Below, in pieces: positions 1-64,000 of a stretch of 64,000 nt of DNA. The DNA is from Segatella copri DSM 18205 (GTDB taxonomy: Bacteria > Bacteroidota > Bacteroidia > Bacteroidales > Bacteroidaceae). Within the stretch, counting starts at the first letter, position 1; each line of letters opens with the position of its first letter. A program made the position numbers and the translations under genes. The stretch is taken from the NCBI RefSeq assembly GCF_025151535.1, contig NZ_CP102288.1:2489501-2553500 (forward strand). The letters run 5' to 3'. The notes under the pieces were generated by a model, which saw nothing but the letters and a program-made list of their open reading frames with translations, was not told the origin of the DNA and made no database searches.

Positions 1-1
1 T

Positions 2-64
2 ATCGACAACTCAATTTACCCACGTCCATTCACAACTGTTATTGGACTCAACTTGAACTTCTAA
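2..64 (+). CDS. susC: SusC-like TonB-dependent receptor, C-terminal end (partial)
   Basis: Only the last 20 codons are in the window. They read as the final beta-strand of an outer-membrane barrel, ending ...FTTVIGLNLNF and a TAA at 62-64, with the aromatic last residue usual for barrel proteins. The position 19 bp before a susD gene makes this the SusC-type receptor that imports starch oligosaccharides across the outer membrane. The reading frame is clear; the identity rests on context because the body of the protein lies outside the window. Confidence 0.8.
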   Translation: MDNSIYPRPFTTVIGLNLNF

Positions 65-83
65 TTACTTAAGTATTACAATT

Positions 84-1727
84 ATGAGACTAATGAAAAT
101 TAAAAATATATTGCCTGTTGCAGCTATGGCTGTAGCATCATTAGGATTCTCGTCATGTGTAGGTGATTTGGATGCAGACAACATCAACCCACAGCAGGTT
201 CCAACCGCCAACTATGACGCTCTCCTAAACAAGGTATATGCTAACATGGTACTGACAGGTCAGAAAGGACCTGATGGAAGTGGCGATATTGACGATATCG
301 ATGAAGGTACTTCTAGTTTGATTCGTCAGTTGTGGAATGCCAACGAACTTCCTACTGATGAAGCAGAGTGTATTTGGGGTGATGCAGGTATTCCTGAATT
401 CAACCACGCTTCATGGGGTGATTCACACCCAATGATGAAGGCGCTTTACTATCGTCTTTACATGGGTATCACATATGCAAACAACTATTTGGAGTCAACA
501 GCCAACTCTACAGATCCTGAAATCAGTACCAAGCGTGCAGAAGCCCGCTTCTTGAGAGCTCTTCACTACTCTTATCTGATGGATCTCTTTGGTAATGTTC
601 CATTGGTACTTAACGTATCTAAAGAATCAGCGCCTCAGGTAAGCCGCAAATATCTCTTCGACTTTATAAATGGTGAACTTCGTGAAGTTTGTGGCGAAAC
701 AGCTGGTGCCCAAGAGGTTTTAAGCGATGCAAAGGTAGTAAATGGCAAACAAGATGGTTATGGCCGTGCGAACAAGGCAGCAGCATGGTTGCTCTTGGCC
801 CGCGACTATATCAATGCTAAGGTATATTCTGGTACAGAACATAACGACTCTGCCAAGTATTTCGCACAGAAAGTTATTGACACTCCATATAACTTGTGCA
901 AGACACCTACTGGCAGTTACTCAGGCTTCCAGAAACTCTTTATGGCAGATAATGATGTGAATGGTGCAGAAAACGAGATTATTCTTCCTGCAATCCACGA
1001 TGGTTGGGATACTCAGACATGGGGTGGTTGCTTGTTCCTGATTGCTTCTACTACTGATGCCGACATCATAAAGAATTATCCTACGGGAACTTCAGAACAG
1101 TGGGGTGGTAATCACGCCCGCAAGCAGTTTGTACAGAAGTTCTTCCCTAGCAGTCAACCTATAGAAGGCACCCCTACTGAGGTTGCAGCTCAAGCTGGCG
1201 ACAATCGTGCTTTGTTCTATACCAAGGGCTTCAAGATGAGTATTACAAAGGAAACAGACTTCAAGTCAGGTTATGCTTATGTCAAGTTCCTTAATACTTA
1301 TGCAGGTTCTGGTTCTCCAAAGCATAATCAGTTTGTTGATACCGATTTCCCTATGATGCGTTATGCAGAGGCACTTTTGACTTATGCAGAAGCTGATGCC
1401 CGCATGAACAATGGTTCTTGCACAAACGATGGTCTTGCTAAAATCAAGGAGATTCGCGAAAGAGCAGGTATAGATGTTTCTAACTTGACCTCATTCACTC
1501 TTGATGACATCTGCGATGAGTGGTCTCGTGAGTTTGCTTATGAAGGACGCCGCCGTATGGACTTGATTCGTTTCGACAAGTTCGGTGGCCAGAGCAAATA
1601 CAAGTGGGAATGGATGGGTGGAACTCAGGATGGAACTCCATTCGACAAGCACTTCAACATCTATGCAATTCCTATCAGTGATATCAATAGTAACACAACA
1701 GGTTTGAAACAGAACCCTGATTATTAA
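84..1727 (+). CDS. susD: SusD/RagB-family starch-binding outer-membrane lipoprotein
   Basis: This is the surface glycan-binding partner of the SusC transporter and sits as a lid on it. The N-terminus is a lipoprotein signal peptide with Cys25 (FSSC). The rest has the helical TPR-like SusD fold: the repeated R-A-E-A-R-F-L-R-A-L pattern near residues 150-165, MRYAEALLTYAEA near 430-445, and the C-terminal R-R-R-M-D-L-I-R-F segment typical of RagB/SusD. At 547 residues it has normal family length. A second ATG nine bases in (MKIKN) is an equally good start. It is followed after 27 bp by susE, so susC-susD-susE-susF form one operon. Confidence 0.95.
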   Translation: MRLMKIKNILPVAAMAVASLGFSSCVGDLDADNINPQQVPTANYDALLNKVYANMVLTGQKGPDGSGDIDDIDEGTSSLIRQLWNANELPTDEAECIWGDAGIPEFNHASWGDSHPMMKALYYRLYMGITYANNYLESTANSTDPEISTKRAEARFLRALHYSYLMDLFGNVPLVLNVSKESAPQVSRKYLFDFINGELREVCGETAGAQEVLSDAKVVNGKQDGYGRANKAAAWLLLARDYINAKVYSGTEHNDSAKYFAQKVIDTPYNLCKTPTGSYSGFQKLFMADNDVNGAENEIILPAIHDGWDTQTWGGCLFLIASTTDADIIKNYPTGTSEQWGGNHARKQFVQKFFPSSQPIEGTPTEVAAQAGDNRALFYTKGFKMSITKETDFKSGYAYVKFLNTYAGSGSPKHNQFVDTDFPMMRYAEALLTYAEADARMNNGSCTNDGLAKIKEIRERAGIDVSNLTSFTLDDICDEWSREFAYEGRRRMDLIRFDKFGGQSKYKWEWMGGTQDGTPFDKHFNIYAIPISDINSNTTGLKQNPDY

Positions 1728-1754
1728 TTATCAATCATTTAATAAGGTTACAAT

Positions 1755-2939
1755 ATGAAAAAGATTAATATAATGGCTGCAGCGTTGGTGGGTCTCTTGG
1801 CTTTCGCTTCTTGCGATGCCGATAGAGATGACAACCCAATCATGTCAGTTCCAGAGTCATTCAATCTCCTCAAGCCTGAGATGGGTGACAATATCATCGA
1901 CCTGAAGAGCAGCGAATACGTTCAGTTCAAGGCAGAAAAGGCTGCTGACTACGGTTTCCCAACAGAAACTTCCTATTGGATACAGATTGCAGGAGAAGAT
2001 AATGCTGACTTTAAAAACAAAAAGCGCATCTTCTCTACTTCAACCAAAGGAAACTCTATCACTTATAATGCACCAGCCAACGAGTTTGACCTCTGCGTTA
2101 TGAAAGTGAAGGGATGGGAAGAAGAATCTCAAGTAGTAACAGACCAGCCTATCACTTTGAATGTACGTATGGTTAGTTGTCCAAAGAACTTGAACGACTC
2201 TGCAAACTACGTTTATACAAACGTACAGCAGGTAAAAATTTACCCATACTTCATCAAAGAGAGTTTGCCACAATTCTGGTATCTTACTGGTGGTATTATT
2301 GCCAATGCTAGTTGGAACAATGATCCTAGCAAGATAGGTATTGGCATGATGCCTATGTACGTGAAAGAAGGTGAATCTTACGACAAGTTTACCGGTGACG
2401 GTATTGTTCAGTATACAGGTTACCTCAAAGCCGGTGAATTCAAGATTATTGCCCCTAAGGGTTTGAGCAACTGGAACTACGGTATAGGTGGTGGAAACAT
2501 CACAAAGGATGGTGGTGAAGACTTCAAATACCGTGATGGTGGCGATGACACAGGCAACTTGGTTGTAGCAGATCCAGGTTATTATGTACTCGAGGTAAAT
2601 ACTAAAGAGCATAAATTGAAGGTTTCACCTTACAACGCAGACTATAAGTATTACAAGGGAGAAGTTGTAGACTACACCACTATGAAGATTGGTGATACAG
2701 AGATGTCACCAATTACAACAATTGATGGTGTTCCAAATCATGACTGGTATGCAGAAATCACTTTGTCAGCTAAGACAGAGATGTCCTTCACTTCCGGTGA
2801 GGCAACATGGGGCAGTTCCATCTTCCCATGTGCTATTGGCAACAAGGATGATGGCGTATCAATTCCATGTGATAAGGGTACCTACAAGGTATACTTCAAC
2901 GACATCTCAGGTGCATACTCTTTTGTTGAGCAAAAATAA
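1755..2939 (+). CDS. susE: SusE-like surface starch-binding lipoprotein
   Basis: A surface lipoprotein that binds starch near the SusCD transporter. Signal peptide of 19 residues with Cys20 (FASC). Residues about 25-150 look like the SusE N-terminal Ig-like domain, followed by two beta-sandwich carbohydrate-binding modules (about 165-275 and 285-394). The W-Y-L-T-G-G-I-I and G-E-F-K-I-I-A-P segments are typical of SusE/SusF binding modules. At 394 residues it is close to the Bacteroides SusE size. No catalytic residues are expected. The exact SusE-versus-SusF label rests on gene order. Confidence 0.85.
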   Translation: MKKINIMAAALVGLLAFASCDADRDDNPIMSVPESFNLLKPEMGDNIIDLKSSEYVQFKAEKAADYGFPTETSYWIQIAGEDNADFKNKKRIFSTSTKGNSITYNAPANEFDLCVMKVKGWEEESQVVTDQPITLNVRMVSCPKNLNDSANYVYTNVQQVKIYPYFIKESLPQFWYLTGGIIANASWNNDPSKIGIGMMPMYVKEGESYDKFTGDGIVQYTGYLKAGEFKIIAPKGLSNWNYGIGGGNITKDGGEDFKYRDGGDDTGNLVVADPGYYVLEVNTKEHKLKVSPYNADYKYYKGEVVDYTTMKIGDTEMSPITTIDGVPNHDWYAEITLSAKTEMSFTSGEATWGSSIFPCAIGNKDDGVSIPCDKGTYKVYFNDISGAYSFVEQK

Positions 2940-2997
2940 TTAATCAAACTCAGGGAGAGGAGTTTGTTCTCCTCTCCCCCTAAATAAAGAAACAATT

Positions 2998-4371
2998 ATG
3001 AAAATCAAATCATATTTATTAGCAGGCTTAGCAACATTTGCCCTTGCTTCTTGTGATGACAGTTTCAACGATTGGTCAGAGCAGCCAGGAAACCCACAAG
3101 GCGAAGCTGTAGCTTTTGGCAATGGTAGCGTTGCAGCTGTAGATGTTATTGATTTCGCACAGATTACAGAAAGTACAGACTCTGTACAGATTTGTAACAT
3201 CACAAAGGCACCTACATCTTCTAATACTGCCTATACGCCAAAATATACTTTGCGAATCAACTATAAGAAGAACAACGAGCAGAAAACGGAAGTACTTAAG
3301 ATGGGGCCTACCGGTAAGGTCAAATACGCAGATTTCAAGAAATTCGTAGAGAACACTTATGGTAAGAAACCAGTTGTCAAAGACATCCAAGCAAAAGTTA
3401 GAGCCACTCTTTCCATGAATGGTAATACCAATGCAAGTTTCCTTGACTCAGAAAACTTTATCATAAAGGCAAAGCCAGATGCCCCAGAAATTGCGTCAAC
3501 TTATTATGTAATTGGTGGAACATTAAACTGGGCTGAATCAGCAAGTACTAAGGAGCAGAAATTTATCCGCACCCACGCAGATGTTTACGATGACCCAGTT
3601 TTCACAGCAGTCATACCTGCCAATGCCGGTGGTGAGACATGGTTTGGAATTGGTAGTGGAGAAACATGTGACGAAATTGCCAATAAGAATGAATGGAAAC
3701 ATGTTTTAGGAACAACCAAGGGTAATGGCGAAAATGGTGTCGGCGTAGAAGAAAACCTTGACACTCGTGAACATCTCGGAAATGATGGTTCTTTTAAAGT
3801 TTCAACCGACAAGAAATATATCAAGATTGAAATCAATATGATGTACTCATCATACAAGATTACTCCTGTCGACTACCCTGACTATATTTCTGCAGTATCT
3901 GGTAATAGCGAACTGATGTTGAGAACATCTGATGGTAACAATTATTGCGGTGGTGCTTATATTAATGGAGCACTGAAGATCAACGGAGAAGAGATTGCCG
4001 TTTCTGAACCAGCCGGTTACTATTGGATAGATTACAATACAGAGAATAAGACTGCTAAACTGACAGCCATCACAACTATTGGTGTTATAGGTGATGCCAC
4101 ACCTGGAGGATGGGGCAATGATACTGACATGACATACAACGCAGATGAAGGCTGTTGGGAAATCAAAGATATCAAATTGAACGATGGAAATATCAAGTTC
4201 CGTGCAAACAATGGCTGGGATATCAATTGGGGTACCAATTCCGCCAAATCTCTCTTCTCGTTGGATATGAGTCCAAAGAGTGGTAACTTTAACGTTGAAG
4301 CAGGAACATACGACATAAAACTCTATGCTCTCTGTTCTGGTCAGGCATATGCAATAATGACTAAGAAGTAA
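2998..4371 (+). CDS. susF: SusF-like surface starch-binding lipoprotein
   Basis: The last gene of the starch operon. Signal peptide with Cys19 (LASC) followed by acidic residues, which usually favours surface exposure in Bacteroidota. An N-terminal Ig-like region leads into tandem beta-sandwich modules; the last, about residues 365-457, starts IGVIGDATPGGWGNDTDM, the pattern of SusE/SusF starch-binding domains. At 457 residues it is longer than the susE product. A strong terminator follows at 4402, which closes the operon. Confidence 0.85.
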   Translation: MKIKSYLLAGLATFALASCDDSFNDWSEQPGNPQGEAVAFGNGSVAAVDVIDFAQITESTDSVQICNITKAPTSSNTAYTPKYTLRINYKKNNEQKTEVLKMGPTGKVKYADFKKFVENTYGKKPVVKDIQAKVRATLSMNGNTNASFLDSENFIIKAKPDAPEIASTYYVIGGTLNWAESASTKEQKFIRTHADVYDDPVFTAVIPANAGGETWFGIGSGETCDEIANKNEWKHVLGTTKGNGENGVGVEENLDTREHLGNDGSFKVSTDKKYIKIEINMMYSSYKITPVDYPDYISAVSGNSELMLRTSDGNNYCGGAYINGALKINGEEIAVSEPAGYYWIDYNTENKTAKLTAITTIGVIGDATPGGWGNDTDMTYNADEGCWEIKDIKLNDGNIKFRANNGWDINWGTNSAKSLFSLDMSPKSGNFNVEAGTYDIKLYALCSGQAYAIMTKK

Positions 4372-4401
4372 ACATTTGCTTCATCAAAAAAACTAAATAT
4401 C

Positions 4402-4442
4402 AATAGGCGGCTCTCAATTCCGGGAGCCGCCTATTTTTTTCT
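4402..4442 (+). terminator. Intrinsic terminator of the sus operon (copy 1 of a repeated stem)
   Basis: A 12-bp perfect stem (AATAGGCGGCTC / GAGCCGCCTATT, 4402-4413 and 4424-4435) followed by a run of T. The same stem recurs at 6083, 6679 and 7243. Confidence 0.9.
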
Positions 4443-4473
4443 TTCTCCATCCAATAACTTTTCCACCTAAACA

Positions 4474-4505
4474 TTTGGAAGTTACAAGGAAAAGTTGTAT
4501 CTTTG
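4474..4505 (+). promoter_or_regulatory. Bacteroidota-type promoter for the AlbA_2 gene
   Basis: TTTG at 4474-4477, then 20 bp, then TATCTTTG at 4498-4505, 23 bases before the ATG. The 35 bp around it recur almost exactly at 6757-6791. Confidence 0.75.
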
Positions 4506-4528
4506 CCACCAACTAACAAAAACAAGGC

Positions 4529-6046
4529 ATGACAGAAACAGAAATTAAGCAAATGCTTGCCCAAGGCGAACGACTTACCCTGGAATGCAAAAAAGCAAAG
4601 ACGGAGCTCCCTAAATCTGTTTGGGAATCATATTCCGCTTTTGCCAACACTATTGGTGGCTATATATTATTGGGTATTGACGAAAATAGAAAAGAAACGG
4701 ATGTTGACAAACGTTTCACTATCATCGGAGTTGACAATATCCCTAAGATTATCTTTGATTTATGGAACACCATCAATAGCAACAAAGTAAATAGAAACAT
4801 TTTGCTAGACTCAGATGTAGAGGTAACTACAATAGACAAGAAATCTATTGTATGTATCCACGTGCCACAAGCAGATTGGCGAATGAAGCCTGTCTTCTTA
4901 AATGAAAATCCTTACAAAGGTTCCTTCAAGCGCAATCATGAAGGTGATTACCATTGCACAGAAATGGAAGTAAGAGCCATGATTCGTGATGCTAACGAAG
5001 ATGGCAATGACGGAGGATTACTAGATGGTTTTACTCTGGATGACATTGATGCAAATACGCTCCATGGTTACCGTAATCAATTCAAAATACTAAATGCCGA
5101 CCATGATTGGAACGATAAGGACGATAAAGAATTTTTGCGACTTTTAGGTGGATATACTAAGAATAGACAAACAGGAAAAGAAGGACTGACGGTAGCAGGG
5201 CTAATGATGTTTGGAACAGGGTTAGCCATAAGGGAGCGATTTGGAAATTTTCGTATGGACTATCTCGACATGAGCCATCTAGAAGGCGAGGAAAGGTATA
5301 GAGACAGACTAACTTACGATGGGCGTTGGGAGAACAACTTGTATCAATTCTTTAGAATTGTTATGCCTAAGTTGACATTCGACTTACCTCACCCTTTTCA
5401 TATGGTAGGTTATCAGCGTGTAGATGACACACCACAAATGAAAGCTGTAAGAGAAGGATTTACCAACTCGATTATTCACTCTGACCTATTCTTGGATAGT
5501 GGTATCTTAAGGATAGAAAAGCATGATGACTGCCTATGCTTACGGAATCCAGGAAATTTGAAACTTCCGATAGAAAACATCTATGAAGGTGGGGTTTCAA
5601 AAGCACGCAACCCAAGAATACAGAATATGCTCCGTATGATAGGATATGGTGAGAATATAGGTTCTGGATTTCCAAAAATTATCTCTGCTTGGCAAAAGGC
5701 AGGTTGGGGTAAGCCTGAATTAATAGATAAATACGAGTTACAAGAGGTAGAACTACGATTACCTATTCCTAATGAAACTGGTGGTCAAACTGATGGTCAA
5801 ACTGGTGGTCAAACTGGTGGTCAAACTGGTGGTCAAACTGGTGGTCAAACTGGATCACCAAAAACAATTGAAAAGGTTTTTGAATTAATAAAAGACAATC
5901 CGTATATAACAAGACAAGAGCTCGTGGACAAACTAGCTATCAAGGCAAGTGCAATACAAAAACATATAGAAAAGCTAAAGGCTCAAAAAAGAATAGAGCG
6001 TGTTGGTTCTTCTACATTTGGTGGCCATTGGGAAATCAAAGAATAA
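4529..6046 (+). CDS. AlbA_2-domain ATP-binding regulator with GGQT repeats
   Basis: A predicted DNA-binding regulator of the AlbA_2 (formerly AAA_4) group. Residues about 10-130 form the AlbA_2 domain (LTLECKKAKTELPKSVWES, then FANTIGGYILLGIDE). Residues about 270-410 are the divergent GHKL-like ATPase part (REGFTNSIIHSDL, then GNLKLPIENIYEGG, then GYGENIGSGFPKI). A linker of about 24 residues repeats TGGQ/GGQT, encoded by six 12-bp units at 5777-5848. The C-terminus (about 445-505) is a winged helix. It has its own promoter and terminator. Its target is unknown; such genes often lie in accessory or defence-rich regions. Confidence 0.85.
   Translation: MTETEIKQMLAQGERLTLECKKAKTELPKSVWESYSAFANTIGGYILLGIDENRKETDVDKRFTIIGVDNIPKIIFDLWNTINSNKVNRNILLDSDVEVTTIDKKSIVCIHVPQADWRMKPVFLNENPYKGSFKRNHEGDYHCTEMEVRAMIRDANEDGNDGGLLDGFTLDDIDANTLHGYRNQFKILNADHDWNDKDDKEFLRLLGGYTKNRQTGKEGLTVAGLMMFGTGLAIRERFGNFRMDYLDMSHLEGEERYRDRLTYDGRWENNLYQFFRIVMPKLTFDLPHPFHMVGYQRVDDTPQMKAVREGFTNSIIHSDLFLDSGILRIEKHDDCLCLRNPGNLKLPIENIYEGGVSKARNPRIQNMLRMIGYGENIGSGFPKIISAWQKAGWGKPELIDKYELQEVELRLPIPNETGGQTDGQTGGQTGGQTGGQTGGQTGSPKTIEKVFELIKDNPYITRQELVDKLAIKASAIQKHIEKLKAQKRIERVGSSTFGGHWEIKE
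5777..5848 (+). repeat. 12-bp in-frame tandem repeat (ACTGGTGGTCAA x6)
   Basis: Six consecutive 12-bp units inside the regulator gene; the second unit has GAT for GGT. Each unit adds four residues (TGGQ), so copy-number change would alter linker length without a frameshift. Confidence 0.95.
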
Positions 6047-6082
6047 ATAATCCTTCGTTTCATCATCGAAACAACAATATTC

Positions 6083-6122
6083 AATAGGCGGCTCTCCTCC
6101 AATCCGGGAGCCGCCTATTTTC
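6083..6122 (+). terminator. Intrinsic terminator (copy 2 of the repeated stem)
   Basis: AATAGGCGGCTC at 6083-6094 pairs with GAGCCGCCTATT at 6108-6119, followed by T-rich sequence. It ends the AlbA_2 gene. Confidence 0.9.
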
Positions 6123-6182
6123 TTTTTATCATCATGATTTCTCTATTATTTCCTTCATATCCTATAAAAAACACAAAAAAAC

Positions 6183-6214
6183 TTTGGCGGTTTCAATTAT
6201 TCAGCGTATCTTTG
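6183..6214 (+). promoter_or_regulatory. Promoter for the antitoxin/PIN pair
   Basis: TTTG at 6183-6186, 20 bp, TATCTTTG at 6207-6214; the antitoxin ATG follows at 6251. Confidence 0.75.
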
Positions 6215-6250
6215 CAAAAGTTATAAGAATAAAATTATGGAGGAAATAAT

Positions 6251-6493
6251 ATGATAACAAAACGTACTGTACTTAACGAGGCTCAGCTTGAACTTCTTGA
6301 CCTTGTGTCCGTTATGGACTCAAAAGAAGAGATAGAAGGATTGCGTAAAGCAATAACTGATTACTTGGGTTCACAACTAAAAGGAGAACTTGACAAACTT
6401 TGGGCAAACGGAACACTCAATGAAGAAAAAGTAGAAAGCTTCCGCACACTCCATGAAAGAACTCCTTATCATAAGGCAAAAGTATCATGCTAA
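6251..6493 (+). CDS. Antitoxin-like small protein upstream of a broken PIN toxin
   Basis: An 80-residue acidic helical protein with a single clear upstream promoter. It resembles the short antitoxin partners found upstream of COG1569-type PIN toxins in Bacteroidota: the pattern LDLVSVMDSKEEIEGLRKAI and then a helical segment ending in LHERTPY. The stop TAA overlaps an ATG (ATGCTAA, 6487), the usual translational coupling of antitoxin to toxin, but the toxin that follows is truncated. The role is inferred mostly from its neighbour and gene order. Confidence 0.65.
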   Translation: MITKRTVLNEAQLELLDLVSVMDSKEEIEGLRKAITDYLGSQLKGELDKLWANGTLNEEKVESFRTLHERTPYHKAKVSC

Positions 6494-6670
6494 AAGAGAA
6501 GTTTGATAAAAGCTAGCGAAGATGACAACAAGTTTGTTGATTGTGCCATTGCTAGTAATGCAATTTTTATTGTAACAGAAGATAAACATTTCAAAGAGTT
6601 AGAAAACATTCCTTTCCCAAAAGTGGAAATAGTAGGTATTGATGACTTTTTGAAACATCTCAAGAAATAA
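6494..6670 (+). pseudogene. PIN-domain toxin remnant (C-terminal half)
   Basis: An open frame without a proper start encodes SEDDNKFVDCAIASNA, then FIVTEDKHFKEL, then FPKVEIVGIDDFLKHL. This is the C-terminal half of a COG1569/VapC-like PIN nuclease, with acidic residues of the active site (D in EDDN, D in FVDC, E-D in TEDKHF). The N-terminal half with the first catalytic Asp is missing. The coupled ATG at 6487 reads only nine codons before a stop, because the deletion joins a different frame. The stable half of a toxin-antitoxin pair therefore survives without active toxin. Confidence 0.8.
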
Positions 6671-6678
6671 TAGTTTTC

Positions 6679-6720
6679 AATAGGCGGCTCTCCTCCTATC
6701 CGGGAGCCGCCTATTTTCTT
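6679..6720 (+). terminator. Intrinsic terminator (copy 3 of the repeated stem)
   Basis: AATAGGCGGCTC at 6679-6690 pairs with GAGCCGCCTATT at 6704-6715. The loop differs from copy 2 by one base. Confidence 0.9.
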
Positions 6721-6759
6721 TTTCTCCTCGCCCTTTTCAAGTATTTTTTCCCTAAAACC

Positions 6760-6791
6760 TTGGAAGTTACGAGGAAAAGTCGTATCTTTGC
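6760..6791 (+). promoter_or_regulatory. Promoter copy upstream of the Rpn fragment
   Basis: CTTGG, about 20 bp, then TATCTTTG (6784-6791). The segment from TTGGAAGTTAC to TATCTTTGC matches the promoter at 4474-4506 with only a few changes. Confidence 0.65.
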
Positions 6792-6831
6792 AGAAGAAAA
6801 GCTGCACTCGGCAAATTGAAATACACGGCAC

Positions 6832-7230
6832 GTGCCACTGTTCGACAAGCACACGGAGGCAGAGTGTATGGATATATTTGATTGTTGGATTTATATAGTG
6901 AAGAATATGAACATGTTTGAACAGATGCCATTCAGCGAGAAGTATCCAGTCTTCCGCAAGTTGGCAGAAACAGGCGACCTCCGCAAGCTCTCCCGAGAGG
7001 AACTCGAGCTGTATGACGAGGACATCAAGAATATGCGTGATATATATGCCACCAGAAAGTTTGATGAAAAGAAAGGGATGGAAATAGGTATGGCAAAAGG
7101 AATGGAAAAAGGAATGGCGAAAGAAAAGATAGCCACAGCTTACCGCCTTTTGTCCATGGGTCTTTCTGAAGCGCAAGTGGCAACGGCCACAGAGATTCCA
7201 CTGGAGGAAATTCTGAAAATGAAGGAATAA
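6832..7230 (+). pseudogene. Rpn/PD-(D/E)XK nuclease-transposase family, C-terminal remnant
   Basis: The 132 codons starting at a GTG match the C-terminal third of the Rpn recombination-promoting nuclease family: LFDKHTEAECMDIFDCWIYI, then a helical segment, then the G-M-E-K-G-M-A-K-rich tail and a final helix with ATEIPLEEILKMKE. Full-length family members have about 300 residues with an N-terminal PD-(D/E)XK nuclease domain, which is absent here. In the same frame upstream there is a stop at 6817. A promoter lies only 40 bases upstream, so the fragment may still be transcribed. Confidence 0.75.
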
Positions 7231-7242
7231 GAAGAGATTACC

Positions 7243-7278
7243 AGGCGGCTCTCGAACATATCGGGAGCCGCCTTTTTT
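7243..7278 (+). terminator. Intrinsic terminator (copy 4 of the repeated stem)
   Basis: AGGCGGCTC at 7243-7251 pairs with GAGCCGCCT at 7265-7273, followed by TTTTTT. Confidence 0.9.
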
Positions 7279-7431
7279 GTATGCCTTTACGTTATGCAAA
7301 TCTATGAAAATCGTATTAAGCCTTCTGCACGTTTTCAAGATTTTTATGATCATATTCTTTAACAGACAATGGGATGGATTTTTGCACTTGCTTGTTGAAT
7401 TCGCATTCTTTGTCTTCTATGAAAGATGATG

Positions 7432-7438
7432 CATATAT
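7432..7438. repeat. Target-site duplication, left copy (CATATAT)
   Basis: The same 7 bp lie directly outside the other end of the IS21-family element, at 10066-10072. Confidence 0.85.
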
Positions 7439-7570
7439 TGACGATAGCGCTGTATCGGTACCACGCGTAGCGGTGTAATCGGTACCATGCTATCACTGCA
7501 ATCGGTACCGCTTGTATCGCTGCAAGCGGTACCAAGATTTCAGTTCTGCTTTTCAATTTGCAAAGGTAAT

Positions 7571-8302
7571 TTATTTTTTCAATTTCTGGCGCATAGATTC
7601 GCCTTTTAACTCTATTTTACTTGCATTTGCCACCAAACGGTCCATAATGGCATCTGCCAAGGTAGGATCACCTATGTAATCATACCATTTGGCAATGGGA
7701 AGCTGTGAGGCGATAATGACGGACTTTCTCTCGTATCTCTCTTCTAGGATTTGGAGCATTGCGAGTCTGGTCTTGTCATCCATTGGCTGCAACCCGAAGT
7801 CATCCCATATGAGCAAGTCATACTTTTCCAGATTGGTTATCATCCTCAGGTACGACCCATCCAGCTTGCTGAGTGCAACTTTCTCCACAAAGCTGTTCAT
7901 ATTGAGATAGAGAGTTCTGTAGCCTAGCATGCAAGCCTGTCTTCCAAGGGCACAGGCAAGGAAGGATTTTCCGCAGCCGCACTTTCCTTGTATGAGCAAG
8001 TTCTCATGCCTGCGTATAAAGGCACAGTCGGCAATGGCGGCAAGGTCATCCTTGGTGAAGTTGCGGTCTGTTCCACAGATGACATCCTCTAAGAGTGCCG
8101 TATATCTAAGCTTGCTGATTTTTAGATACATGGCGGTCTTTCGATCTCGTCTGTCCTGCACCTCTGCATCCACCATCTTGGAGATGGCGACTTCCAGGGA
8201 TGGGCGGTTCTGTACAGGAAGGCTGGTCATGGCCTCGAAGGAGGATGACATACCTCTGAGCTTCAACTCGTTGAGTTGTATGATGGTTTCTTGTAAGTTC
8301 AT
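7571..8302 (-). CDS. istB: IS21-family helper ATPase IstB
   Basis: The AAA+ helper protein that selects the target and stimulates the IstA transposase. At 243 residues it has family length. Walker A GKCGCGKSF at about 107-115 and Walker B LLIWDDFG at about 163-170 are intact; the following sensor region (IIASQLPIAKWYDYIGDP) matches IstB/DnaC-type proteins. It lies 14 bp downstream of istA and is probably co-transcribed with it. Confidence 0.95.
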   Translation of the reverse strand: MNLQETIIQLNELKLRGMSSSFEAMTSLPVQNRPSLEVAISKMVDAEVQDRRDRKTAMYLKISKLRYTALLEDVICGTDRNFTKDDLAAIADCAFIRRHENLLIQGKCGCGKSFLACALGRQACMLGYRTLYLNMNSFVEKVALSKLDGSYLRMITNLEKYDLLIWDDFGLQPMDDKTRLAMLQILEERYERKSVIIASQLPIAKWYDYIGDPTLADAIMDRLVANASKIELKGESMRQKLKK

Positions 8303-8316
8303 GTTACTATATATGT

Positions 8317-9873
8317 TTAAATGTTCATAAATGCCTCCGCGCCTCTCACATAGTCGTTCTGTGGCACATTTGAGACTGTTTCTTCCCCGTCAACTTGGTC
8401 AAGGTTCTTCTCCAACACATTGCGGATGGTCGTGTAGGTGATGGATGAACAACCTGCCAGACGCTTGCAGGCCTTCTCCAGGCGCTCCTTGCCATACTTG
8501 CGCTTGAGAGACAGGACTCCTTGGCAGGACTTGTACGACTGCTCGACATGCTTCGTGCGATTGAGGATGGATTGGACTGCGGCAGTGGTGTTGCTGCCGA
8601 CCAATGCCGCCTCCTCCAGGAAATAGGCGGCATTATATCCCTGTCCGTGCTTGTAGGCAAGATGTTTGTCTGGCATATGCTCGTCAAGCGTGCTGTATCC
8701 AGATCCTTGGCGACGCTGATGGATGGCTATGCGAGAACTCCCGGAGTAAACCTCCACGGTATCCAAGTCCCACAGTACGCTCACCTTTTGCCCGACATAC
8801 TGGTATGGCACGCTATAGTTGTGCTTGTCAACCATGACGTGATAGGTACCGGACAGTTTCACCTCCTTGCGATATCTGAAGCGGTATGGAGCCATGGGCA
8901 GTTTACCCAACGTTGGTTGCTCTTCCGCCTCGAAGATGTCACGTCTGCTTCTCCCTGTCGTTCTGGACGGCTTTTCATTGAAGCCGTCCATCAACTCATA
9001 GATACGGGCATTCATACTCGGTAGATTGTAAAACACCTCGTCATGTAGCAGAGCGTAGACGGCATTGTATGTCTTTTGGACGAGTCCCTCGACTGGACCT
9101 TTGTCCCTGGGAGTGCGAACCCTGCAGGTTTGGAGGGTTGTATCGTAGTAGGCGGCCCATTCCACGGCTGCATCATTGAACGCTGGCTCGTAGCGGTCGT
9201 ATTTCTTCACCCACTGCTTCATGTTGTCACTCTTGGCTATGCGAGTTGTTCCGCCGAAGTAAGAGAAGGCATCGGATATACCGCCGAAGAAGTTCTCCAT
9301 GGAAGCGTTGTACATAGCCTTGGCAAATCCCAAACCGCTGTATGGCAGGATACAGACCAGGACGACAACCTTGGTTAGCTCACCTGTCTTCGGGTCGGTA
9401 AGCCACAGGGCATCGCCGGCGAAGTCAATCTGCATCTCTTCCCCAGGAATATAGGTGTTATGGAAGCTGAGGTTGTGTGAGTACTGATACTCACGGATTG
9501 ACTTCTTGAACTGGGTGTATCCATATCCGTCGGGATGCTCCTTCTTGTATGACTCGTGCAGGGCTTGAATGGTGAGGTAGCGGTTATGCGACAAGTCTGA
9601 CACATATTCAGGCAACAGCCCGTCCAGCACCTGACGTTGGGAGGATGGGGCTGCTGTGGGTTTGGACAACTGGAGGAAAGATTCTATTTCCCCGTCACTC
9701 ATGCGGCCTATCACGCCATAGGACAAACCTTGGGAATCCGCCAGGGTCTTGTAACGGTTCAGTACGCCACGTCCCATGTGTAGTTGCTCGCAAATGGTGC
9801 GTTGCGGTATTTTTGCCGCTAGCATTTGAAATGAACGTTTTAATTTGCTCATGTTTACATTACTTTGTGCCAT
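8317..9873 (-). CDS. istA: IS21-family transposase IstA
   Basis: The DDE transposase of the element. An N-terminal helix-turn-helix (QMLAAKIPQRTICEQLHMGR) is followed by an RNase-H-fold integrase core with MQIDFAGD, KSDNMK and GPVEGLV giving the D-D-E residues. The frame is open up to 9927, but a TATCTTTG promoter element on the - strand lies at 9901-9908. Transcription must therefore start inside that extension, and I chose the ATG at 9873 (MAQSNVNMSK), giving 518 residues. Confidence 0.93.
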   Translation of the reverse strand: MAQSNVNMSKLKRSFQMLAAKIPQRTICEQLHMGRGVLNRYKTLADSQGLSYGVIGRMSDGEIESFLQLSKPTAAPSSQRQVLDGLLPEYVSDLSHNRYLTIQALHESYKKEHPDGYGYTQFKKSIREYQYSHNLSFHNTYIPGEEMQIDFAGDALWLTDPKTGELTKVVVLVCILPYSGLGFAKAMYNASMENFFGGISDAFSYFGGTTRIAKSDNMKQWVKKYDRYEPAFNDAAVEWAAYYDTTLQTCRVRTPRDKGPVEGLVQKTYNAVYALLHDEVFYNLPSMNARIYELMDGFNEKPSRTTGRSRRDIFEAEEQPTLGKLPMAPYRFRYRKEVKLSGTYHVMVDKHNYSVPYQYVGQKVSVLWDLDTVEVYSGSSRIAIHQRRQGSGYSTLDEHMPDKHLAYKHGQGYNAAYFLEEAALVGSNTTAAVQSILNRTKHVEQSYKSCQGVLSLKRKYGKERLEKACKRLAGCSSITYTTIRNVLEKNLDQVDGEETVSNVPQNDYVRGAEAFMNI

Positions 9874-9900
9874 ATCTATACAGATTTTAAAATTCTTCTG

Positions 9901-9908
9901 CAAAGATA
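9901..9908 (-). promoter_or_regulatory. -7 element of the istA promoter
   Basis: TATCTTTG on the - strand, 28 bases before the chosen istA start. No good TTTG -33 box is seen. Confidence 0.5.
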
Positions 9909-10065
9909 GGCGGTGATTATTATACATGAGCAGAACTTTACATCTTTTTGATACCGATTGGTGCGCTATGATGGTACCGATTCAAGTGATACGATGGTAC
10001 CGAATGCAGTGCTATGATGGTACCGATTCATGCGCTACAGTGGTACCGATTCGCCGATACTGTCA

Positions 10066-10072
10066 CATATAT
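10066..10072. repeat. Target-site duplication, right copy (CATATAT)
   Basis: Matches 7432-7438 exactly and abuts the right terminal TGTCA of the IS21-family element. Confidence 0.85.
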
Positions 10073-10151
10073 ATATAATAATGTGATAACTTGTATCTTT
10101 TGGTGTAAAATATTAGGTTTATTTATACTTTGATATATATCATGTGATTAT

Positions 10152-10261
10152 ACGACATTTGTCATCCGGTCGTACGACAAGTGTCGTACAAACGCATGAC
10201 AAATGTCACGCAATCGCAAGAAAGGCTTCCTTGCATCGTTATAATTGATTCCTTGCATCGT
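10152..10261. repeat. 22-bp degenerate phased repeat array with GACA-NN-TGTC palindromes
   Basis: Five consecutive 22-bp units. The first three contain palindromes GACA-NN-TGTC with centres at 10158.5, 10180.5 and 10202.5, exactly 22 bp apart; the middle one extends to GTACGACA/TGTCGTAC. The last two share TTCCTTGCATCGT at 10227 and 10249, again 22 bp apart. This looks like an array of sites for a dimeric DNA-binding protein on one face of the helix. No gene was found in 10073-10327. Confidence 0.7.
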
Positions 10262-10327
10262 ATAAGTTGCGGCATTGTTATCATCCATCTCACCATAGCC
10301 AAGCATCGGGACGTAATTTTCATTTCC

Positions 10328-10549
10328 TCAGTTGGCTATGATTCCTCCTCTCACCAGCCATTTCGCAAAGAAGCGGTCACTAACCAGATAGCCAGTCGGA
10401 GTCTTGCTTACCAGCTGCTTATCTACCAATGCCTTTAATGCCGTTTTCACGCTGCTCGTAGCTGGAAGATGGTGGGTGCTGACAAACTGCTGACTCAACG
10501 GCGAAGATACCAAATGCTCACGAGCTATAGCCCACAAAAGGATTGTTCA
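10328..10549 (-). pseudogene. AAA-family ATPase remnant (C-terminal winged-helix part)
   Basis: About 73 codons read ILLWAIAREHLVSSPLS..., then HLPATSSVKTALKALVDKQL, then TPTGYLVSDRFFAKWLVR. This is the C-terminal winged helix of the COG1672-type ATPases common in Bacteroidales. The P-loop and the rest, about 300 residues, are gone; a TGA closes the frame just upstream. No start codon or promoter is evident, so it is a dead fragment. Confidence 0.65.
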
Positions 10550-10721
10550 ATCTTGCCATATCTTGTTATCATTCATTATACAAACGTTCAGTGCGCTTTT
10601 TACGCAACGCAAATTACGCAATAAAAAACGAGACCGCCAAATGTTTTCTTGTTTTTTAATCATAATTATCTCCTAAAGCTACATATACCTTAATTATATA
10701 TAGAAGAAAAGCGCACCGGAA
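10550..10721. other. Non-coding upstream region of the amylase gene
   Basis: AT-rich with no open frame of note. It contains CAAACGTTCA at 10581-10590, a degenerate copy of the operator at 10722; the two centres are 143 bp apart. Confidence 0.5.
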
Positions 10722-10735
10722 TGCAAACGTTTGCA
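10722..10735. promoter_or_regulatory. LacI-family-type operator palindrome
   Basis: TGCAAACGTTTGCA is a perfect 14-bp palindrome with the central CG and AAACGTTT core typical of LacI/MalR-family operators. It lies 32 bp before the TTTG box of the alpha-amylase promoter. Binding by a maltose-responsive LacI regulator is inference. Confidence 0.6.
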
Positions 10736-10763
10736 CAATTTATTCGCTTGATTTGCATCAATT

Positions 10764-10797
10764 TTTGAACAAGCTAATAAAATAAATCGTAACTTTG
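10764..10797 (+). promoter_or_regulatory. Alpha-amylase promoter
   Basis: TTTG at 10764-10767 and TAACTTTG at 10790-10797, spacing 22 bp, slightly longer than usual. The start codon follows about 60 bases downstream. Confidence 0.6.
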
Positions 10798-10862
10798 CCA
10801 ACGTATAACAATACAACTTGCAATTAAACATAAAATAATAATCACAAAATACAATGATAATT

Positions 10863-12881
10863 ATGAAGAAGATATACTTTACACTTATCGCTTTACTGGC
10901 AAGCATCAATATGTTTGCACAAGGTTGGCCTGCTAACTATAGTGGCGTCATGCTGCAAGGATTCTCATGGGATTCTTACGACTACTCCCAATGGACTGTC
11001 TTAGAGAAGCAAACCGATGATATGAAAGGATTCATCGACCTTGTATGGCTTCCACAAAGCGGTAAATGCATCGAAACTACTCAGGTAATGGGCTATAAGC
11101 CATATTATTATTTCAACCAGAATTCCTCATTCGGAACTGAGGCTGAACTCAGAAGTCTGATTGCCAAATTCAAAGCCAACGGCATAGGCGCAATAGCAGA
11201 TGTTGTGGTCAATCATCGCAATACAGACGGCTGGTATACCTTCCCTGGAGAAACCTACAAGGGAGTGACCTACCAGATGCAATCTACAGACATCTGCAAG
11301 AATGATGATGGAGGAGCTACTTCAACACAGGCAACTAAAGACGGTGTAAGCCTCAGCCAGAACTATGATGAGGGAACCGACTTTGGAGGATGCCGTGATA
11401 TTGACCATAAGAGCGCAAACGTGCAGAAGATTATCAAGGCATATCTGAAATTCCTGAAAGAGGATATAGGATATACCGGATTCCGCTACGACATGGTAAA
11501 GGGTTTCAGCGGTACCCACGTGGCTGACTACAATGATGCAACAGGCGTAAAATTCTCTGTTGGAGAATATTGGGATGGAAACGAGACTATCATCAACTGG
11601 ATAAACAGCACCAACAAGAAGAGTGCAGCCTTCGACTTCCAGTTCCGTTATAATGTACGTGACGCAATAGGCGTAAAAGACAATAAGATTGTTTCAGCAC
11701 AGAACTGGTCGAAGCTGAAGAGCGATTACAATCTGATGCATGATGCAACCTATCGTCAGTATGCCATCACATTCGTAGAGAATCACGACATGCAATACCG
11801 TTCTAAAGATGAGCCGCTGGATCCTCTTAAGCGAGATACGCTTGCAGCCAATGCCTATATGCTCGCCATGCCGGGAACTCCTTGCGTGTTCCAGCCACAC
11901 TGGAGAGCATACAAGCAGGAAATCAAGAGCATGATTGAAGCCCGCAAACTTGCAGGCATCACCAACATGAGCAATTATACCAACAAGATGGCACAGACCG
12001 CATGCTTCGCCAATGAGACTACTGGCAACAAGGCTAAGCTCATCGTGGTTGTAGGAAACAACACCAAGGCATATACTCCGAGTGCTGATTATACACAGAT
12101 TCTCGAAGGATACCACTACCGTTATTATCTTTCAAAATCAGCAGAAACCGCATGGTGCAATATTCCATCAGGCGAATACGAGGCAGGATTCAAGGCTAAG
12201 CTTACGGCTGTCAGTCAGAACAGCAATGCCAAACTGGTATACACTACTGACGGCACAGCCCCTACAGCCAAGAGCAAGCAGGTGGCTACAGGTAGCACCA
12301 TCAACATAGAAGAGACCTGCACCTTGAAGGTTGGCTTGCTTATCAATGGAAACGTAACAGGTATCCGTACCTACAATTATACCGTCAAGGCATTCGAACC
12401 ATATACCATCACCGTATATGCCAATGCTGACCAGGTAACCAACTGGGGTTCAGTCATGTATTTCTACGCATGGAATTCCAGCGAAACCTTTACAAAAGCC
12501 TGGCCAGGTACTGCTGTCACAGCAACCAAGACGCTGAACGGAAAGAAGTGGTACTATATGGACTTCAAGATCAAAAGCAAGGATGCTATCGTAAACATCA
12601 TCTTCAATCAGGGAAATGGAACAGGCAAGAAGCAGACCGTAGACTTGAATGCCGGCAACAGCACCAAGTATTATGAGATTACCACTACACAGAGTAATGG
12701 CAAATACACCTGCAAGGATGTTACCGCCACCTGGGCACCAACAGGCATCACGGGAACTCCAACCATAAGCAATACCACAACAGACAACGCATGGTATACA
12801 CTTAGCGGTATGAAATTGGGTAAGAAGCCTGCAGAGAGCGGTGTTTACATCCACCAGGGAAAGAAAGTGATTATCAGATAA
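10863..12881 (+). CDS. Secreted GH13 alpha-amylase with starch-binding module
   Basis: A secreted starch-degrading enzyme. I chose the ATG at 10863 (MKKIYFTLIALLASINMFAQ), which gives a clean signal peptide; an ATG nine bases upstream is also possible. The GH13 barrel shows VVVNH, GFRYDMVKGF (Asp nucleophile), SVGEYWDG (Glu acid/base) and FVENHD. About residues 440-510 form a chitobiase-type beta domain (LVYTTDGTAPTAKS). About 515-610 form a CBM26-like module with YFYAWNS and AWPGT. The tail WYTLSGMKLGKKPAESGVYI resembles a type IX secretion sorting end. It complements the sus operon 6 kb upstream. Confidence 0.93.
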   Translation: MKKIYFTLIALLASINMFAQGWPANYSGVMLQGFSWDSYDYSQWTVLEKQTDDMKGFIDLVWLPQSGKCIETTQVMGYKPYYYFNQNSSFGTEAELRSLIAKFKANGIGAIADVVVNHRNTDGWYTFPGETYKGVTYQMQSTDICKNDDGGATSTQATKDGVSLSQNYDEGTDFGGCRDIDHKSANVQKIIKAYLKFLKEDIGYTGFRYDMVKGFSGTHVADYNDATGVKFSVGEYWDGNETIINWINSTNKKSAAFDFQFRYNVRDAIGVKDNKIVSAQNWSKLKSDYNLMHDATYRQYAITFVENHDMQYRSKDEPLDPLKRDTLAANAYMLAMPGTPCVFQPHWRAYKQEIKSMIEARKLAGITNMSNYTNKMAQTACFANETTGNKAKLIVVVGNNTKAYTPSADYTQILEGYHYRYYLSKSAETAWCNIPSGEYEAGFKAKLTAVSQNSNAKLVYTTDGTAPTAKSKQVATGSTINIEETCTLKVGLLINGNVTGIRTYNYTVKAFEPYTITVYANADQVTNWGSVMYFYAWNSSETFTKAWPGTAVTATKTLNGKKWYYMDFKIKSKDAIVNIIFNQGNGTGKKQTVDLNAGNSTKYYEITTTQSNGKYTCKDVTATWAPTGITGTPTISNTTTDNAWYTLSGMKLGKKPAESGVYIHQGKKVIIR

Positions 12882-12895
12882 GAATATAACAAATA

Positions 12896-13000
12896 AGTTC
12901 AAAGAATAGTTTTAAGTTTTTAGGTTTATTAAGGTTTATGTTTTTAGGTTTAGTTTTGTGTGAACAAAATTACTAGTTAGTTGTTTTAGGTTAAGAATAA
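12896..13000. other. AT-rich intergenic stretch with TTTAGGTTT motifs
   Basis: Several copies of TTTAGGTTT or TTTAGGTTA occur between the amylase stop and its terminator. The same motif is repeated in the candidate small RNA at 54640-54815 (read on the - strand). No coding frame. Confidence 0.4.
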
Positions 13001-13042
13001 AGAGGTATATCCAAGATTCATCTTCGGGATATACCTCTTTTC
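13001..13042 (+). terminator. Terminator after the amylase gene
   Basis: AGAGGTATATCC (13001-13012) pairs with GGATATACCTCT (13027-13038), followed by TTTCTTATTTT. The gene on the opposite strand, nadK, ends nearby, so it may act in both directions. Confidence 0.8.
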
Positions 13043-13070
13043 TTATTTTAATTATCTTTCTTATTCTAAA

Positions 13071-13961
13071 TTATCTTTCGCGCTGGTCAGCACCCCACAT
13101 CAGTTTCTCTCTCAGGGTAGAGAAATAACGCTGGTTGCGCTGCTTCACAATCTTGATGCTATGAGGAGCCTTGCGGATGATGAGGCGGGTTTCCTCCGTC
13201 ATACGCTCACTACGACCATCGATGGCTACCAGATAGTTGTGGCTGCGGCTCTCGATATCGAGCGTGATGACAGCCGTATCGTTGATAACGATAGGACGGA
13301 TGTTCAGACTGTGAGGAGCCACCGGAGTAAGACAGATGCTGCCACTCTGCGGAATGATGATAGGTCCGCCATTCGATAGATTGTATGCCGTAGAACCTGT
13401 TGGCGTGGTAACAATCAGTCCATCAGCCTGATAGGTAACGAGGAATTCGCCATCTACCTGCGTACGGATGGAAATCATCGAAGCATCATCACGCTTCAGT
13501 ACGGCGATATCGTTGAGGGCGAACGGATTGCCGGCAAGTATGCCACCTTCTGCCTCCACCTGAATCACCGCATGCTCCTCTATCAGACATTCACCAGCAT
13601 AAAGACTGTCCAGCGCCGACTCGATCTCGCTTGGCAGCACATCGGCAAGGAAGCCCAATCTGCCCATATTCACACCGATGATAGGCGTACCCTTGGCTCC
13701 CACACGGCTCGCTGCCTTCAGGAAGGTACCGTCACCACCCATAGAGATGACGTAATCCACATCAAAGTTGTAATCCTCGAACACCCCAGCCGCCTTCACA
13801 TCGAGATGCTGGTCGCGGATAAGAAACTCGTAATAAGCATTCTCCACATAAACTTCAGCCTCCTTCTTTTCGAGATAAAGAAGGATTTTCTCTATCGAAG
13901 CCGACTTCTTAGCCTGGTATTCATTACCAAATATTGCGAATTTTAAATGTTGCTGTGCCAT
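13071..13961 (-). CDS. nadK: NAD kinase
   Basis: Phosphorylates NAD to NADP using ATP or polyphosphate. At 296 residues it has normal length. The GGDGT motif is at 75-79 and the substrate-binding PTGSTAYNLSNGGPII segment at about 180-195, with ALNDIAVL between them. It is transcribed from a divergent promoter shared with the DJ-1 family gene. Confidence 0.96.
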   Translation of the reverse strand: MAQQHLKFAIFGNEYQAKKSASIEKILLYLEKKEAEVYVENAYYEFLIRDQHLDVKAAGVFEDYNFDVDYVISMGGDGTFLKAASRVGAKGTPIIGVNMGRLGFLADVLPSEIESALDSLYAGECLIEEHAVIQVEAEGGILAGNPFALNDIAVLKRDDASMISIRTQVDGEFLVTYQADGLIVTTPTGSTAYNLSNGGPIIIPQSGSICLTPVAPHSLNIRPIVINDTAVITLDIESRSHNYLVAIDGRSERMTEETRLIIRKAPHSIKIVKQRNQRYFSTLREKLMWGADQRER

Positions 13962-13965
13962 TTAT

Positions 13966-14004
13966 TTTGTTATTTCAATAATTATTCTTACTTTTGCAAA
14001 GGTA
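13966..14004. promoter_or_regulatory. Divergent promoter pair, nadK and DJ-1/ispD
   Basis: TACTTTTG at 13989-13996 faces right, with TTTG at 13966-13969 (19 bp spacing). It abuts CAAAGGTA at 13997-14004, which reads TACCTTTG on the - strand. The two -7 elements together form a near-palindrome. Confidence 0.65.
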
Positions 14005-14044
14005 ATCATATTATTTGAATAACAAGACAAAAAACAAATAAATT

Positions 14045-14617
14045 ATGGCTAAGGTATATGAATTTCTTGCCAATGGCTTCGAGGAAATCGAAGGATTGGC
14101 TCCGGTTGACATCCTACGTAGAGGTGGTGTAGACATCAAGACTGTAAGTGTAACGGGTACTGAATGGGTAGAAACATCGCATGGTGTTACCATCAAGGCT
14201 GACCTGAAGTTTGAGGATATTGCCAGCTTTGAAGATGCTGACATGCTGATGATTCCGGGCGGAATGCCAGGCAGTACAAACCTCAACGAGCACGAAGGTG
14301 TGCGCCAGGCGCTCATCGCACAGCACAAGGCTGGCAAGCGAATCGGTGCCATCTGCGCAGCCCCAATGGTTCTTGCAAGCACAGGCATCCTCGAAGGAAA
14401 GAAGGCTACCTGTTATCCTGGCTTCGAGCAGTATTTCGGCGAGAACACCGAATATACCGCCACCCTCTTCCAGGAAGACGGTAACGTGATTACGGGCGAA
14501 GGTCCTGCCGCAACCCTCCCATACGCCTATAAGATATTGAGCTATTTCGTAAGCAAGGAAACTGTAGCTGCCCTGCAGGATGGCATGATGTATGATCATC
14601 TCATGCAAAGCAAGTAA
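14045..14617 (+). CDS. DJ-1/PfpI family protein
   Basis: A cytosolic member of the DJ-1/ThiJ group; relatives act as glyoxalases, deglycase-like enzymes or stress chaperones. At 190 residues it has typical length. The nucleophile elbow GAICAAP puts the reactive cysteine at 104, with the conserved Glu in GFEEIEGL at 15-16 and a PGG-G motif at 71-76. It lies 42 bp before ispD, probably on the same transcript. The precise substrate cannot be told from sequence. Confidence 0.92.
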   Translation: MAKVYEFLANGFEEIEGLAPVDILRRGGVDIKTVSVTGTEWVETSHGVTIKADLKFEDIASFEDADMLMIPGGMPGSTNLNEHEGVRQALIAQHKAGKRIGAICAAPMVLASTGILEGKKATCYPGFEQYFGENTEYTATLFQEDGNVITGEGPAATLPYAYKILSYFVSKETVAALQDGMMYDHLMQSK

Positions 14618-14659
14618 GCCCTATAAACTATACATTATAAAACATTAATTAGTAACAAA

Positions 14660-15328
14660 GTGGATTACGTAATCATAGTAGCCGGAGGCAAGGGCCTCCG
14701 CATGGGAAGTGAGATTCCAAAACAGTTCTTGCCGGTAGCGGGCAAGCCTATCCTGATGCGCACCATAGAGCGTTTTCATGAATATGACCCTGCATTGAAC
14801 ATCATCCTGGTTCTGCCGGAGAGTCAGCAGGCATACTGGCACCAGCTCTGCGAGGAGCATCATTTCAGCATCAAGCACCAGATAGCCAATGGTGGCGACA
14901 CCCGTTTCCAGTCATCCAAAAACGGACTGGCACTCATTCCTGAAGATGAAGATGGCGTAGTGGGTATTCACGACGGCGTGCGCCCATTCGTATCTAAAGA
15001 AGTCATCGAGGAATGTTTCGAGACGGCTCGCGAAGAATATGCAGCCATCCCTGTATATGCCGTAACCGACACCCTGCGCTATATCGACCAGCACGGAGGC
15101 GGAAAGAACGTGCTGCGCAGCGATTACCGCGTGGTGCAGACTCCCCAGACCTTCGACATCGGTCTGGCAAAGCAGGCTTTCAACCAGGAATACAAGGAAC
15201 AGTTTACCGATGATGCTTCGGTGGTAGAAAGTCTTGGCTGTCAGGTTGCAATGGTTGAGGGTAACCGTGAGAACATCAAGATTACCACTCCATTCGACAT
15301 CAAGGTAGCGGAAGCTTTGCTGGGCTGA
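14660..15328 (+). CDS. ispD: 2-C-methyl-D-erythritol 4-phosphate cytidylyltransferase
   Basis: Third step of the MEP isoprenoid pathway: CTP + MEP to CDP-ME. At 222 residues it is standard. The N-terminal nucleotide-binding motif [18 protein letters not shown] is complete, as are [18 protein letters not shown] and [10 protein letters not shown]. Translation starts at GTG; no ATG fits better. The last 29 bp overlap the convergent glycosidase gene. A second member of the family lies at 45225, but its neighbours point to a polyol substrate, so this one is the isoprenoid enzyme. Confidence 0.95.
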
Positions 15329-17222
15329 TAATCTGCATGTCATCCCTGTTAGACAGGATGACGAAGACTGAGCCATAAGCTGGCAAGTTCAAATTCACTA
15401 TCTGGCGGATTCTGGAAGTACCGGTACGGAAGGTTGCCGTAATCTGGCGCTCCTTATTCTCCTGATTAATCAGGAAATAGATATCCTTCCTGCCCGTTGC
15501 CTCCAGAACCAGACGGTGGGCATAATCCATATTCTCAGGCAGTATGACATCTGGATCGATGCCATACTGCGAGAAGTTCTTCGCCTGATAAGGCTTGTCG
15601 ATGATGACGATGCCTTCCTCACGCAATTCCTCCAGTTTCGCTTTTATCTCAGCAGAGAGAGAGCTCTCCGGCTGCGAAACCACGAGAATGCGATAATCCT
15701 GATTTCCAGGCAGTTTACCTTTCGGACTGTATTCGAAATTCCATTTCAGCAAGGCATCCTTGTTAATCAAATCGTATTTGTAACCACGAGGGGCACGATA
15801 GCTGTTCTTCTGTTCGGGGTTTTCCGAAGGATGGAACACAGCGATATCAACCACCGATCTGCCCTGCTGCAGATAATGCTGACACATGGTGATGTAATCC
15901 ATGAAACCTCGATCCTCTGGATGCCGGACAATATCATGCTGGAAAATGAGCCTGTTGATACCAAGCGCCAGGTGGCTGTCTGTCAAAGGTTTGAGCAAGG
16001 CGGGCGTTCCGTTCTGTGCGCCATAGTTTCCTGTACAAGCCACAGCCTGGACCGGATTTTCATTATAGATATGGGCTCTGCTTACGGCACGGAACATATC
16101 GTCGGGATGATCGGTACGCGGGATAGGCTCACAAGAAACCTCAACATACTGTTCTTCTGCCAGACGGGTGAAGGTCTGGAAGAACTTCTCCTTTACCAGT
16201 TCCTCGATGGTGAGACGGATATCATTCTGTACCTGTTCGTATCGGGAAGCCGACTCCAGCGGAACACCTGCCATGATAGGAAGATAAGGGATGAGATCAT
16301 AGCCGCGGCGCACCTTGAATTCTTCGGCAAACTGACAGCCCCAGTTCTGGCTACCCCACTCTCTCGGGTCGATATACAGATACGACACCACATCGCCATG
16401 CGGACGGTTCAGTAACGGCGCATACCAGGAACCGAATAGTTTCTTTACGGCTGCCGGTGAGAACCTGTCCACCTCAAGTCCTATACCTTTCCCATCCGTT
16501 GCATGAGTCTGTCCCGTTGAGGTATGTCCCATCCGCAACAGGCACCAGGAGCCCTTAGGCAACTTATTCTGCAAGATACCATTCACCATGACACCCATCA
16601 CCATTCCCCCTTCCATCTTCAAGGGGAGCACATCAGTCATCGGCACCGCCTCGCTCCGGGCAGCCGAATCGGTTGCGTTGCGCCAGGCAGGACCCGTTTT
16701 CCCTTTAAACCGGATAGCAAAAGCTGCAATATCCTGATAATATCCACCTTCGCTTCCGGCAGACTGCATCTTTCCGTCCTTATAACTCTCGGGCTGCCAC
16801 ATCTGCAAGCCTTCAATCTTCTTTCCGCCCTTCACGATGGTATCGGTCCAGACAACCTTCTGCATCGATTCAGCAGGGAGGACAAGCGGATTGCCAGGCA
16901 AGACATGGATGCCCATATCAAAATCGAGAGAGTCGGCTAGCTGGAAGGAATAATCCATCATCTTCCAGAACTCAGGCGACAGCTGTGCCACCCCGTCCTG
17001 AAATTCCAGACGCTCGCCGGCTTCACGTACCGGCATCAGCCAGATACCGCCCATACCTACATTCTTCATACCCGTCAGATCGGCATGAATACCCGGTCTG
17101 GAAACAGAGCCATACTTCCAGTTCCAGAAGGTCCAAGGCTTAGCCTCGTCATTATATGCCATTGCCGACACAACCAGAAGCGCCAGCAAAGCTATCACCA
17201 TATATCTTTTCTTACTATTCAT
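15300..17222 (-). CDS. GH106-like secreted glycosidase, short form
   Basis: Signal peptide [22 protein letters not shown]. It then has the GH106 (alpha-L-rhamnosidase) N-terminal pattern: [27 protein letters not shown] and [19 protein letters not shown]. The frame is open 31 codons further up, but the signal peptide and the promoter at 17246-17277 fix the ATG at 17222. At 640 residues it is clearly shorter than usual GH106 enzymes (about 900-1100), with the C-terminal sandwich domains reduced. Substrate and activity are uncertain. Confidence 0.75.
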
Positions 17223-17245
17223 GAAAGTTTTAATCTTATTCGGTG

Positions 17246-17277
17246 CGAAGGTACGAAGAAAAATCAATATAAACAAA
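17246..17277 (-). promoter_or_regulatory. Promoter of the GH106-like gene
   Basis: On the - strand: TTTG at 17277-17274, 20 bp, then TACCTTCG at 17253-17246, 24 bases before the chosen ATG. Confidence 0.55.
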
Positions 17278-17315
17278 TAAAAAAGCCACAATTGCGGAAA
17301 AAAAGCGTTAAACAT

Positions 17316-17347
17316 TTTGGCTGTTTTGCCATAATGTTGTACTTTTG
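17316..17347 (+). promoter_or_regulatory. recG promoter
   Basis: TTTG at 17316-17319, 20 bp, TACTTTTG at 17340-17347. It lies only 7 bp before the ATG at 17355, so the mRNA has almost no leader. Confidence 0.7.
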
Positions 17348-17354
17348 CATCATT

Positions 17355-19451
17355 ATGAATAGTATTTTAGACCAAGACATCATGTTCCTGCCAGGGGTAG
17401 GACCCAAGAAGAAAGAGATACTGAGCAAGGAGCTCGGCATCAACTCTTATAGTGACCTGCTGGAATACTATCCATATAAATATGTAGACCGCTCCAAGGT
17501 TTTCCACATCAGCGAACTCAATGCCGACATGCCCTTTGTACAACTCAAAGGCAAGATACTCAGCTACGATGAGATAGATACCGGCAAGCGCAACAAACTG
17601 CTGGTAGCCCATTTCTCAGACGGCTACGGTGTGGCTGATCTCATCTGGTATCGCGGTGCCCAATACATCATGAAGACCTATAAGGTGGGAACCGAATATC
17701 TCGTTTTTGGAAAGCCAACCGTCTTCAACGGCAGATTCCAGTTTACCCATCCCGATATGGACGATGCCACCAATCTCCAGATTTCAGAGATGGGCATGCA
17801 GCCCTACTACTCGCTTACCGAGAACCTTAGGAAGCGCGGCTACACCTCACGTTCCATAGAGAAGATGACCAAGCAGCTGGTCACCATCCTTCCTCCTCTT
17901 CCCGAAACGCTGCCAAACCATATCGTAGACCGTCTGCATCTGGTTTCGCGCGATGCAGCCATCCGCATGATTCATTATCCGCATTCCCATCAGGAGATGC
18001 AGAAAGCACAGGTACGCCTTAAATTTGAGGAACTCTTCTATGTGCAGCTTAATATAATAAGGTATGCCACCGACCAGCGCCGCAAGTTCAGGGGATATGT
18101 CTTCAACCGCATCGCCGATATCTTCAACGGGTTCTATGCCCATCATCTGCCTTTTGAACTGACAGGAGCACAGAAACGGGTGATGCATGAAATCAGAGCC
18201 GATATGTGCAGCGGCAGACAGATGAACCGTCTTCTGCAGGGTGATGTGGGTTCGGGCAAGACGCTCGTGGCTCTCATGACCATGCTCATTGCGCTGGATA
18301 ACGGTTATCAGGCATGTATGATGGCACCTACCGAAATTCTTGCCGAGCAGCATCTGCAAACCATCTGCGACTTCCTGCAGGGAATGGATATCCGGGTGGA
18401 ACTGCTCACAGGCATCGTAAAGGGAAAGAAGAGAGAAAAGATTCTTGCCGACCTGGCTACGGGCGACATCCAGATTCTGGTAGGCACCCATGCCATCCTC
18501 GAAGACCCTGTGGTTTTCAGAAGATTAGGCGTAGCCGTCATCGATGAGCAGCATCGCTTCGGTGTAGCACAGAGAGCCAAGCTGTGGAACAAGAGCGAGA
18601 ATCCGCCTCATATCCTCGTGATGACCGCCACTCCTATCCCCCGCACCCTCGCCATGACCATTTATGGTGACCTGGACGTGAGCGTGATTGATGAACTGCC
18701 ACCGGGCAGAAAACCGATACAGACGCTACATAAGTTTGATACCCAACTCACCAGTCTCTATCAGAGCATCCGCCGCCAGATTAATCTCGGCAGACAGGTA
18801 TATATCGTCTTTCCGCTGATCAAGGAAAGCGAGAAGAGCGACCTGAAGAACCTGGAAGAAGGTTACGAAACGCTGAAACAGGCATTCCCGGAATTCAAAT
18901 TGAGTAAGATACACGGAAAGATGAAATCTACCGAGAAGGAGGTAGAGATGGAGCAGTTTGTGAAGGGCGAAACACAGATTCTCGTTGCCACCACCGTGAT
19001 AGAAGTTGGTGTTAATGTGCCCAATGCTTCTGTGATGGTCATCCTGGACGCACAGCGCTTCGGTCTCTCCCAGTTGCACCAGCTGAGAGGCCGTGTAGGA
19101 AGAGGCTGCGACCAGAGCTACTGCATTCTGGTAACCAACTATAAGCTTTCAGAAGAAACCCGCAAACGTATTGATATCATGTGCGATACGAACGACGGTT
19201 TCCGTATCGCCGAGGCCGACTTGAAACTCCGTGGTCCCGGCGACCTGGAGGGAACGCAGCAGAGCGGCATGGCTTTCGACCTGAAGATAGCGAATATTGC
19301 CAGAGACGGTCAGCTGGTACAACTGGCGCGCACAGAAGCACAGGAAATCATCGACAACGATCCCGAATGCAATGCTCCTCACAACGCCCTACTCTGGAAC
19401 CGCCTCAGGGATTTGAAGAAAACCCATATCAACTGGGCAGCCATCAGCTAA
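17355..19451 (+). CDS. recG: ATP-dependent DNA helicase RecG
   Basis: Branch-migration helicase that remodels stalled forks and Holliday junctions. At 698 residues from the ATG at 17355 it has the usual length; the longer open frame upstream precedes the promoter and is not coding. An N-terminal wedge (OB) domain, about 60-170, precedes the helicase core: Walker A GDVGSGKT at about 296-303, DEQH box at about 396-399, TATPIPRT, and the C-terminal QLRGRVGRG motif VI. Confidence 0.97.
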   Translation: MNSILDQDIMFLPGVGPKKKEILSKELGINSYSDLLEYYPYKYVDRSKVFHISELNADMPFVQLKGKILSYDEIDTGKRNKLLVAHFSDGYGVADLIWYRGAQYIMKTYKVGTEYLVFGKPTVFNGRFQFTHPDMDDATNLQISEMGMQPYYSLTENLRKRGYTSRSIEKMTKQLVTILPPLPETLPNHIVDRLHLVSRDAAIRMIHYPHSHQEMQKAQVRLKFEELFYVQLNIIRYATDQRRKFRGYVFNRIADIFNGFYAHHLPFELTGAQKRVMHEIRADMCSGRQMNRLLQGDVGSGKTLVALMTMLIALDNGYQACMMAPTEILAEQHLQTICDFLQGMDIRVELLTGIVKGKKREKILADLATGDIQILVGTHAILEDPVVFRRLGVAVIDEQHRFGVAQRAKLWNKSENPPHILVMTATPIPRTLAMTIYGDLDVSVIDELPPGRKPIQTLHKFDTQLTSLYQSIRRQINLGRQVYIVFPLIKESEKSDLKNLEEGYETLKQAFPEFKLSKIHGKMKSTEKEVEMEQFVKGETQILVATTVIEVGVNVPNASVMVILDAQRFGLSQLHQLRGRVGRGCDQSYCILVTNYKLSEETRKRIDIMCDTNDGFRIAEADLKLRGPGDLEGTQQSGMAFDLKIANIARDGQLVQLARTEAQEIIDNDPECNAPHNALLWNRLRDLKKTHINWAAIS

Positions 19452-19464
19452 AGCAGTAAGCAAG

Positions 19465-19520
19465 AGCAGTTCCTGTTATCAGAAAGCAAGCAAAAGCAGT
19501 TCCTGTTATCAGAAAGCAAG
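19465..19520. repeat. 30-bp direct repeat, two copies
   Basis: A 26-bp identical segment beginning AGCAGTTCCTGTTATC occurs at 19465-19490 and 19495-19520. A shorter partial copy (AGCAGTAAGCAAG) precedes it. Confidence 0.85.
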
Positions 19521-19554
19521 GCTAAAAGGTGGCTTCAGCTATCAAGCAGCCTCA

Positions 19555-19589
19555 CCCCCGTTCCAGGCGATTCCATCGCCTGTCCCAAA
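19555..19589. repeat. Dispersed hairpin repeat, copy 1
   Basis: CCCCCGTTCCA, then the stem GGCGAT-TCC-ATCGCC, then TGTCC and an A-rich end. Near-identical copies are at 28165-28200 and 28880-28910; related ones at 52216-52247 and 52305-52336. Confidence 0.85.
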
Positions 19590-19605
19590 AGTAAAAAGTA
19601 TAATT

Positions 19606-19926
19606 ATGGATAGAAGAAGAAAGCCGGCTATCAGGGAGCCGCGACCAGAAATAACCCTGGAAGAAATGAGAGCCATTCTCGAAAACATTACAGAAATAGA
19701 AAGCGCAACAGGCATCAGATACGTCAAACTGCATGTAACGGCAAAGATGATTATCGGTATCAGAGAGTCATCGGGTAAGGAATTTACCATCAACCTCAAC
19801 GACCTCTACCGCGCTTATCAGGAATGCCTCCGATTCACCAGTCCGGAGGTAAAAAAGTATATTTTCATGGGGCATTCTCCTGCCGTGGCTCTGTTGAGAA
19901 TGCTACAAAAGCATGAAACGTACTAA
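19606..19926 (+). CDS. Conserved-looking small hypothetical protein
   Basis: 106 residues, basic at the start (MDRRRKPAIREPRPEI), then a helix rich in Glu, then an alternating beta region (IRYVKLHVTAKMIIGI) and a helix before the C-terminus. No signal peptide and no membrane segment. It stands alone between recG and the M23 peptidase, with no clear promoter. I do not recognise the family. Confidence 0.7.
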   Translation: MDRRRKPAIREPRPEITLEEMRAILENITEIESATGIRYVKLHVTAKMIIGIRESSGKEFTINLNDLYRAYQECLRFTSPEVKKYIFMGHSPAVALLRMLQKHETY

Positions 19927-20011
19927 AAGTCAACTCCTTGCATCTCATTTTCCTAATGTAAGTTAAAAATAAGGCTAGGGCGTTAAATATCGCCCTTTTG
20001 GCTTTAACAAC

Positions 20012-20043
20012 TTTGGTTTTTTGAAGTTTTTTTGTTATATTTG
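20012..20043 (+). promoter_or_regulatory. Promoter of the M23 peptidase gene
   Basis: TTTG at 20012-20015, 20 bp, TATATTTG at 20036-20043. The start codon is 118 bases downstream, leaving a long leader. Confidence 0.7.
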
Positions 20044-20060
20044 CAACGTCTATATAACAA

Positions 20061-20095
20061 AACCGCTACATGAAGGCATTTGCCTTAGTGGTTTT
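20061..20095 (+). terminator. Hairpin with T-run in the leader of the M23 peptidase gene
   Basis: AACCGCTA (20061-20068) pairs with TAGTGGTT (20086-20093), with an inner 6-bp stem AAGGCA/TGCCTT and TTTTT after it. It lies about 15 nt after the predicted transcription start, as an attenuator or the end of a very short RNA would. Confidence 0.45.
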
Positions 20096-20161
20096 TGCAG
20101 AATTTCTTGTATGATTCTGCGCTGTTGACACGAACCTAAAAAAGAAAATAGAAAAAGTAGT

Positions 20162-21112
20162 ATGAGTTTTAAAAAGAGTATAAAGAAAATTTCGGTCGTT
20201 GCATTGTTGGCGCTAACAGTTTCTCCTGTTTGCGGACAAGATCTGTTGGCAAGACAGGCACCTGTAGACCACAGAATGAAATCGCTCGACACACTCGCTG
20301 TGTCGCATTATCGAATGATTGAAGACAGAGAGAACCCTGCAGCCGAGCTGTATGAGGATTTCTCTAACAAGTACGCTCACAGGGCTACAACCTTGCCTGA
20401 GCACTTCCGCATCGATCTCCGTCATTTCTGCATGCCAACTCCTAGTCGCGTTGTCACAAGTAACTTCGGTTACCGTGCTAGCTTTGGCCGCCAACATAAA
20501 GGTATGGACATCAAGGTTTATATTGGCGACTCAATCCGCTCAGCCTTTTCAGGCAGAGTTCGCATCGTAAGATATGAAGGTGGTGGTTACGGTAAGTACA
20601 TCGTGATTCGTCACAACAACGGTTTGGAGACTATCTATGGTCACCTCTCTAAGCAGCTCGTTACTGAGGGCGAAGAGGTAAGAGCCGGCGATGTGATTGG
20701 CTTGGGTGGTAATACGGGTAGAAGTACCGGTTCGCATCTCCACTTTGAGACCCGTCTCTGTGGTGTGGCTCTGAACCCGGCACTCTTCTTCGATTTCCGC
20801 AACCAGGACGTTACAGGCGACTTCTACAGCTTTAACCGTAATACCTACGAAAGCGAATCAGCTGATGCCAATGCTGCCCGTGGCAAGGTTGGCAACGGTG
20901 GTTACACCAGAGAGCAGGTTAACGGCGGCGAAGTGGGAAGATACTACGAACTGCCTGCTGACCACGAGAAGCTCTACCACAAGGTGAAGCCAGGCGAAAC
21001 GCTTAGTTCTATCGCTGAAAAGCGCGGCGTAACTGTAGAGCAGATCTGCAGACTCAACGGCTACCGCAAAGACAAGAAGGTTAGTGTAGGACAGATTATC
21101 AGATACGTATAA
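20162..21112 (+). CDS. Secreted M23 metallopeptidase with LysM domain
   Basis: A periplasmic peptidoglycan endopeptidase or a divisome-type activator. Signal peptide in residues 1-22 (VVALLALTVSPVCG). The M23 domain covers about 95-205: the zinc ligands appear as HKGMD (His112, Asp116) and HLHFETR near 191-197, so the site is complete and it should be active. A C-terminal LysM domain, about 272-315 (HKVKPGETLSSIAEKRGVT), anchors it to the cell wall. A strong terminator follows. Confidence 0.92.
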   Translation: MSFKKSIKKISVVALLALTVSPVCGQDLLARQAPVDHRMKSLDTLAVSHYRMIEDRENPAAELYEDFSNKYAHRATTLPEHFRIDLRHFCMPTPSRVVTSNFGYRASFGRQHKGMDIKVYIGDSIRSAFSGRVRIVRYEGGGYGKYIVIRHNNGLETIYGHLSKQLVTEGEEVRAGDVIGLGGNTGRSTGSHLHFETRLCGVALNPALFFDFRNQDVTGDFYSFNRNTYESESADANAARGKVGNGGYTREQVNGGEVGRYYELPADHEKLYHKVKPGETLSSIAEKRGVTVEQICRLNGYRKDKKVSVGQIIRYV

Positions 21113-21130
21113 AAGAATAAACTCTAAAAA

Positions 21131-21170
21131 AGAGGGTGTGTCATTAATTAATGACACACCCTCTTTTTTT
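21131..21170. terminator. Strong bidirectional terminator
   Basis: A perfect 17-bp stem (AGAGGGTGTGTCATTAA and its complement, 21131-21164) followed by TTTTTTT, with AAAAA on the other side. It separates the convergent M23 peptidase and rseP genes. Confidence 0.92.
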
Positions 21171-21198
21171 AGACCTTTATTTTCGCGATTCCTCGGCA

Positions 21199-22581
21199 TT
21201 ACAAGATGCCGAAGAGTCGCAATACATCGTTCAGATTGGCCACAACAAGCAGAAGAATCAGTATGCCGAAACCAATATACTCAGCACGCTCCATGAACTT
21301 ATCGCCCGGTTTGCGACCTGTGATAATCTCATAGAGAAGGAAGAACACATGTCCACCATCAAGAGCAGGGATAGGAAGAATGTTCATGAAGGCAAGAATG
21401 ATACTCAGGAACGCTGTCATAAGCCAGAATGCATGCCAATCCCATACAGATGGGAAGAGACTGCCCAGCGCACCGAAACCACCTAGACTCTTGGCACCTT
21501 CCTTAGAGAAGACATACTTCATATCGCCCACATAACCGGCCAAGACATTCCAGCCGTATTTGATGCCGGCAGGGAAACTCTCGAAGAAACCATAGTTGAC
21601 ATGAGTAATCTTATAATCGAGCATGACAGGATGATTGTAGAAACCAAACTTCACACCCTCTTCGGTAGACTTCAGGAGAACACTCGACTTGACGGTATCG
21701 CCAGAAGCCTTGAGATAAGTAACCTGAGCTGTAAGTGCTCTGGCACTATCCTGTGGCGTCTCAGCCGAAGCAAGCACATCCTCTACTCTGCCCAATTCTA
21801 TCTGAAATTCGTTGAAAGAGACTACCTTTTTATTATTAATAGCAAGAATCTTATCACCCTTTGCCAAACCGAGTTTGCTGGCAGGCGAATCCTTCATCAC
21901 ACTATCAATCTGCAGAGGCACATACAAATCTACGAAGCGAGGACTGCTCTTAATCATACTGAGCATGTCGAGATCGCCAGGCAGATTAAGCGTCATCGGT
22001 TTGCCCTGACGGATGATATTGACCTGCTTAGCCTCAGAGAGATTACGATACAGATCGCCATCAAAGGTCTTGAACTCACCCAGATCGGTGCTTACCAGAA
22101 TATCCTTATCCTGGAAGCCCAATGCCTTTGCCTCGGTATTGAACTTCATACCATAACTCATATCGCGGGTAGCCACATAATTGTCGCCCCAATGGAACAG
22201 AATCATGGAATAGATGAAGAGAGCCAACACGAAGTTAACCAGCACGCCACCTATCATGATGAGCAGGCGCTGCCATGCCGGTTTGCTGCGAAACTCGTAT
22301 GGCTGTTCCGGCTGTTTCATCTGTTCGGTATCGAAACTTTCATCTATCATACCCGAAATCTTACAATATCCTCCGAGCGGCAACCATCCCAAACCATAGG
22401 TAGTATCCGAATTCTTTGGCTTGAACTCGAAGAGATGGAACCAAGGGTCGAAGAACAGATAGAACTTCTCCACTCTTACACCAAAGAGTTTGGAGAAGAA
22501 GAAGTGTCCGCCCTCATGGAGCAACACTAAGATGGAAAGCGACAGCATCAGCTGCAACGCTTTGATCAAAAATACTTCCAT
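21199..22581 (-). CDS. rseP: RseP-type site-2 protease
   Basis: An inner-membrane zinc protease that cleaves transmembrane segments of anti-sigma factors and signal peptides. HEGGH (HExxH) is at 22-26 and the LDG motif lies in NILPIPALDGGHVF near the C-terminus. PDZ-like regions lie between (around 210-330, with LGLAKGDKILAINNKKV). At 460 residues it is normal for Bacteroidota. It is the last gene of a - strand housekeeping run, 88 bp after dxr. Confidence 0.95.
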   Translation of the reverse strand: MEVFLIKALQLMLSLSILVLLHEGGHFFFSKLFGVRVEKFYLFFDPWFHLFEFKPKNSDTTYGLGWLPLGGYCKISGMIDESFDTEQMKQPEQPYEFRSKPAWQRLLIMIGGVLVNFVLALFIYSMILFHWGDNYVATRDMSYGMKFNTEAKALGFQDKDILVSTDLGEFKTFDGDLYRNLSEAKQVNIIRQGKPMTLNLPGDLDMLSMIKSSPRFVDLYVPLQIDSVMKDSPASKLGLAKGDKILAINNKKVVSFNEFQIELGRVEDVLASAETPQDSARALTAQVTYLKASGDTVKSSVLLKSTEEGVKFGFYNHPVMLDYKITHVNYGFFESFPAGIKYGWNVLAGYVGDMKYVFSKEGAKSLGGFGALGSLFPSVWDWHAFWLMTAFLSIILAFMNILPIPALDGGHVFFLLYEIITGRKPGDKFMERAEYIGFGILILLLVVANLNDVLRLFGIL

Positions 22582-22587
22582 TTATTT

Positions 22588-22675
22588 ACTTTGAACTTTG
22601 AACTTGGAACTTTGAACTTTATGATGAGCCCTATATCCTACGTTCATTTTAACTATTAACTATAAACTATTACTT
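22588..22675. repeat. Heptamer repeats between dxr and rseP
   Basis: Two short blocks: copies of TTTGAAC(T) at 22588-22620 and of TTAACTA at about 22649-22673. Similar 7-bp blocks lie at 23831-23870, 24426-24452, 52391-52421 and 55598-55705. Confidence 0.75.
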
Positions 22676-23830
22676 GTGCATCAGCTCTGTAGCTATGCGG
22701 CGAGCCTCAGCATCGGTCTGCAGATAGACATCGAGGTCGGGATTACTGTCGAAAGTAGCCTTCGCCATCGTCTCTTCGATGATATCAGCCATCTGAAGGA
22801 AGCCACACTCACCTTTGCGGAAGCCGGCATTCACTATCTCGTTGGCTGCATTCACGATACATGACATATTACCACCCTTTCTGATGGCATCGAAAGCCAG
22901 TTGCAGACACTTGAACTTCTGATAGTCAGGCTTGAAGAACTGCAAATCCTGCGTCTTGAAGAGGTCGAGACGATCGCCATTCAGATGCAGACGCTGAGGG
23001 AAAGAGAAGGCATACTGGATAGGCAGACGCATATCTGGCACACCCAACTGAGCCTTGACAGCACCATCAACAAACTGAACGGCACTATGCACAACGCTCT
23101 GCGGATGGATAAGCACCTCAATCTTATCAGCCGGAACCCCAAAGAGCCATTTAGCTTCTGTCACCTCGAAGCCCTTGTTCATGAGCGAAGCCGAATCGAT
23201 GGTTATCTTGGCGCCCATATCCCAGGTAGGATGCTTGAGGGCATCGGCAGCAGTCACCTTCTCCAACTGCTCGTGGGTATAATTGCGAAAAGGACCACCC
23301 GAACAGGTCAGGAGAATCTTCTCTACTTCGTTGTCGCCCTCACCCACCAGACTCTGGAAGATGGCACTATGCTCGCTGTCAACAGGGAGGATAGGCACAT
23401 GATATTCCTGTGCAAGATTGCAGATCAGCTCACCCGCTACCACCAGTGTTTCCTTGTTGGCAAGACATATCTTCTTACGCGCCTTGATGGCATGGATGGT
23501 TGGTTCCAGGCCCGAGAAGCCTACCATGGAAGCCAGCACCATATCGATAGGCTCAGCCTGTACGATATCGCAAAGCGCCTGAGCACCGGCATAAACCTTG
23601 ATATCAGGCTCATCACTGAGCATATCCTTCAGCTCCTCGTAGCGAGCCTCATTGGCTATGACCACAGCAGCCGGATGGAACTTGCGAGCCTGCTCGGCAA
23701 GTTCCTGCACTCGGTTGTTGGCGGTGAGGCAATATACCTCGTAAAGGTCACTGTGCTGTTCGATGACATCAAGCGCCTGTGTACCGATACTTCCCGTAGA
23801 ACCGAGAATACATATCTGTTGTTTCTTCAT
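22670..23830 (-). CDS. dxr: 1-deoxy-D-xylulose 5-phosphate reductoisomerase
   Basis: Makes MEP from DXP with NADPH, the committed step of the MEP pathway and the target of fosmidomycin. At 386 residues it is standard. NADPH motif GSTGSIGTQALDVI at about 9-22, then KETLVVAGE, metal-site DSEHSA, and SASLMNKGFE in the flexible loop. It lies in the same run as rimM and murA. Confidence 0.97.
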   Translation of the reverse strand: MKKQQICILGSTGSIGTQALDVIEQHSDLYEVYCLTANNRVQELAEQARKFHPAAVVIANEARYEELKDMLSDEPDIKVYAGAQALCDIVQAEPIDMVLASMVGFSGLEPTIHAIKARKKICLANKETLVVAGELICNLAQEYHVPILPVDSEHSAIFQSLVGEGDNEVEKILLTCSGGPFRNYTHEQLEKVTAADALKHPTWDMGAKITIDSASLMNKGFEVTEAKWLFGVPADKIEVLIHPQSVVHSAVQFVDGAVKAQLGVPDMRLPIQYAFSFPQRLHLNGDRLDLFKTQDLQFFKPDYQKFKCLQLAFDAIRKGGNMSCIVNAANEIVNAGFRKGECGFLQMADIIEETMAKATFDSNPDLDVYLQTDAEARRIATELMHK

Positions 23831-23903
23831 TTACTTTGAAATTATTAACTTTGAACTTAGAACTTTATGATTAGTAAAGCAAATGAATTCTTCACTCTTC
23901 ACT

Positions 23904-24425
23904 TTATAAGTCGAGCAATCCCTCAGGAATTGCCATTCTGATTTCTTTCTTTTCAGCACTCACCTCTTCGATGAGGTCGTTGCTGGCAGGGATGAGGATT
24001 TCATCACCTGCATCGGTTGTTACCTCGAAAAGAAGGTTGAGGGTAGAATCGTCTACATGTGCTATGGTACCTACCACCTTGCCGCTTACGGCATCTACCA
24101 GGTGGAAACCGATGATTTCTGCCCAGCTCATGTTCTCTTCATCACTGTCAGAGAGATGACGTGGGAAGAAAACCTCGCAACCGGTATAGTTGCGTGCCTG
24201 CTCTTGGGTATCGATATCCTCAAACTTCACGAGCACATTTTCATCGTTCTTAAAACGATATTCCTCTAAATAGAAAGGCACGAGGATGCCATCGATGTCG
24301 AGTACCAGGTACTCGGCATCTACACGGTCGAAAACATCATCTGTAATGGCGAAAGTAATCTCGCCCTTCACACCATGAGGTTTTCCCAACTTGCCTATCT
24401 TATATACTTCGTCACGTCTAATCAT
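23904..24425 (-). CDS. rimM: 16S rRNA processing protein RimM
   Basis: Assists maturation of the 30S head by binding S19. At 173 residues it is standard. The N-terminal RimM beta-barrel has IGKLGKPHGVKGEI at about 10-23, and the C-terminal PRC-barrel (WAEIIGFHLVDAVSGKVVGTI) starts at about 101. Placement between murA and dxr is a Bacteroidales arrangement, not the rpsP-rimM-trmD operon of proteobacteria. Confidence 0.95.
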   Translation of the reverse strand: MIRRDEVYKIGKLGKPHGVKGEITFAITDDVFDRVDAEYLVLDIDGILVPFYLEEYRFKNDENVLVKFEDIDTQEQARNYTGCEVFFPRHLSDSDEENMSWAEIIGFHLVDAVSGKVVGTIAHVDDSTLNLLFEVTTDAGDEILIPASNDLIEEVSAEKKEIRMAIPEGLLDL

Positions 24426-24456
24426 TCAACATTCAACATTTAACATTTAACATTGA

Positions 24457-25767
24457 TTAATCACTGACACGGGTAATCTTGGCACCCAGCGCATTAAGGC
24501 GATGCTCGATATCCTCGTAACCACGGTCTATCTGGGCGATATTGGCAATGCGGCTGGTACCATTGGCACTCATGGCAGCAATCAGCAGGGCAATACCGGC
24601 ACGGATATCAGGACTGGTCATTCTACCAGCACGCAGTTTGATCTTATGGTCATGACCAACCACCACAGCACGGTGAGGATCACAGAGAATAATCTGCGCA
24701 CCCATATCAATCAGTTTATCCACGAAGAAGAGGCGGCTCTCGAACATCTTCTGATGGAAGAGAACGCTGCCGCGAGCCTGGGTAGCCACTACAAGGAGCA
24801 CGGAAAGAAGGTCAGGAGTGAGTCCTGGCCAAGGGGCATCGGCAAGTGTCATGATGGTGCCGTCAATAAATGAATCGATGACATAATGCTTCTGCTCTGG
24901 AATCACAAGGTCATCATCCTCTATACTTATCTTCACTCCCAGGCGGCGGAATGCATCAGGAATAATACCCAAATCCTTGACAGACACATTCTTGATGCGC
25001 ACACCTTCGCCACACATTGCCGCCATGCCGATGAACGAACCTACCTCAATCATATCAGGCAAGATGCGATGCTCGGCACCATGCAGTTTATCAACACCCA
25101 CGATGGTGAGCAGGTTGCTGGCGATGCCGCTGATCTGAGCACCCATCGCATTGAGCAGATGGCAGAGCTGCTGGATATATGGTTCGCAAGCTGCATTATA
25201 AATGGTGGTAGTGCCCTTTGCCAATACAGATGCCATGATGATATTGGCGGTACCGGTAACCGAAGCCTCATCGAGCAACATATAGCAGCCCTTCAGCTTC
25301 TTTGCCTGTATCTGGTAAACATTACGCTCATCATCGTGAACGAAGTTGGCGCCCAGATACTTGAAGCCCAGGAAGTGGGTATCCAGACGGCGACGACCTA
25401 TCTTATCGCCACCCGGCTGAGCTATGGTAGCCTTGCCACATCTACCGAGCAGCGGACCTATCATGAGCACACTACCACGAAGAGAAGAACATTTCTTCAC
25501 AAACTCCAGACTGTCGAGATAATCGAGTTTCAACTCATCACTTTGGAATGTATAGTCGTGACGACTGTGCTTGGTTACCTTGACACCTATCTCCTGGAGC
25601 AACTTAATCAGGTTGTTCACATCCAGGATGTCCGGCACGTTGGTGATGCGCACAGGCTCGTCGGTAAGGATTGTGGTACAGATAACCTGCAGTGCCTCGT
25701 TCTTGGCGCCCTGAGGTGTGATAGTACCTTTGAGCGGATGACCGCCCTCTATGATGAAAGACTCCAT
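24457..25767 (-). CDS. murA: UDP-N-acetylglucosamine 1-carboxyvinyltransferase, Asp-type
   Basis: First committed step of peptidoglycan synthesis: transfers enolpyruvate to UDP-GlcNAc. At 436 residues it is standard. The substrate loop QGAKNEAL is at 19-26. The residue that is Cys115 in E. coli MurA is Asp here: PGGDKIGRRRLDTH, Asp121. Fosfomycin inactivates MurA by alkylating that Cys, so this form is expected to resist it, as the Asp-type enzyme of Mycobacterium does. The rest of the fold appears intact. Confidence 0.95.
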   Translation of the reverse strand: MESFIIEGGHPLKGTITPQGAKNEALQVICTTILTDEPVRITNVPDILDVNNLIKLLQEIGVKVTKHSRHDYTFQSDELKLDYLDSLEFVKKCSSLRGSVLMIGPLLGRCGKATIAQPGGDKIGRRRLDTHFLGFKYLGANFVHDDERNVYQIQAKKLKGCYMLLDEASVTGTANIIMASVLAKGTTTIYNAACEPYIQQLCHLLNAMGAQISGIASNLLTIVGVDKLHGAEHRILPDMIEVGSFIGMAAMCGEGVRIKNVSVKDLGIIPDAFRRLGVKISIEDDDLVIPEQKHYVIDSFIDGTIMTLADAPWPGLTPDLLSVLLVVATQARGSVLFHQKMFESRLFFVDKLIDMGAQIILCDPHRAVVVGHDHKIKLRAGRMTSPDIRAGIALLIAAMSANGTSRIANIAQIDRGYEDIEHRLNALGAKITRVSD

Positions 25768-25797
25768 AAGCTTGTCTACTATATATAATAATGTGGA

Positions 25798-26397
25798 TTA
25801 CTTTTTCTTCTTATTATTATTTACATTCTTAGGTTGTGCCTCAATCTTCTCGAAAACGAAAGTATCGAGATCGAGCTGGATGTTGCCATCGGTAAAACGT
25901 GCCAGATCGGAAGCTACCTTGGCTACATCGCTGGAGCCATGGCTCCAGGTTACCAGGTCGCGATGCATCTGGTTGGCAGTAAGCTCCACGAGTTTATCGC
26001 GCTCCTCACTTGGTTCCATCGTCTTCAGCTTTTCGAAAATCTCGAAGAGCATAGCTCCATAATGGCGCACCGGGATGTGCTGCATAGGATATGGCAAAGG
26101 CTCCGGCTTGGTTGCTATCTTTACAGCATCCGATACATCATAAGGGAAATCGATGTCGAGCTGGAAATTGCTCATGATGGCAAGCTGGTCCCAGAGTTTC
26201 TGCTCATGGTCCTCTACCCCTCTGTTCTCTGGGAACATACGGTCCATGACTGCAATAATGGTCTCTGCACAGCGCTGGCGCTCTTCACGGTCGGTAAGCG
26301 TCAGACAATGGTCTACCATCTGCTGAATCTCACGGCCATACTCAGGCAGAATGAGCTTAGCTCTCTGGGTATTATAGTCTAATCCTTCTATATTCAT
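25798..26397 (-). CDS. DUF4290 family protein
   Basis: A 199-residue cytosolic protein of a family restricted to Bacteroidota. The YNTQRAKLILPEYGREIQQM start, the acidic helices (LTDREERQRCAETIIAVMDRMFP) and KLWDQLAIMSNFQLDIDFPY are recognisable. The C-terminus ends in a Lys-rich tail. It lies directly upstream of murA in the run; a function is not known. Confidence 0.88.
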   Translation of the reverse strand: MNIEGLDYNTQRAKLILPEYGREIQQMVDHCLTLTDREERQRCAETIIAVMDRMFPENRGVEDHEQKLWDQLAIMSNFQLDIDFPYDVSDAVKIATKPEPLPYPMQHIPVRHYGAMLFEIFEKLKTMEPSEERDKLVELTANQMHRDLVTWSHGSSDVAKVASDLARFTDGNIQLDLDTFVFEKIEAQPKNVNNNKKKK

Positions 26398-26426
26398 TCT
26401 TACAATATTTTATATAATCAATAATT

Positions 26427-27119
26427 CTAGAGCAGTTTCTTTGGCATCTTAGCCACGAAATCCTTGAGATAGAAAGGCACGAAATATGCCACATCTTCGA
26501 ACTTGCCCTCTACAAAACGCTTCTCTGCCAGCGGAGCCATATTCTTAGCCAAAGGCTCAATGCCCTCTACGAGGTGAGCATTCGGATGGTTGATGGTCTC
26601 CATACACTTGGCAGCGCCATTTCCGAAGAAGTATACATGATGCTGGTCCAGATATTCCTTGTAGGTATCAGCATCCACAATATCAGCCTGAATAGGGCGA
26701 ACCACCTTCAGGGCGCGGTCGAGCACTTCGGCATATACCTCCATGCGGCGGGCGTCGAGCATAGGTACGATGAGAGCGTCTTCCTCCTCAGGATGTTCGC
26801 CAAGCAATACAGGCACAGCCATCAGTTCGAGTGTTGGAACAGCGATGAGTTTCACACCGCGACCATAACAGATGCCCTTCGCCATACTCACACCGATACG
26901 CAATCCGGTATAGGAACCCGGACCGCAACTTACCGCCACAGCCTCCAGCGGAAGGCCATGAGAATCGAGGAAATCAAGAGCCTCATCTACAAACACACCC
27001 AACTTAACAGCATGGTTAGGACCTGTGTGATCTTCCTGGTTGAAAATCACCTGTCCACTATCACTAATTGCCACTGAGCACACGTCCGTACTCGTCTCAA
27101 TATTCAATATACACGACAT
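26427..27119 (-). CDS. tsaB: tRNA threonylcarbamoyladenosine protein TsaB
   Basis: Non-catalytic partner of TsaD in making t6A37 in tRNA. I chose the ATG at 27119 (MSCILNIETSTDVCSVAI), which matches the family start and gives 230 residues; the 14 extra codons upstream are not supported. The ASKHA-fold motif IETSTDVCSVAI and VAVSCGPGSYTGLRIGVSMA at about 66-85 are typical. A - strand TATATTTG at 27156-27149 is the likely promoter. Confidence 0.94.
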   Translation of the reverse strand: MSCILNIETSTDVCSVAISDSGQVIFNQEDHTGPNHAVKLGVFVDEALDFLDSHGLPLEAVAVSCGPGSYTGLRIGVSMAKGICYGRGVKLIAVPTLELMAVPVLLGEHPEEEDALIVPMLDARRMEVYAEVLDRALKVVRPIQADIVDADTYKEYLDQHHVYFFGNGAAKCMETINHPNAHLVEGIEPLAKNMAPLAEKRFVEGKFEDVAYFVPFYLKDFVAKMPKKLL

Positions 27120-27178
27120 AATTAAAAAATATATTCTTAAATAAGGTGCAAATATACTCATTTTCTCGCTTTTTTTTG

Positions 27179-27186
27179 TACTTTTG
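27179..27186 (+). promoter_or_regulatory. -7 element of the yicC promoter
   Basis: TACTTTTG, 24 bases before the chosen ATG. No clear TTTG -33 box. Confidence 0.5.
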
Positions 27187-27210
27187 CAGAAATTTAACGC
27201 GAAAGATTAT

Positions 27211-28089
27211 ATGATACAGTCAATGACAGGCTTCGGAAAAGCTACCGCGGCCTTTAAAACAAAGAAGATTAATGTAGAGATAAAGTCATTAAATAGCAAG
27301 ACGCTTGACCTCTCTACTCGTATTGCTCCGCTCTATAGAGAGAAGGAGATGGAAATCCGTCAGTATATCTCTAAAAATCTAGAAAGAGGCAAGGTTGACT
27401 TCGCCATCTGGATTGATAAGGATGCTACTACAGATGCCACTCCTATCAATGCGGCGCTTGTACAGAATTATTACCAGCAAATCAAGAAGATTTCGGCTGA
27501 AACAGGCATTCCTGAGCCAACCGACTGGTACAGCACTCTGTTGCGTCTTCCGGATGTAACAACGAAGACGGATGTGGAAGAATTGACCGATGAGGAGTGG
27601 GAAGTGGCAAAAAATGCAATTTGCGAGGCTGTGAACCATCTCGTTGCCTTCCGCAAGCAGGAAGGAGCCGCTCTTCAGAAGAAATTCACAGAGAAGGTGG
27701 ATAACATCCAGACTCTCCTGGCTAGCATCGAACCATACGAGAAGGCTCGCGTGGAGAAGATCAGACAGAACATCGTTAACGGCCTGCAGCAGATTCCAAA
27801 TGTGGATTACGACAAGAACCGCCTGGAGCAGGAACTCATCTACTACATCGAGAAGCTCGACATCAGCGAGGAGAAGCAGCGCCTTGCCAACCACCTGAAG
27901 TATTTCCGCGAGACCATGAATGAGGAAGGTCATGGTGTAGGAAAGAAACTCGGTTTCATCGCACAGGAAATGGGACGTGAAATCAACACCACCGGCTCTA
28001 AGAGCAACCAGGCTGAAATGCAGAACATCGTGGTGAAGATGAAGGACGAACTGGAGCAGATCAAGGAGCAGGTGCTGAATGCTCTCTAA
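27211..28089 (+). CDS. yicC: YicC-family endoribonuclease-like protein
   Basis: A YicC-type RNA-processing protein. The ATG at 27211 (MIQSMTGFGKA) matches the conserved start; the frame continues nine codons upstream through the promoter. The N-terminal domain, about 1-160, has INVEIKSLNSKTLDLSTRI. The C-terminal DUF1732 part has EEGHGVGKKLGFIAQEMGRE and ends NIVVKMKDELEQIKEQVLN. At 292 residues it is standard. The gmk gene follows, a common pairing. Confidence 0.94.
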   Translation: MIQSMTGFGKATAAFKTKKINVEIKSLNSKTLDLSTRIAPLYREKEMEIRQYISKNLERGKVDFAIWIDKDATTDATPINAALVQNYYQQIKKISAETGIPEPTDWYSTLLRLPDVTTKTDVEELTDEEWEVAKNAICEAVNHLVAFRKQEGAALQKKFTEKVDNIQTLLASIEPYEKARVEKIRQNIVNGLQQIPNVDYDKNRLEQELIYYIEKLDISEEKQRLANHLKYFRETMNEEGHGVGKKLGFIAQEMGREINTTGSKSNQAEMQNIVVKMKDELEQIKEQVLNAL

Positions 28090-28164
28090 ACAAGAGACAG
28101 GCACCTTCTCTCTCCCCGAGAGCCGCCTCAAAAGCCCCCTCAAGTGGCGTTTTTGAAAGCCTCG

Positions 28165-28200
28165 CCCCCGTTCCAGGCGATTCTATCGCCTGTCCAAAAA
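28165..28200. repeat. Dispersed hairpin repeat, copy 2
   Basis: CCCCCGTTCCA, then GGCGAT-TCT-ATCGCC, TGTCC and AAAAA, between yicC and gmk. It differs from copy 1 by two bases. Confidence 0.85.
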
Positions 28201-28241
28201 GCCCCCTATCAAACAGCAAATAAAGAAAAGAAGAATAAAAA

Positions 28242-28817
28242 ATGAAGAACGGATTGTTAATTTTCAGCGCCCCATCGGGCAGCGGTAAGAGCACCATCGT
28301 AAACTGGCTGATGAAAGAGCACCCGGAATTGAAGCTGGCTTTCTCTATCAGCTGCACCTCTCGTGCTCCGCGCGGTACAGAACAGAATGGTGTAGAGTAT
28401 TTCTTCCTCTCTCCAGAGGAATTCAAGGCTAAGATTGAGGCTGACGAGTTCCTGGAGTATGAGGAGGTTTACCAGGACAGATTCTACGGCACCCTGAAGT
28501 CACAGGTAGAAAACCAGCTTACCAAGGGCGAGTCGGTGATTTTCGATATTGACGTGAAGGGTGGTGTAAACATCAAGAAGTTTTATGGCAAGCGTGCCTT
28601 GAGCATCTTTGTCCAGCCACCTTCGGTAGAGGAATTGCGCCGCCGTCTGGTTGGCCGCAATACTGATGCGCCTGAGGTGATTGAGCAGCGCCTTGCCAAG
28701 GCAAGCTATGAGTTGACCTTCGCCCCTCAGTTTGACCACGTGGTCGTAAACGATGACTTGGAGAAGGCTCAGCAGGAGGTTTATCAGCTCGTCAAGACCT
28801 TCCTAGACGCAGAGTAA
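28242..28817 (+). CDS. gmk: Guanylate kinase
   Basis: Phosphorylates GMP to GDP. At 191 residues it is standard. P-loop APSGSGKST at 10-18; GMP-binding SCTSRAPRG and EYFFLSPEEF follow; the lid has RLVGRNTDAPEVIEQRL. It is in the run with yicC and nadD, separated by repeat-bearing gaps of about 150 bp. Confidence 0.97.
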   Translation: MKNGLLIFSAPSGSGKSTIVNWLMKEHPELKLAFSISCTSRAPRGTEQNGVEYFFLSPEEFKAKIEADEFLEYEEVYQDRFYGTLKSQVENQLTKGESVIFDIDVKGGVNIKKFYGKRALSIFVQPPSVEELRRRLVGRNTDAPEVIEQRLAKASYELTFAPQFDHVVVNDDLEKAQQEVYQLVKTFLDAE

Positions 28818-28879
28818 AAGCTAGCAAGCAGCCCCAGCCCAGGCCGAAAACACCCCCCTGCCGCAAGCAGAAAGCAGCC

Positions 28880-28910
28880 CCCCGTTCCAGGCGATTCCAT
28901 CGCCTGTCCA
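28880..28910. repeat. Dispersed hairpin repeat, copy 3
   Basis: CCCCGTTCCA, then GGCGAT-TCC-ATCGCC and TGTCC, between gmk and nadD. Confidence 0.85.
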
Positions 28911-28964
28911 AAACCAGGCCTCAACAGCTAGCTCCCCATAACTCCCAAATAAGAAGAATAAGAA

Positions 28965-29537
28965 ATGAAGAAGGTAGGAATCTTTGGCGGTAGCTTCAAC
29001 CCCATCCATACGGGCCATATCGCATTGGCGAAAAGCCTTTGCGAGAAGGCCTGCCTGGATGAGGTGTGGTTCATGGTTTCGCCCATGAACCCATTCAAGA
29101 AGACCGCTACCGACTTGCTCGACGACCAGCTGCGCCTGGAAATGGTAGAAAAAGCGCTGGAGCACGAGCCACAACTGAAGGCATGCGACTATGAGTTCCG
29201 CCTGCCTAAGCCATCTTATACCTGGCACACGCTGCAAGCCATCAGCAAGGATTACCCGGAAAATGAGTTCACCCTGCTGATTGGTGGCGACAACTGGGCT
29301 GCTTTCGACAAGTGGTACCACCACGACGACATTCTAGCACACTATCCCATCGTGGTTTATCCACGCCAGGGAGCCTGCATAGGCAATGTGCCAGAAGGCG
29401 TTACCATCGTAGAAACTCCACTGCTCAACATCAGCAGCACGGAAATCAGAAAGCGTATCAAAGAGGAGGAAAGCATCAGGGGAATGATGCCGGAATGCAT
29501 CGAGCAACTGGCTGTCAGAAACTACAGGCAGCTCTAA
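28965..29537 (+). CDS. nadD: Nicotinate-nucleotide adenylyltransferase
   Basis: Adenylates nicotinate mononucleotide in NAD synthesis. At 190 residues it is standard. The N-terminal nucleotidyltransferase motif GGSFNPIHTGHI is at about 7-18, and ISSTEIRKRI near the C-terminus completes the site. It is the last housekeeping gene before the cell-surface region; the gap to the next gene is 55 bp. Confidence 0.97.
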   Translation: MKKVGIFGGSFNPIHTGHIALAKSLCEKACLDEVWFMVSPMNPFKKTATDLLDDQLRLEMVEKALEHEPQLKACDYEFRLPKPSYTWHTLQAISKDYPENEFTLLIGGDNWAAFDKWYHHDDILAHYPIVVYPRQGACIGNVPEGVTIVETPLLNISSTEIRKRIKEEESIRGMMPECIEQLAVRNYRQL

Positions 29538-29592
29538 GCATCCCTCTCTCCGAAAACGCTTAAAATCATATTTAAACAACAAACAGCAAAAA

Positions 29593-31500
29593 ATGAGTTG
29601 GAAAGAAATCATTAAGAAGTGTCTGAACGTGGCTTCTGCGCCGATTCGCAGAAATGCCAACTTCTTTGTGTTCATGTACCTGCTGGGCATGATCAGTTCT
29701 ATCGTGACTACACCTGCCAAGGGGACTTTATACGACAACCTGTTTCTGGAACTCTTTGTCGACCTCTATGTGGTGTGTGCCGTTATCGCCATCTTCCCCA
29801 AGAAGGTGCGCTGGGGTCTGCGTGCCGTACTATACCTTATATTATATAGTACAGCTGCCGCCGACACCTATTGCTACGTGAATTTCGGCTCTACGCTCAA
29901 CCCTTCTATGCTGATGCTGGTGGGCGAGACCAACAGTTCGGAGGCTAGCAGTTTCCTCTCAGCCCTCATCTCTGCCGAAGTTCTCTTCAGTAGTGTGGGC
30001 TGGATTCTGCTTCTCGCTCTCATCCAGATTCTCATCGCCATCTTCCGCAAGCAACTCATCAAGCTATACGTTTTCATCATTACCGTTCTGGAGTTGGCTT
30101 CTGTCAAGAAACGGCTGATGGCTATCCCCCGCATGACTGCAGCCATGCCTGCCAGCTTCGGAATCCTATGCCTCATCATCTTCATCATAGGATGCTGCAC
30201 CTCCTGGCACAACAAGACGGCTTACCATAAACTCATGAATGGTAGAACGATAGGCGAAGTAGAGCATATCCTGACAGAAAAGGATCATGCTGTTCTCTAT
30301 CTGCCTGTCTACCGACTCCAATTCAGTATCTATGCCAACCAGCTGGCTGCGCATCAGATTACCCAACTCATTCATGCCGCCCACGAAGTGAAGGTTGACA
30401 GTTGCAGCTACCGTTCGCCAAACATCGTACTGATTATCGGCGAAAGCTTCGGCCGACATCATTCCCAGCAGTACGGCTATTTTATGGATACCACTCCACA
30501 GCAGGTAGCCTTGGAGAAATCGCGCAAGCTCACCAAGTTTACCGATGTGGTAACCTGCTGGAACCTGACCAGTTTCGTTTTCAAGAACATGCTCTCTACC
30601 CATGTGGTAGGCGAGAAAGGCGAATGGTGCGACTATCCGCTCTTCCCTGAAGTGTTCCGAAAGGCAGGCTACAACGTAACCTTCATCACCAACGAATTCC
30701 TGCCACAGGCAAAGGAGGCGGTTTACGACTTCAGCGGCGGTTTCTTCCTGAACAACCCGGAACTGAGCAAACTTCAGTTTGACCATCGCAACACCCAACT
30801 CCACGACCTGGACGACGGACTGCTGAAGGATTATGATGACAGTCTGAAGAACTTCCAGAAGGAGCACAACCTCACCATCTTCCACCTGATGGGCCAGCAT
30901 GTAAACTATAAGCAGCGCTACCGCACAAAGCAAGCCCGGTTCTGGGCAAGCAGTTATGAAGACAAGCGCCCTGAACTGACCAATGCCCAGCGCAAGATGC
31001 TGAGTCATTACGATAACGCCACCCTTTACAACGACTCTATCGTAGCCCAGATAGTGAAGCGGTTCCAAAAGCAGGATGCCATCGTCATCTACGTGCCCGA
31101 CCATGGCGAGGAATGCTACGAAGAGAACCGTGGCTTCATCTGCCGTAACCATTCTGCAGAAATCGACTGGCCGCTGGCTCACTATGAGTTTGAAATTCCG
31201 TTCTGGATATACTGTTCGCCAAAATATATCAGGAACCACCGCGACATTTACCGTCAGATACGCAAGGCTAAGGACAAGCGCTTCATGACCGATGCTCTGC
31301 CTCATCTCCTGCTGTATCTGGCTGGCATTGAGACACCTACCTATAAGGAGGAATATAACATCCTGAGTCTGAAATATGACGAGATGCGACCACGTATCCT
31401 CAAAAACTCTGCCGATTACGACAAACTTCGTGATGCGCATCTGGAAAAGATAAAAAAGGAAGAAAGTAAAAAGGTAATAAAGAAAGAAAGGAGAAACTGA
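29593..31500 (+). CDS. Phosphoethanolamine transferase-like membrane protein
   Basis: An EptA/CptA-type enzyme that probably adds phosphoethanolamine to lipid A or a core sugar. The N-terminal third holds about five membrane segments (22-200). The periplasmic sulfatase-fold domain starts NIVLIIGESFGRHHSQQYGY (about 275-295); CWNLTSFVFKNMLST holds the likely Thr nucleophile. YVPDHGEECYEENRG gives the distal metal ligands. At 635 residues it is somewhat longer than EptA. The Lys/Glu-rich tail is cytoplasm-like. The next gene starts 2 bp after the stop. Confidence 0.88.
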   Translation: MSWKEIIKKCLNVASAPIRRNANFFVFMYLLGMISSIVTTPAKGTLYDNLFLELFVDLYVVCAVIAIFPKKVRWGLRAVLYLILYSTAAADTYCYVNFGSTLNPSMLMLVGETNSSEASSFLSALISAEVLFSSVGWILLLALIQILIAIFRKQLIKLYVFIITVLELASVKKRLMAIPRMTAAMPASFGILCLIIFIIGCCTSWHNKTAYHKLMNGRTIGEVEHILTEKDHAVLYLPVYRLQFSIYANQLAAHQITQLIHAAHEVKVDSCSYRSPNIVLIIGESFGRHHSQQYGYFMDTTPQQVALEKSRKLTKFTDVVTCWNLTSFVFKNMLSTHVVGEKGEWCDYPLFPEVFRKAGYNVTFITNEFLPQAKEAVYDFSGGFFLNNPELSKLQFDHRNTQLHDLDDGLLKDYDDSLKNFQKEHNLTIFHLMGQHVNYKQRYRTKQARFWASSYEDKRPELTNAQRKMLSHYDNATLYNDSIVAQIVKRFQKQDAIVIYVPDHGEECYEENRGFICRNHSAEIDWPLAHYEFEIPFWIYCSPKYIRNHRDIYRQIRKAKDKRFMTDALPHLLLYLAGIETPTYKEEYNILSLKYDEMRPRILKNSADYDKLRDAHLEKIKKEESKKVIKKERRN

Positions 31501-31502
31501 TT

Positions 31503-32648
31503 ATGAATAGTGCTATTCTATCACGCCCGGCATGCAATGCCCTGAGAGGACTCGCCATCATCGGCATCTTCTTGCATAACTACTGCCATTGGCTGGGACC
31601 TATCGTCAAGGAGAACGAGTATCAATACTTCCAGCACAATGTTGACTGGCTGAACCAGGTAATGGTCAGCATGGACCTCAACCTGCCTGTGCACCTGCTC
31701 TCGTTCTTCGGCCATTACGGTGTGCCCGTATTCCTCTTTCTGAGTGCTTACGGACTAGTGATGAAATATGAGGCTAAACCTCATCTCTCTACCGAACAGC
31801 AGACCAGAATGTACAACATCTCGGGCAAGAAACTTACAGGAAGCATCAACTGGCGCGAACCGCTCCACTTTATCCGCTATCACTATCTGAAACTCTTCAA
31901 GATGATGATAGTAGGTTTCGTGGCATTCACGATGCTCGACCTTATCACGCCTGGCTCTCACCACTATGCAGCGCTCGACATCGTTGCGATGCTGGGCATG
32001 TTCAATAATGTATTGCCAAATCCGGATAACATCATCTGGCCGGGTCCGTACTGGTTCTTCGGTCTGATGCTGCAACTTTACATCGTCTATCGACTGCTGC
32101 TCTATCGCCGCCATTGGGGATGGACCGTAGGATTGATGGCCATCTGCATCGTCATCCAGCTCCTCCTGGGCTTTGACAATCCGGAGAGTGAAGTGATGAA
32201 CCGCTACCGCTACAACTTTATGGGCGGCATGCTGCCATTCGGTTTGGGCATCCTCTATGCCCGCTATGGCGAGAAGATTCTGATGACCTTCCATTCGCCT
32301 ATCACCAACTTCTTTGGCTGCATCTTCTGTCTGTCGCTTATCTACAGTCTGAGCGGCAGCATGGTTGGCTGGACCTTCGTGCCTTTCTTCTTCTGTCTGG
32401 TGAGCGTATTGGTAGCCGACCTTCTTCAGAATATCAGCTGGTTATCAGGTCTTTACAAGGTATTAGAGTGGATGGGCAGCATCTCCGCCGCCCTCTTCGT
32501 ATGCCACCCTATCACCCGCAAGATATTCATCCCTATCAGCCGTCAGGGCGACATCTATGCCGGCCTGCTCCTCTACATCATATCGAGCATCTGTCTGGCA
32601 TGGCTCTTCACCCAACTGATGAAGAAGATTCCAAATCCGAAATATTAA
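31503..32648 (+). CDS. Membrane acyltransferase (AT3 family) 1
   Basis: An integral-membrane O-acyltransferase of the AT3 family. The catalytic His lies in LAIIGIFLHNYCHW at about 19-32, and PVFLFLSAYGLVMKYE follows. About ten membrane segments fill the rest. At 381 residues it is of family length. Tight spacing after the phosphoethanolamine-transferase gene and 9 bp before a second AT3 gene show one operon. The acceptor is probably a surface glycan or lipid A; not determinable. Confidence 0.85.
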   Translation: MNSAILSRPACNALRGLAIIGIFLHNYCHWLGPIVKENEYQYFQHNVDWLNQVMVSMDLNLPVHLLSFFGHYGVPVFLFLSAYGLVMKYEAKPHLSTEQQTRMYNISGKKLTGSINWREPLHFIRYHYLKLFKMMIVGFVAFTMLDLITPGSHHYAALDIVAMLGMFNNVLPNPDNIIWPGPYWFFGLMLQLYIVYRLLLYRRHWGWTVGLMAICIVIQLLLGFDNPESEVMNRYRYNFMGGMLPFGLGILYARYGEKILMTFHSPITNFFGCIFCLSLIYSLSGSMVGWTFVPFFFCLVSVLVADLLQNISWLSGLYKVLEWMGSISAALFVCHPITRKIFIPISRQGDIYAGLLLYIISSICLAWLFTQLMKKIPNPKY

Positions 32649-32657
32649 AAGAAAATC

Positions 32658-33662
32658 ATGAAGATAAAAGATATAGAACTGGCGAATATCAGCCGGTTTC
32701 GCGGCGAGTTGATGGGAGCAGCCATGCTGTTCATCATCCTCTTTCATGTGGCATTGCCTAGAGAAGATGCCTTTTTCGGGCTTCGCAGAATGGGCAATGT
32801 CGGTGTAGACATGTTCCTCTTTCTCAGCGGAATAGGTCTCTGGTTCTCGTGGATGAAGAATCCTTCTGCCAAGCATTTCTTCATCCGCCGTTATCTGCGC
32901 ATCTACCCTACCTGGCTCATCATAGCCTGCCTCTTCTATATCCCTTCTTTCCAGGGAGGAAGCACCTGGAACTGGATCTATCTCTTTGGAGAGATAACCA
33001 TCAACTGGGGGTTCTGGCTGCATGATGAGCTCAACTTCTGGTACATCCCGGCTACGATGATGCTCTATCTCTTTGCCCCTGCCTACATGGAACTCATCAG
33101 GCGCCATCCTATCTACCGCTGGCTGCCGGTGGTGATGATTATGTGGTGCATCCTGGTACAATATGTCACCCCAATACATCAGGCTGTAGGACACCTGGAG
33201 ATTTTCTGGAGCCGCGTGCCTATCTTCTTCATCGGCATCAACATGGGTGAGATGGTAAGACAGAAACAGACGCTCGACGGTGCTTCGATATGGATGATAT
33301 GGCTCATGTTCCTGATGACGCTGCTGGCGAGCATCTTCCTGGAACAGGAGAAGCATGGCATGTTTCCGCTCTTCCTGGAACGCATGCTCTATATCCCGCT
33401 TACCATCACCAGCATCCTGCTGCTGAACCGCATCTTCCACCGCACACCGAGCTGGTTCAACAAGGGGGTCATGTTTGTGGGAGCACTGAGTCTGGAGTGT
33501 TATCTGCTCCATATCCACTTCGTGCTGAAATACATAGAGCCGCATCACTTGGGCTATTGGCCTACTTTCTTCATCTGCATAGGCATCACCCTGCCTGCAG
33601 CATGGATTCTGAGCAAGATAGCCGGATGGATTTCTAAAGAGTTAGCTAAGTTTATCAAGTAA
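32658..33662 (+). CDS. Membrane acyltransferase (AT3 family) 2
   Basis: A second AT3-type membrane acyltransferase, 334 residues. Catalytic motif at ELMGAAMLFIILFHVALP, then GVDMFLFLSGIGLWFSW and R-R-Y-L-R-I-Y-P-T. Hydrophobic segments continue to the C-terminus. It is similar in layout but not in sequence to its neighbour, so it is a distinct acyltransferase and not a recent duplicate. Confidence 0.85.
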   Translation: MKIKDIELANISRFRGELMGAAMLFIILFHVALPREDAFFGLRRMGNVGVDMFLFLSGIGLWFSWMKNPSAKHFFIRRYLRIYPTWLIIACLFYIPSFQGGSTWNWIYLFGEITINWGFWLHDELNFWYIPATMMLYLFAPAYMELIRRHPIYRWLPVVMIMWCILVQYVTPIHQAVGHLEIFWSRVPIFFIGINMGEMVRQKQTLDGASIWMIWLMFLMTLLASIFLEQEKHGMFPLFLERMLYIPLTITSILLLNRIFHRTPSWFNKGVMFVGALSLECYLLHIHFVLKYIEPHHLGYWPTFFICIGITLPAAWILSKIAGWISKELAKFIK

Positions 33663-33697
33663 AAAGGAGTTTATTTATTAAGAAAAATAGGAGTTTT

Positions 33698-34603
33698 ATG
33701 AACGAGAATAAATTGGAAGACAGTAAAGGTTTTGCTGCGCTGCTGCGACTGGTTCGCCCGAAGCAATGGATCAAGAATAGCTTTATCTTCTTACCGCTGT
33801 TCTTTGGCGGCGCCCTGTTGCATACAGATGCCCTGCTGGCGGGTCTGATTACTTTCTTCGCCTACAGTTTTGCCGCATCGAGCATCTATTGTTTCAACGA
33901 TATCTATGATGTGGAGGCCGACCGCCGCCACCCTGTCAAGTGCCATCGTCCGATAGCATCGGGGGCGGTCAGCATCAAGCAGGCATACGGACTGATGTTC
34001 CTGATGTTTGCCCTCTCTATGGGTATATGCAGCCTGCTCGGATCATGGGAGACGATGGGAATCATCATTTTCTATTGGCTTCTGAATCTCGGCTACTGCG
34101 CCAAATTCAAGCAATATGCTATCATCGATGTGTGTATCGTGGCTTTCGGTTTCGTACTCCGTCTGCTGGCAGGTGGTGTGGCTACGGGCATCGTACTCAG
34201 TAAGTGGATTGTGCTGATGACCTTCCTCATTACCCTCTTCATGAGTTTTGCCAAGCGCCGCGATGATGTGCTGCGCATGGAGAAGACGGGCGAGGCTCCC
34301 CGCAAGAATACCATCCGCTACAACCTCACCTTCATAAACCAGGCTATTACGATTACGGCTTCCGTAACCCTGGTATGTTACATCATGTATACGGTGAGTC
34401 CGGAGGTTATCGAGAATTTCCATACTGATTATCTCTATCTTACGAGTGTCTTTGTGCTGGTTGGTTTGCTGAGATACATCCAGATTGCTGTGGTAGACCA
34501 GAAGAGTGGTGATCCTACGAAGATTATCCTGCGCGACCGCATTACCCAGTTTATCGTGCTTGCCTGGTTGCTCTCCTTCCTGATCCTTATTTATATCGTA
34601 TAA
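33698..34603 (+). CDS. UbiA-type polyprenyl-phosphate phosphoribosyltransferase
   Basis: A membrane prenyltransferase of the UbiA fold most like the decaprenyl-phosphate phosphoribosyltransferase (Rv3806c) branch. RPKQWIKNSFIFLPLFFGG begins the first segment. The metal motif is NDIYDVEADRRHPVKCHRPI, and the second is SFAKRRDDVLRME, which typifies this branch. At 301 residues it has family length with about eight to nine membrane segments. It should link PRPP to a polyprenyl phosphate; the HAD phosphatase 4 bp downstream would remove the 5-phosphate. Confidence 0.85.
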   Translation: MNENKLEDSKGFAALLRLVRPKQWIKNSFIFLPLFFGGALLHTDALLAGLITFFAYSFAASSIYCFNDIYDVEADRRHPVKCHRPIASGAVSIKQAYGLMFLMFALSMGICSLLGSWETMGIIIFYWLLNLGYCAKFKQYAIIDVCIVAFGFVLRLLAGGVATGIVLSKWIVLMTFLITLFMSFAKRRDDVLRMEKTGEAPRKNTIRYNLTFINQAITITASVTLVCYIMYTVSPEVIENFHTDYLYLTSVFVLVGLLRYIQIAVVDQKSGDPTKIILRDRITQFIVLAWLLSFLILIYIV

Positions 34604-34607
34604 GAAA

Positions 34608-35252
34608 ATGAAGAAAAAATTATATTGTTTCGATTTCGACGGAACGCTGACAACAAGCGATACCCTGCTGGAATTCATCAGATATGCCAAGGGTACCGGT
34701 CGTTTTCTGATGGTTTTCCTGATGTACAGTCCGCTCCTGGTACTGATGAAGTTGCATCTTTTTCCCAACTGGAAGGCGAAGCAACTCATCTTTGCCCATC
34801 TCTTTGCCGGCATGCGTATCGAGAAGTTTGATGCGCTCTGCCGCGATTTTGCCGAAGAATACCAGCATCTGTTACGCCCCAAAGGTATTACGCTGGTACA
34901 CGAAGCCCTGGTTGCAGGTGCTCAGGTTTTCATCGTGAGTGCCAGCATCGACAATTGGGTCCGCCCGTTCTTTAAAGTTCGCGGCCTAGATGGAGTCAGG
35001 GTATTGGGTACTCAGATAGAAGTGATTGACGGTAGACTTACCGGCAAGTTCAAGAGCAACAACTGCTATGGCGAGGAAAAGGTGCATCGCATCTGCGAGG
35101 CACTGACCACCACTGCCGCCTATGCCTACGGTACCCCCTCATTATCTTTCGACCGCACGCAATATGATATTGAAGCATTTGGCGACAGCCGAGGCGACAA
35201 GGAGATGCTCGCCTTCGCCGATAAAGGTCATTACAAACCTTTCAGAATTTAG
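34608..35252 (+). CDS. HAD-IB family phosphatase
   Basis: A phosphatase of the HAD-IB (PSP-like) group. Motif I FDFDGTLTTSDTLLEF at residues 6-21, motif II VSASIDNWV at about 111-119, motif III/IV FGDSRGDKEML near 193-203. At 214 residues it is complete. Its start is 4 bp after the UbiA-type gene, so the pair is almost certainly translationally linked and works on the same lipid-linked phosphoribose. Confidence 0.9.
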   Translation: MKKKLYCFDFDGTLTTSDTLLEFIRYAKGTGRFLMVFLMYSPLLVLMKLHLFPNWKAKQLIFAHLFAGMRIEKFDALCRDFAEEYQHLLRPKGITLVHEALVAGAQVFIVSASIDNWVRPFFKVRGLDGVRVLGTQIEVIDGRLTGKFKSNNCYGEEKVHRICEALTTTAAYAYGTPSLSFDRTQYDIEAFGDSRGDKEMLAFADKGHYKPFRI

Positions 35253-35314
35253 AAACGCATAACGGAAGACAGGAAAGCCTAACGGAGTCGCGAACCATCT
35301 TGCCAAGTACCCAT

Positions 35315-35333
35315 ATACGGCGAAACGCCGTAT
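35315..35333. other. Hairpin in the gap before acyltransferase 3
   Basis: ATACGGCG-AAA-CGCCGTAT, a perfect 8-bp stem with no T-run. The gap also holds GCCTAACGGAGTC (35278), whose core recurs inverted at 55657-55670. Confidence 0.6.
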
Positions 35334-35374
35334 CCAGTATGCCAACTTACTGACTTACAATACATTAACTTGTT

Positions 35375-36355
35375 ATGAAACAAAGGAATACAGACATCGA
35401 CTGGATAAGAGCCATACTCATTATTCTCATGATATTGATTCATATCGTGAGCTTCGGCAACACATACCCCCAGCTCAAGGCAGGCATTCTCTCGTTCATG
35501 ATGCCTACCTTCCTCATCATCACGGGCTATCTCGTGAATATCGAGAAAAGCCCAAAGGAGATGGGAAGATACCTGATGTGTCTCGCTTTGCCTTACGTCA
35601 TCATGGTAACCGGTTTCTCTGTACTCTCCTATTTCATGCCGGTGAGAGATGGCATCACGGAACTGTCACTCTCTCAGATTTGTGAGAAGATATTCGTTAC
35701 TTCCATCGGTCCCTATTGGTTCATCCAGACCATGATTATCTGCGGCATTCTCTATTACGTCAGTTTCAAGGGAGCAACCTGGGGAACCCTCAGACAGGGA
35801 AAAACAACGATGAGCACCACCTCAAGCCTCTTTATCTTCGCCACCCTACTCCTGCTCCTGTCCAAGACACCCGCTCTTTCGCCCAGTGCCGCCACCTATT
35901 ATTTCATCGGAGCGGTACTCAGACAATGCCATATCGGCTTTGACAGAATATTCCGTCCTTCACCGGTTGCCCTGCTGCTCTGGATCAACTTGCTGGGCTT
36001 AGAAGAATGGTACGACTGGGGCACGCTCGCCATCGTCTTCTCCTGCTGGTGCTGCATTTCATCCCTGATGTGGATACACAGCCTCATCAAACGCCTACAG
36101 GATAATGCCAGCGTTCGAAAGACAGAAGACACCTTATTATATATAGGCCGCAACACGCTTCCTATCTATCTCTTCCACCCCATCTTTACGATGGCAGCCA
36201 AGTTTTATCATCCCCTCTTTAGTTGGGACAGGAGCGAAATCTGTTTCGCCCTCGTTACCATATTCATCGCCATTGCCGGAAGCATCGGCATCGCCAAGAT
36301 AATGGAGAAGACTCATTTGGCTTATCTCTTCGGAAAAGGAAAGATGCTGAGATAA
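35375..36355 (+). CDS. Membrane acyltransferase (AT3 family) 3
   Basis: An AT3-type acyltransferase resembling fucose 4-O-acetylases. Motif DIDWIRAILIILMILIHIVS at 7-26 carries the catalytic His. FMMPTFLIITGYLVNIEKSP follows, with about ten membrane segments. At 326 residues it is of family length. It is separated from the HAD gene by a 122-bp gap with a hairpin but has no recognisable promoter of its own. Confidence 0.82.
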   Translation: MKQRNTDIDWIRAILIILMILIHIVSFGNTYPQLKAGILSFMMPTFLIITGYLVNIEKSPKEMGRYLMCLALPYVIMVTGFSVLSYFMPVRDGITELSLSQICEKIFVTSIGPYWFIQTMIICGILYYVSFKGATWGTLRQGKTTMSTTSSLFIFATLLLLLSKTPALSPSAATYYFIGAVLRQCHIGFDRIFRPSPVALLLWINLLGLEEWYDWGTLAIVFSCWCCISSLMWIHSLIKRLQDNASVRKTEDTLLYIGRNTLPIYLFHPIFTMAAKFYHPLFSWDRSEICFALVTIFIAIAGSIGIAKIMEKTHLAYLFGKGKMLR

Positions 36356-36371
36356 ATAATACCAGGATATA

Positions 36372-36403
36372 TTTGGTAATTTGGAGATTTTGAAGTACTT
36401 TTG
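36372..36403 (+). promoter_or_regulatory. Promoter of the gtrA-DUF6080 unit
   Basis: TTTG at 36372-36375, 20 bp, TACTTTTG at 36396-36403, a near-perfect match. It decides the start of the gtrA gene. Confidence 0.8.
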
Positions 36404-36434
36404 CAACATGAATATCAAGAACAAGATAAATAAT

Positions 36435-36845
36435 ATGGATGATGCCAAGCGAGAGAAGCTGGGCGAAGTCATCAGATTCGGAATCGTAGGCGGACTGGCT
36501 ACAGTACTGCAATATGTCATCTACCTGGCTATGATGCCGGCGCTGGCCCATTTCATCCCCAACATGGGCGACCACAGTCTGGCTACCACCGCCAACACCA
36601 TCGCCTACATCGTGAGTTTCATCTTCAATTTCATCGCCAGTACCCGCTATACCTTCAAGGTAAAGGCGAATGCCAAGCGCGGAGCAGGATTCACCCTCTC
36701 CCACATCGTCAACTACTCGATGCAGACCCTCTGCCTCAACCTCTTCGTAGGCTTGGGTCTAGCCAAACAGCTGGCTATGATACCCACCCTCTGCATCTGC
36801 ATCCCGGTAAACTTCCTTCTGGTAAGGTTCTTCCTGAAGAAATAA
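36435..36845 (+). CDS. GtrA-family membrane protein
   Basis: A small flippase-like protein with four membrane segments. GtrA proteins act in moving polyprenyl-phosphate sugars to the periplasmic side. The frame is open from 36381 and has another ATG at 36408, but the promoter ends at 36403 and transcription must start about 36410. I therefore chose the ATG at 36435 (MDDAKREKLGEVIRFGIVGG), giving 136 residues. FIFNFIASTRYTFK is the usual GtrA signature. The DUF6080-type gene follows after 31 bp. Confidence 0.88.
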   Translation: MDDAKREKLGEVIRFGIVGGLATVLQYVIYLAMMPALAHFIPNMGDHSLATTANTIAYIVSFIFNFIASTRYTFKVKANAKRGAGFTLSHIVNYSMQTLCLNLFVGLGLAKQLAMIPTLCICIPVNFLLVRFFLKK

Positions 36846-36876
36846 GGGGATTCCAAAAACACGATAAAAGAAAGAT

Positions 36877-38316
36877 ATGAAAAAGATATTCGATATTTTT
36901 AAAATCAAGAAAGAGGAAAGAGTTTCAGCACTCGTCGCACTCATCATAGCATGTGCCCTCAATGCCCTGACTGTCATCAAATACCACAGCCAGTTCTCGC
37001 AGATTACAGAGAATTATCACAAACTCTTTGTCAAGACCTTCCATGTGGCAGGTTTCGACCCGCTTACCTATAGCATCGTATCTCACTGGGACACAGAATA
37101 TAACGTATACCGCCACCCGCTGCTGGCGTTCTTCATGTATATCCCGAATCAGATAAATCAAGGATTGATGATGCTTACCGGCATCAACTGCGTTCAGTTT
37201 GTCGTGGGAGCTATCCTGGTGTTCTGCGCCTTCTATTCCTTCATTTTTCTTTACCGTATATTCAGAGAAGTGATTGGTACAGAGCGCTTTGATGCAAACC
37301 TGCTCTCTGCCTTCTATTTCTCTTTCGCCTATGTGATGGTTTCAGCGATGGTACCCGACCATTTCATCATGTCGATGATTATACTCCTCTGTACCCTGTA
37401 TATCACAGGCGTATGCATGAAGAAAGGCAGACAGCTTTCCATCTGGCAGACTATCCTGCTCTTTGTATTGACAGCGGGCGTATCGCTCAACAATGGTCTG
37501 AAGACCTATCTTGCCGCCCTTTTCACCAATGGCAGAAAGTTCTTCAGTATCAAATACTTCCTGATAGGAGTCATCCTTCCTGCCGCACTCATGTGGGCTT
37601 TCGCCAGATGGGAATACCGCACCTTCGTATGGCCTAAGGAGATGGCAAGACACGAGGCCAAGATGAAGAAAAACAAGGAAGCCACAGCCAAGATTTACCA
37701 GCAATACCGCGACAGTACTGGCGTGAAAGACTCGGCAAAGGTAGAAGCTGCCGTTGAGAAAATCATCAAGGATAAAGCGCATGCCAAATATGTTCGTGAC
37801 CATAAACAGATATGGAACAAGAACACGGGCAAGCCTATCGCCAAGGGCGAATTCATGAACTGGACCGACAAGACTACCTCCCGCTCACAAACGCTGGTAG
37901 AGAATTTCTTCGGCGAAAGCATCATGCTGCACCAGCAGAACCTTCTGGGCGATGTATTGCGCAACCGTCCGGTTATCGTGAAATACCAGTCTGCGGTCAA
38001 TTATGTGGTAGAGGCATGCATCATTGTGCTTTTCTTACTTGGCATTCTTGCCGGAAGGAAGTCAAAGTTCCTCTGGCTCACCCTGACGTTCTTCCTCATG
38101 GATGCTGCCCTCCATATCGGTTTGGGCTTCGGTATCAACGAGGTATATATCATGACTGCCCACTATATGTATGCCCTTCCTATCGCCATCGCCTTCCTGG
38201 CGCTCAAGGCAAAAGGAAAGAACCTGAAATGGGCCTTCAGAGGATTGATGCTCGCCATCACCCTCTATCTGTGGATAAGCAACGGATATCTGCTGGCAGG
38301 CTACATGCTAGGATAA
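36877..38316 (+). CDS. Large membrane protein, DUF6080 type (copy 1)
   Basis: A 479-residue protein with about ten membrane segments, beginning MKKIFDIFKIKKEERVSAL. The first periplasmic loop contains FDPLTYSIVSHWDTEYNVYR and HPLLAFFMYIPN, a layout like GT-C glycosyltransferases that use polyprenyl-phosphate sugars. A charged loop, about 245-350, splits the membrane domain. I recall the family as DUF6080. It is related to the product at 39419. Activity is inferred from layout and from GtrA next door. Confidence 0.72.
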   Translation: MKKIFDIFKIKKEERVSALVALIIACALNALTVIKYHSQFSQITENYHKLFVKTFHVAGFDPLTYSIVSHWDTEYNVYRHPLLAFFMYIPNQINQGLMMLTGINCVQFVVGAILVFCAFYSFIFLYRIFREVIGTERFDANLLSAFYFSFAYVMVSAMVPDHFIMSMIILLCTLYITGVCMKKGRQLSIWQTILLFVLTAGVSLNNGLKTYLAALFTNGRKFFSIKYFLIGVILPAALMWAFARWEYRTFVWPKEMARHEAKMKKNKEATAKIYQQYRDSTGVKDSAKVEAAVEKIIKDKAHAKYVRDHKQIWNKNTGKPIAKGEFMNWTDKTTSRSQTLVENFFGESIMLHQQNLLGDVLRNRPVIVKYQSAVNYVVEACIIVLFLLGILAGRKSKFLWLTLTFFLMDAALHIGLGFGINEVYIMTAHYMYALPIAIAFLALKAKGKNLKWAFRGLMLAITLYLWISNGYLLAGYMLG

Positions 38317-38319
38317 ATA

Positions 38320-39195
38320 TTAGCAAGAAGCCTTGATCCAGCGGATGATATCCTCATGCTCCATATCAAACTTACGGGCAAAGAGGCGGTTGCTTTGTTC
38401 CAGCTCCTCTTTGTCTGCCAAAGTCCAGACGTATGGATTGCCCCGTTTCCAGTCGATAAGTCGCATACAGCCCTCATATTCATCTTTTTCTGAGTACAAG
38501 GCGGCCCGGAAATCGGGATGATTCCATACCAGGGTCTGCAGGAAGAACTCATCAGGGCAGAAGGTATAATTGAATCTTTTCAATACAAACGGCTTCTGGC
38601 TCACCACATACTCCACGCATGCCTGCGTGATGCTCACCCAGTTGGCACCCTTGGCAAAATCCATCTTCTGGCGATGGAGGAACGGCATGAGCAGCATCGA
38701 AAGATATTTATTCAGTCGTCTGGTAATGGCATTCAAAGCCCCATACTTCGAGCGGGTAAGACTGGTAAATAGCCAATAACGCATCATCTTCCGGCGGCAA
38801 TCCCATTCAAATTCCTCACCATGATTGATGCCCACAAATTCCTTACCCTGATGCTCCTCAAAGAACTGATGGATGTAATCCTGCGATTTGATAGGTAAAT
38901 CCTGACCACTCAGCAGATGGTAGTAGGCATAAGGTCCATGCTTCAAAGCCTCCTCGAAAAGCACATACTCCGCCTTAATCTGGCTCAGATTTCCCCAACG
39001 CACATCCACCCTCTGTTCCAATACAAAGAGGCATGCCTTGGAAAGAACCAGCGGTTCAGCACCATCCAGCATATCCGATTTCCGGTCGATATGCAGAAAT
39101 ATATCATTGCGCTCATCATCGAGCATCGACAGCAATACCCTCAGAAGCGGTAAACTGCCATGAGCCATTATCAAAAAAGCATGTTTCATTGTCAT
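38320..39195 (-). CDS. GT14 beta-1,6-N-acetylglucosaminyltransferase-like protein
   Basis: A glycosyltransferase of the Branch/GT14 family. Starts MKHAFLIMAHGSLPLLRVLL and continues DIFLHIDRKSD, then YYHLLSGQDLPIKSQDYI, then CPDEFFLQTLVW, all recognisable GT14 features. At 291 residues it is typical of bacterial members. A second ATG six bases in is equally good. It stands between the two DUF6080 genes on the opposite strand with its own promoter. Confidence 0.88.
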   Translation of the reverse strand: MTMKHAFLIMAHGSLPLLRVLLSMLDDERNDIFLHIDRKSDMLDGAEPLVLSKACLFVLEQRVDVRWGNLSQIKAEYVLFEEALKHGPYAYYHLLSGQDLPIKSQDYIHQFFEEHQGKEFVGINHGEEFEWDCRRKMMRYWLFTSLTRSKYGALNAITRRLNKYLSMLLMPFLHRQKMDFAKGANWVSITQACVEYVVSQKPFVLKRFNYTFCPDEFFLQTLVWNHPDFRAALYSEKDEYEGCMRLIDWKRGNPYVWTLADKEELEQSNRLFARKFDMEHEDIIRWIKASC

Positions 39196-39251
39196 TATTT
39201 ATCTTTATTATCCAACTGTCCGTCCTGATGACTTTTTCATCATCATTGCGA

Positions 39252-39282
39252 CAAAGATACACCAAATAAAAGAGAATACAAA
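39252..39282 (-). promoter_or_regulatory. Promoter of the GT14 gene
   Basis: On the - strand: TTTG (39282-39279), 19 bp, TATCTTTG (39259-39252). Confidence 0.75.
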
Positions 39283-39331
39283 ATAAAACTCCGTTTTTAT
39301 CAGAAAAAAGACACAAAATAGAGCCTTTCTT

Positions 39332-39362
39332 TTTGAATATTCAGAAAAAACAATTACTTTTG
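39332..39362 (+). promoter_or_regulatory. Promoter of the second DUF6080 gene
   Basis: TTTG at 39332-39335, 19 bp, TACTTTTG at 39355-39362. Confidence 0.75.
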
Positions 39363-39418
39363 CAGCGCTAAGAAGGAGATGCGGCATGCATCAGCCCAGC
39401 AAAAAAAATAATCAGAGA

Positions 39419-40756
39419 ATGAACAATATATTTAGAATTAAAAAAGAAGAAAGGCTCTTTGCCTTGATTACACTCATCGTTATCATCGCCTTCAATGTGC
39501 TGATGATAACCTATCATTTTGATGATTTCGGCAAGCCGAAAGCAGGATTTTGGACGCTCTTCACCAAGAACTTTCAGATTTCAGGTTTCGACCCCTACAC
39601 CTACCTTACCCTCTCGAAGTGGAAGGTGTATTACACGGAGTATCGCCATCCCATGCTCCCTTTCTTCCTCTATCCTTTCTCGCTACTGAACGGCTGGCTG
39701 ATAGAACTCACCTCCCGCAACTGGGCAACTACCATCGTGGCGGTGATGATGACATTCTTCTCCACCTACTCCACCCTCTTCTTCAGAAGAATCTTCAGAG
39801 AGGTGATGCAGCTGAAGGCTATAGACAGCAATGTGCTCACAGCGATGCTTTTTTCCTTTGCCTACGTGCTGCTCGTCACCTTTGTAGATGACCATTTCGG
39901 CATGTCGCTTTTCTTCCTGTCGATGACACTTTATCTGGCAGGCAAACAGCAGCAGGAACACCGCAGCATGCCTTGGTGGCAAACAGCCCTGCTCTTTTTC
40001 TTCACGGCAGGCATCACGCTGAGCAATGGCGCCAAGACCTTCCTTGCCGCCCTCTTTACCAATGGCAAAAAACTCTTCCGCCCGAAATATCTGGCATTGG
40101 GCATCATCTTGCCTACCCTCCTGATAGGTGCTGCAGGCATTTATCAGAACAAGGCTTTCATCATTCCGAACCGTCTGGAAGGAGAACGGCTCGTTGCCCA
40201 AAAGGCTGCAAAAGACAGTACTTTTAGGGCAAAGATGGAACAGAAGCAAAAACACGATAAGGCCATCGCTGGCAAGAATATCCAGAAACGGGGCATGCTC
40301 TCATGGGCAGATATGTCTATCTCCCGTTCAGAATCATTGGTTGAAAACGTTTTTGGCGAATCGCTTATCCTGCACAGAGAACATCTGCTGGAAGATATCC
40401 ACAGCCACCGCCCGATATTCGTGAAATACCAGACACCCGTTCCTTATATCATAGAGGGTATCATCGTGATTCTGTTGTGCATGGGCTTTTGGATGGGAAG
40501 ACGCTCTGCCTTTCTCTGGCTCACAGCCTCATGGGTGGTATGCGATGCCTTCATTCATCTGGTCATGGGATTCGGACTGAACGAGGTTTATATCATGGCT
40601 GCCCATTGGGCGTTCATCATTCCGATCTGTATCGGATATATCATCAGAAACTGTAAGGAGAAATATCTGCCTTATCTTCGTGGAGGACTCGCCATCATCA
40701 CCATCTTCCTGTTCTTCTATAACAGCACGCTGATATTCGAGTATCTCACAAGATAA
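39419..40756 (+). CDS. Large membrane protein, DUF6080 type (copy 2)
   Basis: Related to the product at 36877 along its length: both start with a short IFxIKKEER segment, contain a FDPYTYLTLSKWKVYYTEYR-type loop followed by HP, and end with GLNEVYIMAAHW. The frame is open from an ATG at 39386, but aligning with the relative supports MNNIFRIKKEER at 39419, giving 445 residues. About ten membrane segments. The pair may be two glycosyltransferases of one pathway or an old duplication. Confidence 0.72.
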   Translation: MNNIFRIKKEERLFALITLIVIIAFNVLMITYHFDDFGKPKAGFWTLFTKNFQISGFDPYTYLTLSKWKVYYTEYRHPMLPFFLYPFSLLNGWLIELTSRNWATTIVAVMMTFFSTYSTLFFRRIFREVMQLKAIDSNVLTAMLFSFAYVLLVTFVDDHFGMSLFFLSMTLYLAGKQQQEHRSMPWWQTALLFFFTAGITLSNGAKTFLAALFTNGKKLFRPKYLALGIILPTLLIGAAGIYQNKAFIIPNRLEGERLVAQKAAKDSTFRAKMEQKQKHDKAIAGKNIQKRGMLSWADMSISRSESLVENVFGESLILHREHLLEDIHSHRPIFVKYQTPVPYIIEGIIVILLCMGFWMGRRSAFLWLTASWVVCDAFIHLVMGFGLNEVYIMAAHWAFIIPICIGYIIRNCKEKYLPYLRGGLAIITIFLFFYNSTLIFEYLTR

Positions 40757-40804
40757 AAAAAGAGAACCCGACAAGATAAAAAAGTATCTTAGATTAAAAC
40801 CATC

Positions 40805-41779
40805 ATGCTGAAAATAAGTATCTTAACCCCTATCTATGGAGTAGAAAAATATATCGAACAGTGCGCCCGTTCACTGTTCGAGCAGTCGTATGCGTCTATC
40901 GAATACATCTTTGTAGATGACTGTACCCCCGATAAAAGTATCAGTATCCTACAATCGCTTCTGAAAGAATATCCGGGAAGAGCACAACAGGTACGCATCA
41001 TCCACCACGACAGAAACCGGGGCGTGGGAGCTGCAAGACAGACGGCACTGATGGCGGCTACAGGCGATTATCTTTTATTTGCCGATAGCGATGACATGCT
41101 GCCGAAAGATGCAGTTGAGAAGCTGGCAGGAAAAGCAGATAGTAGCCATGCCGACCTGATTGATGGCGGCTACCGGGAATGGTGCGATGAAAAGGCAGGC
41201 AGACTCCAGAAACCTTTTGATGTTTCTGATGAGAAACTGCTCAAACTGCTTGTCTGTCAGAACATCATCACCAACCGGCTGTGGGGCAGAATCTATAAGC
41301 GTTCGCTCATCATGGAGCACAGGATATTCTTTGAAGAGGGCATCAACTATGCGGAAGATCTTTTCTGGAATGCCCAGTTTATGTTCTACGGCAAAAAGGT
41401 GAACATCGATGATGCAGTATATTATTACCGTACCGACAATGAGAATTCCTACAATCACAACATCTCTGAAAAGAACCTCCTGTCATACTTCAAATCAACC
41501 CGCCGACTCATCGATTTTTTCGAGCAGAACGATAAGAAGCATCAGTACCTCAGGGCCACAGAGATAGGCATCGTCAATGCCTACCGCTGGGCGGCAAACG
41601 CTCATGTAGCCTTCGAAAAGGTGGATCAGGCGCTCGACTACAAGCCTAAGAACTGCCTCATCCGACTCATCATCAAGCTCATCAAAAAGGGGGTACCTGT
41701 CAAGAGGGTGAATCTTATCTACCTCGCTTACAGAAAGCTATACACTCTTCTAATATCTGCACCTTCAGCAGTTTCATGA
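40805..41779 (+). CDS. Family 2 glycosyltransferase
   Basis: A cytosolic GT-A enzyme for surface-polymer synthesis. SILTPIYGVEKYIEQCARSL at 4-23 starts the fold, DDCTPDKSIS carries the first Asp pair, and LFADSDDMLPKDAV near 90-103 is the metal-binding D-x-D region. At 324 residues it is of ordinary size. The gene overlaps the convergent flippase gene by 65 bp at its 3-prime end. The sugar donor cannot be told. Confidence 0.92.
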   Translation: MLKISILTPIYGVEKYIEQCARSLFEQSYASIEYIFVDDCTPDKSISILQSLLKEYPGRAQQVRIIHHDRNRGVGAARQTALMAATGDYLLFADSDDMLPKDAVEKLAGKADSSHADLIDGGYREWCDEKAGRLQKPFDVSDEKLLKLLVCQNIITNRLWGRIYKRSLIMEHRIFFEEGINYAEDLFWNAQFMFYGKKVNIDDAVYYYRTDNENSYNHNISEKNLLSYFKSTRRLIDFFEQNDKKHQYLRATEIGIVNAYRWAANAHVAFEKVDQALDYKPKNCLIRLIIKLIKKGVPVKRVNLIYLAYRKLYTLLISAPSAVS

Positions 41780-43151
41780 TACAGAAGTAGATGGTGGCAG
41801 AAACCAGCAGACGAACCAGCAGCAGGAGATAGATGTTCTGCAAGCTGCGGGTAATGAAATAGGTGGCCACCATGGTGGCTGCCGCACAAAGCATGAATGG
41901 CAGTATATCCTTTGCCACATCCAGGAACCGCAAGCCTGCAACACGCTTCAGCATCCACTGCCAGACCAAGAGCCAGGCTATTATAAATAAGGTATAGGCT
42001 ATCACCATGGTCTGGATGCCATATTGATGACAAAACAATACCAAAGCGAGCAAACCCACTACCTGACCGATGTTGCACCACATATACACATCAGAACGCC
42101 CCTTGCTGATGGCAAGATTCTGATAAAGCGTGTAAATAGGCATAAAGGCACCGCTCACGCAGAGAATCTGCAACAGCGGCACACTGGCTATCCATTTCTC
42201 ATGAATCGTAATCAGAATGAATTCACGTGATACAAGGGTCAAGCCAAACATCAAAGGGAAAGAAAGGAATGCCGTGAAACGGAGCATCTTTCTAAACACC
42301 AGCAACTCGCGGTTCTTATCGTCCTGGATAGAAGCCAAGACGGGCTGAGCTATCTGTCCCACCGTATTGGCAACAAACGAATTAGCCTTGGTGTCCCAGT
42401 TGTATGCCTGACTATAGTTACCCACATCATTAATCGGATAGAACCTGCCGAAGACAAAGGTCAATACATTGTTGCTCACCGTATTGATGATGTTGGTAAC
42501 CAGAAGTTTCACGCTGAATCCGAACATCTTCCTTACCGGTCCGAAATCGATATGAAAATTCGGGCGCCATCCCGTATAATAATATCTTCCTATATTCAGC
42601 ACGAGGATAAAGATAACCTGCTGCCAGGCAAGACTCCAGTAAGCCATGCCGTTGAATGCCAGTATCAGTCCCACGACATTCGAACTGATCAGAGCCATGA
42701 AATTAACGATGGTAATCTCCTTGTTCATCATGTTCTTCATCATATATCCGTTCTGGGCGATGCCAAACGAAGAGATGAAGAAACTCAGGAACACAAAGCG
42801 CGACAGGGAGGTGAGACAAGGCTGATGGAAGAAATCTGCTATCAGCGGTGCACAGAAAAAGAGCACCACATACATGGTAAGACTCACCAGGACATTAAAC
42901 CAGAACACCGAGTTATAATCGTTGTCGGTGGGTTTCCTGATATTCACCAGTGCCTGGGTAAACCCGCTACTCTGCAGATTGCCCGCTATCAGGGTGAATA
43001 TGGTAAGGATGCCGATGATACCATAATCGGCTGGCGACAACAAACGCGCCAAGAAGATGCCAAAGAGGATATTGAGTACCTGGGTAGAGCCACTGTTCAT
43101 CGCTCCCCAGAACAATCCCTTGGCGGTTTTTTCCTTTAATGATTCTGCCAT
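41715..43151 (-). CDS. Oligosaccharide flippase (Wzx/WzxC-like)
   Basis: A MOP-superfamily transporter that flips lipid-linked repeat units. FWGAMNSGSTQVLNILFGIFL, then ARLLSPADYGIIGILTIF and ESGF-type segment LQSSGFTQALVN are characteristic of WzxC/colanic-acid-type flippases. At 478 residues it has 12-14 membrane segments. It has its own promoter in the divergent region shared with licD. It suggests that a Wzx/Wzy-type polymer is made; no Wzy is seen here. Confidence 0.92.
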   Translation of the reverse strand: MAESLKEKTAKGLFWGAMNSGSTQVLNILFGIFLARLLSPADYGIIGILTIFTLIAGNLQSSGFTQALVNIRKPTDNDYNSVFWFNVLVSLTMYVVLFFCAPLIADFFHQPCLTSLSRFVFLSFFISSFGIAQNGYMMKNMMNKEITIVNFMALISSNVVGLILAFNGMAYWSLAWQQVIFILVLNIGRYYYTGWRPNFHIDFGPVRKMFGFSVKLLVTNIINTVSNNVLTFVFGRFYPINDVGNYSQAYNWDTKANSFVANTVGQIAQPVLASIQDDKNRELLVFRKMLRFTAFLSFPLMFGLTLVSREFILITIHEKWIASVPLLQILCVSGAFMPIYTLYQNLAISKGRSDVYMWCNIGQVVGLLALVLFCHQYGIQTMVIAYTLFIIAWLLVWQWMLKRVAGLRFLDVAKDILPFMLCAAATMVATYFITRSLQNIYLLLLVRLLVSATIYFCIMKLLKVQILEECIAFCKRGR

Positions 43152-43202
43152 CGTTTCTATCTGATAAATATGGAATATTACTTGTTTTTACTTTTTAGAA
43201 TG

Positions 43203-43251
43203 CAAAAGTAGCATAAATAGTTTGAAGTTCAAAACTTTTTGCTTACTTTTG
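43203..43251. promoter_or_regulatory. Interlocked divergent promoters, flippase and licD
   Basis: Rightward: TTTG 43221-43224, 19 bp, TACTTTTG 43244-43251. Leftward: TTTG at 43233-43230, 19 bp, TACTTTTG at 43210-43203. Both are exact matches, and their -33 boxes lie between the two -7 elements, 5 bp apart. Confidence 0.82.
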
Positions 43252-43273
43252 CAGCCGTAAAACAGAAAAAAGT

Positions 43274-44143
43274 ATGGATATTAAGAACATCAAGAAGGAA
43301 TGGAACGCCACAATACTCGATATATTGAAGGCTTTCATCGAAATCTGCAACAAGTATCACCTCAGATATTACTGTTGTGCCGGCACCGCCATCGGAGCCG
43401 CCCGTCACCACGGAATGATTCCCTGGGACGATGACATCGACGTACTGATGCCACGCCCCGACTACGACCGTCTGCTCGAAATCGCCAAGCATGAAGACTT
43501 TGGCAAATACGAGGTAGTAACTCCCTACAACAACGAGTCATACCCTCTGTATTTCTCCAAACTCGTGAATCGCGAAACCACCCTTATCGAGGAGAAGGAG
43601 CGTCCCTGCATCATCGGTCTTTACGTAGATATCTTCCCTCTTGATGCCACCGACGATGACCTGGAAACGGCAAAGGCGCTGTATCGGAAATACTCTAAGA
43701 CCATCAACCGTCTGAATGCCGTAACCACCCACAATACTTTCTTTGAGTACATCTCCCTGCTCCTGCACAAGGAAACCTGGGGCCGCTTTGCCATCAAGAC
43801 GATCGCCTTCTTCTGCCGCAGCAAGATGCGCCACCGCCTCATCCAGCAGATGGACGAGATGAGTCACCGGTATAACTTCGATAAGGCGAAGAACGTACTG
43901 GTGAATACAGGTTCCTACCACTATAAGGAGATTTTCCCGAAGGAATGGCTCGGCAAGGGCAAGGAATTCCCGTTCGAGGATACCACCGTCTTGCTGCCGG
44001 AGCAGGCTGATACCTATCTGCGCCACTTCTTTGGCGACTATATGAAGTTTCCACCCGTAGAACAGAGAGTAGAGAAACACCTTCGCTACTATCTGAACAT
44101 GGAAAAGCGGGAAACATGGGATGAGATTAAAAGAAAGCTTTAG
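43274..44143 (+). CDS. LicD-family phosphotransferase
   Basis: LicD/fukutin-type enzymes transfer phosphocholine or phospho-polyol from a CDP donor to a sugar. The family core is clear: YYCCAGTAIGAARHHGMIPW (about 36-55) followed by DDDIDVLMPRPDYDRL. At 289 residues it is of typical size. It overlaps the last bases of the opposite-strand SDR gene. A TarI-type cytidylyltransferase lies 1 kb away, which points to a CDP-polyol donor. Confidence 0.92.
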   Translation: MDIKNIKKEWNATILDILKAFIEICNKYHLRYYCCAGTAIGAARHHGMIPWDDDIDVLMPRPDYDRLLEIAKHEDFGKYEVVTPYNNESYPLYFSKLVNRETTLIEEKERPCIIGLYVDIFPLDATDDDLETAKALYRKYSKTINRLNAVTTHNTFFEYISLLLHKETWGRFAIKTIAFFCRSKMRHRLIQQMDEMSHRYNFDKAKNVLVNTGSYHYKEIFPKEWLGKGKEFPFEDTTVLLPEQADTYLRHFFGDYMKFPPVEQRVEKHLRYYLNMEKRETWDEIKRKL

Positions 44144-45237
44144 CCTTCCCTCACTTCCTGCAAGGTATGTCCGAAACCTTCTTCTACATCAAAGAGCGGT
44201 TTCCAGCCTAAAGCCTTGAGCTTATCCGTACTGAAGGTTGCCTTGGTGATAGGCGTGGTATTGCCCTGCTGCGCATCCGCCTCAGGAATATCAAACACCA
44301 CCTTTCTATCCGCTTTCCGGGCTATCAGCTCTGCCAGTTGGCGGATGGAAATATTCGATTCTGAATGAGCCACATTATAGGCATTTGCCTTCTCGCCATC
44401 CAGCAGGAGGCGCAAGATGGCATGGGCGGCATCTACTACATAAAGCCAGGAGCGGAAAGCCTCACCCTTACTCTTCAGGACGATATCCTCACCCTTCAGA
44501 ACATTGCGGATAAACTGGGCATACACCCTATTGTCACTCTCTGTAAAGCCCGGGCCGTAGGTATGACTCAGTCTGGCTATCACCACATCGGCATCATACT
44601 CTGCTCCGTATGCCATGCAGAGTGTTTCGGCAGCACGTTTGGAAGATGGATAGCAGGCACGCACCGATGCACAATCCACATAGCCGCTACTCTTCTCGGT
44701 AAATTCAGAGCCATCGCCCTCGCCATAGATTTCACCCGAAGAGATATAAACCATGCGCTGCATACGGTGACTCAATCCATATTCCAACAGGTTGGATACG
44801 CCGTTGATGTTTGCCTTCATCACCTCTACAGGGTTCTGCTTAAAGAAGTTAGGACTCGCATTGCTGGCTGCATCGATAATGTAATCAGCGCCCTCAGCCA
44901 ACTCATTATAGACTGGTTCCCCTATCATCCTGTCGATGCTCTTGATGACAGGCTGGATAACGTCTATCTCTGCAAAGAAGAAAGATTCATCCTCCCAATA
45001 GGCAGCAAACTTCTGTCGGGCACGTTCCTTGTTTCTTCCGGCTGCTATCACCTTGTAGCACCGGGCAGGATTCTGCATCAGCACATCAACCACACAGCCT
45101 CCTACCAATCCTGTAGCACCAGCCACAAGAATGGTCTTGCCATGCAGACGCCCCAATTCCAAACCTTCCCGGAAAAGGCGCGCAATATCTTCCTTATATG
45201 GTGAATTTCCTATCATAACATGTTTTATTTTAACCAA
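44140..45237 (-). CDS. NAD-dependent SDR (epimerase/dehydratase or reductase)
   Basis: An extended-SDR enzyme. Rossmann motif LVAGATGLVGGCVVDVL at about 37-53; Ser in VYISSGEIYGEG, and YPSSKRAAE gives the YxxxK pair. At 365 residues it is standard. Its start overlaps the stop of the TarI/IspD-like gene by 13 bp, so the two are translationally coupled and act in one pathway. It could act on a nucleotide sugar, or reduce a pentulose phosphate before cytidylation; sequence alone does not settle this. Confidence 0.88.
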   Translation of the reverse strand: MVKIKHVMIGNSPYKEDIARLFREGLELGRLHGKTILVAGATGLVGGCVVDVLMQNPARCYKVIAAGRNKERARQKFAAYWEDESFFFAEIDVIQPVIKSIDRMIGEPVYNELAEGADYIIDAASNASPNFFKQNPVEVMKANINGVSNLLEYGLSHRMQRMVYISSGEIYGEGDGSEFTEKSSGYVDCASVRACYPSSKRAAETLCMAYGAEYDADVVIARLSHTYGPGFTESDNRVYAQFIRNVLKGEDIVLKSKGEAFRSWLYVVDAAHAILRLLLDGEKANAYNVAHSESNISIRQLAELIARKADRKVVFDIPEADAQQGNTTPITKATFSTDKLKALGWKPLFDVEEGFGHTLQEVREG

Positions 45238-45941
45238 GCCTCAGGCTGAACCTTCATCAGTGCCTTCAGTATCTCCAGATCCTCAACGGTGGTTATCTTG
45301 ATGTTCTTCTCTGAACCAGGCACGATATGCATCTGTCTGCCTCCCAGTTCTGCCATCAGGGTACAGGATGCCACCGAATTGGTGATGCCCTTCTCCTTAG
45401 CCTCTTCGTGGGCTGCTATCAGATTGCCCAAACGGAAGGTCTGGGGTGTCTGGGTACGGATCAGTTTGTCGCGCGGAATACTGGTATTGGTCGTGAAACC
45501 ATCTTCGCTCTCCAGGATAGCCTCTCTACATTTGATACCCGTAATGGCATAGCCATACTTCTGGCAGATGGCGATATTGGATGAGATGATGTCTTGCGAC
45601 AAGAGTGGGCGCACGGCATCATGCACCAGCACCAGGTCGTCATCACCGCATCCCGCCTCTTTCAAGCCATAGATACCATTGCGGATCGACTCCTGACCAT
45701 TGCTTCCGCCAGGGAATATCCATTTCAGCTTGGTAATGCAGAACTGGTTGGCATACGACTGCAGTACCGTTTCCCAACCTGCCAGACATACCACAGCAAT
45801 ACCCTGAATATCAGGATGCTTCTGAAAAGCCATCATCGTATGGATGATGATAGGACAGTTGTCTACATGCATAAACTGCTTTGGGATGTCCTGTCCCATT
45901 CTATTGCCAGAACCTCCGGCTATGATCAATGCATAGTTCAT
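45225..45941 (-). CDS. IspD/TarI-family cytidylyltransferase (likely polyol phosphate)
   Basis: A second IspD-superfamily enzyme. It keeps IAGGSGNRMGQDIPKQF at 6-22, VHDAVRPL, RTQTPQTF and EKNIKITTVEDLEI. At 238 residues it is longer than IspD at 14660 and is placed in a glycan locus beside LicD, like TarI/Bcs1 ribitol-5-phosphate cytidylyltransferases. The product would be CDP-ribitol or a similar CDP-polyol used by LicD. Substrate is inference from context. Confidence 0.85.
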   Translation of the reverse strand: MNYALIIAGGSGNRMGQDIPKQFMHVDNCPIIIHTMMAFQKHPDIQGIAVVCLAGWETVLQSYANQFCITKLKWIFPGGSNGQESIRNGIYGLKEAGCGDDDLVLVHDAVRPLLSQDIISSNIAICQKYGYAITGIKCREAILESEDGFTTNTSIPRDKLIRTQTPQTFRLGNLIAAHEEAKEKGITNSVASCTLMAELGGRQMHIVPGSEKNIKITTVEDLEILKALMKVQPEAWLK

Positions 45942-45961
45942 ATTCTCTATCTTTAAATTGA

Positions 45962-46510
45962 TTATTTCTGAATGATTCTCCCCGGATTCCCTACCACGGT
46001 AGCCCCGTCGGGAATATCCTGGAATACCACGGCACCGGCGCCTATCGTCACGTGGTTGCCGATATGGATGCCGCCGAATACCGTGGCGCCGGTATAAATC
46101 TTCACGTCATTTCCGATGGTAGGTCTGCCGCCCTTGCCGTTGCCCAGCGTCACCATCTGCAGACAGTAGAAGTCATCACCTATACTTTCTGCGTTGAGAT
46201 AGGTGGCATAGCTGTGCTCCAGATGCGCACCCTTCCCGATATACGGGCACCAGATGGTCATCGTACGCTCGGGAGGCAACAGCCAGCTGATGAAAACCGA
46301 ACGGTATTCGCCCATACGGTAATAAAACAGATTGCGGAAACTCCTTTCGCGGGTACATGCCTTAATCAGGTTGAGCACCGTAGGCTTCCTGTCCTGCACC
46401 TTCAGCAGGTCGGCATCTATCTCCTTCTTATGGAGCAGATACAGAGCAATATGCGGCAACATGCGCACCGCCGAAGCTGACAATATGATGGTTTGTACTA
46501 TCGGATTCAT
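45962..46510 (-). CDS. Hexapeptide-repeat acetyltransferase (serine acetyltransferase-like)
   Basis: A left-handed beta-helix transferase using acetyl-CoA. The hexapeptide run spans about 95-175: IGDDFYCLQMVTLGNGKGG, VKIYTGATVFGGIHIG and VTIGAGAVVFQDIPDGA, with the terminal VVGNPGRII. At 182 residues it is of the short type usual in polysaccharide loci, and probably O- or N-acetylates a sugar rather than serine. It lies 20 bp upstream of the cytidylyltransferase and begins the - strand operon. Confidence 0.88.
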   Translation of the reverse strand: MNPIVQTIILSASAVRMLPHIALYLLHKKEIDADLLKVQDRKPTVLNLIKACTRERSFRNLFYYRMGEYRSVFISWLLPPERTMTIWCPYIGKGAHLEHSYATYLNAESIGDDFYCLQMVTLGNGKGGRPTIGNDVKIYTGATVFGGIHIGNHVTIGAGAVVFQDIPDGATVVGNPGRIIQK

Positions 46511-46528
46511 GACTCTAAATCTTATTTT

Positions 46529-46544
46529 TATCTTTGCAAAGATA
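46529..46544. promoter_or_regulatory. Palindromic -7 element TATCTTTGCAAAGATA
   Basis: A perfect 16-bp palindrome made of two facing TAnnTTTG elements. The leftward one fits the acetyltransferase gene (start 46510); what the rightward one would drive is unclear. No good -33 box on either side. Confidence 0.5.
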
Positions 46545-46690
46545 CAAAAAATAAAGCAACTAGCATGCTTTTATCCGAAAACAATTGTTCTTTTCACTAA
46601 AAATAAGATAATAGAACAGGGTTTGTAGAAATTTAGTCGGTTTTATTGCTAAATAATGTGAATTAAATAGCTTTCCATATAACTTTTCCG

Positions 46691-46698
46691 TACCTTTG
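46691..46698 (+). promoter_or_regulatory. -7 element of the sigma-54 activator gene
   Basis: TACCTTTG, 50 bases before the ATG. No clear TTTG box upstream. Confidence 0.5.
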
Positions 46699-46747
46699 CA
46701 CAAAGTTATATATAACGATATTTTAGAAGAGGATAAAAAAGAACATC

Positions 46748-48118
46748 ATGAAGAGGATATTGATTGTAGAAGACGATTTGGCATTCGGAACAATGATACA
46801 GACTTGGCTCAAAAAGAAAGGATTCGATGTAGAAAGGGTAACATCCGTAGGCGCTGCCATCAAAGCGATGGGAGCCGGCGATGCATTCCATCTGGTTCTT
46901 TCCGACCTGCGCCTGCCCGACCATGACGGACTGGTATTGCTCCAGCATATCAGAAAGTCCGATGCCCACCTGCCTTTTATCGTAATGACTAGCTATGCAG
47001 AGGTTCAGAATGCTGTATGTGCCATGAAATCGGGTGCTACCGATTACGTGGCTAAGCCCTTCCATCCCGAAATCCTCTTAGAGAAAATCCGTGAGGCTAT
47101 CCAGTCGGCTGCTTCTGCGGTTTCAGCCCCTCAGCCTGCGGAATCTGTCGCCATGCAGGATGCCCCCCAAGAAGAGCAGCAGGGCGCGGAGGTGCCTAGA
47201 TATATAAAAGGTGAAAGCGAGGCTTCCAAGCAGCTCTACGAATTCGTTTCGCTCGTTGCCCCTACCCCGATGTCAGTGCTCATTCTCGGAGCCAGCGGCA
47301 CCGGAAAGGAATATGTGGCGCGCAGCATCCACGAACAGAGTCTGCGCAAGGACAAGCCTTTCTATGCCATCGACTGCGGCGCCATCCCTAAGGAGGTGGC
47401 GGCATCTGAATTCTTCGGATATAAGAAGGGTGCCTTTACCGGAGCCGAACAGGATAAGAAGGGTACCTTCGAGATAGCTAACGGCGGAACGGTTTTCCTC
47501 GATGAGATGGGAAACCTCAACTACGAAGTACAGGTGCAGCTCCTCAGAGCCTTGCAGGAGAGAAAAATACGTCCGCTGGGCAGCACGCAGGAGATTGATG
47601 TGGATATCCGACTCATCTGTGCCACCAACGAGAATCTGGCGCAGGCGGTAGCCGAAGGCAAGTTCAGAGAGGACCTCTATCACCGCATCAACGAGTTTAC
47701 CATCTACATGCCTGCCCTCAAGGACAGAGGTGCCGACATCTTCCTCTTTGCCAACCTCTTTATCAAGCACGCCAACCAGGAACTGGGCAAGAATGTGCTC
47801 GGACTGGATGCCAAAGCCTCCGAAATCATTGCCTCATACGACTGGCCGGGCAACCTGCGCGAACTGAACAATGTGATGAAGCGCGCCACCCTGCTCACCC
47901 GTGGCAAGTATATCGGTGCCCAGGAACTGGAGAAGACGATGGCACAGACCTCCCCAGCCCGACCAATCAATATGCAGCTGCACAGCGAACAGTCGGAACA
48001 GGAAAGCATCGCCGCTGCCCTGAGAGCCACCCACGGCAACAAGAGCAAGGCTGCCCAACTGCTTGCCATCGACCGCAAGACTCTCTACAACAAAATGAAG
48101 AAATACGGCATGGAGTAA
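46748..48118 (+). CDS. Sigma-54-dependent response regulator (NtrC family)
   Basis: Activates sigma-54 promoters when phosphorylated. Receiver domain at 1-120 with phospho-Asp53 (VLSDLRLPDHDGL). The AAA+ domain has Walker A GASGTGKE at about 180-187, and KKGAFTGAEQ, the GAFTGA loop that contacts sigma-54, at about 226-235. A Fis-type HTH lies at about 415-455 (AAALRATHGNKSKAAQLLAI). At 456 residues it is complete. A terminator follows, then a sigma-54-like promoter and the small secreted gene. Confidence 0.95.
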   Translation: MKRILIVEDDLAFGTMIQTWLKKKGFDVERVTSVGAAIKAMGAGDAFHLVLSDLRLPDHDGLVLLQHIRKSDAHLPFIVMTSYAEVQNAVCAMKSGATDYVAKPFHPEILLEKIREAIQSAASAVSAPQPAESVAMQDAPQEEQQGAEVPRYIKGESEASKQLYEFVSLVAPTPMSVLILGASGTGKEYVARSIHEQSLRKDKPFYAIDCGAIPKEVAASEFFGYKKGAFTGAEQDKKGTFEIANGGTVFLDEMGNLNYEVQVQLLRALQERKIRPLGSTQEIDVDIRLICATNENLAQAVAEGKFREDLYHRINEFTIYMPALKDRGADIFLFANLFIKHANQELGKNVLGLDAKASEIIASYDWPGNLRELNNVMKRATLLTRGKYIGAQELEKTMAQTSPARPINMQLHSEQSEQESIAAALRATHGNKSKAAQLLAIDRKTLYNKMKKYGME

Positions 48119-48122
48119 AACA

Positions 48123-48159
48123 TTCCCCAATATATTCCACACTATATTGGGGAATTTTT
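48123..48159 (+). terminator. Terminator of the sigma-54 activator gene
   Basis: TTCCCCAATATA (48123-48134) pairs with TATATTGGGGAA (48143-48154), followed by TTTTT. Confidence 0.9.
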
Positions 48160-48250
48160 CTACACCTTTTCCCCACTTTCCCCACACCCCATTTCTGGCA
48201 CAGAGCACCATCTAATATGATTATCAGACACTTAACCAACTCATCAATTT

Positions 48251-48268
48251 TTGGCACGCCTATTGTGA
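48251..48268 (+). promoter_or_regulatory. Sigma-54-type promoter
   Basis: TTGGCACGCCTATTGTGA fits TTGGCACG-N4-TTGC with one change in the -12 box (GT for GC). The -24 GG is at 48253-48254 and the -12 pair follows after 10 bases. The gene at 48351 is 83 bp downstream, and an NtrC-type activator is next door. Confidence 0.75.
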
Positions 48269-48350
48269 TATTATTTAGCGAACTCGCAAATGAGTTTCAG
48301 CAAGAGAATTAATAAACAAATAATATTCACAATTAAAAAACAAAAGAATT

Positions 48351-48536
48351 ATGAAAAAGTTAGTATTTGCAGTTATTGCAGCAGTAGCAATGGTATCAGT
48401 TAGCAATGTATTTGCAGGTAACAGAATGGTAAGCGTTGCAGGTTCAGAACCAGTAGACACAGTAGCTCCAGCCGACACAACAGCAACACCTGTTGAGGCA
48501 CCAGCAGCAACAGTGGATTCAACCGTAGCAAAGTAA
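48351..48536 (+). CDS. Small secreted protein (61 residues) under a sigma-54-like promoter
   Basis: A short protein with a clear signal peptide (MKKLVFAVIAAVAMVSVSNVFA, cleavage after Ala22). The mature part of about 39 residues is low in complexity and acidic, rich in Ala, Pro, Thr and Val (PVDTVAPADTTATPVEA), with no Cys. It probably sits in the periplasm or is exported. No homologue is known to me. The gene lies between an NtrC-type activator and a hybrid kinase and has its own promoter and hairpin, so it is a probable main output of that system. Confidence 0.75.
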   Translation: MKKLVFAVIAAVAMVSVSNVFAGNRMVSVAGSEPVDTVAPADTTATPVEAPAATVDSTVAK

Positions 48537-48577
48537 ATCCACCTTCAGAAAATAGTAATTACGCGTCGCTTTCAATG

Positions 48578-48624
48578 AAACAGGAGATAGATGACCAGAT
48601 TTTGGCATTTATCTCCTGTTTTCG
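48578..48624 (+). terminator. Hairpin after the small secreted protein gene
   Basis: AAACAGGAGATA (48578-48589) pairs with TATCTCCTGTTT (48610-48621). Loop of 20 nt; a short T-run only. Confidence 0.65.
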
Positions 48625-48655
48625 TTGGTTTATATCGCATTTTTGATTAACTTTG
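48625..48655 (+). promoter_or_regulatory. Promoter of the hybrid histidine kinase gene
   Basis: TTGG at 48625-48628, 19 bp, TAACTTTG at 48648-48655. Confidence 0.65.
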
Positions 48656-48698
48656 CACGCAAATAGCAAAAAGACTCAAAACATTAAAAGATAAGAAG

Positions 48699-51014
48699 AT
48701 GCAGCAAACAAACGTTCCTTTCAAGGTAGCCCTGGGTTACATCATCGTTGCCATCGTACTGATTCTGGCGATAGGGCTGGTATATCGCAACACCACAACC
48801 GTGCTTGCTATCAACCAGGCAACCCGCGACTATATCGAAAAGCGACAGGCAGCCGACAGCACCATGTCCAACCTGCTCAAGGAGGAACAGACCAATCTGC
48901 AGCAGCTTACCCGCGCCATGCAGGGCAAGTCATCCCACAACTATCTGCACGAGAAGATGAACAGCCTCAACAGTGGCGAAGATTCCGTTGTCGTGCATTC
49001 CAAGGCACCCAAGACTCATGTGGCAAAGAACACCACCGTAGAGGTGATGAAAACCCGCAAGGGCTTCTTCCGCCGCCTTGCCGATGCCTTCAAGAAGGAA
49101 CATGCCGAAACGCTCAGCATCAGACGCGACAGTAACCAGGCTGTCACCGATACCCTCTCTACCCCGGTCAACTTAGCCGGAAACGTAGCCAATATTCTGG
49201 AACAGATTGACCGCAAGGAGAAGCAGTCTACACGCGATAACCACGAAGCCATCAACCGCGAGGTGAGAGACCTGCAGATAACCAATGCCCGCCTCGCCCT
49301 GCGCTCCTCCCAGCAGCTCAACGATATCCACCAGCGCGAACGTCAGGCGATGCAGCAGGCCATCAACCAGGCGATGCAGGCGCGCCAGAATCTGCTCTGG
49401 CAGATAGGTCTGCTTGCCATCGTAGCCATCACAGCCGCCATCATCCTCGTCTATTACATCTACCGCGATACGCAGAAGGAACGCATCTACCGCGAGAATC
49501 TCGAAGAGGCTAACGAGGAAATCAGGCGCATCATGAACCAGCGCGAGCGCCTGCTCCTCACCATCACCCACGACATCAAGGCTCCGGCTGCCAGCATCTC
49601 GGGCTTCATCGACCTGATGAAGGATTATGTCGACAACCCGCAGGGCATCTCCTGCCTCAACAGCATCAAGGGTTCTGCCACCCATCTCTCCCGGCTCGTT
49701 GCCGCCCTGCTCGATTATCACCAGTTGGAAAACGGACTGATGAAGCTGAACCCTGTAGATTTCTCGCCTGCCGACATGTTCCGCCAGTGTGCCGGAGAGA
49801 TGCAGATCCTGAGCCAGGAGAAGGGATTGGAACTGCATCTGGAGCTCGATGGCATCAGCAGTCCGAAGACCTACTACCGTGCCGATGCCTTCCGTATCCG
49901 TCAGATACTCAACAACCTGATAAGCAATGCCATCAAGTATACCGATAAGGGCAGCGTCACCATCCAGGCAGCCATCAGTCCCCAGCACCTCCTCACCTTC
50001 TCGGTAAGGGATACCGGCAAGGGCATGACCACCGAAGAGCGCCAGAAGGTATTCCAGGCGTTCACCCGCCTGAAGAGTGCTCAGGGCATCGAGGGCACCG
50101 GTCTCGGGCTGAACATCACCCAGGAACTGGTCAATCTGCTTCAGGGCACCCTGCGTCTGGAATCCGTCAAGGACAAGGGCAGCACCTTCACCGTCACCAT
50201 TCCGCTTGCCTTAGGTACCGCTCCTGCAGCAGAAGAGGCAGAAGAGCAGAAGCCCCTCGCCCCAGCCAAGCCCCATTTCGAAAACCACAAGATACTGCTG
50301 CTCGATGACGACCCGTTGCAGCTCCGCCTGCTTCAGGAGATGCTGAAGAAGCTGGTAGGCGACAGTTGGCAAGTCTTTGCCTGTCTGCATGTAGCCGAGG
50401 CGCTCACCGTGCTCCACAACGAGCATCCTGCGCTGATGATGATGGATATCGAAATGCCCGAGATGAACGGCATCAGGATGATTCAGCACATCAACCACAG
50501 TCACATGCAGGTAGTAGCGATGACTGCCCACGATGCCAGCATCATCAGAGAGTTGAAAGAAGCCGGTTTCGACGATTGCCTCTTCAAGCCGTTCAGCACA
50601 GAGAAGCTGAAAGAAATCCTCGGATTGGAGGATGCAGCATCAGAAACAGAGGATATGGCAGAGAAAACATCATCAGAAGCAGAGGATATTACAGAGGAAT
50701 CCAATAAGAAATCCCGCTTTGCACCCCTCCTAACCTTTGCAGAAGGCGATCCGGAGGCAGAAGCTAAGATACTCAGCACCGTCAAGCAGGAGTTGTCATC
50801 CCATCTCCAGAACCTCCAGCAGGCAACAGAAGGCGAGTTATCAATAGAAGCCATCGGCAAGACAGCCCACAAGCTCCTCCCTATCGCCACGATGATAGAG
50901 ATGGAGACCCACCAGCACATCGCCGCCCTCGCTCCCGAGCATATCAGCGATCTGTCAGAATCTCAGATAAGAGCCTACACCCAGGCCATTATCGCCGACC
51001 TGAAGGGCTTTTAA
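48699..51014 (+). CDS. Hybrid histidine kinase with receiver and Hpt domains
   Basis: A membrane sensor kinase of 771 residues. Membrane segments at about 10-28 and 234-252 enclose a helical periplasmic sensor region rich in Gln and Glu. The HisKA has THDIKAPAAS with His291, followed by a HATPase_c with NLISNAIKYTDKG, DTGKGM and GTGLGLNI. The receiver has phospho-Asp583 (MMMDIEMPEMNG). The C-terminal Hpt has His724 (GKTAHKLLP). This internal relay can pass phosphate to a separate regulator, most simply the sigma-54 activator 0.6 kb upstream. Confidence 0.94.
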   Translation: MQQTNVPFKVALGYIIVAIVLILAIGLVYRNTTTVLAINQATRDYIEKRQAADSTMSNLLKEEQTNLQQLTRAMQGKSSHNYLHEKMNSLNSGEDSVVVHSKAPKTHVAKNTTVEVMKTRKGFFRRLADAFKKEHAETLSIRRDSNQAVTDTLSTPVNLAGNVANILEQIDRKEKQSTRDNHEAINREVRDLQITNARLALRSSQQLNDIHQRERQAMQQAINQAMQARQNLLWQIGLLAIVAITAAIILVYYIYRDTQKERIYRENLEEANEEIRRIMNQRERLLLTITHDIKAPAASISGFIDLMKDYVDNPQGISCLNSIKGSATHLSRLVAALLDYHQLENGLMKLNPVDFSPADMFRQCAGEMQILSQEKGLELHLELDGISSPKTYYRADAFRIRQILNNLISNAIKYTDKGSVTIQAAISPQHLLTFSVRDTGKGMTTEERQKVFQAFTRLKSAQGIEGTGLGLNITQELVNLLQGTLRLESVKDKGSTFTVTIPLALGTAPAAEEAEEQKPLAPAKPHFENHKILLLDDDPLQLRLLQEMLKKLVGDSWQVFACLHVAEALTVLHNEHPALMMMDIEMPEMNGIRMIQHINHSHMQVVAMTAHDASIIRELKEAGFDDCLFKPFSTEKLKEILGLEDAASETEDMAEKTSSEAEDITEESNKKSRFAPLLTFAEGDPEAEAKILSTVKQELSSHLQNLQQATEGELSIEAIGKTAHKLLPIATMIEMETHQHIAALAPEHISDLSESQIRAYTQAIIADLKGF

Positions 51015-51020
51015 AGGTAA

Positions 51021-51027
51021 AAAGGTA
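51021..51027. repeat. Target-site duplication, left copy (AAAGGTA)
   Basis: Repeated at 52187-52193 directly outside the other end of the IS982-family element. Confidence 0.8.
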
Positions 51028-51159
51028 ACCTCAGTTCGGGATAACGAGCTCTATCTAAAGGCTTTATAATGTTTTTATATAAGGGACACAGAGGCTTGGC
51101 AACCATCTATATATCTTGGATGGTTGCTGAGACAAAATCCTCCTGTAAAATATGCAATG

Positions 51160-52077
51160 TTAGAAAAGACTCAGCTGTTTCGTATCTTCGATAACGTATC
51201 CAGTAAGTGCCTTGGGCTTGTTGTCAAAGAAACAGTATGCCCCTAATGCAGAAATAATATTTATGATGAAATTCGAAACAGACCTGTGACGTGAATGTAC
51301 TATCTGAGCCGTATTTTTCAACAGGTCATTAATCGTTTCAATGATGTATCTTTTGCGTAGCATCATCTTGTCATAGAACGGCATTAGTTTGTTCTTCATG
51401 TTCACTCTCAGTCCTGTAACCAACTGGATGCCTTCCTCAAAAAGCGAATCGAAGAGTTTTTGCGAGATATAGCCTTTATCTGCAAACAGCTTGCCATACA
51501 GACGTTTAGCCAATACATCGAATACCGCTGGATCTTTGTCGCTAACGTTTGCACCAGTGAGAACAAAAGCAATTATCTCACCTCTATCATTACAAGCCAG
51601 ATGTAGCTTGAACCCATGACACCATCCCATTGTTCCCTTTCCGTCTGTGGCAATGCCTTTGAACACTTTGTTGGCATAACGCCTGAGATTGTGGCATATT
51701 GGTATCATGGTTGAATCAACAAAGGTTATACCTGTACATCTGCCAAAAGCACGGAGATTCAGGAAGAACATGAGAGGGAAGAATACGCGACTTTCAAGTT
51801 CTACAAAACGGTTATAAGACACTGCATTTGGAAAATATGACTTCAATGTTCCTCTAATAAAGAATAGGTAATAATGCTTGAAGTTTCGGAATGAGCCGAA
51901 ATGGAAATACAGCAAAATCGTCATGATTTCACTATCAGATAAAGAGGCTTTACGTCGTCTGCGCTTTACTCCATCTTCACTCAAAAGCAATTTTCCTGCA
52001 TTTTCAGCATCAAAAACTTTGTAAAATTCATCAATAATACAAAATAATTCTGTAACTTTGTCCTTGGTAATCTCCAT
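51160..52077 (-). CDS. IS982-family transposase
   Basis: A 305-residue DDE transposase. An N-terminal helical region (LSDSEIMTILLYFHFGSFRNF) precedes the catalytic part: FVDSTMIPIC with the first Asp, FKLHLACNDRGEIIAF, FADKGYISQKLFDSL with the second Asp, and KRYIIETIND with the Glu. The length and order match IS982. All three acidic residues are present, so it looks active. Confidence 0.93.
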   Translation of the reverse strand: MEITKDKVTELFCIIDEFYKVFDAENAGKLLLSEDGVKRRRRKASLSDSEIMTILLYFHFGSFRNFKHYYLFFIRGTLKSYFPNAVSYNRFVELESRVFFPLMFFLNLRAFGRCTGITFVDSTMIPICHNLRRYANKVFKGIATDGKGTMGWCHGFKLHLACNDRGEIIAFVLTGANVSDKDPAVFDVLAKRLYGKLFADKGYISQKLFDSLFEEGIQLVTGLRVNMKNKLMPFYDKMMLRKRYIIETINDLLKNTAQIVHSRHRSVSNFIINIISALGAYCFFDNKPKALTGYVIEDTKQLSLF

Positions 52078-52119
52078 AATGATATCTTTTTATGTTTGTA
52101 ACTAATTGGATTTCAACTA

Positions 52120-52150
52120 CAAAGATACAAAAAATATCGGAGATTACCAA
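52120..52150 (-). promoter_or_regulatory. Promoter of the IS982-family transposase
   Basis: On the - strand: TTG at 52150-52148, 20 bp, TATCTTTG at 52127-52120; the ATG is at 52077. Confidence 0.65.
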
Positions 52151-52215
52151 CTTTTTTAGGCACTATTTCTTATCCCGAACTGAGGTAAAGGTAAAAAAGG
52201 CCTACCCCCGTTCGT

Positions 52216-52336
52216 CCCCATTCCCAGCGATTCCATCGCTGGTCCCCGTAAAGTTAAAAGCCCCTGATGCAAGAACACACCAGGGGCTATTTTTCAAGAC
52301 TTAAGGGGACCAGCGATGGAATCGCTGGGAACGGGG
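52216..52336. repeat. Inverted pair of the dispersed hairpin repeat (copies 4 and 5)
   Basis: Two 32-bp arms, 52216-52247 and 52305-52336, are reverse complements with one mismatch. Each contains its own stem AGCGAT-TCC-ATCGCT. They resemble the copies at 19555, 28165 and 28880 but have AGCGAT in place of GGCGAT. Confidence 0.85.
52259..52294 (+). terminator. Terminator between the repeat arms
   Basis: AGCCCCTG (52259-52266) pairs with CAGGGGCT (52281-52288), followed by ATTTTT. Before the IS insertion it would have followed the histidine kinase gene directly. Confidence 0.75.
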
Positions 52337-52452
52337 CCGCTTTTTTAGTTGATAGTTTATAGAGGGCTAACGCCGTCGAGCGAGGCTGCCCTATCAACTA
52401 TTAACTATAAATTATTAACTAAACGAAAGGGGCTAAGCCTCTTTTTACCTTT

Positions 52453-53229
52453 TTACTTTTTTACAGCCCCTCTTATCGCGAACCAGGCATGAACTGCAAG
52501 GGTGGGAAGAAGGCCGTAATGGGTGCGCATCACCTGAAAACGCTCCTTCAAGGAGGCTTTGTGGTTCTGCGTGGTCATGCCGCCATCCAGAAAATGGGTG
52601 AGGACGGCATGGACGTTGCGCAACGGGAGCTTGCGGCGAGATGACTCCCGCATGATACGGATGCACCAGTCTACATCTGCCGAATAACGGTAGTGCAGAT
52701 CGTAATGAATCTCACGGGCTATGTCTGTGCGGGCATAGAATGACTGGTGGCATACCAGCATGCCCCAGATGAACGAACGCCACGTGAGCTTCTTGGGTGG
52801 GGCTAGACGGCGATGACGCAGGAAATGGCCCATCTCGTCCACGATATCGGTATCCCCGTAAAGTACGCCGGGCAGTAATTCGCCTTCGCCTACACAGCCT
52901 TCTACATATTCCAGCGTATCGGCTGTAGGAAAGGTGTCACCGGCATTCATGAACACCAGGTAATCGCCCGTAGCTCGGTCGATGCTCTTGTTCATGGCAT
53001 CATAAAGTCCCTTGTCGGGCTCTGATATGACCACGATTTCGTGCGAACTCTCGCCTACTGCATTGCGATGCTGATATGCCTTCACCAGCTGGAGGGTGCG
53101 GTCGCGGGAACCGCCATCCATGATGATGTGCTCAATGTTGCAGTAGGTCTGGCGCTGCACGCTGTCGAGGGTACGCTGCAACTCCTTCTCGGCATTGTAC
53201 GTACAGGTTACGACGGTGAACTTAATCAT
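52453..53229 (-). CDS. Family 2 glycosyltransferase (WcaE-like)
   Basis: A GT-A enzyme. FTVVTCTYNAEKELQRTLDS at 3-22, then HIIMDGGSRDRTLQLV with the Asp and VISEPDKGLYDAMNKS typical of the colanic-acid-type branch, then YLVFMNAGDTF. At 258 residues it is of usual size. Its start overlaps the stop of the upstream glycosyltransferase gene by 4 bp, so the two are coupled and probably act one after the other on the same glycan. Confidence 0.93.
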   Translation of the reverse strand: MIKFTVVTCTYNAEKELQRTLDSVQRQTYCNIEHIIMDGGSRDRTLQLVKAYQHRNAVGESSHEIVVISEPDKGLYDAMNKSIDRATGDYLVFMNAGDTFPTADTLEYVEGCVGEGELLPGVLYGDTDIVDEMGHFLRHRRLAPPKKLTWRSFIWGMLVCHQSFYARTDIAREIHYDLHYRYSADVDWCIRIMRESSRRKLPLRNVHAVLTHFLDGGMTTQNHKASLKERFQVMRTHYGLLPTLAVHAWFAIRGAVKK

Positions 53230-54494
53230 AACTTATAGTTTTTGTAGGCCATCGCCTCGTTATAAACTTCAATATATTTCAATGCTACTGCATGCTGCGA
53301 ATAGTTCTGTGCTACCTTCTGCAGACATGCCTGCTTCAGCGCCGCCCTGTCGGCCTCTTCGAGTACCCAGTGGATGCCACTCGCCAGGTCTTCGGTATCG
53401 CGGTAGTTAGCTACGTAGCCGTTCTGCTGATGGTCTATCATCTCCGGTATACCTCCTACCCTGAAACCGATGCTCGGCACGCCGCACGCCATCGACTCCA
53501 TGATGGTGTTAGGGAGGTTATCTTCGAGCGATGGCAGCACAAAGGCATCTGCAGAATTGTAGATTGCCACAATCTGCTTCTCATCGCTGACATAGCCGAG
53601 CGAATAGGACGGCAGGGTGAGGTTTACTTCCTCGGAATGGCCGCCCAGGATGGCGATGGCGGTATTCTCCTTCATCTCGGGATAGCGCGCTACCAGCCGG
53701 TCGATGGCTTCGATGAAATAGCGCATGCCCTTGCGCTCGTCGGTTACGCGCTGGGATACGAAGAGAATGATATGCTTGTCGGCTGGCAAACCGGCACGCA
53801 GACGCGCCTCTGCCTGATCCTGAGGACAGAACACGTGGGTATCTATCGGATTCGGGATGTTGGTGATGCGCTGGCCAACGAAGAGACCGCTGCCCTTAGC
53901 CTGCCGTTCGAGCCAACGGCTACAGGTGACGAAGGAGATGGCGCCGCGATGGTAGAGTTCCTTCTTGCGGCGGAATATCTTTGCTGAGAGGTCGTTCTTG
54001 CTGCCTTTATTGGGGAGAAGCGGACAGTTGCCGCAGGCGGAGGCATAGCGGTTGCAGCCACGGGCATAATGGCAGATGCCGGTAGCTGGCCAGAGATCGT
54101 GCATGGTCCATACCACCGGTTTGCCGCTGCGGATAATCTTGCGGATGTTCTTGAGTGAGAGCATGCCCTGGTTGATCCAGGAGAGATGGATGACATCTGC
54201 CTCCTGAAACTCGCGGAGCCTGGTGATATCGGTACCCGATGTTGCCATGTCTACCTCCCAGAGGCGCTGACGGGAGAAATGGAGATGCCAGAATACGCAC
54301 CAGCGCTCCCACAGGAAGTTCCACTGCAACCTGAGCGAACGGGGCAGACTGACCACGGTGATGTCTTCTGTCTCCTTGTCGCGTACCAACATCTTTGCCT
54401 TAACGCCATTGTTGTTAAGGGCATCCATCAGGCGGTTGGCTGCTACTGCCGCTCCGCCTGTCTTTTCACTTGTATTTACTATGAGTACTCTCAT
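53226..54494 (-). CDS. Family 4 glycosyltransferase (GT-B)
   Basis: A GT-B retaining glycosyltransferase. I chose the ATG at 54494 (MRVLIVNTSEKTGGAAVAAN), which gives 422 residues and the normal N-terminal Rossmann strand; the frame extends 54 codons further through the promoter. GGAAVAANRLMDAL is typical of acceptor-side motifs, and SLEDNLPNTIMESMACGVPS then GFRVGGIPEMI of donor binding. Residues about 135-165 contain CHYARGCNRYASACGNCPLL, a Cys cluster common in this subgroup. Confidence 0.93.
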   Translation of the reverse strand: MRVLIVNTSEKTGGAAVAANRLMDALNNNGVKAKMLVRDKETEDITVVSLPRSLRLQWNFLWERWCVFWHLHFSRQRLWEVDMATSGTDITRLREFQEADVIHLSWINQGMLSLKNIRKIIRSGKPVVWTMHDLWPATGICHYARGCNRYASACGNCPLLPNKGSKNDLSAKIFRRKKELYHRGAISFVTCSRWLERQAKGSGLFVGQRITNIPNPIDTHVFCPQDQAEARLRAGLPADKHIILFVSQRVTDERKGMRYFIEAIDRLVARYPEMKENTAIAILGGHSEEVNLTLPSYSLGYVSDEKQIVAIYNSADAFVLPSLEDNLPNTIMESMACGVPSIGFRVGGIPEMIDHQQNGYVANYRDTEDLASGIHWVLEEADRAALKQACLQKVAQNYSQHAVALKYIEVYNEAMAYKNYKL

Positions 54495-54543
54495 CTGCGT
54501 ATATTTTTGATACCGCAAAAGCTGCGTATATTGATTGATACTG

Positions 54544-54574
54544 CAAAGATAGCACAAATCGGAGACAAAACAAA
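54544..54574 (-). promoter_or_regulatory. Promoter of the glycosyltransferase pair
   Basis: On the - strand: TTTG (54574-54571), 19 bp, TATCTTTG (54551-54544). It rules out the upstream extension of the reading frame. Confidence 0.75.
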
Positions 54575-54639
54575 ATAAAAAGGCATGTTTTTTTCGAGGA
54601 AATCGGAAAAGAGGAAACGGAAGAGGGAGAAAGGGGGAT

Positions 54640-54678
54640 AAAAAAACATACCACAACTCTCAACGAGCTGTGGCATGT
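54640..54678 (-). terminator. Terminator of the candidate small RNA
   Basis: Read on the - strand, ACATGCCACAGCTC pairs with GAGTTGTGGTATGT (14 bp with wobble), followed by TTTTTTT. Confidence 0.8.
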
Positions 54679-54815
54679 AATATGTTTAACTTAAAAAATC
54701 TAATCAAAATAGTCTCACGACCTTCTCAATTATCGGTTAAACAATCTACCTTAAAACCTAATAACTAAAAACCTAAATCTATTACTACTAACCTAAACAA
54801 TCTATTAACCTTTTG
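54640..54815 (-). ncRNA. Candidate small RNA of about 175 nt
   Basis: A full-match promoter (see 54822-54853) and a strong terminator (54640-54678) on the - strand enclose about 175 nt with no open frame worth naming. The 5-prime half repeats TTTAGGTTA/TTTAGGTTT three or four times, and the 3-prime end is the 14-bp terminator stem. The next gene downstream has its own promoter after the terminator, so this is a free-standing unit. No known RNA family is recognised. Confidence 0.5.
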
Positions 54816-54821
54816 ACGCTG

Positions 54822-54853
54822 CAAAATTACTACTATTTCGGCTATTCACCAAA
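54822..54853 (-). promoter_or_regulatory. Promoter of the candidate small RNA
   Basis: On the - strand: TTTG (54853-54850), 20 bp, TAATTTTG (54829-54822). Confidence 0.7.
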
Positions 54854-55101
54854 TATTCAGCCAAGAAAGTGTGACGTTTTTACATTTTTTTGATATATAT
54901 CAAGCAAAAATGAACAAAAGAAACGGAAATTAACAACTTTCTGACACTTTTCCTACATTTTGCAGAATATAAAGCTTTTGCCCTTACAGGGCGCCTTGCT
55001 GATTGCTATTATACCCAGGGCGCTGCCCTGGGCTAGGAGCTTCTGCCCTTTCAGGGCGTGCTGCTTGCATGCTGCCCGATTAAGGGCGTGCTGATTGCGT
55101 T
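54854..55101. repeat. Gap before ispF with GCCCT hairpin repeats
   Basis: From 54980 to 55088 there are four short palindromes: GCCCTTACAGGGCG (54980), CCCAGGGC-GCT-GCCCTGGG (55014), GCCCTTTCAGGGCG (55045) and GCCCGATTAAGGGCG (55074), with GCTGATTGC or GCTGCTTGC between them. The AT-rich part before 54980 shows nothing coding. Confidence 0.75.
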
Positions 55102-55581
55102 CTATCCTTTCTGGATAAGAACGGTGGCATAGGCGGAGATTCCCTCCATTCTGCCTGTGAATCCGAGTTTCTCGGTGGTTGTTGCCTTGATGGATATCTG
55201 GTCTTCGTCTACCCCCATCACCTCTGCCAGACAGGCTTTCATGGCTGGCACATGCGGGTTGAGTTTAGGGCGTTCGGCACAGACTGTGGCATCGATATTG
55301 CCCAGTGTATAGCCCTTGGTAGCTATCAGTTCCATCGTTTTGCGGAGCAGTATCTTAGAATCCACATTCAGTGTTTCTGCTGCCGTATCCGGGAAATGAT
55401 ATCCGATATCACGCATGTTGGCGGCGCCCAGCAGGGCATCGCAAATGGCATGTATCAGCACATCGGCATCGCTGTGGCCCAGCAATCCCAGTTCATAATC
55501 TATCTTGATTCCTCCCAGCCACAAGTCGCGGTTTTCCACCAGCTTGTGGACATCATATCCAAATCCTACACGTATATTCAT
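55102..55581 (-). CDS. ispF: 2-C-methyl-D-erythritol 2,4-cyclodiphosphate synthase
   Basis: Fifth step of the MEP pathway; forms the cyclic diphosphate with loss of CMP. At 159 residues it is standard. FGYDVHKLVENRDLWLGG at about 7-24 gives the zinc-binding Asp and His; GLLGHSDADVLIHAICDALL and DIGYHFPDT follow, and the C-terminus has TTTEKLGFTGRMEGI. It is far from ispD (14660), so the MEP genes are dispersed. Confidence 0.97.
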   Translation of the reverse strand: MNIRVGFGYDVHKLVENRDLWLGGIKIDYELGLLGHSDADVLIHAICDALLGAANMRDIGYHFPDTAAETLNVDSKILLRKTMELIATKGYTLGNIDATVCAERPKLNPHVPAMKACLAEVMGVDEDQISIKATTTEKLGFTGRMEGISAYATVLIQKG

Positions 55582-55618
55582 CGCTTTAAATTAATTGAAT
55601 GTTGAATTTTGATTTTTT

Positions 55619-55698
55619 AGTGTTGAATGTTGAATGTTGAATTAGGCTAGCGCCCTTGAGTCCGTTAGGCAAAAATTCAACATTCAACATTCAACACT
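55619..55698. repeat. Perfect 25-bp inverted repeat built of TTGAATG heptamers
   Basis: Arms at 55619-55643 and 55674-55698 are exact reverse complements, each made of TTGAATG units, with a 30-nt loop. It lies between porV and ispF. The loop holds GAGTCCGTTAGGC, related to a sequence near 35278. Confidence 0.9.
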
Positions 55699-55703
55699 CA
55701 ACA

Positions 55704-56888
55704 TTACCTTTTAAACAGGTCCTTCAGTCCATCCATATCAAACGACAGGGTGAAGCGGAGGGTCTGGTCGAGCGGGTTACTCTTGGCGGTAGCCACCACA
55801 TAGGCAGCATCGAGCGAGAAGACATTCATCTTGAAACCGGCACCCACGGTGAAGTACTTGCGGTTACCCTTGCTCTGACTCTCGTGATGATAACCGGCAC
55901 GGAGCGCAAACTTATCATTGTATACATACTCGGCACCCAAACCGTAGTTGATTTCCTCCAGCTCTTCCTTGAAACCGCCAGGGGCATCGCTGAAACTCTT
56001 GAAGATACCGCTGATGCCCGAAATATCATCATACTCACGATGCACACGGTCTTCATATTCTGAATTATCCTCACCCTCTTCCTGCTTCGGAACGGTAGGC
56101 ACCAGATACTTGTTGGCATCGGCTGCCAGGGTAACGCGGTTGTACTCGTCGATAGGAATCATCAGCGAGGCACCCAGACGCATGTTGGCTGGCAGGAACT
56201 CGCCATACTCCTTGCCGCTGAAGGTAATCTTACTACCGATGTTAGAAATATTCAAGCCCAAACCCAACTGGCATTCGCGCTGGCCGATGACCACATAGTT
56301 CTGGTAATAGGCGGCAATATCGGCTGCGAAAGCGGAGGCAGGCGAATTATCTTCGGTATAATCGAAGCGCATATCGGAATAGATCCAGCGGATGGCAGCA
56401 GCAAGAGAGAACTTCTCGCTGAGCATCAGAGAATAAGCCACATCGACCGACATCTCGTAAGGATTGATGGTCATACCCGTGCCACTCTCGGCACCCTCTT
56501 CGCTGGTAAACACTTCGCCCATATTGAAATAGCGGAGCGATGCAGATACGGCACTGTAATCGCCAATGCGGTAATAGCCAGAGAGATAGGCGAGGTTCAT
56601 ATCATTGACCAGCGAGCGCAGCCAAGGAGTGAAGCTGAGCGACACACCGGCACGCGAAATGGTGAAAGGATATTTTGCCGGATTCCAGTACTGAGAGTTG
56701 ACATCAGGGTCGGTAGCCGCACCGATGTCTCCCAAACCGCCACCACGGGCATCAGGAGCTATGGTTTGCGAAATGACTGCATAGTTCACAGGATTGAAGA
56801 GGTCTTTCTTATCCTGCGCCTTCACTTCTGATGCCATCAGAGCGAGACATCCCAAGATGAATATCTTATAGATTCTTTTCATTGCCAT
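55704..56888 (-). CDS. porV: Type IX secretion outer-membrane protein PorV
   Basis: A beta-barrel shuttle that carries substrates from the type IX translocon to the PorU sortase. I chose the ATG at 56888 (MAMKRIYKIFILGCLALMAS); the frame extends 39 codons upstream into porU and is not credible. Signal peptide, then FNPVNYAVISQTIAPDARGG and LGDIGAATDPDVNSQYWNPA, the PorV signature. At 394 residues, with C-terminal FTLSFDMDGLKDLFKR. It lies 13 bp after porU, as in other Bacteroidota. Confidence 0.95.
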   Translation of the reverse strand: MAMKRIYKIFILGCLALMASEVKAQDKKDLFNPVNYAVISQTIAPDARGGGLGDIGAATDPDVNSQYWNPAKYPFTISRAGVSLSFTPWLRSLVNDMNLAYLSGYYRIGDYSAVSASLRYFNMGEVFTSEEGAESGTGMTINPYEMSVDVAYSLMLSEKFSLAAAIRWIYSDMRFDYTEDNSPASAFAADIAAYYQNYVVIGQRECQLGLGLNISNIGSKITFSGKEYGEFLPANMRLGASLMIPIDEYNRVTLAADANKYLVPTVPKQEEGEDNSEYEDRVHREYDDISGISGIFKSFSDAPGGFKEELEEINYGLGAEYVYNDKFALRAGYHHESQSKGNRKYFTVGAGFKMNVFSLDAAYVVATAKSNPLDQTLRFTLSFDMDGLKDLFKR

Positions 56889-56901
56889 TGTAAATATATT
56901 T

Positions 56902-59900
56902 TTATTTGATAATGATGAGTTTCTTGACTTTAGAGGTGTAGCTGCTGCCATCGCTCGCCACCTTGACGCGATAGAGATATACTCCGGTGCCCAGAGGGGT
57001 GCCACTATCGGAGGTGAGGTCCCAGCTTACGGTATAGCTGCCCGAGGTAGGTACACCGCTTTCGGAATGGCGCCAGTGCTGTCTGCCCGACGAATCGAAC
57101 ACTTCTACCACCACGTCCATATCGCTCTCTGTGCGGTCGTGACTGATGATGAAGGTAGTGGAGGTCTTAGCCGGATTGGCGGTTACGCCCACATCGAAGA
57201 GCGCCGGACTCAGTGCCTTCACCACATTGAAGCGGAGCTTCACCGTAGAACTGTTGTTCTGGATATCCCAGGCACGGAAGGTGAGTTCGTGCTTGCCCGG
57301 TTCCAGTTGCGGTATGCTGTAATAGGTAGAACCGCTGGTATAGGTTCCGAAATCGTAGGTGAAATTGCTGTTCAGCACGTAGGTCTTCGACATATCGCCA
57401 TCTATCACCAGCTGCAGGTCGTGGCCGATACCGCTTCCGGCAGCATTGATTCCGTCCTTATCGGTTATCTTTGCCACAAAGAACGGAGTGGTATTGACAT
57501 TGCCGCCATCTACAAAGGAAGGCGAATTGAGATAGCAGTAGATGGAAGGACCGATGGAATCGTTCTTCTGCTCCTCGCTCTCGCCTACCGTAAACTGCTC
57601 GCTGAAGCCGTGAGCGGAGAGGGTCTTGGCGGTATTCACCGCATAGAGGTTGACCAGACCGCTCTGGTTGGAATAATTGATATCCAGCGGAACGGCAAAG
57701 GAGAAGGCAAACTTGCCGCCTCTTACGCTATCGGTGCCCTGATACAGGGTCTTGGTTCTGTCTTTGTATTCGAAAGCCTTCTCAGCGCCATCCTTGCCGG
57801 TATCGTTCAGGCGACAGGTAACCGTTTCCTTGGAATCTCTTACGGTAGCGGTGATGACGCCCCGGAAGTCGTCTGCTCCCTCGATATGACCTGCCATGCG
57901 GGCGATAGAGCCTGCCTTCAGCATCGGCAGGGTTGCGGCTCCGGCAACAGGGATGCCGTTGATGGAATCTACTACTATCTGACGCTTAGGCAGATTGAGC
58001 GCAAGCGCCGGGTCGCCCAAGAGGGAATAGTGAAGATGGTTCACCGTGACATCGGAGCCGGAAGTTGGTCCGTTGCCGCTCACCAGGTCGTTCTGCGCCA
58101 GTCGGTGCGCCTCGCCTATCGTGACAGGCTTGCCATCTACCAGACTGAGCACTCTGTGGATGAAGGCACGGTTGATATGTCTGTTATACTGGGCGTAAAC
58201 GGTACGGGTGGTGCCATAGAAGGCTACTGCGCCGCCTTTTTCGTTGAGCAGTGCATATTCGCCGATGTTGGCTTCGAGTCCGTCGAACGGCATGATATCG
58301 CAGGAGGCAGTTACCCAGAGCGGCAGGTTGGTATTGCGGAAATCGGCAAAATCGGTAAGTTTCAGAACCGATTCATGCGACATCTGGGTAGGATCGCCAT
58401 GTCCGGCATAATCCATGATGAGGGCTCCCGCAGCCTGCTGCTGTTTGATAATCCTCGTTGCTTCGGGATAGGTATTGCCCGAAGAGGAAGTTTCGCGGGT
58501 ATAGGCATCCCACATCACCTTCTTGACGAGATAGGCGGGATAGGTGGTGAGCACATCATTTGCCACATCATCGGCATCCTGCATGTGAAGGTTGCCGTTT
58601 CCGTCATCGCCCATAAACATCAGGGTGTTCTGCCAGGCGCCTACATTGGCATTCTGAGCATAACTGATGGTCTTGTCTACCAGCATCTGGGCTTCTTCTG
58701 CATAGGTTACCGGGAAGCGGCCTACGGCTACATCCTGCAGTTCGCGGCTAGGGTACAGTCCGGCTCCCTCGCCGAGCAAACCGAACCAGCTGTCGCTGAC
58801 GAAGCAAGATACGGCGCTGAAGGAGTTTTCACTCTCAAAGCACAGCAGGTAATCGTCTGGATTCAGGGTTCTGCAACCGGAGGTAAGCATGCGGTTATCC
58901 CATACGCAGTCGCCGAAGAGCAGGAGATATTTCGGCATATCTGCCTCGCTCTGCGCCTTATCGGAAAGCATGCGCAGGTAGCGGCGGTAGGCGTTGGCAT
59001 CGGGGGTACCGCTAGAAAATTCGTTATAGAGTTCATCGGCAGGCACGATGGTAACGCGCAGTCCGTCGTGCTGTTCATGAAATTCTTTCAGCCGCTGAGC
59101 CTGTTTCAGCAGTTTCTGTGAGGTCGGGATGATGATGACCATATCGGCTGCTCCATCGGCATGATGATCCTGGTTGGTGATGCCGTAGACATACTGGGCA
59201 GCCGGAATCTTTCCACCGGCGGCAAGTTTGGCAGCGGTAAAGGCACAGCTTCGAGGCTTTTCCCACGTTACGGAGATATAATCGAGGCGGATGGAAGCGC
59301 CCGACAAGACCTTGATGGAGATGGTATCCTTATCCTGGAAATCGGAATCGGGATAGGTGACAACCCGCTCTGTAGCCTTGAGGTAAGCTGTTTCCTCCGT
59401 AGGATTATCATTCTTGAGAGAAAGGGTGATTTCGCCCAAAACCTTGCCATTCTTCAGTATCTGAGCCTTGCTGTCTGTGGCGGTAGTCAGGGCTACGGAG
59501 AGTTTGCCTATCGTAGAACCGGTGGTATTCGTGATTACCACTTTCTTCTCATCGCCCACCTTCAGTTCTTCTGCATCGAAAAGGTTTCTGCCACCATGAT
59601 AGTAGCTGTAACCATCTGATTCATAGAGGGAATGATAATCGTAAGGCTGCGGATAATGGGAAGAGACAAAGGTGGCTGAATCCTGCACCAGAGGCTCTCC
59701 ATCGGTCTGGGTAATAAAATAGTAGCCGTAATCGGAATAAGGATTACGGACGCGCTGGAGGGCGGTTTCTGACTTCCAGGAAACCGGTCCCTGGGCATAG
59801 AAATAATGCTTGCCGCCAACGATGCACTGGGGAACTTCCTGCAAATCGTCAGTAGCCTGCAGTTCGCTCGCCAGAAGGGCTTCGTTCTGCAGATTGCCGC

Positions 59901-60540
59901 CATAGCCGTAAATCTTCACCTTGCTGATATCGGAGAAGCCTGCCTGGCGCACTACCTGTTCGGTAAGCTGATGGAAACCGGTTTCGCTGACTCTGATCTT
60001 CGCCCATCTGCCTGAGGCAAGAACGGAATGGGAGGCATAGAGGGAAGAGGCTGAGCGCAAAGCATCAGAAGAAGTGAAGGCTGATACTTTGCCCTTAGCC
60101 AACAGAGAACCTCGACTGGAACGCTCGGAGCGCTTCAGAGGACGGGCATCTACCTGGAGCATGAAGCTGACCAGCAGCTGATGACGGTTATTGCGGAATA
60201 CAACAGGACTGAAATCTATCTGGAGTACGCCCTGCTTACGGCATTCGGTAACCCGCTGCTGGGGTAATACCTGCTCAGGAGGAACTGCACCCGACAGGCG
60301 GTTATAATTGGCGATGTCGGAGGCAGTCATGTCGATATACTCGCCATATTTAAGGCTGACGGTATATACAGAATCACGATATGCACCGGTCAAAGGAATG
60401 GAATACACGAAACGGGGCAACACGGAATCTACTCTGACTTCTGAAGAGGTCAGATTGAAGAATCGCTGTGCCTGAGCAGGAGCCACCAGCATGAGCAGGC
60501 ATGCCAGCAGCATGTATTTCCAAACCTTCGTTGTGTTCAT
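56902..60540 (-). CDS. porU: Type IX secretion sortase PorU
   Basis: A C25 (gingipain-type) cysteine peptidase that removes the C-terminal sorting domain of secreted proteins at the cell surface. Signal peptide about 1-24 (MLLACLLMLVAPAQA). An N-terminal beta domain leads to the peptidase domain at about 455-830; His714 in DYAGHGDPTQ and Cys747 in VTASCDIMPFDG form the dyad. The C-terminus, about 1120-1212, is itself a sorting-type domain ending VYLYRVKVASDG...KKLIIIK. At 1212 residues it has normal PorU length. Confidence 0.95.
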   Translation of the reverse strand: MNTTKVWKYMLLACLLMLVAPAQAQRFFNLTSSEVRVDSVLPRFVYSIPLTGAYRDSVYTVSLKYGEYIDMTASDIANYNRLSGAVPPEQVLPQQRVTECRKQGVLQIDFSPVVFRNNRHQLLVSFMLQVDARPLKRSERSSRGSLLAKGKVSAFTSSDALRSASSLYASHSVLASGRWAKIRVSETGFHQLTEQVVRQAGFSDISKVKIYGYGGNLQNEALLASELQATDDLQEVPQCIVGGKHYFYAQGPVSWKSETALQRVRNPYSDYGYYFITQTDGEPLVQDSATFVSSHYPQPYDYHSLYESDGYSYYHGGRNLFDAEELKVGDEKKVVITNTTGSTIGKLSVALTTATDSKAQILKNGKVLGEITLSLKNDNPTEETAYLKATERVVTYPDSDFQDKDTISIKVLSGASIRLDYISVTWEKPRSCAFTAAKLAAGGKIPAAQYVYGITNQDHHADGAADMVIIIPTSQKLLKQAQRLKEFHEQHDGLRVTIVPADELYNEFSSGTPDANAYRRYLRMLSDKAQSEADMPKYLLLFGDCVWDNRMLTSGCRTLNPDDYLLCFESENSFSAVSCFVSDSWFGLLGEGAGLYPSRELQDVAVGRFPVTYAEEAQMLVDKTISYAQNANVGAWQNTLMFMGDDGNGNLHMQDADDVANDVLTTYPAYLVKKVMWDAYTRETSSSGNTYPEATRIIKQQQAAGALIMDYAGHGDPTQMSHESVLKLTDFADFRNTNLPLWVTASCDIMPFDGLEANIGEYALLNEKGGAVAFYGTTRTVYAQYNRHINRAFIHRVLSLVDGKPVTIGEAHRLAQNDLVSGNGPTSGSDVTVNHLHYSLLGDPALALNLPKRQIVVDSINGIPVAGAATLPMLKAGSIARMAGHIEGADDFRGVITATVRDSKETVTCRLNDTGKDGAEKAFEYKDRTKTLYQGTDSVRGGKFAFSFAVPLDINYSNQSGLVNLYAVNTAKTLSAHGFSEQFTVGESEEQKNDSIGPSIYCYLNSPSFVDGGNVNTTPFFVAKITDKDGINAAGSGIGHDLQLVIDGDMSKTYVLNSNFTYDFGTYTSGSTYYSIPQLEPGKHELTFRAWDIQNNSSTVKLRFNVVKALSPALFDVGVTANPAKTSTTFIISHDRTESDMDVVVEVFDSSGRQHWRHSESGVPTSGSYTVSWDLTSDSGTPLGTGVYLYRVKVASDGSSYTSKVKKLIIIK

Positions 60541-60565
60541 ATCGATATATTACTTGCAATATTGT

Positions 60566-61183
60566 TTATTTACAGTGAAAATCGAGCACCTTCCTGTCTT
60601 CTAGATAGCCTACGAGATGGTCGTCGATGTTGACAGGACCGCAGCCTGTAGGACATCCGGTATAGAGCAGGTCGCCCGTCTTGAGCGTGAAGTACTGGCT
60701 GATATAGGAGATGATTTCATCTACCTTGTAGAGCATATCGCTCGTGCAGCCTTCCTGTACGGTCTTGTCATTGAGGTCGAGGCGGAAGTGCAGTGCCTGG
60801 ATATCACGGAACTTCTGGATGTCGACCCATTCGCCGATAACCGCAGAACCGTCGAATCCCTTGGCGAGTTCCCAAGGCTGGCCAGCCTCGCGCAGCTTCT
60901 TCTGCATCTCGCGTGCCGTAAAGTCGATACCTACGGTTACAGCATCGTAATAGCGGTGGGTGAAACGCTGCGGAATGGTCTTTCCCAACTTGGATATTCT
61001 GACCACTACTTCGGTTTCATACTCTATTCTTCCCAGATGATCAGGGATGAAGAAAGGCTTGCCGTTATTGAGCAAAGCAGAATCTGCCTTGGTAAAGATG
61101 ACAGGACGCTCTGGTTTAGATAACGTACCATGCAGCGATTTATTGTGTTCGGTATAGTTCATACCGATGGCAAATATCTTCAT
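60566..61183 (-). CDS. Fumarylacetoacetate hydrolase family protein
   Basis: An FAH-fold metal-dependent hydrolase or isomerase (FAHD1-like oxaloacetate decarboxylase or acylpyruvase type). Begins MKIFAIGMNYTEHNKSL. The metal site is EYETEVVVRISKLGKTI with the E-x-E pair, then VGIDFTAREMQ with Asp. KGFDGSAVIGEW and the final GDLLYTGCPTGCGPV match the family. At 205 residues it is of the short type. It lies 25 bp before porU and may share its transcript. Substrate is unknown. Confidence 0.9.
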   Translation of the reverse strand: MKIFAIGMNYTEHNKSLHGTLSKPERPVIFTKADSALLNNGKPFFIPDHLGRIEYETEVVVRISKLGKTIPQRFTHRYYDAVTVGIDFTAREMQKKLREAGQPWELAKGFDGSAVIGEWVDIQKFRDIQALHFRLDLNDKTVQEGCTSDMLYKVDEIISYISQYFTLKTGDLLYTGCPTGCGPVNIDDHLVGYLEDRKVLDFHCK

Positions 61184-61212
61184 AACATCAAATTTTTATA
61201 TAAAAAAGAAAT

Positions 61213-61252
61213 GGGAGTTAGAAGCAAAGCGAGGCTTAACTTCATAACTCCC
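61213..61252 (-). terminator. Terminator after tsf
   Basis: On the - strand GGGAGTTA (61252-61245) pairs with TAACTCCC (61220-61213) with further pairing inside, followed by ATTTCTTTTTT. Confidence 0.75.
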
Positions 61253-61303
61253 GGTATTCTAATTTAACTATAAGTCAAATTAACGCTTGCTTTTGAGTAA
61301 TGA

Positions 61304-62299
61304 TTACTCAGCAGCAAGAGTAAAGCGCTGGTAAGCAACGATCTTGAGATCCTTGCTCTGAGAAGCGAGGTACTGAGCAACAGTCTGCTTGTCACCGTCA
61401 CCGAACTGGAACTCCTGGTCAACGAGGCAGTTCTCCTTGAAGAACTTAGCCAGACGACCATTAGCAATGTTCTGGATCATAGTAGGGTTCAAAGTAGCAG
61501 CCTTCTCCTCACCAACAGTCTTCTTGATGTTGCGAGCCTCTTCAGCCTGCTCAGGTGTCAACCAACCCTTCTTGGTGTTGCTCTCGATGTGCTCCTCAGA
61601 GTCAACGTGAGCTGGGTTGATGCCAGCCTTCTTCAAAGCAGCGTTAACAGCCTTCTCTACGAGCTCTTCCTTAGTCTTGGCAACAGCAACCTCGAGCTCA
61701 GTCTTCTTAGTCTCCTCAGAAACTGAAGACTCGTCGAGAGCTACAGGGCGCATAGCAGCAACCTGCATAGCTACCTTGTGACCAGCCTCCTCGTTGTTCT
61801 CGTTGAGCTGAACCATAGTACACAAAGTGTGCTTGTTCATGTGATCGTAAACCTCGATGTTGTCACCCTCGAGAACACAGTAGCCGTCGAGCTCCATCTT
61901 CTCGCCAGTGATACCAGAGCGCTGTGTAACAGCAGCCTGAGCATCAGCATCGCCAACCTTCAAAGTCTTCACCTCATCGAGAGTGTGAGCCTTGGCAGCG
62001 ATAGCAGCGTCGAGGATGTCAGATGTCAACTTGATGAAGTCAGCACCGTTAGCTACGAAGTCAGTCTCGCACTTGAGAGCGATGATAGCAGCGAAATCGT
62101 TAACCTTCTTAACGAGAACGCAACCGTTAGAAGTCTCACGGTCAGAACGCTTAGCAGCGATAGCGAGACCACGCTCACGGAGCAACTCCTTTGCCTTATC
62201 GAAATCACCTTCAGCCTCTGTGAGTGCCTTCTTAACGTCAGCAAGACCAGCACCAGTCATAGCGCGAAGTTTCTTGATATCTTCAATTGAAACAGCCAT
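61304..62299 (-). CDS. tsf: Translation elongation factor Ts
   Basis: Nucleotide exchange factor for EF-Tu. The N-terminal UBA-like domain starts with IKKLRAMTGAGLADVKKALT at 8-27, and TDFVANGADFIKLTSDI is at about 80-96. At 331 residues it is longer than the E. coli protein, which is normal for Bacteroidota. It follows rpsB in the usual order; a hairpin lies in the gap between them. Codon use is strongly biased as in highly expressed genes. Confidence 0.98.
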   Translation of the reverse strand: MAVSIEDIKKLRAMTGAGLADVKKALTEAEGDFDKAKELLRERGLAIAAKRSDRETSNGCVLVKKVNDFAAIIALKCETDFVANGADFIKLTSDILDAAIAAKAHTLDEVKTLKVGDADAQAAVTQRSGITGEKMELDGYCVLEGDNIEVYDHMNKHTLCTMVQLNENNEEAGHKVAMQVAAMRPVALDESSVSEETKKTELEVAVAKTKEELVEKAVNAALKKAGINPAHVDSEEHIESNTKKGWLTPEQAEEARNIKKTVGEEKAATLNPTMIQNIANGRLAKFFKENCLVDQEFQFGDGDKQTVAQYLASQSKDLKIVAYQRFTLAAE

Positions 62300-62352
62300 A
62301 ATAATATTTTTATATTAAAAAGTTAATAATAATCTTTGCTTAAAAGCTACTA

Positions 62353-62385
62353 AAGCCATCGAATCATAAACAGAATCAATGGCTT
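62353..62385 (-). other. Hairpin between rpsB and tsf
   Basis: A 13-bp stem with one mismatch (62353-62365 with 62373-62385; AAGCCAT ends) and a 7-nt loop. No T-run follows directly, so it may slow decay or reduce read-through into tsf rather than stop it. Confidence 0.55.
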
Positions 62386-62407
62386 CAGTATATATTTCTT
62401 TGCCTAA

Positions 62408-63178
62408 TTACTCAGCCTCGTCCTTGCGGGCAGCCTTCTTCTTAGGCTGGTCCTTCTGCTCAGCAGCAGCCTTGTCGTCAGCCTTCTCAGCCTTGCGCTC
62501 CTCGAGAGCCTCAGCGATAGCACCGCAAACTGCAGTAAGGATAGCATCTACAGAATCCTTAGCATCGTCGTTAGCTGGAATAACGTAATCAACATTCTTA
62601 GGATCAGAGTTGGTATCTACGATACCGAACACTGGAATACCAAGACGGTTAGCCTCCTTAACAGCGATATGCTCCTTCATTACGTCAACAACGAAGAGGG
62701 CTACTGGGAGACGGGCCATATCTGCGATAGAACCGAGGTTCTTCTCCAACTTAGCACGCTGGCGGCTTACCTGAAGCAACTCGCGCTTAGAGAGGTTAGA
62801 GAATGTACCATCGTTCAACAGACGATCGATGTTTGCCATTTTCTTAACTGCCTTACGGATTGTAGGGAAGTTGGTGAGCATACCACCAGCCCAACGCTCG
62901 TTTACGTATGGCATATTGATAGAAGCTGCCTTCTCAGCAACTACGTCCTTAACTTGTTTTTTAGTAGCGACAAACAGGATCTTTCTACCTGTCTTGGCAA
63001 TTGTCTTGAGAGCCTCAGCAGCCTCGTCGATCTTAGCGACAGTCTTGTTGAGGTCGATAATATGAATACCGTTACGCTCCATGAAGATGTAAGGAGCCAT
63101 TGCTGGATTCCACTTGCGACGGAGGTGTCCGAAGTGGCAACCTGCCTGAAGTAACTGGTCAAAATTTGTTCTTGACAT
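62408..63178 (-). CDS. rpsB: 30S ribosomal protein S2
   Basis: Component of the small ribosomal subunit. MSRTNFDQLLQAGCHFGHLR starts it, RRKWNPAMAPYIFMERNGIH follows, and GIPVFGIVDTNSDP and DYVIPANDDA complete the family pattern. At 256 residues, with a Lys/Glu/Ala-rich tail. It is preceded by a leader of about 150 bases with a possible control structure. Confidence 0.98.
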   Translation of the reverse strand: MSRTNFDQLLQAGCHFGHLRRKWNPAMAPYIFMERNGIHIIDLNKTVAKIDEAAEALKTIAKTGRKILFVATKKQVKDVVAEKAASINMPYVNERWAGGMLTNFPTIRKAVKKMANIDRLLNDGTFSNLSKRELLQVSRQRAKLEKNLGSIADMARLPVALFVVDVMKEHIAVKEANRLGIPVFGIVDTNSDPKNVDYVIPANDDAKDSVDAILTAVCGAIAEALEERKAEKADDKAAAEQKDQPKKKAARKDEAE

Positions 63179-63336
63179 TGTTTTTTCTTTTTTAATTGTG
63201 TTTACTTTCTTTTTGAATCTAATGTTAGATCAGTCGATGAGTAGTCCCCGATTAATGGAATCTCACCGATTTAGATACTAAACTTTTTAGCTCAGCTATA
63301 TATAATCTGTATATATATAATAAAATATGTATAAGA
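63179..63336 (-). promoter_or_regulatory. rpsB leader with a stem-loop
   Basis: The 158-bp gap between rpsI and rpsB. On the - strand TCGGTGAG (63269-63262) pairs with CTCATCGA (63241-63234), an 8-bp stem with one wobble and a structured 20-nt loop that includes GGGGACTA. This is placed as an autoregulatory S2 leader would be. No standard promoter is visible here, so rpsB may also be read from rplM-rpsI. Confidence 0.45.
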
Positions 63337-63723
63337 TTAACGCTTGCTGAACTGGAAGCGACGACGAGCCTTTGGCTGACCTGGCTTCTTACGCTCTACA
63401 GCACGTGAGTCACGTGTCATGAAGCCTGCATCCTTCAAAGCCTTCTTATCGTTAGCGTCGATCTTAACGAGCGCGCGAGCGATAGCGAGGCGGAGAGCCT
63501 GGCTCTGACCGGTGAAACCACCACCGTCGAGGTTTGCCTTAATATCATACTTACCCTCAGCTTCGAGCAACTGCAATGGCTGCTTTACTACATAGCGAAG
63601 GATTGCTGATGGGAAATATGTCTCAATATCTTTCTTGTTGATTGTGATCTTACCGGTACCCTCTGTGAGGTATACACGAGCTACAGCGCTCTTACGGCGA
63701 CCAATTGCATTAATTACTTCCAT
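63337..63723 (-). CDS. rpsI: 30S ribosomal protein S9
   Basis: Starts MEVINAIGRRKSAVARVYLT, ends KPGQPKARRRFQFSKR with the conserved basic tail that reaches the P site. GGGFTGQSQALRLAIARALV is intact. At 128 residues it is standard. It lies 10 bp after rplM, the normal pair. Confidence 0.98.
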   Translation of the reverse strand: MEVINAIGRRKSAVARVYLTEGTGKITINKKDIETYFPSAILRYVVKQPLQLLEAEGKYDIKANLDGGGFTGQSQALRLAIARALVKIDANDKKALKDAGFMTRDSRAVERKKPGQPKARRRFQFSKR

Positions 63724-63733
63724 TCTACCTTAA

Positions 63734-64000
63734 TTATTTATACTGGTTAATATCAATAGCCTTTGGCTGCTGTGCCTCGTGCTTGTGCTCTGTGCCATCG
63801 TAAATGAAGAGGTTGTCCATCAAAGAACGACCAAGAGGGCCCTTTGGCAACATACCCTTGATAGCGTGACGGAGGATTTTGTCCATTCCATCAGGACGCT
63901 TGCGCAACTCTGCTGGAGTGTTGAAGCGCTGACCACCTGGATAACCAGTGTAACGAGTGTAAACCTTATCTGTTTCCTTCTTACCTGTGAAAACTACCTT
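63734..64000 (-). CDS. rplM: 50S ribosomal protein L13 (C-terminal part, runs off the window)
   Basis: The last 88 codons of rplM: KVVFTGKKETDKVYTRYTGY, then PGGQRFNTPAELRKRPDGMD, KILRHAIKGMLPKGPLGRSL, and the end HEAQQPKAIDINQYK with TAA at 63736-63734. GMLPKGPLGR is the L13 signature. The N-terminal part lies beyond the window. Confidence 0.97.
   Translation of the reverse strand, partial: KVVFTGKKETDKVYTRYTGYPGGQRFNTPAELRKRPDGMDKILRHAIKGMLPKGPLGRSLMDNLFIYDGTEHKHEAQQPKAIDINQYK

Follow-up and report, generated by a model that had tools for sequence, protein, structure and literature searches.

In Escherichia coli and Salmonella, the ZraSR-ZraP system sets a small exported protein under the control of a sigma-54 response regulator and a kinase, with very few targets and with the small gene, which has a sigma-54 promoter, lying beside the regulator and kinase genes. 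ZraS is not known to be a hybrid kinase. In the accessible part of one study, ZraR acts with sigma-54 to regulate zraP; its targets are few, and a role in envelope stress is proposed (PMC7657598). Sigma-54 control of chaperone genes has already been published for Bacteroidota, according to the available portion of that source (PMC12316311). Exported proteins of this phylum can also carry the O-glycosylation motif D(S/T)(A/I/L/V/M/T), which the accessible parts of two papers establish for B. fragilis and T. forsythia and broaden with data from Prevotella intermedia, a species that prefers DS(L/I/V) (PMC8550257, PMC10897501). The function of this general O-glycosylation system is called largely unknown in the available text of a 2025 review (PMC12871550).

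We analyzed a window of 64,000 nucleotides from Segatella copri DSM 18205 (NZ_CP102288.1, positions 2,489,501 to 2,553,500), in which three consecutive forward-strand genes encode an NtrC-type activator, a 61-aa protein predicted to be exported, and a hybrid sensor histidine kinase. On balance, we favor the reading that they form a sigma-54 two-component circuit of their own, built on the same plan as ZraSR-ZraP, and that its output would be a short O-glycoprotein that protects the envelope. The gene arrangement resembles that system, but the kinase here is a hybrid with a receiver and an Hpt-like domain, and the output has no predicted fold, matches no Pfam or NCBIfam family at 0.001, and is rich in O-glycosylation motifs. 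The circuit thus appears to work like ZraPSR, but we do not class it as a member. An initial annotation had proposed a sigma-54 signaling module that has a small exported protein for its output; this core is supported by the domains and the conserved promoter. Its statement on the rarity of sigma-54 sites is not supported, and its Ala/Pro/Thr description of the product misses the conserved feature. No description of the circuit was found in the titles and abstract openings of the open-licence literature searched.

The activator and kinase genes

The activator gene (46748-48118, + strand) encodes 456 aa with a receiver (PF00072), a sigma-54 AAA+ domain (PF00158), its lid, and a Fis-type HTH (PF02954), all above the Pfam cut-off. 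Walker A lies at residue 181, GAFTGA at 228, and Walker B at 246, and the closest solved structure is 4l4u, an NtrC-family regulator (E 1.7e-90). With receiver, AAA+ motifs, and HTH all present, the predicted product is an NtrC-family enhancer-binding response regulator, in agreement with the earlier call of an NtrC-type activator with an intact GAFTGA loop. The home genome holds three strong sigma-54 AAA+ matches (216-228 bits) and six more at 20-38 bits, which we judge to be other AAA+ proteins. Its rpoN is single copy, and the gene was present in 55 of 60 genomes searched. Activators at 51-52% identity exist in other Bacteroidales (loci L046-L061). A small-protein search in 7 of these 16 genomes returned one weak match (E 0.002) and none in the other six, absences that are not firm because the same search overlooked a known copy in L045.

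The kinase gene (48699-51014, + strand) encodes 771 aa, and its product is most hydrophobic around residues 10 and 236. The description of a hybrid kinase with receiver and Hpt stands for HisKA, HATPase, and receiver, which exceed their Pfam cut-offs; the Hpt scored below its cut-off of 24.6 (12.7 bits in the whole protein and 19.3 in a C-terminal piece), and its AHK was kept in five of five aligned kinases, so we call this region, with its H at residue 724, Hpt-like. In the periplasmic part, a basic stretch, KTRKGFFRRLADAF, is kept, and F124, R126, D129, and A130 are invariant in 10 sequences. The model of residues 1-280 was mostly helical and poor (mean pLDDT 60.9, pTM 0.26).

Promoter and enhancer-like dyad of the small gene

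The small gene is preceded by a sigma-54 -24/-12 promoter, TTGGCACGCCTATTGT (48251-48266, + strand), which has the characteristic GG and G correctly spaced and a -12 box that reads TTGT, not TTGC; we identified it from the sequence, a pattern count, and a comparison of relatives. Lack of promoter conservation in relatives had been named beforehand as a refuting outcome; the comparison found the site, together with an upstream dyad, at every one of the 21 small-gene relatives with upstream DNA read. These loci are mutually related, and their counts are not independent. The site scored 10 or 11 of 11 at 20 loci and 9 at one. Neither element occurred upstream of 20 look-alike lipoprotein genes, and among 2,100 shuffled upstream stretches a site scoring at least 9 appeared in 59 and the dyad in 0. 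One might suppose that the promoter-like site arose by chance and that the ORF is no gene, as TTGGCAC-N5-TTG matches 16 times genome-wide, 11 of them within longer frames as called. Set against 410 small-protein homologues at E 0.01 or better and promoters conserved at every locus compared, this explanation is exceedingly improbable. Sigma-54 control of the small-gene promoter is well supported by these comparisons, and the earlier proposal of a small exported protein with its own sigma-54 promoter holds, with the export signal recognized by eye.

The same -24/-12 element precedes htpG, dnaK, and grpE in the home genome, which makes the idea that sigma-54 sites are rare in Bacteroidota misleading and agrees with the chaperone control described in the available portion of PMC12316311. 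Of 30 htpG loci and 30 dnaK loci, 28 in each set carried it upstream (score at least 10 of 11). The chaperone genes differ in having no dyad of the small-gene type, its one exact and seven one-mismatch places lying elsewhere, so their promoters probably use another activator.

The dyad, TGGGGAA-TTT-TTCTACA (48148-48164, no strand assigned), is the presumed activator binding site and has the consensus TGKRGAA-N3-TTCYMCA across relatives. We first recognized it by eye at 11 loci, so that the other 10 of the 21 are out of sample. The distance to the -24 box is 86-89 bp at 12 loci and 96-100 bp at 9, two classes that differ by about one helical turn, and at all 21 loci the dyad thus keeps a fixed helical phase upstream of the promoter, as a predicted activator site. 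Two extra half-sites, TTCCCCA, follow at 48169-48175 and 48178-48184 (+ strand). In the enhancer-promoter interval, TATCAGACACTTA (48222-48234, + strand) is suggestive of an IHF-like element; such an element was present at 10 of 21 loci.

A 13-pair inverted repeat found by hairpin search (48122-48155, no strand assigned) overlaps the dyad and had been supposed to be a terminator. We set aside a mainly terminating role because the overlapping palindrome also precedes small-gene copies without an adjacent activator (three in G042 and one each in G426, G438, and G440), all of which keep site and dyad. The dyad is better read as the activator's putative enhancer than as part of a terminator, although the hairpin may also terminate the activator transcript. 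In addition to the sigma-54 site, TAnnTTTG-type boxes lie before the activator gene (TACCTTTG, 46691-46698, + strand) and the kinase gene (TAACTTTG, 48648-48655, + strand), which we take to be the Bacteroidota housekeeping promoter type.

The exact dyad has a single match in the 3.3-Mb home genome, and none of the seven one-mismatch places there has a sigma-54 site of at least 9 behind it. Across 13 genomes, the pattern occurred at 22 places, 13 of which had such a site at 86-100 bp, while the best sigma-54 score at the other nine was 8; between this genome count and the locus comparison, the pattern was altered at two positions, one stricter and one looser. Small genes accounted for 12 of these 13 places. 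The other was in Leyella stercorea (G368:C146). There, an AcrB-type efflux operon lies behind a dyad, a half-site, and a sigma-54 site at a gap of 86, an arrangement suggestive of envelope stress. We therefore gave up the view that the circuit has one target throughout the family; for the home genome, a single predicted target is retained as far as strong matches go. It could also be that sigma-54 control is real but extends to a number of further targets, efflux pumps for example, among which the small gene is of minor weight. The efflux operon raised our estimate for this slightly, and pattern searches detect strong sites only, yet it remains a minority possibility in view of the home-genome counts and the share of small genes among dyad-plus-site places.

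The predicted 5' leader (48277-48350, + strand), with its start inferred from the -12 position, has a short hairpin near its start. Its folding z was -1.95 at the home locus and -4.89, -1.29, and -3.73 at three others, values too inconsistent to retain the leader as a regulatory RNA.

The small protein and its O-glycosylation motifs

The small gene (48351-48536, + strand) encodes a signal-peptide-like N-terminus (about residues 1-22, by eye) and a mature part of 39 residues. A low-confidence model (pLDDT 58.7) places a helix across the leader, also consistent with export, and leaves the remainder unstructured. The mature part contains three O-glycosylation motifs, D36-T37-V38 (48456-48464), D42-T43-T44 (48474-48482), and D56-S57-T58 (48516-48524), all on the + strand and matching the motif as given in the accessible parts of PMC8550257 and PMC10897501. 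All 20 complete relatives have two or more, within a range of 2-6; the cut-off copy in L045, counted among the 21 promoters, is not part of this set. Motif density is 7.7 per 100 residues, vs 0.59 and 0 for two further exported proteins encoded in the window. In the 20 relatives, 65 of 100 Asp lie in the motif, compared to 11 of 104 Glu in the equivalent motif with Glu, and among 120 listed homologues, many near-identical, 417 motifs fell on 480 Asp vs a shuffle mean of 72. Enrichment was weak in the shortest proteins (fraction of shuffles 0.175 in G146, 0.085 in G141, and 0.076 in G043). The earlier description of a low-complexity Ala/Pro/Thr peptide thus misses the conserved feature, and the protein is likely an acceptor of the Bacteroidota general O-glycan. 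Like known substrates, it bears the motif and is predicted to be exported; unlike them, its mature part is mostly motif and linker, and its gene has its own sigma-54 switch. Glycan occupancy may be partial because DS(L/I/V), the form preferred in P. intermedia, makes up 6 of the 65 motifs, vs 37 for DTV or DTT.

Beyond leader and motif, little is conserved. Mature tails range from 30 to 86 residues and from -1 to -16 in net charge, with 19 of 20 at -2 or lower, while D(S/T)X persists. A small, regulated, exported protein with a variable tail could be a processed, released peptide signal or bacteriocin-like factor, but the scant conservation, the missing family match, and listed loci in which we noticed by eye no adjacent transporter, protease, or immunity gene make this very unlikely.

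Small lipoproteins of the genus (..SCGNKT..DTVAADTVA) are similar in length and motif density and are caught by the same profile, but they carry a lipobox in place of the signal-peptidase-I-like site, and in the 19 listed a TAnnTTTG box lies upstream of the gene, between -59 and -67. Two lipoproteins, L230 (246 aa) and L005 (229 aa), were kept out of the 20 controls for length; the upstream DNA of L230 had no sigma-54 site and no TAnnTTTG box. L004 and L005 (genomes G008 and G002) and the weak tail of the genus search were excluded from the family, having a lipobox and no sigma-54 site.

The proposed circuit and its distribution

In the circuit we propose, the membrane hybrid kinase would respond to some envelope state and pass phosphate from its receiver through the Hpt-like domain to the activator. 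The phosphorylated activator would bind the dyad and the half-sites behind it, then loop onto RNA polymerase-sigma-54 at the -24/-12 site, perhaps aided by an IHF/HU-type protein. Judging by strong matches, one gene would be switched on in the home genome; in Leyella stercorea, the circuit probably drives the efflux operon too. The very short product would be exported, coated with glycan, and abundant in the periplasm or outer envelope, and would most likely shield the envelope under the sensed stress, with feedback on the kinase possible. A more specific version, which we regard as a minority possibility, is an inducible periplasmic "mini-mucin," in which the system mainly raises a tiny unfolded O-glycan carrier. 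If true, this could mean an envelope coat or protection (together with efflux in certain species) or a sink through which glycan supply is sensed and kept in balance; a dedicated regulated circuit would be tied to the glycosylation system and offer a handle on the glycan's purpose.

More generally, the locus presents every part of a sigma-54 switch, from kinase and activator through enhancer and promoter to output, in testable form and in a common gut lineage, with a probable link to the general O-glycosylation system. A very short, mostly-motif protein controlled by a dedicated switch would serve conveniently as a natural reporter of O-glycosylation.

The genus profile search yielded 43 matches spread over 37 genomes, and loci were available for 30 of them; six of the remaining 13 matches were read separately, and seven weak ones (G112, G277, G038, G428, G013, G350, and G126) were left out of the reading. 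Thirteen of the genus's 398 genomes had clear family members, so the circuit appears dispensable. The three-gene order, whose conservation the initial annotation had suggested as a check, varies among relatives (activator-small-kinase, small-kinase-activator, and kinase-activator-small), while the linkage itself is kept.

A kinase relative was in the module or adjoined the small gene at 12 of 21 loci and was not seen within the flanks read at five. Such proximity would suit a protein that is chiefly a periplasmic regulator of the neighboring kinase, its low-complexity tail mattering only for that, as would the kept basic stretch of the kinase opposite mostly acidic mature proteins. CpxP is a periplasmic regulator of its own kinase, and ZraP is reportedly, from the title of one study, a repressor of ZraSR. 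However, tail length and charge vary while the motif persists, the charge range also weakening the case for charge-based docking, and we regard a chiefly regulatory role as unlikely. Amplification of the small gene also argues against it: G042 has four copies, G426 has two, and G382 has a tandem pair, which suggests that the product is needed in bulk.

The three-gene module and its sigma-54 promoter

On the single 3.3 Mb contig of the home genome, three genes follow one another on the plus strand, in agreement with the initial annotation: an NtrC-type activator (46748-48118, +), a 61-aa ORF, here the small gene (48351-48536, +), and a hybrid kinase (48699-51014, +). The activator has an intact GAFTGA loop and likewise intact Walker A and Walker B motifs. 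The HisKA, HATPase, and receiver domains of the kinase exceeded the cut-off, whereas the Hpt domain also ascribed to it scored below threshold, though its AHK was kept in 5/5 kinases. Named close relatives of the activator came from Segatella copri, Leyella stercorea, Xylanibacter rarus, and Prevotella sp. records, and four of the small-protein homologues among the matches listed carried an organism name (three Segatella copri, one Prevotella sp.). Compared with other aligned relatives, the kinases of the window and locus L039 lack ~50 periplasmic residues at about residue 54. An IS982-family transposase gene lies directly 3′ of the module (51160-52077, −).

Both the activator and kinase genes are preceded by TAnnTTTG boxes, a housekeeping promoter type of Bacteroidota. 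No such box was found in the 330 bp read before the small gene, and a sigma-54 site, TTGGCACGCCTATTGT, is located there (48251-48266). The rpoN gene is single-copy in the home genome and was present in 55/60 genomes searched. TTGGCAC-N5-TTG matched 16 places in the home genome. We judged five of these to lie immediately 5′ of suitably oriented genes, namely the small gene, htpG, dnaK, grpE-dnaJ, and one TolC-like gene whose longest called frame begins just upstream of the site, a later start being assumed. The remaining 11 fell within longer frames as called.

To the window we added copies from homologue searches whose upstream DNA was readable, giving group A (21 loci, signal-peptidase-I-like leader MKK..VSVSNVFA) and group B (20 loci, lipobox SCGNKT). 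Conservation of the promoter in relatives, a check suggested at the outset, was borne out: a site scoring at least 9/11 was found at 21/21 group A loci (10 or 11 at 20 of them), although the loci are related and such counts overstate independence. Sites of at least 9 occurred in 59/2100 shuffled group A upstreams and before 0/20 group B genes, which carried TAnnTTTG at −59 to −67 in the 19 loci printed.

An enhancer-like dyad (TGKRGAA-N3-TTCYMCA, at most one mismatch) lies upstream of 21/21 group A promoters, and was absent before group B genes (0/20) and from shuffled upstreams (0/2100). It was first read by eye from 11 loci, leaving the other 10 out of sample, and its pattern was altered at two positions between searches (one stricter, one looser). 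Dyad and −24 box are separated by 86-89 bp at 12 loci and 96-100 bp at nine; the two classes differ by about one helical turn, which is what an activator that has to face the polymerase would require. Between dyad and promoter, an IHF-like element was found at 10/21 loci, against a shuffle mean of 0.41 and maximum of 3. The exact dyad occurs at one place in the home genome (48148-48164). With up to one mismatch there are eight places, the same count as for a reversed control pattern, and the other seven have no sigma-54 site of at least 9 behind them.

Also between enhancer and promoter is a lone TGGCAC half-site (48196-48201) without a −12 partner; three of the four copies in genome G042 and locus L041 have TGGCA at the same place and the fourth G042 copy has TGGTA, again without a partner. 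The predicted leader before the ORF (48277-48350; also at L039, L041, and L043) opens with a hairpin (z −1.95, −4.89, −1.29, and −3.73), which perhaps stabilizes the small-gene message.

Linkage, distribution, and other targets

A relative of the activator adjoins the small gene or shares its three-gene module at 15/21 loci, and a relative of the kinase at 12/21. In genomes G438 and G440 the kinase sits beside the small gene with no activator seen there; G191, G338, G167, G382, and G375 have the activator and no kinase in the flanks (~1.5 kb, some ended by contig ends). Neither partner lies beside three G042 copies and one G426 copy. Two activators without an adjoining small gene (L040, L042) have one elsewhere in the same genomes, with dyad and promoter. 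The three-gene order, whose conservation was another check suggested at the outset, varies, and three arrangements occur: activator-small-kinase (window, G042, L041, G043, G266, G146, G141), small-kinase-activator (L043, L044), and kinase-activator-small (L045).

The family is patchy, with clear group A members in at least 13/398 genomes of the genus, a lower bound given so short a protein. Three genomes carry the small gene in amplified form: G042 has four copies, G426 has two, and in G382 two tandem ORFs with an identical product share one promoter. This suggests that product quantity matters. One G042 copy (L263:3302-3628) lies directly 3′ of a gene that by eye resembles clpB.

Genome-wide, the first version of the dyad pattern matched 22 places over 13 genomes. 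Thirteen had a sigma-54 site of at least 9 at 86-100 bp behind, and 12 of those were small genes; the other nine places scored 8 or less. The thirteenth, in a Leyella stercorea genome (G368), combines a perfect dyad, TGTGGAAAAATTCCACA, and a half-site (dyad at L265:2391-2407) with a sigma-54 site, GTGGCACGTAATTTGT, 86 bp from the dyad, and genes for an HlyD-type adaptor and AcrB-type pump follow from 2555 onward. Judged from these patterns, the circuit appears to have one target in the home genome and more than one in Leyella, where the G368 dyad and site precede AcrB-type efflux genes. An efflux pump as partner would fit envelope or antimicrobial stress. Among the nine low-scoring places is an exact dyad 1.2 kb before the small gene on contig C9 of G042 (L261 ~1645; G042:C9:128644-128660); it lacks a sigma-54 site within 140 bp and is perhaps a remnant of another copy.

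The small protein and the proposed working of the circuit

Mature parts of the 20 complete relatives span 30 to 86 residues, and besides the leader and a single motif these proteins have little in common. That motif, D(S/T)(A/I/L/V/M/T), is the Bacteroidota O-glycosylation site according to PMC8550257; it accounts for 65/100 Asp in these proteins, the corresponding Glu motif for 11/104 Glu, and 20/20 have at least two motifs. Across the 120 homologues listed, many near-identical, 417 motifs fell on 480 Asp (shuffle mean 72, maximum 95), although the per-protein shuffle test was weak for some short proteins (G146, 0.175; G141, 0.085; G043, 0.076). Motif density was 7.7 per 100 residues in the small protein vs. 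0.59 and 0 in two other exported window proteins. In Prevotella intermedia the motif is widened and DS(L/I/V) preferred, per PMC10897501, but here 37/65 are DTV or DTT and 6/65 DS(L/I/V). According to a review (PMC12871550), occupancy of the common motifs is generally close to complete in proteins that are exported. Export of the small protein was judged by eye, and its structure model (low-confidence, like that of part of the kinase) has no fold beyond the leader helix.

Most likely, the kinase would sense an envelope condition and the activator would bind the dyad and drive sigma-54 polymerase, so that a protein that is very short, unfolded, and O-glycosylated fills the periplasm or outer envelope. 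The kinase signal, glycosylation in fact, and a role in protection or in feedback are what we infer. ZraSR-ZraP is the nearest working analogue, with the same wiring, few targets, and a proposed envelope role (PMC7657598). Still, the small protein had no Pfam or NCBIfam match, and the circuit is therefore not a ZraSR-ZraP family member. Searches of open-licence literature, assessed by titles and the starts of abstracts, gave no paper describing it.

A separate lipoprotein family of ~50-66 residues consists largely of DTVAADTVA-like O-glycosylation motifs behind housekeeping-type promoters (L217-L227, L229, L231-L234, L280-L282; home copy L258:967-1203, −).

Sigma-54 sites elsewhere in the lineage

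Sigma-54 sites had been called rare in Bacteroidota, a view that the chaperone genes contradict. Among the best 30 of 52 and 55 matching genomes for htpG and dnaK, respectively, 28/30 loci each scored 10 or 11/11 and the other two 9; this conservation indicates that the lineage does use such elements. The home-genome chaperone loci with an upstream site are L125 (htpG), L130 (dnaK), and L123 (grpE-dnaJ). A 2025 survey (PMC12316311) likewise describes sigma-54 elements at Bacteroidota chaperone genes.

Near 486 kb, the home genome encodes a second sigma-54 activator (448 aa; L259:5483-6829, −), whose neighbours, named by eye, are a lipoprotein gene and a SecG-like gene. The AAA+ domain of this activator begins near the N-terminus, and a receiver therefore seems to be missing; the protein is a candidate for the chaperone promoters. 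A third activator-kinase pair (L260:5988-8717, +, and 16226-17620, −) has genes in its vicinity that by eye encode a permease, an adaptor, and a TolC-like protein, the last of them with a sigma-54 site 5′ of it. In four other genomes (L021, L024, L030, L033), related activators stand next to TolC-like genes that have similar sites 5′ of them.
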